From contig NC_092575.1 of assembly GCF_037975245.1 (NCBI RefSeq), forward strand, positions 13,435,001 to 13,499,000: a stretch of DNA of 64,000 bases, in the 5' to 3' direction. A program made the translations under genes and the position numbers. This document shows positions 1 to 64,000 of the stretch, one piece after another. The notes under the pieces were generated by a model. The model searched no databases. It saw only the letters and a list, made by a program, of their open reading frames with translations, and was not told the origin of the DNA. Numbering within the stretch: the stretch's first letter is position 1; each line of letters begins with the position of its first letter. The stretch is from Apostichopus japonicus. Lineage: Eukaryota > Echinodermata > Holothuroidea > Aspidochirotida > Stichopodidae.

Positions 1-280
1 CATCGGTCAAAAATACATTTCTATGCAGGACAATTCTTTCATGTTAAATTGAAAATTAACGAAATAGCCTGATATATTGTGTCCGCTATAGTTGTTCAAA
101 ATACGGTAAGTTATTAAATGATGGTGCCTTCGTAAATACATGTACCTGGTGGTAATAATATCTCTGTAGGCAATACCTACGTAGACTATACATATTAATA
201 TTGAACAATGTGATTTAGGCTGAGCAGTCTTTGGTATGGAACACAAAACGGATTGAGATTTAGGCTAGTCTGATACATAC

Positions 281-411
281 CTATCACTATCGACAAAGTC
301 GGGACCGTCACTCCATTTGAATTGATTATCATCTTCTTGAATAATATCAACCCACACCCAAAAGCAGGAAGAAGATTCTGCATGTGTTCTCATCAGATCC
401 CTGAATGTCTC
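281..411 (-). CDS. CTLD exon, WSDG-containing
   Basis: The preceding acceptor reads TTTCATCAG and the donor is AG|GTATGT. In phase 0 the exon encodes ETFRDLMRTHAES, then FWVWVDIIQEDDNQFKWSDG and PDFVDSDR. The aromatic-W-V-D-x-x-Q...F-x-W-S-D-G pattern is the central CTLD core (family form: FWIGLND...F.WSDG). It ends in phase 2, so the next exon must lie to the left. No stop is seen. Confidence 0.75.
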
Positions 412-2280
412 CTGATGAAATAATAACATATCGGCTAAACTACAGTCACAGGTTACTGACTTTACACTGACGAGAAATAGATGTGTGTCTTAGACTAAGA
501 GCTATATAAAGTATATATATGGTAGATATAATATATGTTAAATTGAGACCCTAAGATCTAGTAATGTCTTTAAAAACGCTGACATATTAAGTTGTTTATA
601 TCTTAGGCAATTTAGCCTTTCCATTATATCATTAGGTGATTAAAAGTTTGGAAGGGGCAAACTATAAGAGGTGGAGATACTATAGTTATAGGCTATCAAT
701 ACCTTTTTAGTTTTAATGACACATATATAATAATAATATATATTAATAATATTTTAATGACACACTACATATATTTGAACTTTACATAAGATTCCAGGAC
801 ACTCTGTGTAGGTTCATAGGCCCCAATCCCTTCTTCCTCTCTTTTACCAATCCCATGTAATCACACCTAGTTAAGCCAGTCATAATGATACTCAAAACAA
901 CAACAGAGGTAGGATATTGGTTTTAATGTATCGCCACATTAATCTTCCGTACTTACCTCTGCTGTTTTGTTGGACTGTACATGCTCATAACCGAACATTT
1001 TGACTCCAATTTCTCCACAGGCATTCTTTGCCATAGAATAGTTCTTTCCATCAACAATTAAAAAGTTGCAACCTTGAAGATAAATATTCAAATTTAACAA
1101 AACAAAATAAGAACATTGTACCAATCATCATCGTTATCGTCAGAGAGATCATCATATTTAGTTATTAATATGTCTGTTATGATATGTTAAACTGTCGAAT
1201 GTAGTACTTTCGCTAATGTAAACATATTATTATCGTAGTGAGAAAACCAAATGCCATTCGAGGTCAGAAAGAGGAGAATTATGAAAGGTGTCTGTAAGTT
1301 ATTATTTATACATGCTATCGAACACTTGCGTGATTTTTAGACTGGACACACTACTTTCTTGTTAATTCTGTTTCTAAATGATTCATTAGGAGATTATTTT
1401 TCTTCTTTCATTTTTCTAACTGTATGGTTGTTTCAAGCTATTCTGTCATGCTAGAGGTGTTTTTGTTCTTATATTTTTATTAAGCTATATAAATACAATT
1501 TTAAAAAGGGCTGAGAAAATAATATTTACGAGGTGCGTTTTCAATAATCTCTGAAGTGGAGGGAGGCACGTCTGTAGTGCTGTCGCTTTGAGCTTCCTGT
1601 GAGCTGCTAGGAGGTGTGTTACCATTGGTTGGTGTCAGTCCTTCAAGTATAAAAGAACGAACAAAAAATTATTAGCTGTAAAACCGTGAAATGTTATTCG
1701 GAAAAAATGCATCCATAACAACACAATAAACACTTTGCAACTTTGGAGATAAATATTCCATTTTTTAAATTAAAACAAAATAAGAAAATCATCATCGTTA
1801 TCGTCATTGTGATCATCATATTTAGTTATTTATATGTCTGTTATGATATGTTATACTGTCGAATGTGTTATCTTCGCTATTGTGAACGTATTACTATAAT
1901 AGTGACAAAACCAAATGTCATTCGAGGTCAGCAAAAGGAGAATTGTGAAAGGTGCCCGTAGGCTATTAGTCATACATAACAGTTCCATTCCCCACGATTT
2001 TCTGAACATTTCAGCCTCTGCTATAGTTTTTCTTGTTTATTTTGTTGTAGAATCCTGCTAGAATGTTGCATTAAAGCCTTAACCCCCTCCTGTATTCAAC
2101 AGCTGCTTTTGCATTTATAGTTCTAATAGGCTACGAAGTGAAGCAGAAATATATACTTACTAGATGCGGTTTCAGCATCCTCTGTAATAGAGGGAGACAC
2201 ATCTGCGTTGCTGTCTGCTTGAACTTTCGATGATATTATAGGGGGACTACATGGGTATCCGATGTTTGATGTTTTAACAC
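281..2280 (-). CDS. C-type lectin domain gene, partial (four exons seen)
   Basis: Four exons, all on the minus strand and all bounded by GT-AG, join in one frame: 2161-2280, 1530-1640, 957-1072, 281-411. The first two encode Ser/Thr/Pro-rich linker and the last two the N-terminal two thirds of a C-type lectin-like domain (CTLD). The linker exons are phase 1 at both ends, so either can be skipped or duplicated without breaking the frame. CTLD proteins are usually secreted or membrane-bound and bind glycans or proteins, often in invertebrate immunity or adhesion. The signal peptide and the C-terminal CTLD exon (WND region and last Cys) are not seen; the latter should lie off the left edge. Ligand type cannot be judged without the EPN/QPD loop. 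The exon order is inferred from phases, and no transcript evidence is available. Confidence 0.72.
957..1072 (-). CDS. CTLD exon, N-terminal helix region
   Basis: The acceptor is TATCTTCAAG and the donor is GCAGAG|GTAAGT. The exon enters in phase 1 and leaves in phase 0. It encodes CNFLIVDGKNYSMAKNACGE followed by IGVKMFGYEHVQSNKTAE. The C-x-F...Y-S-M-A-K-N-A-C-G pattern matches the start of a CTLD, where a Cys and the helix (A-x-x-x-C) precede the WIGL strand. An NKT sequence offers one possible N-glycosylation site. It joins in frame to the exon at 281-411. Confidence 0.7.
1068..1965. repeat. Intragenic tandem duplication, about 0.65-kb unit
   Basis: Positions 1068-1300 and 1735-1965 are close copies in the same orientation (shared landmarks: ttgcaac, tcatcatcgttatcgtca, tgttatgatatgtta, cattcgaggtcag). 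The copies carry similarly placed linker exons to their right. A remnant of the CTLD exon border (ttgcaac) is kept at 1735. The block therefore duplicated exon plus intron, which explains the paired linker exons. Confidence 0.7.
1530..1640 (-). CDS. Ser/Thr-rich linker exon, copy 1
   Basis: A phase 1-1 exon of 111 nt. The acceptor is ATACTTGAAG and the donor is CACCTC|GTAAAT. It encodes LTPTNGNTPPSSSQEAQSD, then STTDVPPSTSEIIENAP, a low-complexity Ser/Thr/Pro stretch of mucin-like stalk type. It is paralogous to the exon at 2161-2280 (QAQSDSTTDVPPS against VQADSNADVSPS). Confidence 0.6.
2161..2280 (-). CDS. Ser/Thr-rich linker exon, copy 2
   Basis: A phase 1-1 exon of 120 nt. The acceptor is CATGTGACAG and the donor is CATCTA|GTAAGT. 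It encodes VKTSNIGYPCSPPIISSK, then VQADSNADVSPSITEDAETAS. It is a diverged duplicate of the exon at 1530-1640 and lies within the same duplicated block. No earlier exon could be recognised to the right, where (AT)n and SINE sequence begin. Confidence 0.55.
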
Positions 2281-2386
2281 CTGTCACATGTAAAAGATCA
2301 AGTAAACTGTAATTTATTTACTTAAATCTAAATTTAAATTAGAAGTGTTATTTGAACCCTCGCATGCATAGTATATCACACACGAA

Positions 2387-2457
<71 letters not shown>
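2387..2457. repeat. (AT)n microsatellite
   Basis: An uninterrupted AT dinucleotide run except for one TG near the right end. It lies at the outer edge of the inverted repeat that starts at 2461. Hypothetical (IY)n translations across it have no meaning. Confidence 0.95.
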
Positions 2458-2459
<2 letters not shown>

Positions 2460-2460
2460 A

Positions 2461-2690
2461 GAGTTGTTTTGTTATTCGAAAATTAAAATATAGTGATGGT
2501 ATTGACGCTTATAAGAATACTGACATTCTTAGTCATCATTGTTATATTCAAGTGAAAATTGCAATCCCAACTTTATTTTGTATCATATTCATTGTAACAA
2601 CAATCTTACCCAAGAACAGGCCGCAATTTGTGATGAAAAACTTAGTATTAGTGAATGTTGAGAAGCCCTTAATTCTTTGCGAATCTAACT
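2461..2690 (+). repeat. Inverted repeat, left arm (partner 3965-4195)
   Basis: The arm runs from GAGTTGTT...ATTCGAAAATTAAAATATAGTG to about TTCGCGAATC, and returns inverted at 3965-4195 with scattered differences. Both arms abut an (AT)n tract on the outer side. They enclose 1.27 kb with two SINE copies and two more AT tracts. Confidence 0.75.
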
Positions 2691-2987
2691 CAAATCAAAC
2701 TGGTTTTTATTAAAAATAGATTTATTGGTGAGAATATTCGGTTTGTTTTAGATTGTATTGGCTATTAATATCAATAGCTCTCCTACTGTTAGTGGTACCA
2801 CTATCAACAATGAGGTATTTGTTCAATAGTAGCTCCCAGCTTTTCAGACGTTTTTTCCTTGAGAGGGGGGGGGGGGGACGGTTAGCATACATGTAATTGC
2901 CCGAGTATTTGGGGAAAGCTCAAACGAAAACAATGTATAAATATATATGTGAAAGGAATCTTGAAACTTTACGTTCATTATACCGAG

Positions 2988-3205
<218 letters not shown>

Positions 3206-3446
3206 TCATTTGCCTTTGTCGTTTACCTCCTTTGCAATAACATAAAGTCTGTTCAAAGTATCTCTTTCGAGATCCGGCTTTAGGAATCACAAATGATTTT
3301 CGAGTTGGATAGCATCATGTTTGATCTCTAGAGTAGGGCAAAATATGTCACCAAAAACAGAACTAGTATTGTTCGATATAGGTGACAAACGCCTACAGTG
3401 GAATTGCGATCTTCCTTACCGGTTTCGAACCTCTGGACATACAATC

Positions 3447-3566
3447 AGCGTCCATAGCCTAGTGGTTAGGGTGTCCGCGTACAGAGCGGAAGGCCCGTGG
3501 TTCGAATCCCGATGGAGGCTGAAAGTTTTTTCACTGTTCTTGATTTTCCAACTCATTACGATTTTC

Positions 3567-3578
<12 letters not shown>
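3447..3578 (+). mobile_element. tRNA-derived SINE with tRNA-like head
   Basis: The first 74 nt (3447-3520) fold like a tRNA. The A box TAGCCTAGTGG is at 3455-3465 and the B box GGTTCGAATCC at 3499-3509. The anticodon stem TCCGC/GCGGA holds the loop GTACAGA, and the terminal stem AGCGTCC/GGAGGCT has one mismatch. The T stem is imperfect, and a shared non-tRNA tail follows to an (AT)n tract. The presence of two copies and the tail argue for a SINE and not a working tRNA gene. Confidence 0.75.
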
Positions 3579-3654
<76 letters not shown>

Positions 3655-3668
3655 TTAATATATATATA
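3571..3668. repeat. (AT)n microsatellite at SINE 3' end
   Basis: AT dinucleotide runs with a few interruptions directly follow the SINE tail. They grade into TAATAATAAG repeats at 3677-3700. Confidence 0.9.
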
Positions 3669-3676
3669 CATATATA

Positions 3677-3760
3677 ATAATAATAAGTAATAATAAGTAA
3701 TATTTATATAGCGCATAATCAGCAAAGCTGCTCAAAGCGCTTTACAAATGTAAAACTTAA
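3677..3760 (-). mobile_element. SINE/LINE 3' tail fragment (GCGCTATATAAAT type)
   Basis: Read on the minus strand it gives GTAAAGCGCTTTGAGCAGC, then GCGCTATATAAAT and a TTATTA repeat tail. The GCGCTATATAAAT box followed by a short tandem tail is the 3' end I associate with several metazoan SINE families. A second such tail is at 44850-44902. The head is not visible, so the family cannot be named. Confidence 0.5.
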
Positions 3761-3964
3761 AATCAAATAGTAACAAAAACCAAAATATTAAATATATAGA
3801 ACCAATAAGGCAAAAAATGTAACTGCCGAAAGCAACAATATAAAAAAAACACTCCCGTACTACACGATACTAGAAACTGAAACGTAATAGTACAAATTTT
3901 GAAATTGTTTAAACAATTTCAAAAGTATGTAAATAGTAAAATATATTGTTTCCATACAATGTTT

Positions 3965-4195
3965 CCATTCGCAAAAAAAATTAAGTGCTTCCCAACATTC
4001 ACTAATACTAAGATTTTCATCACAAATTGCGACCTGTTCTTGGGTAAGAGTGTTGTTACAATGAATATTATACAAAGTAATGTTGGATTGCAATTTTCAC
4101 TTGAATATAACAATGATGACTAAGAATGTCAGTATTCTTACAAATGTCAATACCATCACTATATTTTAATTTTCGAATAATATAACAACTCTTCT
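3965..4195 (-). repeat. Inverted repeat, right arm (partner 2461-2690)
   Basis: Reverse complement of 2461-2690 (shared: cacaaattgcg, tcttgggtaag, ttgcaattttcacttga, actaagaatgtcagtattctta). It ends against the (AT)n tract at 4194-4218. Confidence 0.75.
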
Positions 4196-4218
4196 ATATA
4201 TATATATATATATATATA

Positions 4219-4660
4219 GCACTGGATCGGTATTTACGTTTACTTCACCAAGTTGGTGCTTAGGTTTACCTGAGGTGAAATGATTGGATCAACTTGAAAT
4301 TTAACATCAGTATACCTTATGGTACTAGGACTGCATATCAGTCGTTATAAGTTGCTACCTACTTTTTGGGTCATTTGGCAATTAAAAATCCAATTGGTCT
4401 AACCCTTACGGTAAACCTAAGTCCTGATCTCCAAGTATATCCCCAGTTGGTATATAAGTTGACCTGACGTACAGGCATCCGTAGTTTTCTTGACAGCGGC
4501 AGTAGCCTGTATTCAGTGTATACGCTCTACACTGTGTACACTGTATACGCCAGGGCTAACGCTAAAGCATACCCGTAGGCTGCATTGCATGCAACCCAAT
4601 AACAGTTTCGGCTAATATAAGATAATGTGTATAGTATCTGTTCCCTCTCGATGCAAGGGG
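4219..4660. other. Unassigned DNA left of the foldback element
   Basis: No exon or known repeat is recognised. There is a short palindromic stretch around TACACTGTGTACACTGTATAC at 4521-4545. The right edge contains the 9-bp sequence ACTGGGCTT (4661-4669), which recurs at 21460-21468. Confidence 0.5.
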
Positions 4661-4669
4661 ACTGGGCTT

Positions 4670-4710
4670 ACCCACCTGAAGTTAGCAGGATATTCTGCTG
4701 GCAGGATATT
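4670..4710 (+). repeat. Left terminal inverted repeat of foldback element
   Basis: 41 bp beginning ACCCACCTGAAG and containing AGCAGGATATT twice. It matches the reverse complement of 21419-21459 with one difference. It adjoins the 9-bp direct repeat on its left. Confidence 0.8.
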
Positions 4711-4764
4711 TGGTTGAAGCAGGGTTGCCAGTTTTCCGGATACATTGTCGGTCAAATTGAGACA

Positions 4765-7609
4765 AAAAAAAAACGCCAAATTTGTATTTCATATATTTTT
4801 AGGTAATTGAACTTTTGTGTATGCATACATGGCCGATTACAGCCAAATTGCATAACCTAAACATATTTATGCCGGATCAAACATACTGGATTTTGATAGA
4901 TGCGACCCCTGGCCCCGTATCAGGACACATCTTCACCCTCTCATTGCCGTCCGTATGCCCAAAGAGGGCCCTATTCTCTGGATAGTCGTAATATCAGTAT
5001 TGAAATAAGACTGTCTAATTATAGTCAAATTGCATAGACTGAACATATTTATGCCGGACCAAACATACTGGATTTTCATAGATACGACCTCTGGCTCCCT
5101 AACAGAATACACTTTGACCCCCTCATTGCCGTCCGTATCCCCATAAAAGGGCCCTATTCTCTGGATAGTCGTAATATCAGTATAGTACTAAGACTAGTTA
5201 ATTACAGTAAAATTGCATTAACTGAACATATTTATGCCGGACTAAACATACTGGATTTTCCTAGATAATCTCCACGGCACCGTATCAGGAATGATTTTGA
5301 CCCCCTCATTGCCGTCCGTATGCCCAAAAAGGGCCCTATTCTCTCGATAGTCGTAATATCAGTATTGTACTAAGACTGGCTAATTACAGTCAAATTGCAT
5401 AGACTGAACATATTTATGCCGGACCAAACATACTGGATTTTGAAAGATACGACCGCTGGCTCCCTAACAGAATACATTTTGGCCCCCTCATTGCCGTCCG
5501 TATGCCCAAAGAGGGCCCTATTCTCTCGATAGTCGTAATATCAGTATTGTACTAAGACTGGCTAATTACAGTCAAATTGCATAGACTGAACATATTTATG
5601 CCGGACCAAACATACTGGATTTTGAAAGATACGACCGCTGGCTCCCTAACAGAATACATTTTGGCCCCCTCATTGCCGTCCGTATGCCCAAAGAGGGCCC
5701 TATTCTCTGGATAGTCGAAATATCAGTATTGTAATAAGACTGTCTAATTATAGTCAAATGGCATAATCTGAACATATCTATGCCGGACCAAACATACTGG
5801 ATTTTCATAGATACGACCTCTGGCTCCCTGACAGAATACACCTTGACCCCCTCATTGCCGTCCGTATCCCCATAAAAGGGCCCTATTCTCTCGATAGTCG
5901 AAATATCAGTATAGTACTAAGACTGGCTAATTACAGTAAAATTGCATAAACTGAACACATTTATGCCGGACCAATCATACTAGTTTTGGATAGTTACCGT
6001 CCATGGCCCCGTATCAGGAATGATTTTGACCCCCTCATTGCCGTCCGTATCCCCATAAAAGGGCCCTATTCTCTCGATAGTCGAAATATCAGTATAGTAC
6101 TAAGACTGGCTAATTACAGTCAAATTGCATAAACTGAACACATTTATGCCGGACCAATCATACTAGTTTTGGATAGTTACCGTCCATGGCCCCGTATCAG
6201 GAATGATTTTGACCCCCTCATTGCCGTCCGTATGCCCAAAGAGGGCCCTATTCTCTCGATAGTCGTAATACCAGTATTGTACTAAGACTGGCCGATTACA
6301 GTCAAATTGCATAACCTAAACATATTTATGCCGCACCAAACATACTGGATTTTGATGGATGCGACCCCTGGCCCCGTATCAGGACACATCTTCACCCTCT
6401 CATTGCCGTCCGTATGCCCAAAAGAGGGCCCTATTCTCTGGATAGTCGTAATATCAGTATTGTAATAAGACTGTCTAAGTATAGTCAAATGGCATAATCT
6501 GAACATATTTATGCCGGACCAAACATACTGGATTTTCATAGATACGACCTCTGGCTCCCTAACAGAATACATTTTGACCCCATCATTGCCGTCCGTATCC
6601 CCAAAGAGGGCCCTATTCTCTCGATAGTCGATATATCAGTATAGTACTAAGACTGGCTAATTACAGTCAAATTGCATAGACTGAACATATTTATGCCGGA
6701 CCAAACATACTGGATTTTCATTGATACTCTCCATGGCCACGTATCAGGAATGATTTCCACCCCCTCATTACCGTCCGTATGCCCAAAAAGGGCCCTATTC
6801 TCTCGATAGTCGAAATATCAGTATAGTACTAAGACTGGCTAATTACAGTCAAATTGCATAGATTGAACATATTTATGCCAGACCAAACATACTGGATTTT
6901 CATAGATACGACCTTTGGCTCCCTAACAGAATACATTTTGACCCCCTCATGGCCGTCCGTATCTCCATAAAAGGGCCCTATTCTCTCGATAGTCGATATA
7001 TCAGTATAGTACTAAGACTGGCCGATTACAGTCAAATTGCATAGACTGAACATATTTATGCCGGACCAAACATACTTGATTTTCATTGATACTCTCCATG
7101 GCCCCGTATCAGGAATGATTTCCACCCCCTCATTACCGTCCGTATGCCCAAAAAGGGCCCTATTCTCTCGATAGTCGAAATATCAGTATTGTACTAAGAC
7201 TGGCTAATTACAGTCAAATTGCATAGACTGAACATATTTATACCGGACCAAACATACTGGAGTTTGTTAGATACGACCTCTGGCTCCCTAACAGAATACA
7301 TTTTGACCCCCTCATTGCCGTCCGTATCCCCAAAGAGGGCCCTATTCTCTCGATAGTCGATATATCAGTATAGTACTAAGACTGGCTAATTACAGTCAAA
7401 TTGCATAGACTGAACATATTTATGCCGGACCAAACATACTGGATTTTCATTGATACTCTCCATGGCCCCGTATCAGGAATGATTTTGACCCCCTCATTAC
7501 CGTCCGTATCCCCAAAGAGGGCCCTATTCTCTCGATAGTCGATATATCAGTATAGTACTAAGACTGGCTAATTACAGTCAAATTGCATAGACTGAACATA
7601 TTTATGCCG
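4765..7609 (+). repeat. 182-bp satellite array, left arm
   Basis: About 15.5 units. The landmark gccgg occurs at 4871, 5053, 5236, 5418, 5600 and 5782 and continues on, giving a 182-183-bp period. Other landmarks are ttgccgtccgtat, agggccctattctct and tagtcg...atatcagtat. The first unit is the most diverged. The array stops abruptly at tttatgccgg, where an (AT)n tract begins. Short frames inside units (MYSVREPE...) are period artefacts. Confidence 0.95.
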
Positions 7610-7635
7610 GATATATATATATATATATTTATATA

Positions 7636-7825
7636 TATTCCTGCTACTCCTTGTCACTTTCGGTGATCATGCACTGAAGAAGAGCTAGTTTTGCTCGAAA
7701 GCTCTGCAAAAACCAAACATTGGCTGTTTTACTTCCAATCACTTACCTAATTCAATTATTGTATCTCACTCGAGATCCAGCCTTTCTCTAAATGCAGCAT
7801 AGTTGTTTAACAGTTTTCCGTTATT

Positions 7826-7904
<79 letters not shown>

Positions 7905-8045
7905 CTGGATCTCGAGTGAGATACAATAATTGAATTAGGTAAGTGATTGGAAGTAAAACAGCCAATGTAGGGTTTTTGCAGAGCTTTCGAGCAAAACTAG
8001 CTCTTCTTCAGTGCATGATCACCGAAAGTGACAAGGAGTAGCAGG
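7636..8045. repeat. Hairpin element: 150-bp inverted arms around (AT)n
   Basis: 7636-7790 and 7897-8045 are inverted copies (cctgctactccttgtcac, gtgatcatgcactgaagaag, gattggaagtaaaacagcc). They flank a spacer that includes an (AT)n run at 7829-7900. Each arm has a CTGAAGA...GAAA motif resembling a hammerhead core (see findings). A short AT run borders the left arm and a second AT tract is at 8140-8178. Confidence 0.8.
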
Positions 8046-8138
8046 AATTGAAACTATTTTATAGAGAAGATGTCGGCATGGTTGTAAAGGCAAAGCGACT
8101 TACTGATTTCTGCTGAATCGAGCAGAAGTTATATATAG

Positions 8139-8181
<43 letters not shown>

Positions 8182-8469
8182 ATATATGATTTAGAAATCA
8201 TATATGACCCCCATGGAACTATATACAAAGGTTATCAAATTTCACACAATTTTCAAATCTATCCGTGTGTGTGGCTGAGTTGTCCTCGGTGCCAATGTGA
8301 CTTTGGTGGTTAGATGTCTTCATGGCTGAGCTATCTCATGTGCCGGGATGTCCTTAAACCCCATGTTGTTACGGTTTCAATTGTAGGCCCTACTCCAGTT
8401 AAAACGCATCAACATTGACATCATCTACAGAGTAGGGAAGGTTGACCTAACAAAATGAAACATCCTGAC

Positions 8470-9383
8470 CAGTGGCGTAGCCAGGATTTTGTGTATGGGG
8501 GGGGGGGGGGGGGGGCAATATGCAGGACTATCTAAGCGGAGCGACACCATCAGTTGTCGCGGAGCGTACAAGAAAAGTTGAGGTTTTCAAGGTCCCCAGA
8601 TGGCAGGAAATAGCACTTCCAGGGCTTTATTAGCCCTGACAATATCATCATCATTATGTGTTTTGGGGGTTTACAGGGGCGATTTCTTATCATTTATTCC
8701 ACAGGTACCCACAATTATAAATTGCAACAAGGCTAATCCCACCATGAAAGGGATAAGTCCAGCTAAGCCCTTCCCTAGGACACTAACTCGAGGGCTGCCA
8801 ACTCTCCAACCTAAGAGGGTTGCCAATTGTAACATCGGCCAGGGCTGGCAATTTCGAATAGTCTGTCAGAACGTATTCGATTCGACTGTTTGCTCGAGCA
8901 CACATTCACTCCAGTAATCAATGGTGTGCCGTTTGCATATATAGACAGAAATATCACGCACGGTTAGAACCCCACCGCAGCAATGACTTATGATTATGAA
9001 TGAGTCATCACAAATCCACCGAAACTTGAAAGTGTGAACAACTTTCGCCTATAAATAGACCGGGGGACTTCCTTTGCAAAACCGTCAGTTCAGCCGCGCG
9101 GTGCTGTGCCTGTTTAGTCTTTACTGTAGCGTTAGTGATATGAATGTATCCTACGAAGTCTAATATTAGCGTCTGTGAGGTAGCCTAATGAAAGAGTGTA
9201 TCGAATCTGCTGGTCCAGGGCCGGGCTATGGCACGGGTCTGTGCCTAGCCTGAGGGCTGCACCTTGGCCAGCTGACTGTTGCCAGTTAATGACCTCGCAT
9301 TGGCAGAAACTTAAAAATTTTCCGACATCCGTGAAGGGGGGGGGGGTCATGGCCCAATGGCCTCCCCCCTAAATACGCCCCTG
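8470..9383. mobile_element. hAT-like non-autonomous element, 914 bp
   Basis: The left end is CAGTGGCGTAGCCAGG and the right end is ATACGCCCCTG (inverted CAGGGGCGTAT). The flanks ATCCTGAC (8462-8469) and ATCCTAAC (9384-9391) match at 7 of 8, an aged 8-bp target duplication typical of hAT. Poly-G runs lie near both ends. The core ctatctaagcggagcg at 8528 is shared with the elements at 24027 and 32101. No intact transposase frame is seen; the 105-codon frame at 8600 has no recognised similarity. Confidence 0.72.
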
Positions 9384-11404
9384 ATCCTAACAACTCCTGG
9401 GTGACTTAAGCATTATGCAATTCATACAGAATATCAGTGTCCATAGTTGCAGAACAGATTGAGCGTGAAAGCGTATCAGGGGGAATGTTCTCTTTGCCAG
9501 GGCGATAGATGATATCAAAGACATAGCAAGATACTGGATAGTTCCATCCGCCAACGCATTATTTTCTCATTCCAGTTGGTTAAATTGACGTGACCTATAA
9601 CTGTAGGTTTTAACCAACTAGAATGAGTAAACACAACAAGCACCGTGGTCGAAGGTGAACACATTTAAATCCTGACTGTGGTCCAGGGAGCATACTACTA
9701 ATAACATCACAAACATCATAATGTAATAATATGATAATATAATATAATAATTATAGTTTCCTAATTGCATGATAGACAAAATAATATCAACGTATTGTAG
9801 CGGGAAAATACTTAACGTTATTTATAAGGTTAAGGTTACGCGTAGCTAGAAAAGTACTGAAGTACCGTATAAGTAGTATAAGCAATGACATAAGGAGAGA
9901 GTGGAGTCGGCAGTTCAAATGGTCATTGAAGGCCGGTTATTGGGCGTATATGCAACAAGTTGACTTTGGTTGTGGTCACTCGTAGACAAATTCGGATCGA
10001 ACCTGCTGTTTTAGAAAGAGGTACTGGCAACATTTGGGAGCACTCATCCAGATGGGCCCGTGGAAAATGTGTGTCCGGCATGATGTAACTGGAAATTATA
10101 ATGCAACCAAAGGTATAGCTTACCAAGTGGTGGCCAAGGGCATGTCCCTACTAGATGCTCACAGCAACCTCGCTACTTTAAAGGGTATTACGTCATATAC
10201 AATAAAACATCGTGATATGATGTTACTGGTTTATGGCCCGGTTGTTAATTATGCCATTAAATATAAGTAGTTTTTTATCCTACATTCTACATGCGTGTCG
10301 TTAACTGTGTACATATTGAAGTATATCATGTAGTATAGACAATTATAGCCTAGCTTATAAATGTTGCGATAGTATCGTGTATTTGGACCAATTTATTTAT
10401 GTATTATAGACCATTGGCCCCGATAGTATGAAACAACAAAACTTCGTGAGCATATACTGGTACTCCAAGGTTTAACTTATGAGGTCTTTATTAAACCTAT
10501 GGTAGTTTTTACTGAAAATCAAGGTAAGCCATTTCGACAAATCAGTATAAATTACCAATCACAATGTAAGTAAGTACTCAGAACTTCAGATCCATAACCA
10601 GAAAGAAGAGGTCAAAATAAAGGAAACGAATCCTCATTATTTTTTAAAATTAATTTTATGCACAGATCTGGCCTGCTCTTAAAAATTGGTCCCGTTTGGC
10701 GTTTACATGACCCTCTAAACCAATTTATGCTGAATAGCAATACTGCACGATTTTTAGTTTTCTATAATACTAAAGATCTTTAAAAGAAGTTATAGTGTAT
10801 TTCCAATGTGTTTCCCAAATGATCACCAAGGCAGTTATATTTTGTTCAATGTTGACTGTTAGCACCTATTGAGCTATACCCAATTCCATTATAAAGTACG
10901 TTAGGGCAAATAATATAGTGAGGCGATGCAATTAAGATGAGACCATATCTGCCTAAGCATCTACCACCACCACGACGAGATGAATTTTATGTTACCATAT
11001 CCCTGACCTTAAATAGCACCCGTTCAATGTCCCACCGTTGGGCTCCACGAAAGTTACTTAAGTTAATAAGATAAATGGATGAATAAACAATACAAAGAGA
11101 TAAATTACTTGTATATTTGTTTCTCACATTGTTTTAATCGGTGTCGAAGGCGAACTTGGCGAAAGGAATCTATGTAGTCATGATGGTGTGTGTGTGCGTG
11201 TGTATGTATGTCTGTGACACTGCTTGTAAACACGATAAGTAAAGAACGCAAATATCTACAATACCTGGCATGTATATTGCCCATACTGTTCTTAGTGCTG
11301 TTCCAAGGTCATTTGGGGTCAACAGAGTCAAACAACGAAAACCTTGTAAACACGTGAACTTGATAAGACAAGGTCATTAGAGGCTCATATTTAGTATGTA
11401 AGTT
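9384..11404. other. Core of the foldback element, no recognised gene
   Basis: About 2 kb of unique-looking DNA between the arms. It has a strong hairpin at 9566-9627 and a GT-rich run near 11186-11205. The longest open frame (10034-10270, 78 codons) has no recognised motif and no splice signals that would extend it. If the foldback element ever carried its own transposase, this is where remnants should be, but none is recognisable by eye. Confidence 0.5.
9566..9627. repeat. Imperfect hairpin, 19-bp arms
   Basis: The arms are CTCATTCCAGTTGGTTAAA (9566-9584) and TTTAACCAACTAGAATGAG (9609-9627). They pair at 18 of 19 positions around a 24-nt loop. It could be a minimal palindromic element or a structured transcript segment. 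Confidence 0.7.
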
Positions 11405-12302
11405 ATGAAAAATTTTGATGTAATCGGCAGCCGCTCTTAAGTTACATTTATACTATTATAACCATCTTGGAAAGAATGGAGCCTTCTTTAGGGATATAGA
11501 CGGCAACGAGGGGGTTGAGCTGTTCCGTATAGGGGGCTATAGGGGGCATATCTATCAAACTCCATTATATTGGCTCCGGCATAAATATGTTCAGGCTATT
11601 CCATTTGGCTGTAATCGGCCGCCAATCTTAGATTTTTACTTATATTACCACTATCGAGAGAAAAGGGCCTTCTTTGGGAATACGCACGGCAATGAGGGGG
11701 TAAAGATGTGTCCTGATACGGGGCCAGGGTTCGCATCTATAAAAATCCAGTATGTTTTGTCCGGCATAAATATGTTGAGGTTATGCAATTTGGCTGTAAT
11801 CGGCCGACAATCTTAGATTAAAACTAATATTACCAATATCGATAGAATAGGGCCCTCTTTGGGAATACGGACGGTAATCAGGGAGTCAAAATGTTTGCTG
11901 ATACGGGGCCAGGGGTAAAATCTATAAAAATCCAGTATGTTTGGTCCGGCAAAAATATGTTGAGGTTATGCAATTTGCTTGTAATCGGCCAGTCTTAGTA
12001 CAATACTGATATTACGACTATCGAGAGAATAGGGCCCTCTTTGGGGATACGGACGGCAATGAGGGGATCGAAATCATTCCTGATACGGGGCCATGGAGAG
12101 TATCTATGAAAATCCAGTATGTTTGGTCCGGCATAAATATGTTCAGTCTATGCAATTTGACTGTAATTAGCCAGTCTTAGAACTATACTAATATATCGAC
12201 TATCGAGAGAATAGGGCCCTTTATGGGGATACGGACGGCAATGGGGGGGGGGTCAAAATGTATTCTGTTAGGGAGCCAGAGGTCGTATCTAACAAAATCC
12301 AG
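11405..12302 (-). repeat. 182-bp satellite array, right arm, inner part
   Basis: About five units in the opposite orientation to 4765-7609. The two innermost units (11405-11800) are the most diverged, as expected at an array edge. The array is interrupted at 12303-12305 by the 4.13-kb transposon and resumes at 16440. Confidence 0.9.
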
Positions 12303-14187
12303 TATTAGGCCATCAGCTGAAGCTCAAAATGTGGCTGTAAAATCAGTTTCGTTCCAGCAACACCGGGTCTAGACTTTTAATGCATTTTTGGGTAGTTTAA
12401 TGCATCACAAACATTATATCAAAAGTTCTCCAAAAAATTTCCTGCAGTATTTTTGTAACGCACCCTTGAAATTGGGTATGTTATGTAGACATTACGTGCT
12501 ACGATGCTATGTATTAGGAACACATGTGCTAACGTTAGATTTGGTACAGTGGTGCATACATACCACTCTTTTCTTATATGTTTAATTACGACTGATATAT
12601 TTTTTTTGTATAATAGTTGGGTCAGGGTTACAAGAATGGTGAAAGAGGATTCTGGTCTAAGGGTCAGTGAGGGTTGTTTTCAGGCATTACAAGTTGTGCC
12701 CTCCCCCCCCCCCCCCTCCATTTTCGCCAAAATGGTAAAAAATCACATTTTCAACTTTGAAACATGAAAAACAATTATTGCACATTATAACTTAAGGGTT
12801 TTAATTCTAAAAATGTACCACTTTTAATAAACTATGATATATATTGCTTTGTAATAAATCAAATACTTTTAGATTTTCCCCCTATGTTATGAATGCATTT
12901 CGTCTGTGCATGTATGCGTAAATATACACATATAATGAAAAGTTCCTCTTCATAATTGTTACACTCCCCATCCAAACTGTTTTACACATGTGACCCCCTC
13001 CCCCTCTACTTTACATGTAGCTAAATCCCTAGTTACAGTGAGATGTGCCAATGCCCCAAGACCAGTGAGTTATTTCTTTTGTATAAATCAATATATAAGT
13101 TGGCACACTAAGACATCATGGCATATCGTAGATGTGAAATAAAGTTAGTCGGTATATATCCGTTACCTTAGTACTCTTTCTACAGTCTTCTGCAAAACTA
13201 GGTACTTTCTCCATGTTACGGAAACGAAATGTTTATAATTCGTATTCCTGCAAAAAGTGTTTCCAAGGGAGTTAACGTATAAAAGAAAAGATCGACAAGG
13301 TTTCGAATGGTATTTTGAATAATAATAGTTCTATATTCTACAAATAATATGAATAATAAAGGTGAATGGTACAAATAAGTGAATAACGAAGACAGTTAAC
13401 TTAAGCCCCAGATAGAAAGAAATAATGTATCTATTAAGACTGGGTCGATACACTCAATGGTGTAGTAGAGCTGGGCCTTTGCGATGATTCAAGATACAGG
13501 TTCTTCATCAAAAGGCGCGGCGAGGAATTAATAAGTGATTAAAAGTTTATCCAAGGACAGTTGTACTAGTTATAACAGGATCCACTTCAATTCACTGCAT
13601 GGAAGTCAGATATGGTATGGAAAAGGGAAAGTCCATTCCGTAGTAGAGGTGAAGATAATTAGATGAAATAAAAGTCACTAAAGACTTGAATATCCTTCAG
13701 TCAAAACTTGAACAGATGCACAAAACGTGTTAACAATATGAATAAAACAGGTAACGAAATGTTACGGCAAAACAATAAAGAACCGTGATATTGGAACAGG
13801 GTCAGGGGCGATGGTTCCCCAACAACAGTATATAAACCTCTGACTGGTTTCAGGACGCGGTATTTGCGTCATCGTCATCAGTAAATGTAGTTGTGAGTAT
13901 GCAAGAGGTAAAGCATGCCCATAACACCCTCCTCCCCCATCCCCTCTCAGCAAAAAAAGTGTGATTTGAAGAAAATGTGGATATTTATCATAAGGTGTCT
14001 GGTAGGTAGGGTAATCTACGTAAAACTACTAATAGCTAAAATGAATATATGAATAAGATCATGTTTTCTGGTTCCTTTAAACTCTGGGGAACAAAATAAT
14101 GACAACATGACTTTGAAAAAGTTAACCCTCTTCACAAACTTCAAACTTGATTAAAATTTCAGACTAAGATATCAAGATTTAACACCA

Positions 14188-14590
14188 TCATAGTTCATCC
14201 TCCAAATCATCTTCCCCTGCATCAACAATCTCAACATCTTCTTGGAAGTTGCTGCAATTTCTATATTTACATAGGTCTGTACAGGGTAGTTGTGCATTCA
14301 TTCAGGAACATCTTCCTTTAAGACATTTGCCGACTCTACAGCTACTGCTGACACACTGAAGCGAAACATCTGGGTCAGGTGGCTTCGTCATCCAAGTGAT
14401 TATAAGGTCATCATTTTCAAGTTTCCATCCATGTCCCTCTGGTGAGAGTGCATCAATCCTTTGCTGCAATGCCCTACTGTGAATAGCAGCCTGGTTGGTG
14501 CAGCGCTTAACATGCTGGATCAGAGCATCTTTTGTTGGTGGTAAACTCTGCTCTGAGGAGGAGATGAACAGAACACCTTGTACCATGAAA
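14188..14590 (-). pseudogene. C-terminal exon of orphan transposon protein, Cys-rich tail
   Basis: Translates as SLPPTKDALIQHVKRCTNQA, then SPEGHGWKLENDDLIITWMT and KPPDP, then a Cys-rich tail. This is the LPPTxDAL...GWK...W.T.PP...C.C...GLxCTDLC pattern of a large family of uncharacterised proteins that I recall from cnidarian, mollusc, echinoderm and fish genomes. The tail reads CRVGKCLKGRCS, a TGA stop, then MNAQLPCTDLCKYRNCSN and an acidic end with a stop at 14188-14190. The frame is unbroken except for that TGA, which sits where relatives usually have Cys. One nonsense change explains it best. The upstream acceptor may be GGTACAAG near 14577. Confidence 0.6.
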
Positions 14591-14824
14591 TTGGATATTT
14601 TTGAGTCTCACATTTTATGATGGGCTACCAATATAATTACAATTCAGCTAGAAATATGTTGCAAATTACTTTAACAATTTCAATGGAAAGATTAACCTGA
14701 TATTGCATCTCAAAGCGTTTAGAGAATTTTTTAATTTTCCTTTGGGGGAGGACCCCCATATTCCAAAAGTCCTAGATCCACCCCTGAACACTCAATGAAC
14801 CACACATTGAAGAGAGTACTTTAC

Positions 14825-14975
14825 CTTTCAAGATCTGTATGTCTTCCTTGTCAAGAATTGTATCTAGTTTCTTCAACATAGAGAGTGGTACCTCACTTCA
14901 ATGGCAACACAGTCTTTTAATATTCATAAAATCTGGGCTCATCTTTTTTCCGCTCTGCTGCTTGTCGAAGCAATC
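14825..14975 (-). pseudogene. Possible middle exon of the orphan transposon protein
   Basis: The acceptor is TTATTAAAG and the donor is CTTGAAAG|GTAAAG. The frame gives DCFDKQQSGKKMSPDFMNIK, one TGA stop, then SEVPLSMLKKLDTILDKEDI. No similarity is claimed; it is listed because of the splice signals and its place between the two recognised pieces. Confidence 0.35.
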
Positions 14976-15646
14976 CTTTAATAAAATGAAATAAAAAAGC
15001 AAATTGTTTTGCATTTTCTGTTGATCAAAATGTAAGTTTGAACAAATAAGAACTAAGACAATTTTATTTCTATACCATGTGATCTGCTCATCTTCTATGG
15101 ACAAACAAAGACACATTCAAATTTTGCAAACCAGTGTCATGCAAAAAAGAATTAAAACAGGCTTTTTTTGACAGTACAGTACATTATCTCTTAATGTTTA
15201 AATTATACAATGGTAGATTATATCTGTTACTAATAATAAAGGAGACACATACTTGTTCATTTTGGTAAAGCTAGACAGGCTGATCATAAGACCTTGCAAA
15301 CCTAACCTTATTGCACCTTTGTTACACTTATTTTTCTAACTAATATAATATCTCTATCATTCAAATAAAGGGCCACAGTAAGAAAACTATGAAGCCTGTA
15401 TTTAACACTTAGGCTAGTGCCCCAGATGGAGAATTTGAAACAAATTTCCATTCCTACCACCTTATAACAAAAACAAATCAGATGACCATGCCACTAATTA
15501 TATTATGTTCAGGTCCAACACTGTGCCCTTTGACTTGGATTCTATTCCTCAAGAGCTACTACTGATCTTGCATTATGCAACTTCTCTTAACACTTCAACT
15601 ATGCCACAGAAGTACAAGTAGAGTCGTGTAGTATGCTTAGGCTTAC

Positions 15647-16133
15647 CTCCATCGAAAGTCTCTGCCTGCTGCAGCTTGTCCTGCACCCGTTTGCAACGCC
15701 GAGTAATGTATTGTTTCTTTTCCCACATATAATAAATTGAACAGGCAATACACCAGAGCTTCTGCTTGGTTTCCTCGATCTTTTCCGTCAATTCTTCGTT
15801 TAAAATCATATGGGGTCTCCTCTGGAACTGTCCGTTTTCTTGCAGCAATGTGCTTGCTATCAATGAACCGCCTGTAACACTTATCGTGGAACCCCATCAT
15901 ACTATGCTGTTGAACACACGCTTGATCGTAGTAGGCCATGGAGTAATCAGTAGTACGGCGATATCACTGTCTCCGCCGCTGAGATTAAGCCAATCTTTAG
16001 CGCAAGAAGTAACTTTAGTCCATCGTTTATTCGTCAGTGCCTTGACTGCTTCAAATTTTACAGATTCAATGTGCACTGAGCACTGTAGATTTCCGTGTGT
16101 CGAAGACTGACTAGCGCCCGTGGGAGCCGCCAT
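15647..16133 (-). pseudogene. N-terminal exon of orphan transposon protein, frameshifted
   Basis: Starts at an ATG (MAAPTGASQSSTHGNLQ). It continues VKFEAVKALTNKRWTKVTSC, then AKDWLNL, then after a frame change FHDKCYRRFIDSKHIAARKR. A second frame change leads to LNEELTEKIEETKQKLWCIA and a donor GATGGAG|GTAAGC. The W..V..CA..W...FH..CYR.F motif is the N-terminal signature of the family whose C-terminus lies at 14188-14590. At least two frameshifts show that this copy is dead. Confidence 0.5.
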
Positions 16134-16439
16134 GTTTGTTGTTTTCTACAAAGATTGCACACAGAACTCATGGCTCATTGGACAATTCATATCACATGGT
16201 ACAGATATCTCACTGGCGCACAACTTTTGAACGTAAAACGGCAGGTTTCTTAACATACGCAATAAAAAAATATAGTTCGATCTTTCGAGCGGAATTGCAA
16301 AAAAAACTGCAGGAAAGTACATGGAGAACTTTTGGATCATTAATCTAAGTTAATTTATGTATTCAATGCTGTAGAGAAATTTTAGACCCGCAGTTGCTGG
16401 AACGAAACAAGCGAATTTCGACCTTCAGCTGATGGCCTA

Positions 16440-19400
16440 TATGTTTTGTCCGGCATAAATATGTTCAGTCTATGCAATTTGACTGTAATTAGCCAGTCTT
16501 AGAACTATACTGATATATCGACTATCTCGAGAATAGGGCCCTTTAATGGGGATACGGACGGCAATGAGGGGGTCAAAATGTATTCTGTTAGGGAGCCAGA
16601 GGTCGTATCTAACGAACTCCAGTATGTTTGGTCCGGCATAAATATGTTCAGTCTATGCAATTTGACTGTAATTAGCCAGTCTTAGTACTATACTGATATT
16701 ACGACTATCGAGAGAATAGGGCCCTCTTTGGGGATACGGACGGCAATGAGAGGGTCAAAATATCTCCTGTTAGGGAGCCAGGGGTCGTATCTATCAAAAT
16801 CCAGTATGTTTGGTCCGGCATAAATGTGTTCAATTTATGCAATTTGACTGTTATTAGCCAGTCTTAGTACAATACTGATATTACGACTATCTAGAGATTA
16901 GGGCCCTCTTTGGGGATACGGACGGCAATGAGGGGGTGGAAATCATTCCTGATACGGGGCCATGGAGAGTATCTATGAATATCCAGTATGTTTGGTCCGG
17001 CATAAATATGTTCAGTCTATGCAATTTGACTGTAATTAGCCAGTCTTAGTACAATTCTGATATTACGACTATCGAGAGAATAGGGCCCTCTTTTGGCATA
17101 CGGACGGCAATGATGGGGTCAAAATGTATTCTGTTAGGGAGCCAGAGGTCGTATCTATCAAAGTCCAGTATGTTTGGTCTGGCATAAATATTTTCAGTCT
17201 ATGCAATTTGACTGTAATTAGCCAGTCTTAGTACAATACTGATATTACGACTATCTAGAGAATAGGGCCCTCTTTGGGGATACGGACGGCAATGAGGGGG
17301 TCAAAATATCTCCTGTTAGGGAGCCAGGGGTCGTATCTATCAAAATCCAGTATGTTTGGTCCGGCATAAATATGTTTAGTTTATGCAATTTGACTATAAT
17401 TAGCCAGTCTTAGTACAATACTGATATTACGACTATCGAGAGAATAGGGCCCTCTTTGGGGATACGGACGGCAATGAGGGGGTGGAAATCATTCCTGATA
17501 CGGGGCCATGGAGAGTATCTATGAAAATCTAGTTTGTTTATGCAATTTGACTGTAGTTAGCCAGTCTTAGAACTATACTAATATATCGACTATCGAGAGA
17601 ATAGGGCCCTTTTATGGGGATACGAACGGCAATGAGGGGGTCAAAATGTATTCTGTTAGGGAGCCAGAGGTCGTATCTAACAAAATCCAGTATGTTTGGT
17701 CCGGCATAAATATGTTCAGTCTATGCAATTTGACTGTAATTAGCCAGTCTTAGAACTATACTGATATATCGACTATCGCGAGAATAGGGCCCTTTAATGG
17801 GGATACGGACGGCAATGAGGGGGTCAAAATGTATTCTGTTAGAGAGCCAGGGGTCGTATCTATCGAAATCCAGTATGTTTGGTCCGGCATAAATGTGTTC
17901 AGTTTATGCAATTTGACTGTTATTAGCCAGTCTTAGTACAATACTGATATTACGACTATCTAGAGATTAGGGTGCTCTTTGGGGATACGGACGGCAATGA
18001 GGGGGTGGAAATCATTCCTGATACGGGGCCATTGAGAGTATCTATGAAAATCCAGTTTGTTTGGTCCGGCATAAATATGTCTATGCAATTTGACTGTAAT
18101 TAGCCAGTCTTAGAACTATACTAATATATTGACTATCGAGAGAATAGGGCCCTTTTATGGGGATACGAACGGCAATGAGGGGGTCAAAATATATTCTGTT
18201 AGAGAGCCAGGGGTAAAATCTATCAAAATCCAGTATGTTTGGTCCGGCATAAATATGTTCAGTCTATGCAATTTGACTGTAATTAGCCAGTCTTAGTACA
18301 ATACTGATATTACGACTATCGAGAGAACAGGGCCCTCTTTGGGGATACGGACGGCAATGAGGGGGTCAAAATGTATTCTGTTAGGGAGCCAGAGGTCGTA
18401 TCTAACAAAATCCAGTATGTTTGGTCCGGCATAAATATGTTCAGTCTATGCAATTTGACTGTAATTAGCCAGTCTTAGAACTATACTAATATATCGACTA
18501 TCGAGAGAATAGGGCCCTTTTATGGGGATACGAACGGCAATGAGGGGGTCAAAATATATTCTGTTAGAGAGCCAGGGGTAAAATCTATCAAAATCCAGTA
18601 TGTTTGGTCCGGCATAAATATGTTCAGTCTATGCAATTTGACTGTAATTAGCCAGTCTTAGTACAATACTGATATTACGACTATCGAGAGAACAGGGCCC
18701 TCTTTGGGGATACGGACGGCAATGAGGGGGTCAAAATGTATTCTGTTAGGGAGCCAGAGGTCGTATCTAACAAACTCCAGTATGTTTGGTCCGGCATAAA
18801 TATGTTCAGTCTATGCAGTTTGACTGTAATTAGCCAGTCTTAGAACTATACTAATATATCGACTATCGAGAGCATAGGGCCCTTTTATGGGGATACGAAC
18901 GGCAATGAGGGGGTCAAAATATATTCTGTTAGAGAGCCAGGGGTAAAATCTATCAAAATCCAGTATGTTTGGTCCGGCATAAATATGTTCAGTCTATGCA
19001 ATTTGACTGTAATTAGCCAGTCTTAGTACAATACTGATATTACGACTATCGAGAGAACAGGGCCCTCTTTGGGGATACGGACGGCAATGAGGGGGTAAAA
19101 ATGTATTCTGTTAGGGAGCCAGGGGTCGTATCTATGAAAATCCAGTATGTTTGGTCCGGCATAAATATGTTCAGTTTATGCAATTTGACTGTAATTAGCC
19201 AGTCTTATTACAATACTGATATTACGACTATCGAGAGAACAGGGCCCTCTTTGGGGATACGGACGGCAATGAGGGGGTCAAAATGTATCCTGTTAGGGAG
19301 CCAGGGGTCGTATCCATCAAAATCCAATATCTTCGGTCCGGCATAAATATGTTCAGTCTATGCAATTTGACTGTAATTAGCCAGTCTTATTACAATACTG

Positions 19401-21201
19401 ATATTACGACTATCGAGAGAATAGGGCCCTCTTTGGGGATACGGACGGCAATGAGGGGGTCAAAATATCTCCTGTTAGGGAGCCAGGGGTCGTATCTATC
19501 AAAATCCAGTATGTTTGGTCCGGCATAAATGTGTTCAATTTATGCAATTTGACTGTTATTAGCCAGTCTTAGTACAATACTGATTTTACGACTATCGAGA
19601 GAATAGGGCCCTCTTTGGGCATACGGACGGCAATGAGGGGGTCAAAATGTATTCTGTTAGGGAGCCAGTGGTCGTATCTATCAAAATCCAGTATGTTTGG
19701 TCCGGCATAAATATGTTCAGTCTATGCAATTTGACTGTAATTAGCCAGTCTTAGTACAATTCTTATATTACGACTATCGAGAGAACAGGGCCCTCTTTTG
19801 GCATACGGACGGCAATGAGGGGGTCAAAATGTATTCTGTTAGGGAGCCAGCGGTCGTATCTATCAAAATCCAGTATATTTGGTCCAGCATAAATATGTTC
19901 AGTCTCTGCAATTTAACTGTAATTAGACAGTTTTAGCACAATACTGATATTACGACTATCTAGAGAATAGGGCCCTCTTTGGGGATACGGACGGCAATGA
20001 GAGGGTCAAAATATCTCCTGTTAGGGAGCCAGGGGTCGTATCTATCAAAATCCAGTATGTTTGGTCCGGCATAAATGTGTTCAGTTTATGCAATTTGACT
20101 GTTATTAGCCAGTCTTAGTACAATACTGATATTACGACTATCTAGAGATTAGGGCCCTCTTTGGGGATACGGACGGCAATGAGAGGGTTAAAATGTATCC
20201 TGTTAGGGAGCCAGGGGTCGTATCTAACAAAATCCAGTATGTTTGGTCCGGCATAAATGTGTTCAGTTTATGCAATTTGACTGTAATTAGCCAGTCTTAG
20301 TACAATTCTTATATTACGACTATCTAGAGATTAGGGCCCTCTTTGGGGATACGGACGGCAATGAGAGGGTTAAAATGTATCCTGTTAGGGAGCCAGGGGT
20401 CGTATCTAACAAAATCCAGTATGTTCGGTCCGGCATAAATGTGTTCAGTTTATGCAATTTGACTGTTATTAGCCAGTCTTAGTACAATTCTTATATTACG
20501 ACTATCGAGAGAACAGGGCCCTCTTTTGGCATACGGACGGCAATGAGGGGGTCAAAATGTATTCTGTTAGGGAGCCAGCGGTCGTATCTATCAAAATCCA
20601 GTATATTTGGTCCAGCATAAATATGTTCAGTCTCTGCAATTTAACTGTAATTAGACAGTTTTAGCACAATACTGATATTACGACTATCTAGAGAATAGGG
20701 CCCTCTTTGGGGATACGGACGGCAATGAGAGGGTCAAAATATCTCCTGTTAGGGAGCCAGGGGTCGTATCTATCAAAATCCAGTATGTTTGGTCCGGCAT
20801 AAATGTGTTCAGTTTATGCAATTTGACTGTTATTAGCCAGTCTTAGTACAATACTGATATTACGACTATCTAGAGATTAGGGCCCTCTTTGGGGATACGG
20901 ACGGCAATGAGAGGGTTAAAATGTATCCTGTTAGGGAGCCAGGGGTCGTATCTAACAAAATCCAGTATGTTTGGTCCGGCATAAATGTGTTCAGTTTATG
21001 CAATTTGACTGTTATTAGCCAGTCTTAGTACAATACTGATATTACGACTATCGAGAGAATAGGGCCCTCTTTGGGGATACGGACGGCAATGAGGGGGTCA
21101 AAATGTTTCCTGCTACGAAGCCAGTGGTCGTATCTATCAAATCCAGTATGTTTGGTGCGGCATAAATATGTTCAGTCTATGCAATTTGACTGTAATTAGC
21201 C
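16440..21201 (-). repeat. 182-bp satellite array, right arm, outer part
   Basis: About 26 units, inverted relative to the left arm. Unit variants recur in order. A dimer (about 362 bp, alternating cagggccctctttgg and agggcccttttatgg units) repeats around 18240-18960. A four-unit block repeats at 19751 and 20479, exactly 728 bp apart. Unequal exchange within the arm is the likely cause. The array ends at tgtaattagcc. Confidence 0.95.
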
Positions 21202-21418
21202 ATGATAATTTCATGATAAACCGTTATAACTTGTTATTAAAAATGATCACTTGACCACCCATCATATGAATCAGCGCTACGATTTATTTGAAACAGTACA
21301 CAAGTTAGTGTTTTCTGGGGTTTTGTCTAATGTCGCTGGTCACCCTGGCAAAAAAAGTTTTCTCATTGACTTTGTACACGCTACAACTCCTAAATTTCCA
21401 CGTTGACTTTGTACACAG
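21202..21418. other. Spacer between satellite arm and right terminus
   Basis: About 215 bp without a gene. It holds two copies of TTGACTTTGTACAC (near 21368 and 21402), directly before the terminal inverted repeat. The left arm has no counterpart of this spacer. Confidence 0.55.
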
Positions 21419-21459
21419 AATATCCTGCTAGCAGAATATCCTGCTAACTTCAGGTGGGT
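21419..21459 (-). repeat. Right terminal inverted repeat of foldback element
   Basis: Ends CTTCAGGTGGGT and is followed at once by ACTGGGCTT (21460-21468). It is the inverted counterpart of 4670-4710, at 40 of 41 positions. Confidence 0.8.
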
Positions 21460-21743
21460 ACTGGGCTTGAGATCACCACAGTAAAGTGAGCCGCACTTTC
21501 AGCCGCGTTTTCAAACGATGGGAGGTGACAGCAATTTCTGAAGTTAGAGTGTGCATACTCGAAATGTGCAACTAGACAGGCTAGCGAAGCGCAATACGGT
21601 GTCTTGTAATGGCCATTAATTATCATAAGTCTGACAACAGGTACATTAGTTTTACATTTAATAATAATAATAATTATCTCAATTTAAAATTACTTGGCAA
21701 TTTGATGTTTCCCTCTTTTTTTCAGGCTCAAACTATATACAAA

Positions 21744-23380
21744 ATTGGAGTGATCCGATGCCCACACAAGGATATATGACGTCATCAAATACCCCTTCCT
21801 CACAAAAATATTCAAAAGAGATTTCAAAATGCTTAACTTGCACATAATTCGAATGTGCGGCTGAGTCTATATCTGCAATTGGCCTCATAGAAACTTCTTC
21901 AAATTCATATATATTGTAGAAATACTCTTCATCTATACCCTCATATTAAGATTGGAGTGATCCGATGCCCACACAAGGATATATGACGTCATCAAATACC
22001 CCTTCCTCAAAACAATTTACGAGAGATTTCAAATTAAGGTTAAACTTTACACATAAATCGAATGTTCGGCTGAGTTTATATCTGCATTTAGCCTCATAGA
22101 AACTCCTTCAAATTCATATATATTGTAGAACTACTCTTCATCTATACCCTCATATTAAGATTGGAGTGATCCGATGCCCACACAAGGATATATGACGTCA
22201 TCAAATACCCCTTCCTCACAAAAACATGCACAAGAGATTTCAAAATGCTTAACTTACACATAATTCGAATGTGCGGCTGAGTCTATATCTCATTTGACCT
22301 GATAGAAAATCCTTCAAATTCATATATATTGTAGCACTACTCTTCATCTATTCCCTCATATTAAGATTGGAGTGATCCGATGCCCACACAAGGATATATG
22401 ACGTCATCAAATACCCCTTCCTCAAAAATATTGGGATTTCAAATTAAGGTTAAACTTTACACATAAATCGAATGTGCGGCTGAGTTCATATCTGCAATTG
22501 GCCTCATAGCAACTCCTTCAAATTCATATATATTGTAGAACTACTCTTCATCTATACCCTTATATTAAGATTGGAGTGATCCGATGCCCACACAAGGATA
22601 TATGACGTCATCAAATACCCCTTCCTCAAAAATATTCACAAGAGATTTCAAATTAAGGCTAAACTTTACACATAAATCGAATGTGCGGCTGAGTTTATAT
22701 CTGCAATTGGCCTCATAGAAACTTCTTCAAATTCATATATATTGTAGAACTACTCTTCATCTATACCCTCATATTAAGATTGGAGTGATTTGATGCCCAC
22801 ACAAGGATATATGACGTCATAAAGTACCCCTTCCTCAAAACAATTTACGACCGATTTCAAAGTCAACAATCAAATATTATACACATAAATCGAATGTGCG
22901 GCTGAGTTTATATCTGCATTTAGCCTCATAGAAACTCCTTCAAATTCATATATATTTTAGAACTACTCTTCATCTATACCCTCATATTAAGATTGGAGTG
23001 ATCCGATGCCAACACAAGGATATATGACGTCATCAAATACCCCTTCCTCACAAAAACATTCACAAGAGATTTCAAAATGCTTAACTTACACATAATTCGA
23101 ATGTGCGGCTGAGTTCATATCTGCATTTAGCCTCATAGAAACTCCTTCAAATTCATATATATTGTAGCACTACTCTTCATCTATACCCTCATATTAAGAT
23201 TGGAGTGATCCGATGCCCACACAAGGATATATGACGTCATCAAATACCCCTTCCTCAAAAATATTGGGATTTCAAATTAAGGCTTAACTTTACGCATAAT
23301 TCGAACGTGCGGCTGAGTTTATATCTGCATTTGGCCTTATAGAAACTCCTACAAATTCATATATATTGTAGAAGTACTCT
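21744..23380 (+). repeat. Second satellite, about 206-bp unit, eight units
   Basis: The landmark attggagtgatccgatg recurs at 21744, 21951, 22160, 22366 and onward to about 23197. Each unit has the conserved block aaggatatatgacgtcat, an inner variable stretch, gaatgtgcggctgag and atattgtag. Units differ by small deletions after cttcctca. It is unrelated to the 182-bp satellite and lies outside the 9-bp duplication. Confidence 0.93.
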
Positions 23381-24026
23381 CTTTGCCAACTTGGTGGGTG
23401 ACTGGGGGTGGGTGGGGAAGGGGGTCGTTATCCCACCACCCGTAGAATCGACTTTATTTTAACTTCATTCTTGATATGCGTATCGCTACCCTTCTAATGC
23501 TATACAATTACAGATGCAGTTACACTTGTTGAAGGCTCCCGTTTTCCCATGTCGATTTCCATATGGAAGGCTGAAATGATTCAAAGATAAGTTCAAGATA
23601 TGATTGATGCCATTATTAAACGGTCCCTGACACATTCCATGCAGCGAAGTCAGATCAAATCTCTTGAGTGTCTAGTCACGTTTAGTTGGAAATTCGGATT
23701 CATTTCGGTGGCGTTGCTTGAATATATCGTCATGTTTGCAATATATTTCGTCGTTTTAAAATAAGTCTTTTTATTTTGGGATTAAACATTGTTTAATATG
23801 TGTTTTGAAATATATATCATCATTGTGTTTGACCTCTTTTGGTAAAAGCATATTTTTGCTTGTGATTTGACACATATTTTCAATGTATGTGCACTTCATA
23901 TTATATTGTTAATATATGCTAGTTTTGTGTTTTTATACATGCCTTTTTGCCTTTTGTTTCGCTTTTGCGGTGATGGCCGCCTATATGCTGATTGGTGAGT
24001 GACATAATCTATCATTTACGAAGAAA
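23381..24026. other. Gene-free spacer
   Basis: AT-rich, no recognised exon. The start (gtgggtgactgggggtgggtgg) resembles 24652-24680 (gtgggtgactgggggg), so a short motif of unknown meaning occurs on both sides of the hAT-like element. Confidence 0.5.
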
Positions 24027-24419
24027 CAGTGGCGGGGCTAGGGGTATTGGTCAGGGGGCCAGAATGGTCTGAAGGGCGCTTTCGACACTATCTAAGCGGA
24101 GCGCCACCACAGGTGAGCGCGGAGCGTAGCCACAGATTTTTGTTGAGTCAAGATACTCCCTAGATCGCCGGAAATGACCCTTTCTGGGCCTTGCTAATTT
24201 GCAGATAAACGAAGAATAAATAGCCGTTTGAGCATTTTGTCAGAAAATTACACCAACAAAATGTGACAAATGTTAATGGGTATGAGAGCGCAATAAAAAA
24301 ATAATAATCGCGAATAAGTAAAAAGTGGTAAAAAGCTGAAGAGGGCGCCGGCAGTCCATTTGAGTCCGTCAGGGGGGGTATTCGCCCCCCCCCCGACTGT
24401 GATGGACGCTCCGCCACTG
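24027..24419. mobile_element. hAT-like MITE, 393 bp, perfect 8-bp duplication
   Basis: The ends are CAGTGGCGGGGC and GCTCCGCCACTG. The flanks are CGAAGAAA at 24019-24026 and CGAAGAAA at 24420-24427, identical over 8 bp. It contains the shared core ctatctaagcggagcgcc and poly-G/C runs near the right end. The perfect duplication suggests a younger insertion than the 8470 and 28165 copies. Confidence 0.88.
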
Positions 24420-24986
24420 CGAAGAAATGTAAACAAAACCTGTCACTATGACGCAACCGTTAAATTATGTCTTTGTGTAGAGGTTTAAATTCTTTATGTT
24501 AAGATAAAGATGACGCCGAGAAAGGAAAAGTTAATCCACTGATGACCGCAAAGGCGTTCTGTACCGCCACTGTCGTCCAAGTTTGATGAATTTGCCAATT
24601 AGTATTTTTTTCTATCAGTTTATGACAGTAAACAGATTCGACTTCCTGTTTAGTGGGTGACTGGGGGGGGGGGGTGGCACGTTTTGGCTGTAAACGGAGT
24701 CACTTTATTCGTTGTACATTAAAACGTGGGTGAACCGGGTATTCTGAAGCCATCACTAGAATTCCTGTGTTAGGCTACATATCGCCAGATCGACTGTTCT
24801 ATGGGAACAAGGTTTTAGGATTTGTAAATTAATTGAGGGTGACCATTTGGAGAAGTGCACTGTTATTCGTTTCCGTTTCATATGAGCGGCTACACTTTGT
24901 GTGACCATGCCATTTTCGAAAAAGTACAAGTTTTCGGAAGAGGAAGTCCTACGCTGCATTGTTAAATGTTGGTACTGCTTATATAC

Positions 24987-25345
24987 CAGGGTTGTCCAAC
25001 CTACGGCCCGCGGGCCACAGTCCGGCACGCCGCAGGGTTGCGTCCGGCCCGCCAGAGATGCTCTACGGTGCGAAATTTAGTGAGCAGATTTATTGATAAC
25101 AATTTGAAGTTATATAATCAATCATTCGAGCCTACAGGTCTCAGCGTACGGGGGCGGGGCGGCTGGACTTTATTCATCTGCTTTATCAGGAAAGAAAATA
25201 AATCAGTGCGCACCGCGCGCAGTGCTCACATTTTGTTGCCTTGGGCTTCGCGCAAAAAATTGAAAAATCGTAGGGTTCATGCAGCCCCCTCCTTCATCAT
25301 AATCATTCCATGTGGCCCTCCTCTGCAAAAGGTTGGACAACCCTG
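24987..25345. mobile_element. hAT-like MITE, second family, 359 bp
   Basis: The ends CAGGGTTGTCCAACC and GGTTGGACAACCCTG are perfect 15-bp inverted repeats. The flanks TTATATAC (24979-24986) and TTATTTAC (25346-25353) agree at 7 of 8. GC-rich inside (ggcccgcgggcc). An open frame runs through it but has no recognised similarity. Confidence 0.85.
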
Positions 25346-25766
25346 TTATTTACCCATCATTGCAATTTCAAGTAATCATTCAAGGTTCTATTGGCTAGCC
25401 ATCATTTGTTTCGAAACTAGGTTGAAAGGGTGCCGCAGGCTACTACTGCAATAGCAGAAATACAGTTATTATATTTATATAAAGGCGGCGTTCGCACTTG
25501 TCAGTTGCAGGATGTACCCCGGCCCGTGATTTGATTTGTTGGTATACCGAAAAAGTTGTTTGCAAATATTAGAGCATCTATGGTATACTACTTGCACACA
25601 ACATTAAATCAGGATTCCTTAGAGCGTGTTATATATATAGTATGCATGTAATTTTATTTTAGCTGCTTAGCTAAGGTACGGTTGTATCAAAATCATAACG
25701 TCAGGATGTATTGTCAATTACGAATTAATGAGGGAAATGGGGCAATACGAGGCACATAGAACAGTA

Positions 25767-26536
25767 CGGTGGCGTAATAGAGACATATAGGAAAGAAGGA
25801 AAGTGTCCTCAAATCTCGAAATTTTGACTTTAAAAGTCAAAATTTTAACATTTAAAGTCAACATTTAGACACTTTACCTCAAAGTTGTTACTTGTTATTT
25901 GACAATTTTAACTTTTTATCTCAAAAATTTGACTGGTTATTTCACAAATTTCACTTTTTATCTCAAAATGTTGACTTCTTATACCAAAATTGTGACTTTT
26001 TATCTCACAAATTGTGACTTTCTATTTCAAAATTTTGACTTTTTATCTGAAAGTTTTGACTTTTTATCTCAAAATTTTGACTTCTAACTTAGCTAGGATG
26101 TACGAAGCTCTACGTACGTACGTATGGTAAAATTATTTTGTTACCACATCCTCTCTAGAGCTTCGTAAGGATGCATGCTGCCTGTTAAATTTCACACTTA
26201 TTAATTAATTTAAGGAAAATATGATGTAACGAACACAAGCCACATATATTGTTTAGTATTGAAATGGGTTTTTATTAATCAATCTTGGCTTTTTATTATA
26301 ATGGCCAAATCTGATAGTGTTTGTATTTGCAGAGATTGGTAAAACTGATTGCGTCACTCAGTCATAGTGCTTGTACTAGTAGTGTACTGCAGAATACATT
26401 TTGAGATAAAAAGTCAACATTTTGAGATAAAAATTCCAAAATTTTAGATACAAAGTCAACATTTTGAGATAAAAATTCAAAAATTTTAGATACAAAGTCA
26501 ACATTTTGAGATAAAAATGTCCCTATTAAGCCACCG
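25767..26536. mobile_element. TA-flanked MITE with repeat-built ends, 770 bp
   Basis: The left end CGGTGGCGTAATAGAGACAT and the inverted right end CGGTGGCTTAATAGGGACAT match at 18 of 20. TA lies on both sides (25765-25766, 26537-26538). Inside, both ends carry many copies of a roughly 20-bp motif (TTTGACTTTTTATCTCAAAA), inverted on the right. The centre has a palindromic TACGTACGTACGTA at 26110-26123. The TA duplication fits Tc1/mariner-type mobilisation, but no transposase is present. Open frames through the repeats are artefacts. Confidence 0.65.
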
Positions 26537-26720
26537 TAGAATAGTGATGAGGATTTCATCTCAAGTTCTTAAACATGATGGCATAGCTAAAGTCTTACCA
26601 AAATTGTCATATTTTGGGACACTGTTTTTCTCTTTCCTATTTTCCTCTTAAGCCAACGTAGAATAGTAATGAGGAATTCATCGCAATTTTTAAACCATGC
26701 TGGTATGGATAAAGTCTCTG
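26515..26720. repeat. Duplicated MITE edge plus flank, about 120-bp unit
   Basis: ccctattaagccaccgtagaatagtgatgagg at 26521 and on is echoed by tcctcttaagccaacgtagaatagtaatgagg about 120 bp later. The copy includes part of the MITE terminus and its right flank, so the flank was duplicated after or with insertion. Confidence 0.6.
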
Positions 26721-26794
26721 TGGTGAGTGGAGGGCAAATGATCTACCTGGGGTGGGGCCGTGAAGGGGACTACGGAGCCTCTGCCCCCAGTTAG

Positions 26795-27388
26795 TACGTT
26801 GCAACTGATAACTACGACCGACGGGAACTGTACGAAACACTTTTGCGTAATTCGTGGTTAGATGGCATCGTAGTCAATGACTATTTAGATTTGCTGCAAA
26901 CACAGGTGACGAATTTCAACGTGTTCCTTTGCAATTCGTTCCAAATGATTTCACGAATTTCAATTTCCAAAATTGCTAGAAAATGGTATAGAACACAGAA
27001 ACTCATCGGAAGTAGATGGATTCTCCTTCCCGTTAATCGAATCGGCGTACACTGGGTACTCCTAGCTGCAAATGCAATAACGCAATCACTTTATTATCTC
27101 GACCCCCTCGGAGGCGACAATCTTGGTGGAGAAATGGAGTGTTTCATTCGTTTCATCGACGAGAGGTCAGCGTTGGAAGGACATTCATGGCGCTGTATGA
27201 AATGGTCGTTTAAAACAACTTCTTGTAAATTGTCACTCCAACTAACCCCAAACGACTGTGGTCTGTTTATCCTTCTTTACGCCAGAACTTTGTTGTTGGA
27301 GAAGAATATGCAAAATAACACGGACATTCAAGCGGAACGGAATTCAATATACCAAACACTTCACAATTACGATATGCAGCGGTTATAA
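26795..27388 (+). CDS. ULP1/SENP-type cysteine protease (C48), terminal exon
   Basis: The exon begins after the acceptor CCCCAGTTAG, because a TAG lies in frame just upstream. It encodes YVATDNYDRRELYETLLRNS, then WLDGIVVNDYLDLLQ (the ULP1 W-L-x-D/G-x-x-V/I-N-x-Y-L opening). The catalytic set is complete: His in GVHWVLL (codon 27050-27052), Asp in YYLDPLGG (27101-27103), Gln in SLQLTPNDCG (27239-27241), Cys in the same motif (27257-27259). The frame is intact to a TAA. Such enzymes cleave SUMO-like proteins. In animals many stand-alone ULP1 exons are transposon cargo, and a MULE transposase lies 1.6 kb downstream on the same strand. Membership of that element is an inference, since no termini tie them. 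Earlier exons are not identified. Confidence 0.75.
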   Translation, partial: YVATDNYDRRELYETLLRNSWLDGIVVNDYLDLLQTQVTNFNVFLCNSFQMISRISISKIARKWYRTQKLIGSRWILLPVNRIGVHWVLLAANAITQSLYYLDPLGGDNLGGEMECFIRFIDERSALEGHSWRCMKWSFKTTSCKLSLQLTPNDCGLFILLYARTLLLEKNMQNNTDIQAERNSIYQTLHNYDMQRL

Positions 27389-27948
27389 AGTTTCATCTAT
27401 ACATGTTGCGTGAGATACTATTTACTGCAAAGAAACACTGAACTGTAAATATTCAGACTTGGTACCAAATTGTTAATGGGAGAGATGTGAAACCAATGAC
27501 GAGCTTGAAACACTGTCGCTTTTAGTATGGCAAACGTTTATTATCCTTAACGACTAGCTGAGCGGCGGTTGGCACATGTTTCCGGAACTCATAAGGATGT
27601 ATCATGCTTGGCAGACATCCAACTATACCATCCACCAGTTTTTGGGGTGAGTGTCATCTTTCCAACCCATAGGTATATATGATGTGTTCTCGATGAAAGT
27701 AACAATATTCTGCAAAGCATAGACTTGTTACACAAAGTATGATCACATAGATTTGTAACCAAAATAATATCACATATTTCAGATCAATGATCTGCTGATG
27801 TTGCTTATAATTGCCACTGAACCCCTTTTCAGACTTAAAATGTTTCCGTTTGCTAGTTACCAAAGAAAGTATATCACTGGGGAAATTCTTTGATAGTTTA
27901 TGGCTTGGCAAATGTGCAAAACGATGTCTTCTAACGTTTTCCGTACAG

Positions 27949-28026
27949 ATTTCCTCGCTTCTACACCGACGCATTCCAGTTTATCTTTTAAGATCGGCGT
28001 ATGACAACTTGACGTAACTTCAAACA
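27949..28026 (+). other. Candidate duplicated exon, copy 1 (with stop)
   Basis: Flanked by an acceptor (TTTCCGTACAG) and a consensus donor (ACA|GTAAGTATG). It is about 75% identical to 28563-28641, including both splice sites. In the shared frame it reads ISSLLHRRIPVYLLRSAYDN and then hits TAA. It might be an untranslated or dead exon belonging to the protease/MULE transcript unit. Similarity continues downstream to about 28145. Confidence 0.35.
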
Positions 28027-28164
28027 GTAAGTATGTTTAACTAGTCAGTAAGATTAAATGAGCAACAACAACTCTTCTTTCTCGTGTTAAGCAAATCAAG
28101 TAGCATTATTAGATCTTGTAATCATTTGGAATTAAAAAGAGTAAACAGAACGAAAGAAATCAAC

Positions 28165-28410
28165 CAGTGGCGTAGGAAGGTACTTATGAGTTCGGGGGGG
28201 GGGGGCTGAAGACTGACGGCCGGCCTGGGGGAGGGGGTGTCCCCCTCCCATATTGGATTTTTTTTTTTGCATTTCCAGGTGGCCTCAGATGCAATTTGGT
28301 GCAATATAACACACTTCAACACCCACTACATTTTGTAAATAATTTTGCATTTTCACCTGGCCTTAGATGCAATTTGGTGCTCCAATAGCCCCCCGGTTCC
28401 TACGCCCTTG
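28165..28410. mobile_element. hAT-like MITE, 246 bp
   Basis: The ends are CAGTGGCGTAGGAAGG and GGTTCCTACGCCCTTG. The flanks AAATCAAC (28157-28164) and AAATAAAC (28411-28418) match at 7 of 8. Poly-G follows the left end. It contains two copies of catttYcaYStggcctYagatgcaattt. It lies inside the duplicated segment that bears the candidate exons. Confidence 0.8.
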
Positions 28411-28562
28411 AAATAAACGTCTTGTTGCAACTATAAAGTTTAATTGTGCCATGTCTTTTGTACTGAAGTAATTGTTACAGACATTAGGAGCAATATTTGA
28501 AGCCAAGAGAATTATTTCATGGGGTTCTTTGATAATTAGTGGCTTTCAATGTTTCCATTCAG

Positions 28563-28641
28563 ATTCCATCGCTCCTATACCGACGCATTCCAGTAAATCT
28601 TTCACGATCGGCGCATGACATCTTCACTTTTACTTCATACA
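28563..28641 (+). other. Candidate duplicated exon, copy 2 (open)
   Basis: The acceptor is TTTCCATTCAG and the donor is ACA|GTAAGTATG. The open frame IPSLLYRRIPVNLSRSAHDI continues FTFTSY to the donor. It parallels the copy at 27949-28026, which has a stop. No family similarity is recognised. Its position between the ULP1 exon and the MULE exons, same strand, suggests the same transposon transcript. Confidence 0.35.
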
Positions 28642-29030
28642 GTAAGTATGCTTTAACTTTGTCAGTAAGTCTAAATAAGTAACGACCATGCCCCTTTCTC
28701 GTGTTAAGCAACTAAAGTAGAATTAATAGATCTTGCAATCATTTGGAATAAAAAGAGTAAAAGAAAGACAGAAACTTGCTCAACAAAAAGAAAATGATTG
28801 CGATCGTCATGCTGTGAAGGGGAGAAGGCACCTGTTCGAGGAAGGGTGTTTGCCACGCCAGAACAGTTACAGATTCCCTCTATGGCAAAATGTTGCTAAG
28901 TTATGAAATCATCACTATCATAGTTAGTTCATTTTCTTTCACCAGATACCATTCTTTCGTTTGAATGCACTTTAAATCTTGTTTGGACAGAAGCAGAAAA
29001 CATTAACCGATTCATCCATATATTTTACAG

Positions 29031-30127
29031 GTACGCAAATTGCACATTCAAAGGTTGCAGAAAGCCGTTTTCACACATGTTCTCTGTACACACTGTTTTA
29101 TGGAAGCGTACCGTAAGTTATGCAAAACCGGTGCCGTTGGCATTTGTTATTGTGTCAAGAAGGAAGAGGAAGGTCAACAATTGGGCTGTACTCAGGGTAG
29201 TATAAAAGAAGCCCTTCCTTCTAACCCCAGAGTTAACCGTTTCGTCTTGAACTTTGATGCTGCGAAGTAGGAGAGCAGTTGAATCAGTCTTTCCAGAAGG
29301 CACCATCGCAGGCTGTCTGTTTTACTGGCGTCAAGTGGTATGGGGAAAGGTGAATTTTCTTTTTTTAGGCAAGTCCAGAGAAAAAATAGAATGCATTTTA
29401 TTTATACATAATGAAATTTAATCTATACATCCGTCGTAAAATATTATATATTTTTTTATATCGCGGTACAAGATTTGGGATTGAGGAAAGCTTATTCGTC
29501 GTCAGAAGCTGTGCAAACCTATATTCGAAAACTGATGATGGCATTACCAGCTATGCTACCACTGCAACAAGTTTGGCCTCAGTTTGATATTCTCAAAGGG
29601 GAGGCTATACTTAAGAGCAAATAAAGGAGTCGTCTTACTAAATGGAATCCACCTGGACGGAGGGCGGGCTTTTGGGCTCCAGCTGCTTGGTGTGTATTTA
29701 AGAGAGCCATCCACATCAACCACGATCTTGAAGGTATGTCTCAACAATTCTTTTTTTAAATTAAATACTATATCACTTGTATTACTGGTCATGATTGCAG
29801 TTTCTCTTTTGTCTTTTATTTACACTTGAATTTATATTTACACATTGTTTTTTAGGATGGCGCTGCTACCTGAACCAAATCGCCGGCAAGGAAGTACCAT
29901 TTCATGATATTGTTACAACTCTACAAAGAGAGGCAACCTTTGGTATAATGTACAAGTATTGCTGATGTCGGAAGGAACACTGGGAGGGTAAAAAACGGGC
30001 ACACAGGACACTGCAGTCTCGAGTGCAGCAGTTCTGGAAAGAGTTTGAGACAGGAGACCAAACGACTGCGAGACTCCTCAAGTCATGTTCGCGACTGTTC
30101 GGAACCATGGACACAGAACAACAATAG
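29031..30127 (+). pseudogene. MULE (Mutator-like) transposase, broken, three exons
   Basis: Exon 29031-29349 reads CTFKGCRKPFSHMFSVHT, then KPVPLAFVIVSRRKRK. After a frameshift it gives ALPSNPRVNRFVLNFDAA and after another RAVESVFPEGTIAGCLFYW. Exon about 29474-29733 reads QDLGLRKAYSSSEAVQTYIR and KLMMALPAMLP, then a TAA, then WAPAAWCVFKRAIHINHDLE. Exon 29856-30127 reads GWRCYLNQIAGKEVPFHDIV, one TGA, then QQFWKEFETGDQTTARLLKS and a stop. The order matches the MULE DDE domain (TFK...PF.QL..IH, PL.F.LMS, D-F-E-A, GC.FH, NNDVEGWH). Catalytic positions are changed: NFD for DFE, GCLFYW for GC.FHW, EGWR for EGWH. Splice sites are AG|/GTGAAT, /GTATGT and TTTTTAG|. With two frameshifts and at least two stops it is inactive. 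No terminal repeats are located. Confidence 0.7.
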
Positions 30128-32100
30128 ATAGCCATAATCAGCTGGACAGATCTGGCATTTTTCAGGAACTAACTCCTCGCCTGTCCCCACGGGGAAAAAA
30201 GAGGGCATGGGCAGGGCCTTGGGGGTAGTTCCCAAGTGCGCTCAACCATGTTTATATATCTAACAAAATATTTTTAGTTTTTGCAAATGTTGAATTTTTC
30301 TACCATTCATACATTTTCCAATCAACTCAGAGGTGACATTATGTGATAATCAGTAAGTAGTATAATATCTTTTATAAAAATTCTGTATAACGAGCTGTCG
30401 ACCTAGTCCGTGCAAAGACATTGTTTTACTAAGAATGATTCCATATTTCTCTGGAAAACTTATACCTGGACATTTTTATACCTTGCATACTGTTCTGTGA
30501 AAGGCAACAATAACAATTACATTCAGAATGAAGTTGGGAAAACACACTTTGTGGTTTCTATCAATGTTTTCCCTATGCTTTTATTGTTTAAAATGATGCA
30601 TTTTAACATACAAAAACACTAACATTTTGCAAAAAAAAACGTTTCCTTGTTAATGTGTTCCATGTTTCTTCTCCCTCAGCCTTAAACAAGTAAAAGAAAG
30701 CAATTAAAAAGGAATCTCACCTTTTTAAGTTTTGTCTACAAGAATCCCAAACTGTATTCTTGTACCAGTATTCAAGAGAAAAGAAACTATTATAATACTC
30801 ACCGATCTTGAATATACTAAAACATCTATTTACAGCCTTCCCACCAAATCTTTCTATGCCATGTTCTAATTACAGAGCCCCCCCCCCCCCCAAAAAAAAA
30901 CAACAATAACATAGAGGCCTGCCGACACTGGTATTAACAAAAACTTGGACGAAACCACATAGGGTTATTCCCAATTCCTTCAACAATGATTTACACACCT
31001 ACCAGATGTTACTCTTTCCAAATAGCCTAGCCTATAAGCCTTCCTTGGTTTCTCCCCTAAAAACGTTACTTTCCTCCCTAAGTCGTTTTAGTACACCGTT
31101 TCGTCAAGTACTGCAAATATCTCTTTCCACACAGCTTCTGAGTCCCGTTAGATATTGTTACTTTCTTTCATTAAATCTCTTTAATTAAAACCATAAATTA
31201 CATGTACTACAGTGGCTTCACTACCCAAATTTAACTCTTTCCACAAACCCTAGCCAATGGCCTTCTCTCTTTCGTCTCCTGCGAAACGTTAGTTTCCTCC
31301 CCTACAACCGTTACTTTTCTTCCCTATGATTTCGGGGAAGAAAAATAACGTTTTTAGGGGAGGAAAATAACGTTTTTTGAGGGAGGAAACTGATGGGTAC
31401 GCAAACTAACGGGAGCCCTACATTCTTAATATGTCTGAATAAAGTTAAAATCTCTCAGAAATGTTTTCAGTACTTGATATGTTTAATATGTTTCTGATAT
31501 CTAAACATTTCCGGAGTAGAAGAAGAGTGGGGGGGGGGGGGGAATATGGTTAGAACGGGTTGGAAAGTTTTATATTTTACCGTCACAGCCTTGATGGAGG
31601 GACTAGTGATTACAGGTCTATTTACTGTGTATATGCATGCTGGGTTGTGGATGGGGGCATTGTACAGAGTACTACAAATGGGTAAATTTGGTTGAAAATG
31701 TTCCTACTTCACTGTCGTGATCTTGATTGAGACTATTGGTAATAAATATATTTACAATAAGCATATGATTTAACATAACATAGATGTTGCTATGGGGAGA
31801 GATTCAGTTGGTGAGGGAAGGGGTATTAGGAGGGAGGTTGACAACCGGGCAGTAGATATGATTGATGGGAGGGGAACGAAATGAATTTTGAAGTTTGAAT
31901 TCAAAGCAATTTGTTTCTCATATTTGTGTATTTGTTTGTACAAGTATTAGATTATGCGAATATTAATTAGCATTTCATGAGACCCTTGTTCCAGTTACAA
32001 CAACAACAACTGAGGTGTCAAAGATGATGTGGATGCACAACAGCCTCTACGTATCACTCCAGAAGTGCCCTTGACCAGCATGGAGACCTTCACTTTGAAA
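30128..32100. other. Gene-free stretch with short inverted CCTCCCC motifs
   Basis: Nothing coding is recognised. Around 31047-31400 the motif AACGTTACTTTCCTCCC occurs several times, and inverted as GGGGAGGAAAATAACGTT. This suggests a small decayed element with repeated termini. Poly-C (30880) and poly-G (31530) runs may be remains of further hAT-like copies. TTACAACAACAACAACTGAGG is at 31995. Confidence 0.45.
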
Positions 32101-32756
32101 CAAGGGCGGCGGAAGCACTTTTAATCTGGGGGGGGGGGCACCGACATCAAAGGGCACTTTGCAGAAATTCGATTGGACTGATGCAGCCTTATATTTAGTA
32201 CCTTTATAACTCTTTTGTATTATCTTATTTACGTATACACATCACTCCATCAACTCCCCCCCCCCCCCCTCTCAAGGTAAATATGCATACTAGCACTGCA
32301 ATATCAAATGTGCAAATTGGGAAATAAGGAACAAGTTTTCTTTTGAGACAAAATGAGGTGAAATCATGCTAGTTGCTAATGTAGGAATCTTCCGAATTAG
32401 AGTTTATTTCTTGTTACTATCTTAACAATTTTTTTCCATTCGAAATAGCTTTGAGTTTGACCCACAGATATTCATTAAAAGTCAGGGGCGTAGCCAGGAT
32501 TGGCAAAGTTGTATGCACGACTATCTGAGCGGAGCGCCACCACCGGTTGGCGCGGAGCGTACAAGAAATTTTTTGGTTTTACAATGCCCTCAGATGGCCG
32601 GAAACGGCCCTTCCCGAGTGTTCATTCTGGTTCCATGGCCGCTTGATAACTTGAGACACCTCAATTTTTATGTAGAAAAAGGGCACATTCTTAACCTGAG
32701 GAAAAGTGGGGGGCACGTGCCCCCTGTGCCCCCCCCTCCCGGTTCCGCCGCCCTTG
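32101..32756. mobile_element. hAT-like element, 656 bp, perfect duplication, nested left end
   Basis: The ends CAAGGGCGGCGGAAGC and GGTTCCGCCGCCCTTG are flanked by CTTTGAAA on both sides (32093-32100 and 32757-32764), an exact 8-bp target duplication. Inside, at 32483, a second left terminus (CAGGGGCGTAGCCAGG) begins the core ctatctgagcggagcgcc shared with the copies at 8470 and 24027, but has no right end of its own. The element is therefore a composite: one copy invaded another, or the two share one right terminus. Confidence 0.85.
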
Positions 32757-33404
32757 CTTTGAAATAAACCCTAACGTTGGTAGCCTGTAATATATTCTAA
32801 TTATTCGCGAATGAAAATTTAACAGAATGTCAAACAATCAGTCATATCCCACACATTCAAATATCAAATTATACTTTACTAAAAAAAACGTCTTGGACTC
32901 ATCGAGCTATCAAGATTTCATAAAAAAAATCAAGTGGGCTATAAATTTTCACTTTAATACCTTCCCAACAATGCATGTGTTCCTATTGCGAAAAGTGGCT
33001 GGATTTTGAGTAATTAAAATTGGTAAATAATTTCCCCTGAACCTCCTTGACCGGCCTTTGTATATCATCATAAAATAAAAGGACGTCAAACTAAACCTTA
33101 GAAAATTATAATTTGCCATTTAGGCGGTGAGACTACGAAAGCCTTTTTGAGGCAATGCAAGTAAAAAGTAAAAATGTATCATTTGTTAATACAAATTAAC
33201 GCTGATGTAATTTTAATTGGCCTCGTAAAAGCAGGGAGATCCATAACAACTTCCTGGTGACATCTAGACAATCTTTGAAGTCACAATGATAAGCTGCTTA
33301 CACCGTCTTTCTTAACGTGGGATTCAACGGTAAGGAATTACCCTAACCGTTTACACAATCATGTTCATTAAACAGTACCGTAAACTAACACTATGGAAGG
33401 TACA

Positions 33405-33451
33405 GTTAGCATACTCGTTCAGCACGGTTTGTGCTGAACGTGTATGCTAAC
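33405..33451. repeat. Near-perfect 21-bp hairpin
   Basis: The arms GTTAGCATACTCGTTCAGCA(C) and (G)TGCTGAACGTGTATGCTAAC pair at 20 of 21 positions around the loop GGTTT. This is far stronger than the local background. It could be a palindromic mini-element or a small-RNA-type hairpin. No second copy is seen in the window. Confidence 0.8.
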
Positions 33452-33489
33452 TTCAATTTGGTTTATTTACGTTATATTACGAATGTACG

Positions 33490-33637
33490 GCTGAATGTGC
33501 GGCTCACTTGACTCTAGTGCTTGAGATCGGGTCAGTCGTCCGCCGTGTAGTTTGGTTTTCGTGCCCAGGTTCTTTCCTTGTTGACTTTTTCTTAAAAAAG
33601 TACCGTTAACACGAAAACGTCTCACCAACAACTTCAG
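33490..33637 (+). promoter_or_regulatory. Candidate 5' untranslated first exon with strong donor
   Basis: A locally CpG-richer stretch ends CAACAACTTCAG|GTAAGG, a near-consensus donor. It has no long frame. It could be the first exon of a plus-strand gene whose later exon lies at 37014. This is an inference from one splice site and base composition. Confidence 0.25.
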
Positions 33638-33716
33638 GTAAGGTCCATGAGATTAGTCAATAAAGTTTGGTGATATTAATAACGTTGATATTATAACGTT
33701 GTTGCATACGGTTTCA

Positions 33717-34412
33717 GTTGTTTTCCGCATACGTTACTTTCCGCTAATTACTTTCCGCTGAAAATATTCTTCTGCGGAAAACACCTTTTTTTCACCTTCC
33801 TGTATACTATATTTTTCGCATATTTTAGGATACCAAATTCAGGCAGGATGATTAAAATAACATGAGAAAGTATCAAAGAACGTCGATAAAGGATGGTTAG
33901 ACTGAGTTCATGTCAGAAAAGTTAAGCTGCTTATAATACAGAGGAGGCTTGGGGGTGTGTAATTAGGGATTATTAAAGAAGTATGTGGTGGTCGGCCGAT
34001 AAAAGGGCAAAGGGACACCCGCGTTATGAAGGATTGACTATCTAATAAAGTATTAAAACTGCGGTCCGCGTAATGATAGTTTAAAAAAAAAAAGTTGTAA
34101 AAGGCGGTATCTTTGATTTTCGCTGGAAATGGCTGTATAAGTAAGGGCTGTTTTAATAGTCGAACACGCATTTTGCACCACCTTTCTTACGAGTTACATC
34201 TAAAATCATGGCCGATTTATCCTGTTACAGTTACCAATCTTTTCCACCTTCCTAAATCATTCCATGTGCCTAATCAATTCAGCAAGTTATTCTGTCCCTT
34301 CAAAAAAAAAAACGTTACTTTCCGCTGAAAAAAACGTTGTTTTCCGCTGACAAATTTGTTTGCGGAAAACACCGTTTTGTTTCAGCGGAAAGTAACGTGT
34401 ACGGAAAACAAC
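33717..34412. mobile_element. Inverted-repeat element rich in TTTCCGC motifs, 696 bp
   Basis: The left end GTTGTTTTCCGCATACGTTA and the inverted right end GTTGTTTTCCGTACACGTTA agree at 18 of 20 and continue into CTTTCCGCT. Extra internal copies of CTTTCCGCTGAAAA occur near both ends. A 16-bp sequence (gttgcatacggtttca at 33701-33716; gttgcatacagcttca at 34420-34435) lies on both sides, but on the right it is 7 bp away. It is therefore not a clean target duplication. No coding content. Confidence 0.6.
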
Positions 34413-34435
34413 GGTACCCGTTGCATACAGCTTCA

Positions 34436-37013
34436 CGTTATTTGTTCATACCCATACAGTATTTCAATACTATAGTCTAGACTAGCTTCTAGCCTAAAAC
34501 TTGTAAGGCCTAGCCTACATTCGGCTGTAGCCAAGGGCCATAGTCCAAGTCCTAACACTACCTTAGCATTGGGTCAAGGGTAAACTGGTCTGTAGTTTAA
34601 GCTACAAATTAATACCAACTGCCAGAGAAATTAGATTTCAAGTAGGTCAGCTTAACTTCTTAGCCTACTGTGCATGTATCATATATGGCCTTCGATTTTG
34701 CTGGACAATTATGTTACTGTATATTGCCCTAATCATGACCAGATACTGTAGCATGGTGGGCTTATAATTGACGCACTTAAGGATTTGATCAATGATATCT
34801 ATCAAGGAAAAATCCAAATTACTCAACTGTATGTGTTTTTCATATGTGTAGTTCCTCAGAAATGTTCTGATCTCAAAATATTTAAGGTTCTGTGCCTATG
34901 CACCGTACAATTGAGCAGAATTTGACCACAAAATGTCTGTCGTGTCAAGTTCTTTCATACCCCTAAATTGACACATTCGTCGATAAGCTAACTGTAGTGT
35001 AGGCCTTAGTATACATCCATTGACTTTAGATGCTGTTTGCTATGCTCTGAGCCTCTAAGCTCTGACAGGTCATGTCCCAGAGAGTAGTGTTATCATATTG
35101 AGGTAATGTTGGGTATTTTAAGGGTGCAAGATTTCCAAATGGCCAAAAAGCGTGCAAAACTGGGGGAGGGTGTTAAAAGCTTGTTCTCATTCTGCATTCA
35201 TGCATTCCTCAAATTGTGCCAAATTTAAGCCATCTTTTCTGACAAGAGAATGAACATAAATAAGTCCAGATAATTGTTTCATAAATTGCAAGTGGAAGTC
35301 TTGACAGTGCAGTTCCCTATTTGATGTCAATACTTAGTGTACATGTTGTCCAATATTCATGTCAGTTTAGTTAATTTAGATATCACTTTTTTCATGGAAA
35401 CCGCATATGCAACAATTGAGAAAAATGCCACACTACTAAGTTTGAATATTGATCTATTATTTGGTATGTAAGTTGTACCCAGGAATTTAGCATGCAATCA
35501 CTTCAAGAGATTGACTGAGTATTCATGCATGGTTCAATGCCTCATCCCGCATGCAGTTCATTTACTTAAAAATTGCATGCACCCTAAACTATGTATACCG
35601 GTACATTTAGCCCCTCAACGTATCATTTGGGGTTTAAGCTCAGGACTACTCGTGTACACAGACTTTGGCATAATGACTAAGTTCATTTTTAATGTTTGGT
35701 TTCAATGATGTTGAAACTTTCAACTCACGATGGCATATGGGTGCGTGTGCATTGGTAGGAGTATTGTGTTTGTGATCCTAGCTTGTAAACACAGTTTCTC
35801 ATGACAGTAAGCTTTATTGGACAGATCTCATAGTTGGTACAGTATGTATGTGTAGATGCATCACAAGTACAAGAAGCCTATTGTTTTTGGTGAAGGTCAA
35901 AGGTAATTTAGGAAAAAATGGTCAAATTGTGAAAACTCAATTTGAAGCATGGATAGATCTATTTATTGGTATGTCTAGGCCAGTGGTTGGGTCAACAGGG
36001 CAAACTTGTGAAAACCTTATTTAAACCATACATCTCAAAGCAGGGTACACTAGCTTGCAGAGATATATAATGTTTAGTATCATTTTATATCGCTACAGAA
36101 GGCTTTCAGTGGTCTTTTTAGATCCCCAACTGTCACTTTGAAAATGTTGTTTATCACAGTTCTCAATAGTTTTTTGCTGTATATTATTAAGATACAATAA
36201 GTTGTACATACAGCCTACACATATACAGTAGCATACATGTCAGATTGACAAATTCATAAAATGAAACTTATTACATAATGGAAACCATGTGCAGTGCAGT
36301 TTGCATAATGGTGATCTATTTAGCTAGTATCGGATCATAGCAACATGTTACCACATGTATGCATTTAAGTGTTTTGTCACACAGTACAGTGTTAACATCA
36401 TACAAGGGAGTTTTATTTGTTCCATAACAACTCTGATCATAATAGCCTGTTCGTGCAGGGAGTTGTAATGGAACAACTCCCTGGTTTGTGCTATGGACAT
36501 GAGAACTATCTAGTGCCTGTTGAACATTAGTCTTGTGCATTTTCATGTTACTTACTAACACCAAATTACTGCACACAGATGGTCATTTTTAAAAGTATGA
36601 AAACTGAATACAATCAAGAGCTTTTATTTGGACATGATACCCAATATGAAACTACTTTAGTTGCACATACTGTATGTATGTTGGTTTTTATCATGAATCA
36701 TTTTTATAGGAGCCATGATTTTTTTAAATTTTTTTTATGAAGTAGGTCTGGATTCCCTTGGCATTATAACCTGATTGAAATTTAACCTCTGTGATTGCAC
36801 TAATATGTGAGACCATTGATCAACCTAATTAATAGCTTTTAATGATGAAGACACTGATAACAATTTCATAACTCATTAGTGTGAACACAATGCAAGGTTC
36901 AATGAGGTACTGTTTATTTCCTTAAAATGCATAGCTGGTGGTTTTTCAACATACTCTAATCCTTTCAAATATGTTACATTGAATCTTTACACTTTTCCAT
37001 TGATATATTACAG
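34436..37013. other. AT-rich stretch, no recognised gene
   Basis: Presumed intron or intergenic DNA. It contains the first copy (34960-35085) of a segment repeated at 37690-37815. No exon with both splice borders and recognisable coding content was found on either strand. Confidence 0.4.
34960..35085 (+). repeat. Dispersed repeat, copy 1 (copy 2 at 37690-37815)
   Basis: Shares cccctaaattgacacat, gtcgataagct, actgtagtg, ggatgctgtttgctatgctctga and aggtca.gtcccaga with 37690-37815, same strand, about 85-90% by eye. Copy 2 runs straight into a 225-bp AT tract. Confidence 0.75.
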
Positions 37014-37170
37014 ACTGTGTTTTTTTGTTATGGGACTCCGTAAAACTGGATCAAACCTAGCAATTTTGGACGAGGAATTTGCTCTTTTCGCAAAAACTCC
37101 TAAGTGCTCAAGTGACTGTACAGTAGGTCACCCTGTGAAGGCATTGTGGGACTTAAAGGAATACTTTTGA
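37014..37170 (+). CDS. Candidate terminal exon / 46-residue protein, unknown
   Basis: A good acceptor (TTGATATATTACAG) is followed by an open frame to TGA. From the ATG at 37030 it encodes MGLRKTGSNLAILDEEFALF, then AKTPKCSSDCTVGHPVKALW and DLKEYF. The composition is protein-like (charged, no low complexity), with two Cys in C-x-x-x-C. I do not recognise the family. It could be a whole small protein with an upstream untranslated exon (perhaps 33490-33637), the last exon of a longer gene, or chance. Confidence 0.35.
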
Positions 37171-37815
37171 TCAAGCTATTACTTCAGCACTATTAACACT
37201 ACCAACATCATAACGTTAATATCAAAATGCCTAAATTACTTAGCCATGATTGCGTTGTTATTCTAAAATGAATACTCAATTGTTTACCTTCAGCCATGAT
37301 TCATCCCATAGGTGCAGGGGAAAAAAAGTCATGTTACAAAAAATTGTTGTACACTGCTACACTGAGGCCCTGTGTGACTTAGTTCTCTGAATCAGAACCA
37401 ATGACACACCACTACTACTGTACGCACAGGGCTACAGTAAGTGATGCACACTAACACATATAGAGAATATTGTGGGGATGAATATTGTACTCAGACGGCA
37501 AACGTTTTCACATTTTTTACTTTTGTAACTCGTTTATGGAATCTATCAGGCCCTTTCTTTTACTGTAGTGTTCCGTTTGCTTGTGTATCTGTTTTTGTGG
37601 AGTTGTGACTTTCTGACTGCCTTATTTTATGGCAGAGAGATTGAGACATACCCAAAGATTTATATTTCGTGAAATGGTTCAAAATTCTAATAAATACCCC
37701 TAAATTGACACATCTGTCGATAAGCTTACTGTAGTGAAGGCCTAAGTAAACATCCATTATCTTTGGATGCTGTTTGCTATGCTCTGAACCTCTAACCTCA
37801 GAAAGGTCAGGTCCC

Positions 37816-37849
<34 letters not shown>

Positions 37850-37868
37850 TATATATATATATATATAT

Positions 37869-37910
<42 letters not shown>

Positions 37911-37963
37911 TTATATGTATATATATATATATAAATATACATATATATATACATATATATATA

Positions 37964-38042
<79 letters not shown>
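37816..38042. repeat. (AT)n tract with TTTATA/GTATA variants
   Basis: About 225 bp of AT dinucleotides with interspersed tatttatatg and tatacatata. It sits at the left border of the 1.4-kb duplicated segment (38042-39460). The partner copy at 48491 also has an AT tract (48375-48490) on its left. Confidence 0.93.
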
Positions 38043-39460
38043 GTACAGACGGTAAATTATATACATAAGATTTGCCTGCGTTAGGCTCGTTAGGTCGTTC
38101 GTCATAACGAAAGCTTCAATACGGGTACTGTTTGTATCCGTCTCTATTAAAAGCTTTTCCCGCTGGGTTTTGATTGACAGTCCCATTTAAAGGAAATAAC
38201 ACGTATGACTCAATTATATCTAGGAGGTTAGGCATAGTTCATAAAAGTACGCATAAAGTGAGCGGTTTGCTATTGTATGATGTCGCGTGATAAATGATTT
38301 AACTGGTTGATTATAAAATATGAATAAGAAAGGCGAGGTGTGCATGCATATTTATTTGGGCCAACACAATTGTAATGTTCATGAAAAGGTTTATTTCTCG
38401 TTACACTCGGTTCGCCGAGTTTAAAATTCTATCCACATTAATCCCTGTTTCATCAATCGCAAGTTTCTGATACTTAAATGGATGTAGGTGATAATAAAGT
38501 GCTGTAAATATTCCAGATAAACGAAAGATGTACCTTCATTAAAGGTTGATTGAGTACCAAGTAATGAATATTATACCTAATCAAACGAAATCCCGCACAA
38601 ATAGAGTTTCGGAACTAACATACACAGAAACGATTTCCGCAGGAGGCCATAAATGTATATATACAATGGGAACCATAGATCGGGTCCTCCTAAAATACTT
38701 TCTTTGTTTCTGGATTCTTATTTCAAGAACTGTTTGACAAACTACTCCAGTCATCTTTATTGATGATCCACGAATGTCTACGCGGTTCTTTTAAAAGTTC
38801 AGTTATAAATGTTATTAGTGATAGTGGCTTACACAGGATTTCAAAAATGAGTGTGTTAAATGTTAATGTATTCATGACTGATATAGGTGGATGTTCCACA
38901 TGTGAAACAAGCATTGATGGGTGAGGCTTGGGATGCTGAGCCTACTCCCATATATAGACAGGAAATTAAGACTTATATTATAAGAAATATATTGAACTTA
39001 CGCCCCTGATTTCTGCATTCGTATGTAGCCGTATACGAATAAACTGGTCTCTGAATAACACTCATCTGAAAGTACAATGTGGTATATCAGCCAAATTCTT
39101 CTTTCTATAGTGTAATTGAAAACAAAATAAATGTTGCGATGTACTGTAACTTCGTAGACTACATAGATATTTTAATGTCACATAGGAAGCCAGCTTTTTA
39201 AGCAATACAGTATATACGTATTTTCTTTAGAATTCCATGCGAAATGGTTTCCGAGTACAACAGCAGCCATATAGCCTTACTTATATTTCCCATTTCCCAT
39301 CCGTATGCAACAATCATTCAGATACATGATACGTTTAACTGACCAATGACCATACACACCCGTTGCCGCAAAAAGCATTTTCCACTCCAGAGTTGCTGTG
39401 ATTATGTCAAACCACTGCAAAGATTAAATATATACCGCTGCAGGCTAGGTAAAGGCGAGT
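38042..39460 (+). repeat. 1.4-kb dispersed duplicate, copy 1
   Basis: Aligned almost throughout with 48491-49946 in the same orientation: gtacagacggtaaattatata at the start, ataccgctgcag near the end, over 90% identical by eye, with small indels. Both copies begin at an (AT)n tract. No coding similarity is recognised in it, so it may be the body of an unclassified mobile element or a segmental duplication. Confidence 0.85.
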
Positions 39461-39479
39461 TGGGAGTTGCTTCCATGTA

Positions 39480-40500
39480 ATCCAATTGTCGACCCGCATC
39501 TGGGTGACCTTTGACCTCAATTTGACCTTTACTGATCTTTAAGTGTTTTGGGGATTTTACAGTTTCATTGCTATTTTCAGATGTCAAAGGTACCTTGTCA
39601 ATAGGTTGACCCTATGTGACATTCTTTTGCGAAGTTATATGGGGTCAAAGTTTTCGATCGAAGGAAGGATGGCTGTACAGACTTGTGTTGATTTTTTTAA
39701 TCAGGAGATCAAACTACATCTGAAACCAAGGTCAAAAAGTCAAAGGTCACATTAGAGGAATGTGCTTATTTTGGGAGAAAACGGGCGAAAAGAAAATGTT
39801 TGGTTTTGATGCTAGATTTGGATATCAAAGGTACCTTCCAATAAAAAATGTCTTTGGGTTGACACCCGGGTGAGCTTTACAGTATGTGAAGTTGTACGAG
39901 TTCAAAGTAATTTTTAGACATTTAATGCAATAACTCCCAGTGCCAAGATGTGACACCGTTGATATTTTGGGACAAGTTGCAAATGGTGTAGAGGAATATT
40001 TTCAAAGTTGACGATCATGTGATCCGAGGTCAGCAAGGGTCAATCGATGTTAAAAAAACGAGTATTTATGCGATGACTTGAGAACGAATTGTCTGTTAGG
40101 GTTGGGAGTTGCTTCAATGTAATGGTATACGGGAATATTTTCAAACTTAACGGTCATGTGATCCGAGGTTACCAAAGGTCAATTAATGTTTAAAATTAGT
40201 ATTTTTTTTGGGGGGGGGGGGGGAGAAAATGGGCAAAGAGAAAATGTGTGAATTTTAACAGTTTTGATGCTCTATGTAGGTCTCACCGATTAAAAATGTC
40301 AATAAGTTGACCACCAGGTGACCTTTGTGTGTGAAGTTAAACAAGTTCAAAGTTAATTTTTAGACATTTAATGCAGTTACTGTAACTCCCAGTGCCATGG
40401 TCTGACACGATTGATATATTGAGACAAGCTGTGAATGGGGTTGTGGAACATTTTCAAACTTAACGGTCGTGTGATCTAAGGTCAATAATGTTACCCGTAT
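39480..40500 (+). repeat. Imperfect tandem repeat, about 450-bp unit
   Basis: 39855-40065 and 40305-40485 correspond (ttaatttttagacatttaatgca, ctcccagtgcca, gacaagctg, catgtgatccgaggtca). Both have gtgacctttg-type motifs near the start. A poly-G run interrupts copy 2 at 40210-40222. Non-coding as far as seen. Confidence 0.65.
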
Positions 40501-43191
40501 CTGTTGACCCGCTTGTAGGTGACCTTATAATTCTTACATTTCCGACGCCATATTCAGATCTCAAAAATGCCTTCCAATCAAAAATCCGATCACAATTTGT
40601 GATCACAAAAGTTTTGGCTATAGTGTTGGTTACTTTATGGTTACATGTAGGACCACAATTACTTGGACTATTTGAGCCCAATCTTACTATGATAATATTA
40701 TGTGTATTGTAATATATATACACGTACTCAAGGAACCACAGTGCCCTTGGGCTCATGTATTTGGACGTTTTCATTTGAATCATTTTCCTATATATATATA
40801 TATTTTTTATAGCAAGAAGGTAGACTTTTGCCATTTAAGCAGCGTTCGTTAGTTGTACGCTCCACTAAATTTGAAGATTTGTGTATATACATGAGTGGTT
40901 TTGAATAGTCATCAAAGTCCTATAGTCTCGATTCTTCACAATAGTTATACTGCTATATACGCTGCTTAGCTAAATATATATATTTCTTGATTGATCGGTG
41001 GGGTATAAAAAGAACAGCTCGCATTCTTTAAATCCTTTGTTTTTCTTGGTTAAAACAAATGCTAGTCAATTTAGACAATAGCTAGGTTAAACTTTGGGAC
41101 ATTATCGTAACATTTCCTCATGTGTGTATTTTCTAATGTTTATGTGTGATTTTATATTGTAATAAAATATTAATATCATTGAATAGAGTGAGCGTAAGTG
41201 TCATGTGTATACGTTAACTATATCTATTTTTATTTAGAATTTTGCAAATAGCACCTTCGTAAAAAACATAAACACCACGTTATTTTGTTCAAATGTGAGT
41301 TTTATTCCTTGTCGTTTGGGTTAGACCGATGGGAGGTTAGTTTACACGAAAAGTACATGAATATTCCATTCCGCTACTCTACTTATCAATGTGAGTAACA
41401 ATACTCAGTAGTACAATTACTCTTATAGATGAGTTCTCCTACCAATCAGCTGTGGTACTCGCTATGTGAGTAAAGTTACTCACCTTAAGTTAAATTACGC
41501 AGGAAAGTTTAAACAAACACATACATATCATAAATGAGTTTTCTATTTATATTCACTAATACATTAACAAGACGAGTATCTCAAACAACAATGGTGTGTT
41601 CAGAGATCATTAGCTTAAAGAATGGTAAATACCAATACAAGATGTAAAATATCAGTCCAACTTAACGTCTATTTGATTTGAGTTTCCGTGACCAAATTTT
41701 GAAGACCCGTGACCTATTTCATCTTCTAAACCTTGTGTAAGGTCAGAAATTGAGACTGTTAATGTTAATTTTAAGACTTCCATGACTTTTGGAATGTTTT
41801 ACAAAATTCCATTGACATATCATTTAACTATACTGACAGGGATGAATGACATATTTCATGTAAGTTAAGTCTAGGGAAGTAGATATACAAGTTATAAAGC
41901 TCTGTATACTGACATTCCAGAATTGCCAGAATACTACTAAAATGACCTGCTAAGTTGTTTGCTATGTATATGAGATCCACCATTCTCAATGCCAGTGACA
42001 TGTGTATGAACTGTTTTACAGAACGACAGAACGTTCCCTTTAAGACAACTTTCCTTGCAAGAGAGAACAAAATACATAACCTAAACTGCACTTGATATCT
42101 GATATCGCCAAAGTTAAAGATATTTGCCAATACTAATGATCCAGAGTTCAATCAATTGAATTTGTCATATCACAAAAATTACGGAAGACACTTGACCGGC
42201 AAAGAGGATTCAATAGATTAAAGTAAACAAGAAACAGAAAAGCATGTAAAATGAATTGCTTTACAACTCATTTACCTAAGTAATAAAGCAAATCAAGTTA
42301 AAATGATCATAAGTTTACTCTCTTTACAAATAAAGGTATCAGTTAAGCCAAACCGTAATCCACAAGTTTCCAACTTAGTGGCAAAAATGGATAACGCAGG
42401 GGCAATTTTTTTCTAGTTTTTAAAAGAAATGGAAAATGTGTTTTAAATTGCCTTTGGTGAACATAAAACAAGAAAGTTTGATGTTAAATGTAAAAATGTA
42501 TGTCTAGTTACTAAAACTCTGCCAACAAACGGTTCTTCTGTGACACACACACACATTTCAGCATTTCATACATGCAACTGAAATGGCATAGGATTTTAAA
42601 TAAAATTAATACAAAAACAACATTTGTTTTAAACATGACATACAGTAAATCTTTTTCCTAAATAATTATTAGTTTGAATATAAGCGAAATTGCAATAAAT
42701 GTTGTAAACCAGTTTAAAATGTGAAAGAAACCACGCCTTGGTTTAGTCATATCAGAAAATGTGATAGAAATATCCACAAACTTTGTCTGTTATCTGTAAA
42801 AGATTTACACTGCTATTCAGTCCAACAAGCAACTAATATATATAGGTTCATATTTAGCGTATATGTCTACAAGGCAACTTGCATACAGCACAGGTCGTGA
42901 ATCATATTTACAATAAACTTGAGAAACCTGGAATTCCCCCGGCCTTTAGATAGTCGATAGGTTACGATATCACCTTAGCCTAGCCTAGGACTTCTACTAT
43001 TGATCCCTAAATCAATGTACTTTCTAGCTACCTGCATTAACCCGCCCCCCCCCCCAACCTAAACATATTGAAGGGGGAACGTTTCTTAAAATACTAGCGG
43101 GAACCCTTGCTGCATTAGTGTCTAATAGACTACACCATGTTTAAAAAAAAAAAAAAAATAGATGCCGACTGTGTTAAATTTAATTCTTAAA
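40500..43191. other. Gene-free stretch, AT-rich
   Basis: No exon with supported borders was recognised. There is a short (AC)n at 42543 and poly-C at 43045. The 74-codon frame at 40488-40712 and the 107-codon frame at 41828-42151 (minus) have no recognised motifs. Confidence 0.4.
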
Positions 43192-43212
43192 CAGGAGCCA
43201 CGGTGGCTCCTG
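43192..43212. repeat. Perfect 10-bp palindrome
   Basis: CAGGAGCCAC, one central G, then GTGGCTCCTG. It lies just after a poly-A run (43143-43158), which could mark the end of a retroposed sequence. Confidence 0.7.
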
Positions 43213-44335
43213 TGGATCGAGGTTCCGCCCTAGACTGTTAAGGCTAGTCAAGGTGCATTTAGTTAGTTTACAAAAAAAGAAGTTCTTCGGCATGGATTTT
43301 TTTTTTTTTTTTGGTGTGTCGACTAGCAAGCAACGTCGTGCCTGTGTAGGAATATGCCAGGCTAGCCTAATTAATGTTTCCGATAAGCTGGGCAAGACGT
43401 TACTAAGGTGTAAAATAAGCTAGGGCCTTGGTGTGTTATTGGGCAAAGCGTACACGGAATTCACCCTGCACGAGGCTATGTATATCTGTGTGAACAAGAG
43501 CCGTTAAACTACATGGATTGTACCTTACAGTTATCATATTAGACTTTTGAGAATATTCGACCATGAGGAGATGTGTGGGTAAGCTATGGTAGGATGAGGG
43601 TATGGGTTAGAGCTGTGATCCAATTTTATTTTACATTTATTTATTTTGTTTCAGTTTCTTGTTCACTGTTTTAATTTTTGTTTGTTACAATATCGTATTG
43701 ATTATGTTAACCAAGAGGTTTTTAGGTTACCCACACGATGTACATAAAGTTTGATATGCCTTATAAAATTCTATTTTGTGGCATTCCTAATTCTACTTTA
43801 CATGGACATATATATATATATTTTTTTAACTTAACATTGTCTATATAGATTTATCAGTGGCTATGTGAGTATGTGACATAGTCGACATTGTCAAAAGGGC
43901 ACGTCCCCGCTCCTCCAGTGGCCCTCATCAAAAACTTAATGGAGTGCACATTTGACATTTTGAAGCCAATTCATTCCAAATTCATTATAAATCAAATATA
44001 ACACTATGTAGACATTTCTTAAAGTGGGAAGGAGACAATGCTTTCCCCATGCAATAAGTTTAATGTATCCCCTTGAAAATTGAGTCAATTGCATGTATTA
44101 TATTTCTGTTTACTATCTGTTTGGCTTCGGCTACAGTTAGGCCTCATCGATTCATATCTACTATTCTTTTTAGTAATACAAATATCAACCATACAAACAG
44201 AGTCACATTTATTTCACTGAAATTGTCTTATTGGCCTTGCCCTGAACATATTTTCCGACTTGGGTTCGATTTTGTCTGAATATACCTATGCTTATCACTG
44301 GAGGCCCTAATGATACAGGCTTCCCTTACCCCATT

Positions 44336-45896
44336 TATTAAAAAAAAATAGGCTACATACATGAAAATTGGCTGAATTTTCCACTACCTCCCCCACCCCT
44401 ATCCTAAATGTGAGCATATGTGACAAAGTTTGGGAGTATCACATTTGAATCATTATTCCTAATATCATTTCTTTTCATTTGATACCCATTATGCCTTACT
44501 TTCATTAACTTCAGATTTTAGTTTTAACCCCTCCCAACCCCACCCACCCACGTTGCCCAACCGAGCCAATAGTGGGTGGGTGGGTGGGTAGATTAATATT
44601 TTCGGTAAAGGTTCATCTCTTCAGCATAGTAACACGTAGACTAATATTCCTTGTTTTTTCCCCTTTCAATTGATATTTATATATAATATCTATATTACTC
44701 TTATATAATATGAAATACCATTTGACCTTTCCCTGGGTTCCTCTGAATCATGGGAAAATAAGAGCATTTAGAGTTCCTTCTCTCAGTATTGTGAAATGTG
44801 GATTTCTGGTATCCTTTCTTTTCATTTGATACAACTTTTTTGAACAACTTTTGTTGATTTTGGCGCTATATAAATGTCTTTTGATTGATTGATTGATTGA
44901 TGTCATACTTTAAATATTATCAATTTTCCCATCCCCACCACTGGGGTGAGGGGATGTGTGGACATTTGAGAGATATAGCACATACAAATAGCACAAGGAA
45001 TACAACAAAAATCCGGTACTCTCTAGTTATAGAGAGCCATACATGCTGTTAAATATAACCGGACATCTTCGGTAACACATTTGAATAATAAAGCTAGTAA
45101 TAGTTCAGCTTATGTTTTGTGTGAACAAGAGAGAGTAATCATATATGCTTCTAGCCTTTCTTTTTGTATTCTTGGACATTTTCTGTGCTCATATTTGGCA
45201 AATATGAAGGAACTTTCCTTGACAAAAAAATGTCTACGAGCTATATATATATCGTCGTTCAAATGAAAAGGTTAAGAAACTTGGAATTTTCCCGGCCTTA
45301 ATATAGTTGATCATACCGCCACGTAGCGTCTCTCCATACATAAACGGTACCATGCCGTGTCTCTGATAATATTTACAGTGGAATAACAAGGTGTTATGGA
45401 ACAATTAAACACACGAAAATCAGACCATGGATAAAACAATAGTGTGGGCGTAGCGCACACAACGAGTGCCCTGGTGCACCTTTATCGCGTTTAATAAAAA
45501 TAGAATCCACATACGTGTAGTAATCAAAGCACGCAATCACTTCCTCTTTTCAGCTGAACTGTAAGATCAACCAGAAGGAAGCTGTCTTTGCTCCGAAAAG
45601 TGATACCAAAGCGCATGCTCCAAATGATGAATATGACGTTATGATAATCACGCCATTGTTATTTTCTTTGTGTCAAAATATATATTTGTACAGACCTATT
45701 ACGATCACCAGACCTAATAGACGTTTCATTTTGTTTGGAATTTCTTGAAAGCCAAATATAGTTATACATGTATTTCAGAGATATTTTTCATAAAAGAAGA
45801 ATAATCAGTTCGTAGTTTAATAAAGAATTTGTACTGCGAAAACAGACAGAATTCAAGGTAAGTTTTTTTTCTTTCGTGTAAGTAAGTTGAGTACTT
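44336..45896 (+). repeat. 1.5-kb tandem duplicate, copy 1
   Basis: Matches 46706-48215 in the same orientation along nearly its whole length (ggctgaattttccaccacc, gtgagcatatgtgacaaag, ctagtaatagttcagcttatg, gaaggaactttccttgac, ccgtgtctc, ggtaagtttttttt). Copy 1 has about 105 bp near 45556-45660 that copy 2 lacks. Both copies end with a possible donor, TTCAAG|GTAAGT. Confidence 0.85.
44850..44902 (+). mobile_element. SINE-like 3' tail (GGCGCTATATAAATG + GATT repeats)
   Basis: tggcgctatataaatgtctttt is followed by four to five GATT units. It shares GCGCTATATAAAT with the minus-strand tail at 3677-3760. It is absent from the paralogous position in copy 2 (near 47190), so it inserted in copy 1 after the duplication or was lost from copy 2. 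Confidence 0.55.
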
Positions 45897-46705
45897 TGTC
45901 TTAAAGGTCTTGAGACACCTTTACATAACATTGTCCATATCACTCCGAAAGGCTTCATAAATTTTGACAATAGCTGCAACTCACATCAACATCCATCAAA
46001 TATTGACCATTTTTGAAATATTTCCTTATACTAGTTTTATTAATCAATAAACATTACCTAATTATACACACTAATGATGTAAAAAAGAGTGACTGCCTAA
46101 TTTTCTGTTATTTTATTCTTTTGTTCTTTTAAGCTTTGTTTCAAGGACACTGAACAAAGACCTTTAGCCTTATGAGATATTTTTGAAAATAATTTAAGTA
46201 TCTTTTTCGAACAAAGAAACATCACATGGCTTGGTAAATATATGTGGGTTGTAGCTAGGGGTTAACTTATTAAGACCTAACATAATAAATGTTGATGAGC
46301 CCAATCATCAACTGTATATTATGCACATACTTACGAGGTTCCTATTTTGATCAAAACGTCAAATATGTATATCTTGGAAACGGAGGAGCGTGTCGCTAAG
46401 CTGTACGAAGTTACAGTTTCTATGATAATAAGCCTACCCCGTTAACGAGCTCCCCGCCGTGTCCCTAGCTCCACCTTACCCCAACCCATTCCCCTACCCG
46501 CTCCTACCCTGTCACCTAGTCTTCATCCAGTTAGTGTGAGGATAATTTGCTCAACTAAAAAAAACAACGTTAAATTGACATTTTCAGAACATACCGTGCA
46601 TGGTATCGAAGGCCTAATGCTTAAGGAAAATAGCGTTAGTCTAGTGTATATACCAGTATTACCGACTGCAAATGACATACCTATGGTGTTTCCGCGATTG
46701 ATTTT

Positions 46706-48213
46706 CAAAAATTAGGCTACAAACATGCACACTGGCTGAATTTTCTACCACCTCCCCCACCGCTATCCTAAATGTGAGCATATGTGACAAAGTTTGGGAT
46801 TATCACTATTGAATCCTTATTCCTAATGTCATTTCTTTTCATTTGATACCCATTTGCCTAACTTTCATTAACTTAAGTTTTTAGTTCTAACCCCTCCTAA
46901 CCCCACCCAGAAACGTTGCCCAACTGAGCCAATAGTTGGTGTAGGTTAATATTTTCGGTAAAGATTCAACTCTTCAGCATCGTAACATGTAGACTAACAT
47001 TCCTTGTGTTTTTTCCCCTTCAATTGATATTCATTTATGATATCTTTATTATTCCTATATAATATAACATACCAGTTGGCTTTTCCCTGGGTTCCCCTAA
47101 ATCATGGGGAATAAGAAAGCATTTAGGGTTCCCCCTCTCAGTATTGTGTAAGTGGATTTCTAGTATCATTTCCATTCATCTGATACACACCATGCCATAC
47201 TCTAAAAAAACTCAATTTTCCCCTCCCCACCCATGATGTGTGGACATTTGATAGTGAGTCCTCTCATACTTTCTTCAGTGCACCGTAGGCTACCTTTAAG
47301 ATATAGCACATACAAATAGCACGATGAATTAAAAAAATCAGGTGCTCTCTGGTTATGGAAAGCCCTACATGCTGTTAGATTTAACTGGACAACTTTAGTA
47401 TCACATTTGAATAATGAATCTAGTAATAGTTCAGCTTATGTTTTGGTGAACAAGAGAGAGCAATCATATATGCTTTTTAGCCTTTTTTTTTTGGATTCTT
47501 GGACATTTGCTGTGCTCATATTTGGCAAATATGAAGGAACTTTCCTTGACAAAAAAAAATGTCTACGAGGCAACGTACGCATATATCGCCTTTCAAAAGA
47601 AAAAAAAAGAAGATAGGAAACATGGAATTTCCCGGCCTTAATATAGTTGAAAATACCTCCACGTAGTGTCTGTCCATATTCCCACGGTACCATGCCGTGT
47701 CTCCGTTATTATCTACAGTGAAATAACAATGTGTTATGGAACAATTAAACACAAAAATCAGGATACAATTTGGCTCTCATGAGAGCATACGTGTCAGATT
47801 GTTACTACAAAAGGGTGTTGTCAATCGCAATTGAATAGTGGGGGACATACATGACTGACCATGGATAAAACAAATAGTATGGGCGTAGCGCACACAACGA
47901 GTGCCCTGGTGCACCTTTATCGCGGTTAAAAAAAATAGTATCCAAATACGTGTAGTAATCAAAGCACACAATCACTTCCTCCTTTCAGCTGAACTGTAAT
48001 TTGTGTCAAAATATATATTTGTACAGACTTATTACGATCACCAGACCTAATAGACATTTGTGTTTGTTTGAAAGTTATGAAAACCAAATATATTCATTTC
48101 AGAGATATTCATCAAAGAAGAATAATCAGTTCGTAGTTCTATAAAGAATATATACTGCAAAAACAGACAAAATTCAAGGTAAGTTTTTTTTTTTCGTGTA
48201 AGTAATTTGAGTA

Positions 48214-48215
<2 letters not shown>
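46706..48215 (+). repeat. 1.5-kb tandem duplicate, copy 2
   Basis: Partner of 44336-45896, offset about 2.35 kb. It has an extra 90-bp piece near 47762-47855 not present in copy 1. Directly downstream are AT tracts (48214-48490) and then the second copy of the 1.4-kb duplicate. Confidence 0.85.
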
Positions 48216-49946
<1,731 letters not shown>

Positions 49947-50999
49947 TCAGTACCGGTTTTTTAATTCATCATCAACTATCACTCATCGTTCAAGGATATA
50001 CTATTTAGTTTAATTTACCGGAGCTAATTATCGATAGTAAATTGTGTTTCATAATACGGTAAAAAGAACAATCAACGCTAATAAATTTATATATTAGATG
50101 TATATATGCCTTCAATGACATTGTACTTTTGAATGTTCGTGTTGTGATATGATGTATTATTATGCCTTCCTGTAAACTGTGTAGAGAAATGAACGCGAAT
50201 ATTAGCATTTACAGTTGACTGAGAATAGTGTATGGTTTATATGTACGATACAGGTAGTGTTAATGAACAATGGTATAGGGGCAGAGCTGAAGGCTTGAGT
50301 GACTGATATTGAATTAATCTGATGATGGTATGATGGTGGGTTTTGCTCAATACATGTCCCGCCAACGTATATTGTCTATTTGTTACACAATATAGTTGGA
50401 GAGAAATTTCATGACACGTCGTTATTTGTTACAGCATTTTACGAAACAAACGTGAATGACGGTGAAAAAGATTGCAAAAGAACCTAGAAAAAAGTGCATT
50501 GTTTCAAATTCACTAGTGTTTAACAATCAGACATTGAACTATTTCAATAATTAACATTAATCGCATTTGATATTGTAGTATCTACTTCGAGTGACTATTA
50601 TAAGACTCTCTGTGTTCATATAAAAAAGGAATATCATAGGTAAAATTCGGCACTGTATTCGAGGTTCCTATAATTGATACGGTAACATTCATTCCGTGTA
50701 TATTAGATCAGTTTTCGCATGAGATAACCAGCTCTTCAGATCAAAACCTAAAGTAATCTTGTCATATGCTCTTATCAACTAGTCATGTCTCTATTTTCTC
50801 AAACATTTTGAAGGTGAATGTCCTGTACTTTGAGTCTGATTTTTATATTCTCTCTCGTTCCTATTCTCGTCCATATTTTAATCCAATTGTCAATTTTACA
50901 TAATATTGTTGGTTGCATTGATCAATGATATTTCTTTCATGAAAATACTTGAGGACAATTTCTTCGTTTGTCATTCCTTATCTGTTAAGTGATTCTTCT
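49947..50999. other. Upstream region of the LRAT-domain gene
   Basis: AT-rich with no recognised exon or repeat. If the first exon ends at 51078, the promoter should lie in the right part of this stretch. No clear TATA or initiator could be assigned. Confidence 0.35.
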
Positions 51000-51078
51000 C
51001 TCAAGGTTTTCTGCTTTTGCTTTTGCTTGGTTTGGAGACTGCGTCCTAAGAATACTACAAACCAACGATATTGCTGAA
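51000..51078 (+). promoter_or_regulatory. Candidate 5' untranslated exon of the LRAT-domain gene
   Basis: Ends CGATATTGCTGAA|GTAAGTG, a consensus donor. The next acceptor on this strand, CTACTTTCAG at 51427-51436, lies 12 nt before the LRAT start codon. The exon's left limit is a guess. Confidence 0.4.
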
Positions 51079-51448
51079 GTAAGTGTAACGAAACTACTTT
51101 TTTTTTATAAAGTGTAATAACATCAATAAATCTTGAAAGCCAATTCATTGTTATTACGAATAATTACCATCGTGGTACAGACTCTTATCGTATGCCAAAA
51201 AGTGTGTTTAATAATGGTAACAGTTCGCATCACAATGGAGTCTCTATGTACGAGTAATGAATTCAATATCAGCACTAGTTTATGCGAGCAATCACGAGAC
51301 AAAACATATGACAATTCTACGTTTGTGATAACTCACAAATGGATTAAAACGTTATTTTGTTTGTTAGTCTGTTAGAAAAAGGTGGATCTGTGTTTTTGTA
51401 AGGTATTAAAAATAATCACTGTCAATCTACTTTCAGAACATCTCGGAA

Positions 51449-52084
51449 ATGTCATCGCCGTCGTGCTATGAGTGTAAACGACCACTTTCAAGATATATAA
51501 TTCCAGATAGTGAATCAGGATTGCTGGGTTTTACGTGTTTCAAATGTAAATTTGAGTGGTTCACGAGAGACCATGTTCTTGGAAGACATGGTCGTAAAAT
51601 TATCCACAATGATATGCGATATTACCAGACGCGACAACCACTTACACAAAAGCCCACTTTAGAAAGAGTTGAAACAATTGCTGATCTCAGAAGAGGAGAT
51701 CAACTAGTGTGGAAAGAAACTTTAGAACACCACGCAATCGTATCCAAAGTTTATGATACATCGTTTAAGGTGATTCATTTCGCTCAGTGCTCTGGCCCTC
51801 AAAAATGCAAAATAAGAGAGGATCATTGCCGAGAATTAGACACAGAAGTAGTAAATGTGGCTAAATTTGATCCGGAGAGCAAATATGACCCACTTGTCAT
51901 CCTTTCTCGTGCAAATTGGATGCATTCACACAGTGAAAATATGCAATATCGTTTACTTAGTTTTAACTGTGAAACGTTAGCAAATTTCTGCTCTACTGGG
52001 GTTTTTATATCTTTTCAAGCAAACGATGTCGTAAATGCGATCATTGGGAGCGCGATGAGTTCGGTAGCAATGGCACCAAAATAG
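51449..52084 (+). CDS. LRAT-domain (NlpC/P60-like) protein, 211 aa
   Basis: The start is the first ATG after the acceptor CTACTTTCAG (51427-51436); the CDS has no introns. Residues 6-33 hold CxxC-x20-CxxC (CYEC...CFKC), probably a small zinc ribbon. The LRAT domain starts near residue 77 with IADLRRGDQLVWKETLEHHA. His94 aligns with the HWA histidine of LRAT/HRASLS enzymes, and His110 (KVIHFAQ) with their second histidine. Cys174 in FNCETLANFCSTG matches the NCEHF nucleophile motif. Known LRAT-family members are thiol acyltransferases or phospholipases acting on membranes, or regulators without proven activity. A C-terminal hydrophobic anchor, common in HRASLS/LRAT, is not obvious; the end is only mildly hydrophobic. 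The frame is intact, catalytic residues are kept, and two AATAAA signals follow. The N-terminal zinc-ribbon fusion is not an arrangement I recall from vertebrate members. Confidence 0.85.
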   Translation: MSSPSCYECKRPLSRYIIPDSESGLLGFTCFKCKFEWFTRDHVLGRHGRKIIHNDMRYYQTRQPLTQKPTLERVETIADLRRGDQLVWKETLEHHAIVSKVYDTSFKVIHFAQCSGPQKCKIREDHCRELDTEVVNVAKFDPESKYDPLVILSRANWMHSHSENMQYRLLSFNCETLANFCSTGVFISFQANDVVNAIIGSAMSSVAMAPK

Positions 52085-52231
52085 GCTTAAAAGCTTCTAT
52101 TTGTTTCAACCTTGGCTTAAAATTAACTGCAGGAGATTACAAAATATGGGTAATTGACCTGTGCGTTACGTTTAATAGTAATAAGTACAGACCGGTTGAA
52201 CTTAAAACGAAGTATCCTGAATTACCTATTA

Positions 52232-52293
52232 AATAAATGATCCTTGTAGATTTGTTTGATTCTCAAATGAGATTCTCATTTGAGATCAATAAA
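52232..52293 (+). terminator. Polyadenylation signals and stem-loop of the LRAT-domain gene
   Basis: AATAAA at 52232-52237 and again at 52288-52293. Between them is a tight stem-loop, TCTCAAATGAG (52261-52271) and CTCATTTGAGA (52275-52285), 11 bp with a 3-nt loop. It may affect which signal is used. Confidence 0.6.
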
Positions 52294-52464
52294 GATCAAA
52301 ATTAAAAGGCTCTAAGTACAATAACAAATTATGATACCTTTTTGGAAATCTATATTATGTATCATGACAATTTGCTTTGATGAGTAATACTCCTTGGAAA
52401 GACGTTATCGCCAACACGATAAATCCCCAAAACATGCTTGGATGCATGTCAAACGGTATGTGTA

Positions 52465-52760
52465 TACACTGTTAAAAAAAATTCTGTTAAATTACTTTTT
52501 TTTTTTGGTAACGCAGTTTCCAAACAAATCCTGTAATTTAACAGAACATCTGTTTTAATAATTTTACATTTCAAGACTGTTTATTTTACAATCCATTTTG
52601 TTTTTCAAATTACAGAAAGTTACTGTAAAATAATTTTACAGCCCTTTCTGTTTTTTGCACAAACTGTTTGGAGTTGTAAAATTACAGTAATTCTGTAAAT
52701 TGTTAACGTTAATTTACACACTTTTTACGTTTATTTACTGTCAGGTAGTGATATTCAACA
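52465..52760. repeat. AT-rich element with TGTAAAATTACAG-type palindromes
   Basis: Contains CTGTTAAATTAC and its inverse GTAATTTAACAG around 52481-52545, plus several TTTACAG/CTGTAAA pairs. The style is that of short non-autonomous DNA elements common in aquatic animals. Its borders are unclear because similar motifs run on into the minisatellite to the right. Confidence 0.5.
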
Positions 52761-52904
52761 GGTACCTACTGTTTTTTTTACTAATAATTTACATAGAATT
52801 GCGGATTTGAAATGTAAAATAACTTTACTCTGTATTTCAAAACATTTCGTTGGTGTTATTCTACAGGATCTCATGCATAAATTAAAGATTGTGAATGTTA
52901 ATTT

Positions 52905-53620
52905 ACAAACCACTTTTATTTGTTTACGGTCAGGTGTTATTATTTTAAAGATTTTTCACTGTAAATTTACAAGATGCTTCATCCTTTTTATTACCAGATG
53001 TTATTATTTTCAAGAATGTTTCTGTAAATTTATAAACCATTTCAGCTTTTTTACTGTCAGTTACTTTCCTTTTAAAGATTTTCACAGTAAATTTACAAAC
53101 CATTTCAGCTTTTTTACTGTCAGGTGCAAGTCTTTTAAAAGTATATTGAAGATTTGTCACTGTAAATTTACATGACAATTCAGCTTTGTTACTGCAAGGT
53201 GTTTTCATTTTAAAGATTTTCACAGTAAATTTACATACCATTACAGCTCTTTACTGTCAGGTGCCATAATTTGACATATACTGAAGACTTGTCACTGTAA
53301 ATTTACAAGACAATTCAGTATTTTATTGACAGGTGTCATTATTTTCATGACTGTTTCTGTAAAGTTACAAACCATTTCAGCTTTTTTACTACTACAGCTG
53401 TAGCTTAAAGATTTTAAATATATTAAAGATTTTACACTGTAAATTTAAAAGACACTTCAACCTTTCTACAGGTATTACCACGTGTCAATATTTTAAAGAT
53501 TGTTTCCATCGTGCCAGGTGTATTTATTTCACAGATTCTCACAGTAAATTTAAAAAACCATTTTAGCTTTTAACCGTCAGGTGCAAATATTTTGAGTATG
53601 GTTACTGTAAACTTCTGTAA
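52905..53620 (+). repeat. Degenerate minisatellite, about 65-90-bp unit
   Basis: At least eight units built from ttactgtcaggtg, ttttaaagatttt, cacagtaaatttacaaacca and tttcagctttttt. Each contains the palindromic core GTAAATTTAC. Long frames on both strands here (for example VCKFTVKIFK repeats) are by-products of the period. Confidence 0.85.
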
Positions 53621-55885
53621 CCTTACAAAGAGAGAACAAAAACAAAAATATACATGACAGTTCAAGTTTTATTCCTCTAACACTCAAAACGACGCAAATG
53701 TGAAAAAATGAAAAAATGATCATTTTGTACTTTTTGCTTCTTACTCCAGTCACATGAGCTGTTCATAGTTTCATGGCTTACATGTTACAGGGATGATTAA
53801 ATGGGAGCTCATAGATCTGTTAACAACAATTAGTTAAACCAGGGAGCTAAAGGCTTAGTGATTCCTTGACTACATTTATCTTTGTTGACCTCAGATGACC
53901 TTTGACATTCATGTTCATGTTCTACTCATGAAGAAGTATGTCACTATTTTCCCTTTTAACTGAAAATGTCAGTCCACACCAACAACATTAATGTGCATAT
54001 TCTTCCATAAGCAAGCTATACAATCAATTTTAACTTGATTGTACCAAGCATTGTGGACTTCCGTTTACAAGTTTTCATGACTGTTGACTAGATAACGTTT
54101 AACCTAACCCCAAAACAACAGGGGTGAAGTGCTCATCACAGGAAAATTACATACCAAGTATGTCCTCATCTGTCCAGACCTGGAAAAGTTAGCATGGTAG
54201 AAGCTAAAATTTGGTTGTTTAAAAAAAAAAATAAAACCCCATTTTTGGTCAAAAAATTACCCCAGAAACAATAGGTTTCTCTTCTTCCCATAAAAAAAGC
54301 TACACGCTTAATAATTTACGCTTGATCAGACACATCATTCTAGACTTATCATGTTAGCAAGGTTTCCGAACTTTAATCTCTGTTGTACAACCTTCTTCCA
54401 TCCATCATGGACTTTATAGATACCTCAAACTGAAATCAAGGAATCAAAAACATGAACAGTGGACATCAGACACTGCTGCGAATATTTAATCATCCATTAC
54501 CATGCACTAGTAGTGTCCAACTTCTTCCGTAGAAGAGAACGAGAGTTATGACCATAACAACTTGTTGAAATAGCCAAACTACTGTTTGAACTATCTATCT
54601 CAATTCCAAAGAGATATCGGCGACAAAGCTGAGTAAAATTTTAGGCTTTCTATGAAAAATATTGCAATTTGAACAACAAATTGCATTTAAGAAGTGTAAT
54701 GGAGCTTTTAAAGACCTTTTCAAAGATTAAACTGTCACATAACAAATAAAAAATTAACATCAAAAGCTAAAGTTTTTAAAATACCACCCAGTTTACTGAA
54801 CTTCTTTATTAAGTATCTGGCATAAACAAATAACTGAAAACTTTTAAATTTATCAGGTCAGTAAATCTCCTTTAAAAAATGTGAACATCACCTGACTCAA
54901 AGAAAATCCATAGAAAGAAAATTGGCATTGCTTCAAAGTCGTTTTCTCAATGTCGTATTAGGATTTCCCTGACAGCAACCAGTTTATAACCCAGATTCCA
55001 GTTTCTTCAGAGGAAACTGGGGGTGGGGGGGTCTACCCAAGGCTGCAGGTGCAGTCACACAAGACCTTAGACACCTGCTGTTAACTTCCAGGAAACATTT
55101 TTCATAACATAAATATGAGCAGCACCAAAACCAGCACAGAAATGAGGTAATAGGAACTACCATGATTTCTTTTGGGAGGTTGAAGAGGGGAAATAGGGCA
55201 CCATGCCACCATTGCAAAGCACAAGTCTCTCTGACACAATTTAAAGTGCTTTAAGCCATTGATATGATCGCTTGCTACTGCACATTGTTTGAGTGAATCA
55301 ATTCATTGCTTTACATACATGTGTAAAACGATTCTAGGCTATTTTATGTTCATCTCAGAAAAAAACACCACAGCCCTTTAAAATAGGATGGATGGTTAGT
55401 AAGCAACAGGCCAGAGTTAGCATTTAGACATGGTTTTATGCCTATATAAATTTGTAACAGTCTGGTTTAGCAAATGATGCCCATTATTTATGCTAAGCAA
55501 CATGTACAAACTGACCAATATTAATGGTAGCAGCCCCCATTCTTAGAGTCTTTGTTGTGATCCAAACAGGGATTTCTCCAGATAGACAAATTTACAATGC
55601 CCCATGCGGATTAAACTCCAGCCTCAAGGTGAAGACAGATGTTCTAGATCAAACTATTGGAAAAGGAATCTACTACTGAGACATGGTTGCAGGGAACAAA
55701 CTTTGGCACCTATGGCACAAAAGATAGGAAACCCAATGACAGGCAATCACAGACATCCATTTCACCCAATACAGTAAGAATCATATTGCCACCTATGAAC
55801 ACTATAAACTTTTCTTCAAAGAAAGAAAGGGTCACATTGCCATACAATTTGTACAGAAAATGGTTTTGCCGATGGCTTACAAATT
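53621..55885. other. Intergenic region between convergent genes
   Basis: Lies between the 3' ends of the plus-strand LRAT-domain gene and the minus-strand SAM-domain gene. No supported exon is seen. tcagatgacctttgac at 53891 is a further piece of the DR1-bearing repeat. Frames at 54984-55217 and 55657-55914 have no recognised similarity. Confidence 0.45.
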
Positions 55886-55891
55886 TTTATT
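55886..55891 (-). terminator. Candidate polyadenylation signal of the SAM-domain gene
   Basis: AATAAA on the minus strand about 330 nt past the stop codon at 56222-56224. It gives a 3' UTR of ordinary length. Other candidates further left cannot be excluded. Confidence 0.45.
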
Positions 55892-56221
55892 CGATGGCAA
55901 GTTATCAACAATGATCATATGAGACATGTAAAAAAACATAACACCTAACCAGACAGACCTATTGAGTGTCCGGTACAGTAACAAAAAAGTAAGGCAATGA
56001 AACAGACTTAGATTAGTTACCTAAATGTTCTAAGTGAAATCTCTTTGAGACACATCGAGTAAACAGCAGTTCAATCAAGTTTGTCATTCTGCAACTGGCA
56101 CAGAACCTCTGTCATGTCGTTAATAATTTTGTCACATACGTACTACTATTCCACCGCCTACTTAAGTAGCTTTTGCAGAAAAACTGTACAACCGTACTAA
56201 GGACCAACACGTCAACCTGTC

Positions 56222-56342
56222 CTACAGGTCCCACTCGCTTTCGAAGTCTTTCATCTGCCCCAACAGAGTGACCACCTTCGGATGCACTGCAGACTTCAGC
56301 TTACTTTTAGCAGAGGTGTTCGGATTAAGTCCAACAAAGCAC
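56222..56342 (-). CDS. SAMD3-like gene, terminal exon
   Basis: The acceptor is TTCATCCCACAG. The exon enters in phase 2 and completes the Arg codon. It encodes CFVGLNPNTSAKSKLKSAVH, then PKVVTLLGQMKDFESEWDL and the stop TAG (56222-56224). The N-P-x-x-x-x-K...VHPKV...L...DFE.EW ending is the family's typical C-terminus as I recall it. Confidence 0.8.
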
Positions 56343-59300
56343 CTGTGGGATGAACAGGAAAGCATGCATTACAATGTAATCAAATGACTGATGACTTTTG
56401 CAAGAGTTGGAGGGGGGGGGGGGGGGTAGGCTGTGCACCAAAGTTATTTCCAGCAGCTGATTTGCGATTTCAATTCAACAGCATTATATGATGTTCCATT
56501 CAAAATCAACGAACAAGCTGAAAGGAGCACCACCTAAGGGACATTATGACAAAGTTTCAAGAAAATCAAATGCTATTTGTAGGAGAAGATGCATTTTGGA
56601 GCCTATTGTGCCCCTTTAATGACCTTTGACCTTCACAAGGTCAAAGATGTCCCAGGGGTCAATGAACAGTGGCCAAGTTTGGTCAACATCCATCAAAATA
56701 TGACCGTTTGGGGGCCTATACTTCTTTTCACCAAATTTTACTGTTTTAACTCAAACGGCATTATATGACGTTGCATTAAAAATTTACGGACAAGCTAAAA
56801 GGAGCACCACCCAATGTACATTATGACAGTCTCAAAGAAACCGAATGCTCTTTGTAGGAGATGCATTATGTAATTTTTCACACAATGACCTATTGTGCCC
56901 CTTTAATGACCTTTGACCTTGACTTTCACAAGATCAAAGATGTCCAAGGGTCAATGAACATTGTGTCCAAGTTTGGTCAACATCCATCAAGGAATAACCA
57001 TCTGGGGCCAAAAAGGCAATTGTTGACAGATTAGCTCAACCAGCATGGGGCAAGGGGGTCCATTATGTGCACAAACCACATTCTAAGAAGGTCTGATGTC
57101 TTTGGTGCTGAATGCTAAGATAGAAGAAAGCTGAAAAACAAGTGCTACCACTCTCCACCTGACAATCAGTTGCAATACTCACCGTTGAATGAACTCCATG
57201 GTCACTGCACCCTTTGCAGGATATTCTATGTTGAATGCATAGAAACTAGCAAAGAGCATCCCCAGGGAAATGGCAAAATCATTGATCTTGTGGTTGTTGA
57301 CTGGGACCTTGTCTACAACAATCCCGAAATGCCTTCCTGCCAGCAGTGTAGGACCTACCAAAAAAAAAAGATGTTCACATGATTTTCCCAATAAAACAAG
57401 TGGGTTCTCAAGCGCCGAATTTTGAGAACGGATCTTTGGGCCAAATATTCACTGTATTATTCCGTGGCCTCTAACGAGGACAATAGAGTTGTAGTTTTAT
57501 AGTAACTGTTTGGAGCCTTTGGCATGAGACAGTCGGCAAATTTGTAGTCAGTTGGCATATATCTGACTCTGAAAACATGAAAAGGAACATTAAGATACAT
57601 TTTTTCAAAGGTAAACCACACTCAGACCTGATCATTATTCCGGTGATTTGCTTAAAAATGCTCACTTACCAAAAACAACGATGCAGGGTGATGGCGATCC
57701 AATTTCATCTGCCACCTCTTCAACTGTGTTGGTCTCCTGAAAAAGAGATATCTCCTTATTAATGGGTAAGTAAATGTGATTTGTAATTTTGTAACGATAT
57801 AAATACATACTGTGCAGTGCAGTTTGTGTAGTTGTGGTTTTCCAGGCATAAATAGCAGCCAAGAATGGAACATCCTCATAGCTCAGAGAGGATGGATCCC
57901 TCTAAGGTATAGAAGGGCCATGTATTTTTCTCTGCATGGCATAAGAGGCGACTAAAAGGAGAGGACTTGTATTGACTAACAACAGGAAGACACTAAGCAA
58001 CACATGTGTATGGTCATTTTCACAATCAATGTTGTAACTTTCAATATTGGCATTCTTTGATCCATGGAAAGCTAACCAAGTGTGAGATCTTCCTAAGATA
58101 TTCTACCATTTACTTGCCCTAACTAAGGTTTACCAACTTGATCAGGTTTACCTTGTAGATTTGACAAAACAATATGTGTCATGAATCTGCTAAGTTGACA
58201 TTGCATAATTCAGAGTGGCTTTCTTTTTTTGGCATATCATTTTATTCATACATTTTTAATTCTCTAAATTTGTTATGCATATGAAGTTCCATTCAGTCTG
58301 GGGTTTTCAGAGTGAGCCCTAGCCTTCAAATGAAGCCTGTCAGCAAATTGTGGTTGAATCCTTGCATCCGACTTAAAGAACTTAGTCAAAAATATACAAA
58401 ACAATTTGCAGGACAATCATTTTAGTGCTGTTTTTGGAATTCTTATTTGGGGGTACACTTAGTACTTCTCCTTTTACACAATAATGTTAGCTTAGGCCAC
58501 ATTATCATGTACTGTAATAGGAGAAACAGCTCTGGAGGCAAGGGGCGCTACTCCCTTTTGGCTTTTTAGTGCTGAGATGCTTTAGTTCGTGTAACACAAC
58601 CACACTAAAAAGCCACCATAGCCACTCAATTCTTCCGTGTTTGGATATAAAATGAAACGTTGTCTCTTTGGCTAATCAAATTCCATGATTTTTCCAGGTT
58701 TTGAAGCATTTTGCCTCAAATTCCATGACTTTTCCAGGATTTAAAGCATCTTATTTAAATTCCATGACTTTTCCAGGTTTTCCAGGTAAGGCTGGGAACC
58801 CTGCATCTATAGAATTAGATGATTCAATTTGATTCTTAATGAAGCAATTTCTGGGTTTTTACTGAATTTTTGAGGCTGATTTAACCCCAGCCTAAACGGA
58901 CTACTTATTGAATTATTTTCATAAACGTTTTTCTAATTTCTTCATTTATGCAACATACATACAGTACACAGGTGTTATCCACCAAAAGCAGTACCAATCC
59001 ATGGTATGATGACAGGCCGTGCCAATTGGCCAGCCTCCAGTTCCATTACTTGCTGTATTGCAGGATTAATGTTATCTTTTGACCCTTTTATGTTGCACTA
59101 ACCACAAAAGTACTTTAATACAGAATGTACTGCATGCCAACAAACCACACCCAGTAGGCCCTATAGTTTGAATACAGATATGCCTCTCCATACCAACCTG
59201 TGAAAGATGCAAAAAAGAACTAGCATCTTCTCCAAAGTAGCTTGCCAGGAGGCAAATCAAGCCAGGCAGCTCTGCAGAATTGTCCTGAGCTTCCAGCTTC

Positions 59301-62300
59301 ATAGTCTCAATGTTCTTCAGAGTGTCTTTCATGGTGATGCTCTTTGTGGGACACTTACGAAAGTACCGCAGGATGCGGCGCCCTTTGGTCTCCAAGGAAT
59401 GCTCCAGCGTTGGCAGAAGATCGATTCCAACAAGCTCCTTGAAGTGCAAAAACATACCCAATTTTTCTGACAGAAAGGGGTATTCCTCCAACAGACCTTC
59501 AATAGTGACACTCTTTGAATTAATCAAAGTGCGGATTGAGAAATACACACTTTGCATGTGCGATGTGATTAGGTCTTCATCCCAGTCTTTCTCGCCAGCT
59601 GCATACATTTCCTTCAATGCAAGAATCTTCTCTTTCTGAGTGGCCTCAGTCTCTCCCTCAGGGAACCCTCCCGGTTGCCAGTTTATGCAACCATACGAGT
59701 CCCTCTTCTTGATGCGTTTTGTCTTCGGTTCGGTCACTTCTTCATCGGAAGTACTAGTCATTGAAGATGAAACAGATGGAACCGGGAGGTAGCTTTCATC
59801 TCTTTTTAAATTGTTTACTCTGTTTTCGAGTTGCTTCAAGATAGAAGCCGTGCCATCACCAATAACTTCACCTCCAATGTCGTCCCTGAAACTCGCAGGG
59901 TACGCACTCACAACCTTTTTTGCAACAGTGACCAAGTTTTTCCGTCCTGGGCTTTCATCAAGTTTGAAAATGTCATCACAGATTACTCTGATCATTTCCC
60001 TTCTTTCTCTGGGGGCTGGTCTCTTCTTTTTCTTTAAGCAATTGTTTAAGTTTTTAGACATCTTGCTCCAATGGACTTCGAACGTATCAGCCCAGTTTCC
60101 TGCGCACTGGTCTCTGGAAGGTTGGGTGTGTATGTCTGGTGTCGATTCTGTGGACAGTGTTGAGGTATCCAGGTCAACGGTTTCCTCTCCCTCACTCAGC
60201 ACATTCTCTGGAGCAGTATCTTGGAATGAGAATAACCATACACAAAATAGTTATTAATACTGTAGAACATTAGGTCAGCGCGTAAGTTTGACTGTCCCAA
60301 GAATGTTAAGAGCCTGCAGAGTTAGGTGTTTTTTATTTAATCCAGAAAGCCAAACAGCTTAGTAATTCATTGACTGCCATAGATATGCTTTGTGCAACTT
60401 TGATCCTGCTCAAACAGCATTGCAGACTTTTGTGTACAAGGTTTTCAGACTTTAGCCTCTGGTGACCTTTGACCTTGACTTTCAGATGGTCAAAGGTGAT
60501 AAAGCAGTCAATGAACATTATGTCTAAGTTGGGTCAACATCCATCGAAGACTAAGCCAGTGAGGGCCTATAAAACTTTTTTCTCTGATTTTACTGTTTCA
60601 TTGCTACTGCCATTATATATGAACATCTATCAAAAATATGTGTAGAATTTATAGGAAGCACCACCTAAAGAACATTATAACCCAATTTCAAGAAAATCTA
60701 TTGTTCTTTGAAGGAGAAGTAGCATTTTGCAGTTTTTCCAATTTGTTTACAAATAGCTCATTATGCACCTTAAATGACCTTTAACCTTGACCTTCAGAAG
60801 GTAAAAGATGCACCATCAGTAAATGAACATTGTCTCCAAGTTTGGTTAACATCTGTCAAAGAACAAACATTTGGCAGCAGCAAAAGCAAAAATTTACACT
60901 GGATAGATAGAGTGACAGTCCCATCACAATAGCTCACCAAGCATAGCTGGTTTGAGCTAAAAATCAGAACATTTTAGGCAAAAGATTTGGCATGGATTGG
61001 CAATTTATAAGTGCAAACTGCCAGGCCGATTTTCTGTTGAGTGAATTTTTACTTTGCATGCCACCTGCACAGTAGACTAGTGTGGATAAGGCAAGTTTTG
61101 GGGCAAAACAAATTCCGGCCCCCCCATCCCCCAGGGGTCCCGTACACCTATGATCCTGTCCCTCCCTGTTCTATCTTTATTATTACAGCCAAGTGGTCAA
61201 AAAGGTTATGTAGTGCACCCCTGCACTGGGCTAGTTTAGATAAATTTTCAATTAAATGCTTTCAAGCAATTGTTTACAGAGGATTTGCCTTCATTGAACA
61301 ATGACCACTGCAGACACAGTGTGGCTTTCATAATGTCCAAGTACATACAGTAAGCCTAGCTGTATTTCTGCCAAATCTAACATGGGTGACATTTGCAGAA
61401 TTTTACAGAGAATATGGATGGGTTATGGTCTCTGACCTGTACTCATTATTGCTATGTGATTGATGTGATTAACTAATTTTGAAAACTGAGGAACAAGGCC
61501 CAGAATAACAAAAGTTAAGGAAAACATGTCTCCTTTGGAGAGTTGGGCTGTCTGCGGTCATGAAAAATAACCGGCATGGTCACGCAATTACTTTTATTTG
61601 CTGAAATGATTAAATGGGTTTACCAGACCTGCCAACTTTTCAAGTGCTAAAACTGTACTTGAGAGACAAAAAGTTGTATTTTACCCCAAAAACTGTATTT
61701 TCCCTGGCTGCCAAGAATATGCCCGAAGATGCAAGTGTCACATGACAGCATTCGCACTAATTAAGGCTCAAAATTGTGTCATTTGCACATCTACAGCCAG
61801 AATCTTCTGCGGGATAATCCCGCATAGATTTCTATAGGCCTAGCCCCTGTCTAGGTCTAACTTAGTACGAGGGACTGCAATAAGTGTTCACATAGATCTC
61901 GATCGTAGCACATGTGCAATGTTTGCATGCTCAGTTTATTGTCGCACAATCCAGCTGCACCTGGGAGTCTACTATGACATGCACGTATGCACAACAAATC
62001 AGAGTTACGATTGGGTAAAACTGTCTTTGATTGACATTTTGCAGAACTGGTACATGTCCAATTCTATTATGACCATGTGGAAAATAATGTACAAAGTCAC
62101 AGCAGATTCAATAGCCTAGGCCTACCTGCAATTCCACGAAGCCATCACGAACTTTCATGTTCATACGATTAATCCCCTAGGCCAGCTTCCATTTTTAACT
62201 TTCCGTATGGCGACGAAGTCGAAGGAGAAGCTTAAATATTGCCAAAACATTGCGCATTTCGACATGCACCTTATCCATATGGCGGATCTATAGTCCAAGT

Positions 62301-64000
62301 TTGGCCTCAATCCGACTTTCCCTTATTGTACTGGGTGTATATGTACGGAGTGCCATGTGTGCCAGAAAACTATGTTTAAACCTAACACTAATATACACAC
62401 TGTACATATACACCCACTACAGTGTATGTACTGTACACACTGTACATACATGTATGTACTGGTTGAAATTCATTTTATAGTAAAGTCTACTATTTCAACC
62501 AATTGTATATGTACAGTGTGTATATTAGTGTTAGGTTTAAACATAGTCTTCTGGCACTCATGGCACTCCGTACATATACACCCAGTACAGTGTATGTACT
62601 GTACACACTGTACATACATATGTATGTGCTGGTTGAAATTCATTTTATAAGTCTTCTAATTTAATGAATTCAACCAGGAGAAAACAAGTTCATTGCTAAT
62701 AGTATTTTTTTTATATAAAATTAAAAACTGCACAGTATTGAAGGTATTGAGGTACTGTATATAATTATCAATTAGTAGCAATAAGCCCCACTCCTTAATG
62801 TAGGACTGTTCAATTATATTGCATGGGCAATTTTATGGTACTACAACAATAGGCTTCACCCCTTCTTATAGGACCATTCCATTAAATTGCACAGGTAAAA
62901 CATTTTTCCTTTTAATCTTAAAACCTCTTTTGTGACAACTTGAATGAAAGGAGAGGCTACATGAGTGTAGAATAAAATTACACCTCCCACTGCTACACAC
63001 CAAATTTCAACTTGATAGGAACAATCATTCTGGACTTATTAATGTTTACAAGGGTTTTAAACTGACCTCTGACCCAACCCCAAAACAATAGCTATCATGT
63101 ACTCATCATGGGAAAACACATACCAATTATAAGCTTCATCCATCCACGTAGGGTCGACGTTATCGTGTTTACAAGCTTAAATTAGGCAAAATATCAACTT
63201 TTCACAATTTTCCCATTTTTTTAAACAAAACCGAATTTCAGCTAACTGTTAGACTTACAGTGAAACCCACAGCAGCCTCGCAGTGGATGAATCATGTCAT
63301 GAGCAAAATTTAGAACTACACTGGAGCCTGGAACAGCCGGGGACGGTGAAAACCAAAACCAGGACTCGTAGACCTGTGCAGCAGCTTATTCATAAATCAC
63401 CATCACACTACCTCTACTAGTGCAGGGGTGTAAGAGAGGTTTTGAAAAAAGTCTGCAAAAGTGGTAAGTTCGGTCGAAGTTAAAAAATCGGAATTCCGCG
63501 TAAAATCAGAGATTTCACAGCCCTGACTAGTGTAAGAGTTGCTGGGTCACTATGAACAACACTGACATTTACCCAACTAAATCGCACGCTCAGAAATAAG
63601 GAGTTACCAGGAACAGGCAAGATCACAGCCTATTTAGCCCCCATTCCCCCCCCCCCCCAATATTTTAACCAAATCGCTGCTCATGCGGTACATTTTGTGT
63701 CCATGTGATATTGCCAGTGTACCATAGTGACGTTTGACAATATATCATTATCATATTATTATAATGTAAGCATGAGCTGGCTTCTTAATTGAGAACCAGG
63801 CTCCAGTATTACTTAAGTAAAGTATATTTACCTTCACCTGCAGTTGACCACGCATCTATGAGTCTTCTGCGCTGAATAGGCTTCAGCATAGAGAGGTCGT
63901 CCTCCGTAACAAATCTCAGATCACCCACAGATTCAACTCCAACATCCACAAGTTGATCCAGGACTCCATTTGCAAGTGCCAGTGGCAAGGATGGCAGTGC
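56222..64000 (-). CDS. SAM-domain protein, SAMD3-like; five exons, 5' end off window
   Basis: Exons 63838-64000, 59198-60219, 57670-57736, 57183-57354 and 56222-56342 join with phases 1, 0, 1, 2, giving 1545 nt or 514 residues plus a stop. All introns are GT-AG (3618, 1461, 315 and 840 bp). The first exon holds a SAM-like helical bundle end (LDQLVDVGVESVGDLRF...). Exon 2 has a lysine/arginine-rich motif (KKKKRPAPRERREMIRVI) and a nuclear-localisation-like PKTKRIKKRD. Exons 3-5 give SPSPCIVVFG, FAISLGMLFASFYAFNIEYP and VHPKVVTLLGQMKDFESEWD. This layout matches the fish and invertebrate proteins annotated as SAM domain-containing protein 3-like, as I recall them. Their function is unknown, though SAM domains mediate protein or RNA contacts. 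No stops or frameshifts occur, so the gene looks functional. Its introns contain DR1-bearing dispersed repeats. Confidence 0.82.
56600..57010. repeat. Dispersed repeat with DR1 motifs (two tandem copies in intron 4)
   Basis: Two units share ggagcaccacc, ttatgaca, tgtaggaga, cctattgtgcccctttaatgacc and gtcaacatccatcaa. Each has the direct repeat TGACCTTTGACCT (56620-56632 and 56907-56919). Further copies lie at 60440-60560 and 60640-60870 in intron 1. Confidence 0.8.
57183..57354 (-). CDS. SAMD3-like gene, exon 4 of those seen
   Basis: The acceptor is TTTTTTGGTAG after a poly-T tract and the donor is CAACG|GTGAGT. It enters in phase 1 and leaves in phase 2. It encodes PTLLAGRHFGIVVDKVPVNN, then HKINDFAISLGMLFASFYAF and NIEYPAKGAVTMEFIQ. 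The NIEYP...T.EFIQR stretch is the best-conserved part of the family. Confidence 0.83.
57670..57736 (-). CDS. SAMD3-like gene, exon 3 of those seen
   Basis: A 67-nt exon with acceptor ATCTCTTTTTCAG and donor TTTTTG|GTAAGT. It enters in phase 0 and leaves in phase 1. It encodes ETNTVEEVADEIGSPSPCIV followed by VFG. The short P-x-P-C-I-V-V-x-G motif matches relatives. Confidence 0.8.
57737..59197. other. Intron 3' of the large SAMD3-like exon
   Basis: No further exon is recognised. Around 58680-58790 are three imperfect copies of aattccatgacttttccagg, a short tandem repeat of unknown role. Confidence 0.5.
59198..60219 (-). CDS. SAMD3-like gene, large central exon
   Basis: 1022 nt with acceptor TCTCATTCCAAG and donor TTCACAG|GTTGGT. 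It begins with AT completing a codon and ends in phase 0. It encodes an acidic Ser/Thr-rich start (LSEGEETVDLDTSTLSTE), then KKKKRPAPRERREMIRVICD, then KNLVTVAKKVVSAYPASFRD and GGEVIGDGTASILKQLENRV. A basic PKTKRIKKRD follows, then a helical half ending LICLLASYFGEDASSFLHLS. There are no internal stops over 340 codons. The frame runs a further 126 nt past the donor before a stop. The phase-perfect junction to 57736 supports the donor. Confidence 0.85.
60440..60870. repeat. DR1-bearing dispersed repeat, intron copies
   Basis: 60440-60560 has TGACCTTTGACCT at 60463-60475, followed by gactttcagatggtcaaagg and gtcaacatccatc. 60640-60870 repeats ggaagcaccacctaa, agaaaatct..tgttcttt and the motif in decayed form (tgacctttaaccttgacc). 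Same family as 56600-57010. Confidence 0.78.
62330..62650. repeat. A-B-A'-B repeat: 80-bp inverted arms plus 70-bp direct copies
   Basis: 62330-62410 and 62506-62586 are inverted copies (actgggtgtatatgtacgga, gtttaaacctaacactaata). Within and after them, 62404-62477 and about 62578-62650 are direct copies (cagtgtatgtactgtacac, ggttgaaattcattttata). The whole can fold into a long hairpin with a loop of about 95 nt. Confidence 0.85.
63838..64000 (-). CDS. SAMD3-like gene, SAM-domain exon (partial)
   Basis: The frame is open to the window edge: ALPSLPLALANGVLDQLVDV, then GVESVGDLRFVTEDDLSMLK and PIQRRRLIDAWSTA. The pattern L...GV.s..dL.fvteeDL..lkpiqrRrLi.aw is that of the second half of a SAM-like domain. 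Two donors are possible: GCAG|GTGAAG after 63838, or six bases later GAAG|GTAAAT after 63832. Both keep phase 1 and differ by two residues (GlyGlu). Confidence 0.78.

Follow-up and report, generated by a model that had tools for sequence, protein, structure and literature searches.

In this study, we show that a satellite moves around the genome of the echinoderm Apostichopus japonicus inside a DNA transposon. The window, by which we mean the whole 64-kb stretch of DNA analysed, holds between 9-bp direct repeats (4661-21468) one copy of a real transposon family whose arms are kilobase satellite arrays running in opposite directions. This copy is almost certainly a non-autonomous, internally deleted member of a satellite-armed cut-and-paste family. 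The origin and spread of dispersed satellites is a long-standing question. A single genome displays in this case the carrier with its duplications, a candidate transposase, and nearly identical copies that occupy several sites and differ from one another in unit number.

The window copy and its ends

The initial annotation had described 41-bp inverted termini with one mismatch, an identical 9-bp direct repeat immediately outside both, and arrays of a 182-bp satellite in opposite orientation inside each terminus. Each of these features was recovered (Table 1). The termini abut the duplication ACTGGGCTT with a gap of 0 bp on both sides, and ACTGGGCTT has no third occurrence on either strand of the window. 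A scan of the window, with (TA)n runs masked, for 9-bp direct repeats abutting a 14-bp inverted terminus with at most one mismatch yielded exactly one pair, the ends of this element. The 8-bp version of the scan yielded 313 pairs; the 20 of them that were listed all lie within the opposed satellite arrays, where the palindromic AGGGCCCT gives rise to false pairs. The same 8-bp scan found 0 pairs in each of five order-1 random sequences.

Table 1. Coordinates of the features of the element copy in the window
Feature	Position	Strand	Remark
Left target site duplication ACTGGGCTT, 9 bp	4661..4669		repeated at 21460-21468
Left terminal inverted repeat, 41 bp	4670..4710	+	40/41 identical to right one
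Left subterminal spacer	4711..4829	+	without satellite; length nearly the same in other copies
Left satellite arm, 182-bp unit, ~15 units	4830..7611	+	
Palindromic insert, (TA)n on flanks	7612..8129		other copies carry other sequence here
hAT-like insertion (8470-9383), 8-bp duplication ATCCTGAC/ATCCTAAC	8462..9391		
Non-coding middle	9384..11469		~94-98% shared with other family copies
Right satellite arm, inner part, most divergent units	11470..12305	-	
Nested DNA transposon, ends TAGGCCATCAGCTGAAG, TAT duplication	12306..16439		inverted ends
Right satellite arm, ~26 units	16440..21202	-	
Right subterminal spacer	21203..21418	-	found with terminus at 15 genome loci
Right terminal inverted repeat, 41 bp	21419..21459	-	40/41 identical to left one
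Right target site duplication ACTGGGCTT, 9 bp	21460..21468		

The arms are head-to-tail tandem arrays of a non-coding unit (period 182-185, matches 82-91%) and thus satellite DNA. They start 119 bp (left) and 216 bp (right) inward of the termini; the array edges do not coincide with the transposon termini, which corrects the initial annotation. Likeness between the two subterminal spacers is weak, its score being reached by 12 of 500 shuffles. The satellite unit resembles neither termini nor spacers above the level of shuffles, and its derivation from them was rejected. For the pattern tried, the 182-bp unit contains no CENP-B box, and the terminal inverted repeat and the unit motif each gave 0 matches in viral contigs.

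No transposase was found among the ORFs and pieces of the window copy that were searched. The middle holds no stop-to-stop ORF of more than 100 aa wholly inside it, and nine ORF pieces from it had no Pfam match above cut-off; nor had the single-frame pieces of what by eye appeared to be Gypsy-type RNase H/integrase remains (~8206-9664). The hAT-like insertion is common to four copies including that of the window and is missing at this place in a 33-kb copy. Those parts of other family copies that were fetched do not match the palindromic insert. A separate 4.1-kb transposon later split the right array; none of ten other copies matched it in the sequence retrieved, which was incomplete for three of the ten. 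In the outer part of the right arm four units were duplicated recently, with 545 bp repeated exactly at an offset of 728 bp. A microRNA in 7500-9500 was considered and rejected, since the six Rfam rows (E up to 0.5, far below cut-offs) owe their scores to the palindrome with its (TA)n.

A dispersed family and its candidate transposase

Searching the A. japonicus genome (671.6 Mb) revealed eleven copies with both ends, whose left termini match the right terminus at 95-100%. Ten of the eleven have a perfect 9-bp duplication of their own; the exception, C8 15.49M, has the unlike flanks TAAGACGAA and GCTTACTTG. Opposed satellite arrays of varying length are present in all eleven, and the arms begin ~110-240 bp inside the ends in those read without an insertion there. 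Elements measure 9.6-33 kb and arms 0.4-6 kb. The 182-bp satellite lies ~70 bp or less inside every full-length left-end match (10/10) and every long right-end match (15/15) in the genome, so that the terminus does occur beside the satellite elsewhere, a check which the initial annotation had proposed. At two further loci (L052, L053) the satellite forms opposed arrays, with no terminus within the small fetched stretch. In the C10 copy, two pieces of an ORF that looked sulfotransferase-like by eye had no Pfam match.

Three copies, each inserted at a site with another duplication, share 98.6-99.8% identity over their aligned parts, yet their left arrays measure 4.2, 4.9 and 6.0 kb. The arrays therefore travel with the element, and unit number changes fast. 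The proposal, first made from the window alone, that the satellite belongs to a mobile element and spreads by transposition is supported by the satellite next to the matched ends and by the ten copies with their own duplications. The accompanying proposal of later expansion by unequal exchange agrees with the unequal arrays of near-identical copies as regards length; 182-bp units are gained and lost in the arms between copies, for which unequal exchange or slippage would be the simplest mechanism.

The 33-kb copy contains an intact 1560-aa ORF which combines a PHD finger (PF00628, E 2.5e-6) with a DDE-like core. None of the Pfam transposase models hit the core, even with E values of up to 1 allowed, and a PDB sequence search with it gave 0 matches. 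Its nearest solved folds are ISCth4 (top) and the P element, tied within 1 Z; Foldseek found low similarity throughout (best E 1.5e-3; for ISCth4, TM of ~0.3 at most), and sequence identity to the ISCth4 structures 6xg8, 6xgw and 6xgx is ~12%. ISCth4 belongs to the IS256 family, and IS256 is the bacterial relative of MULEs. The 33-kb copy appears to encode a PHD-finger DDE transposase of the Rehavkus/Mutator-IS256 sort. This candidate would act on the 41-bp ends. Insertion of the element generates a 9-bp duplication, as seen at ten of the eleven two-ended copies. The transposed unit takes in both satellite arms, as evident from arms that are almost identical in copies flanked by different duplications.

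An intact ORF is present in one family copy only, and except for short matches the ~16 kb surrounding it occur in none of the other copies fetched. Two weak pairs of ends also enclose it, one with a 9-bp repeat and 2/10 end mismatches, the other with an 8-bp repeat and 1/10. The PHD-DDE gene could accordingly belong to a nested, unrelated transposon, and the satellite-armed elements would then be mobilised by another transposase. We regard this as improbable, since family sequence flanks the ORF on both sides, no other pair of ends around it comes close to that of the family itself, and a second PHD-DDE family lies between opposed satellite arrays at five of five loci examined.

The satellite of this second, related family has a 213-bp unit and is unrelated to the first. 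Besides the 33-kb copy, 17 stop-free transposase relatives with frames of at least 881 aa were found, and the satellite check among them took in five, all of the 213-bp family and located on C4, C14, C8, C22 and C3. Where termini of this family were sought, both outer stretches fetched were still satellite. Because related transposases carry unrelated 182-bp and 213-bp satellites in the same opposed layout, satellites may have been taken up or born repeatedly. We tentatively suggest that satellite arms, whatever their sequence, belong permanently to this PHD-finger DDE lineage, which would repeatedly acquire or give birth to satellites and seed them through the genome. Paired repetitive arms may serve the elements in the joining of ends or through a chromatin state that the PHD finger recognises. 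With a second family and its unrelated satellite at hand, it can be asked whether paired arms are needed or only tolerated by the lineage.

Origin and evolution of the satellite arms

The most divergent unit type of the window copy sits at the outer edge on the left and at the inner edge on the right, where a single array would have its two ends, an arrangement in favour of one array split by inversion. Unit phase and unit resemblance nevertheless disfavour such a split, which we consider very unlikely. Both outer edges start at the same unit position, and inner-left units are closer to inner-right than to outer-right units (r 0.15, reached in 32 of 5000 permutations that ignore autocorrelation). 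Moreover, the opposed layout is seen in every fetched two-ended copy and is therefore older than the window locus. That each arm grew separately out of one unit was likewise rejected, because both window arms share unit subtypes. For 249 of 322 units the nearest unit in other copies is from the same arm; left and right arms have largely separate histories, each being passed on as such when the element transposes.

Within one arm of the window copy, units show a mean difference of 9-12%, whereas the termini have just one mismatch, and the most divergent units are located at the array edges. Both observations would suit arrays grown in place after insertion of a small element, or a fixed satellite locus hit by transposon ends by chance. 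Either is highly improbable given that 11/11 two-ended copies carry opposed arms, which start ~110-240 bp inside the ends where these were read without an insertion, and is contradicted by the near identity of aligned arm parts in three copies from separate sites. Opposed arrays pose difficulties for assembly, but an assembly artefact can practically be dismissed, as the window arms differ by 11% in sequence and two-fold in length, eleven independent two-ended copies exist, and the genome, if it is the published one, was built from PacBio HiFi reads (PMC10344927).

Relation to known elements

Satellite-armed elements are already in print, and the type is thus less unusual than the initial annotation held. 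Rehavkus-1_TC/TCsat23 of Tribolium carries satellite arrays with a 164-bp unit in its inverted termini, is 9.5 kb long and mostly has 5 and 8 units per array, and Rehavkus elements are described with 9-bp duplications, inverted termini and a PHD finger with the transposase (PMC10218199, PMC6446971). Their inverted termini measure 26-400 bp (PMC6446971 Table 1), and a minisatellite precedes the 3' terminus (PMC6446971). At the level of such described features the A. japonicus family matches Rehavkus: 9-bp duplications, 41-bp termini within the given range, a PHD finger with the candidate transposase in the 33-kb copy, and satellite near the termini, which in this family reaches kilobases in length and is present on either side. 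It differs in its size and arm length, and in that ~110-240 bp spacers set the 41-bp ends off from the satellite. The host here is an echinoderm, whereas the 2019 survey gives Arthropoda and Annelida (PMC10218199, PMC6446971). New in A. japonicus are the size, the intact ORF and the recurrence.

Tetris of Drosophila virilis, the other known case, is a foldback element with 8-10 bp duplications and TIR-220 tandem units in both arms; it has been tied to satellite DNA, and its complete copies are described as being without conserved ORFs (PMC4079207). Long inverted repeats contain its tandem units, which have 37 bp in common with the outer domain (PMC4079207). Foldback layout, duplication size, tandem units in both arms and the link to satellite DNA are shared with the A. 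japonicus family, and the lack of conserved ORFs in complete Tetris copies recalls the window copy. In contrast to Tetris, termini and spacers here show no likeness to the satellite, and a candidate transposase accompanies the family, while none is known for Tetris.

The comparison with Drosophila FB elements made in the initial annotation applies to the foldback-like structure only. FB elements have long inverted repeats made of short subrepeats of 9-15 bp, which are part of the inverted repeat. Here the inverted repeat is 41 bp, and the satellite lies outside it and has an unrelated unit, so that the element is not an FB. Tandem subrepeats near the ends are also described for Tm1 of Meloidogyne, which has a MULE transposase (PMC3169594), and for Muta1, with a MULE transposase, and other Aedes MULEs (PMC5225508). 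FB, Tm1 and Muta1 resemble our family in such subrepeats and in duplications of 8-10 bp; as described, however, the subrepeats of Tm1 and the Aedes MULEs including Muta1 are 9-15 bp long and part of the inverted repeat, whereas in A. japonicus kilobase arrays of a 182-bp unit lie inside a short one. The 9-bp duplication falls within the 8-11 bp of the MULE superfamily.

Structure of the window copy and the elements nested in it

The satellite-armed element of the window measures 16,790 bp and is flanked on both sides by ACTGGGCTT. Its termini, 41 bp each with one mismatch, directly abut these 9-mers without a gap, and a scan for a 9-bp repeat abutting a 14-bp inverted terminus returned a single pair in the 64 kb, that of this copy. 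Comparison within the window bore out the direct repeats, the inverted ends and the opposed 182-bp arrays described in the initial annotation. The right array contains satellite as claimed; a separate transposon inside it, recognised by its ends and the TAT at each side, had been overlooked. No match to this nested transposon was found in the sequence fetched for ten other copies, of which three were covered incompletely. The middle of the element carries a hAT-like insertion and a palindromic insert, the latter seen in none of the other fetched copies. Its palindrome (7637-8048) surrounds a (TA)n tract. It includes a CTGAAGA...GAAA stretch reminiscent of a hammerhead ribozyme, for which Rfam gave no match.

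Features of the window and of the C14 locus of a second family (L055 and L056, stretches fetched from contig C14)
Feature	Position	Strand	Remarks
Element of 16,790 bp	window 4670-21459		
182-bp satellite, left arm	window 4830-7611	+	
Palindromic insert	window 7612-8129		middle of element
hAT-like insertion	window 8470-9383		middle of element; duplication ATCCTGAC/ATCCTAAC
182-bp satellite, right arm, inner part	window 11470-12305	-	
Nested transposon	window 12306-16439		within right array; ends TAGGCCATCAGCTGAAG, TAT each side
182-bp satellite, right arm, outer part	window 16440-21202	-	
209-bp tandem array	window 21744-23380		starts 276 bp beyond element's right end
ORF, Ulp1/C48 protease domain	window 26795-27388		
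ORF, LRAT-type domain	window 51416-52084		
213-bp satellite array	L055:1-2883	+	C14 locus
213-bp satellite array	joined L055+L056 12669-13401	-	C14 locus

A family whose satellite travels with its ends

When the host genome (671,581,487 bases, 35 contigs) was searched with the element ends, the satellite lay within about 70 bp inside the terminus at all 10 full-length left-end matches and all 15 long right-end matches. The right-end search gave 36 rows, comprising these 15 right ends, 12 left-end termini and nine shorter right-spacer pieces, five of which, read as loci (L044-L048), held neither terminus nor satellite. Among three further partial left ends, satellite lies inside two (C8:18.87M, C10:14.80M) and was absent from the 3 kb fetched at the third (C10:11849500-11853736, L054). 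A distant transposase relative (29% identity) lies about 2.6 kb from this last fragment. Two other fetched stretches contain abutting opposed 182-bp arrays with no terminus (L052:2034-4219, L053:286-2514), either arms that came together after loss of the middle, or free arrays.

Eleven copies are two-ended, and the 9-bp duplication is perfect and different at each site in ten of them. The exception, C8:15493001-15505133, lacks matching flanks and is perhaps a recombinant between two copies. In the copy on contig C20 (C20:28539439 region; L039:1479-1520), 20 bp of the terminus are tandemly duplicated between the 9-bp duplication and the right terminus.

That the satellite is part of a mobile element and can expand, as had been proposed, is upheld by three copies at different sites with different duplications. 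Among C8:1.34M, C17:4.76M and C19:29.1M, identity is 99.5-99.7% across the 7.4-8.1 kb of left arm and middle that align, and the right arms of the latter two are 98.6% and 99.8% identical to that of the first over the last 1.8 kb; the satellite moves with the element. Their left arms measure 4896, 4166 and 5991 bp, respectively; over the 1.8 kb compared, a one-unit difference occurs in one right arm. Large alignment gaps are nearly always whole units, which is partly forced by periodic alignment, and the independent fact is the arm-length difference between otherwise near-identical copies. Moreover, a 4-unit block is duplicated in the window copy's right arm, 545 bp being exactly identical.

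Origin of the paired arms

For 249 of 322 units from ten copies, the nearest unit in another copy belonged to the same arm, about one half being expected. This count covers units of 165-200 bp, with 8 right units each from C19:29.1M and C17:4.76M, the left arm only of the C20 copy, and neither the C10 copy nor the window's 11470-12305 part. The arms thus descend for the most part independently, via transposition. Within the window copy, unit subtypes are common to both arms, so the pair traces to one diversified array or units were exchanged between arms. Both arms start at an identical position in the unit; the left and right spacers show a faint likeness (score reached by 12 of 500 shuffles), and inner-left and inner-right units resemble each other slightly above chance (r 0.15, by a permutation that ignores autocorrelation). 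We prefer an inverted duplication of the array early in the family's history to a single array cut by inversion, which would, taken alone, fit the position of the most divergent units at the outer edge of the left arm and the inner edge of the right.

A second family and known elements

The closest named homologue of the candidate transposase is from Holothuria leucospilota. Stop-free divergent relatives in the host included 17 with frames of at least 881 aa, from which one group of five (C4, C14, C8, C22, C3; 24% identity, frames of 1340-1509 aa) was examined. L055 covers 1282 aa of the C14 frame; this portion contains a PHD finger (E 8.7e-6) together with a ubiquitin carboxyl-terminal hydrolase domain (E 2e-20), and aligns over 493 residues with the PHD-DDE protein of the first family's 33-kb copy (25%, E 1e-34). 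This frame sits between two opposed arrays of a 213-bp unit without detectable likeness to the 182-bp unit. A genome search with the 213-bp unit gave 517 matches; among the best matches listed, all five loci have, in contig coordinates, a plus array below the transposase and a minus array above it, C11 and C17 have an opposed pair without a listed transposase, and C22:16.57M, C4:26.27M, C17:1.48M, C17:30.84M and C3:11.45M show a single orientation. Judged by this layout, the group is a second satellite-armed transposon family with a candidate PHD-DDE transposase. The two outer stretches fetched for it still consisted of satellite and showed neither termini nor duplications.

Rehavkus, as published, combines a 9-bp duplication and a PHD finger with inverted ends of 26-400 bp and a minisatellite close to the 3' end (PMC6446971). 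The sea cucumber family shares all of these features, a likeness in structure and domain content, and Tetris (PMC4079207) is the other close case. By this analogy the family is a variant, itself new, of an already known kind of element. The literature searched yielded no account of this family, nor of any sea cucumber transposon that carries a satellite, which does not prove absence.

Beyond the window copy, a comparison of the 209-bp unit with the 213-bp unit showed no relation between them. A C48 domain, like that of the ORF at 26795-27388, also occurs in P0013 (Misgurnus), one PHD-DDE transposase homologue, and for the LRAT-type ORF three unnamed homologues were found.
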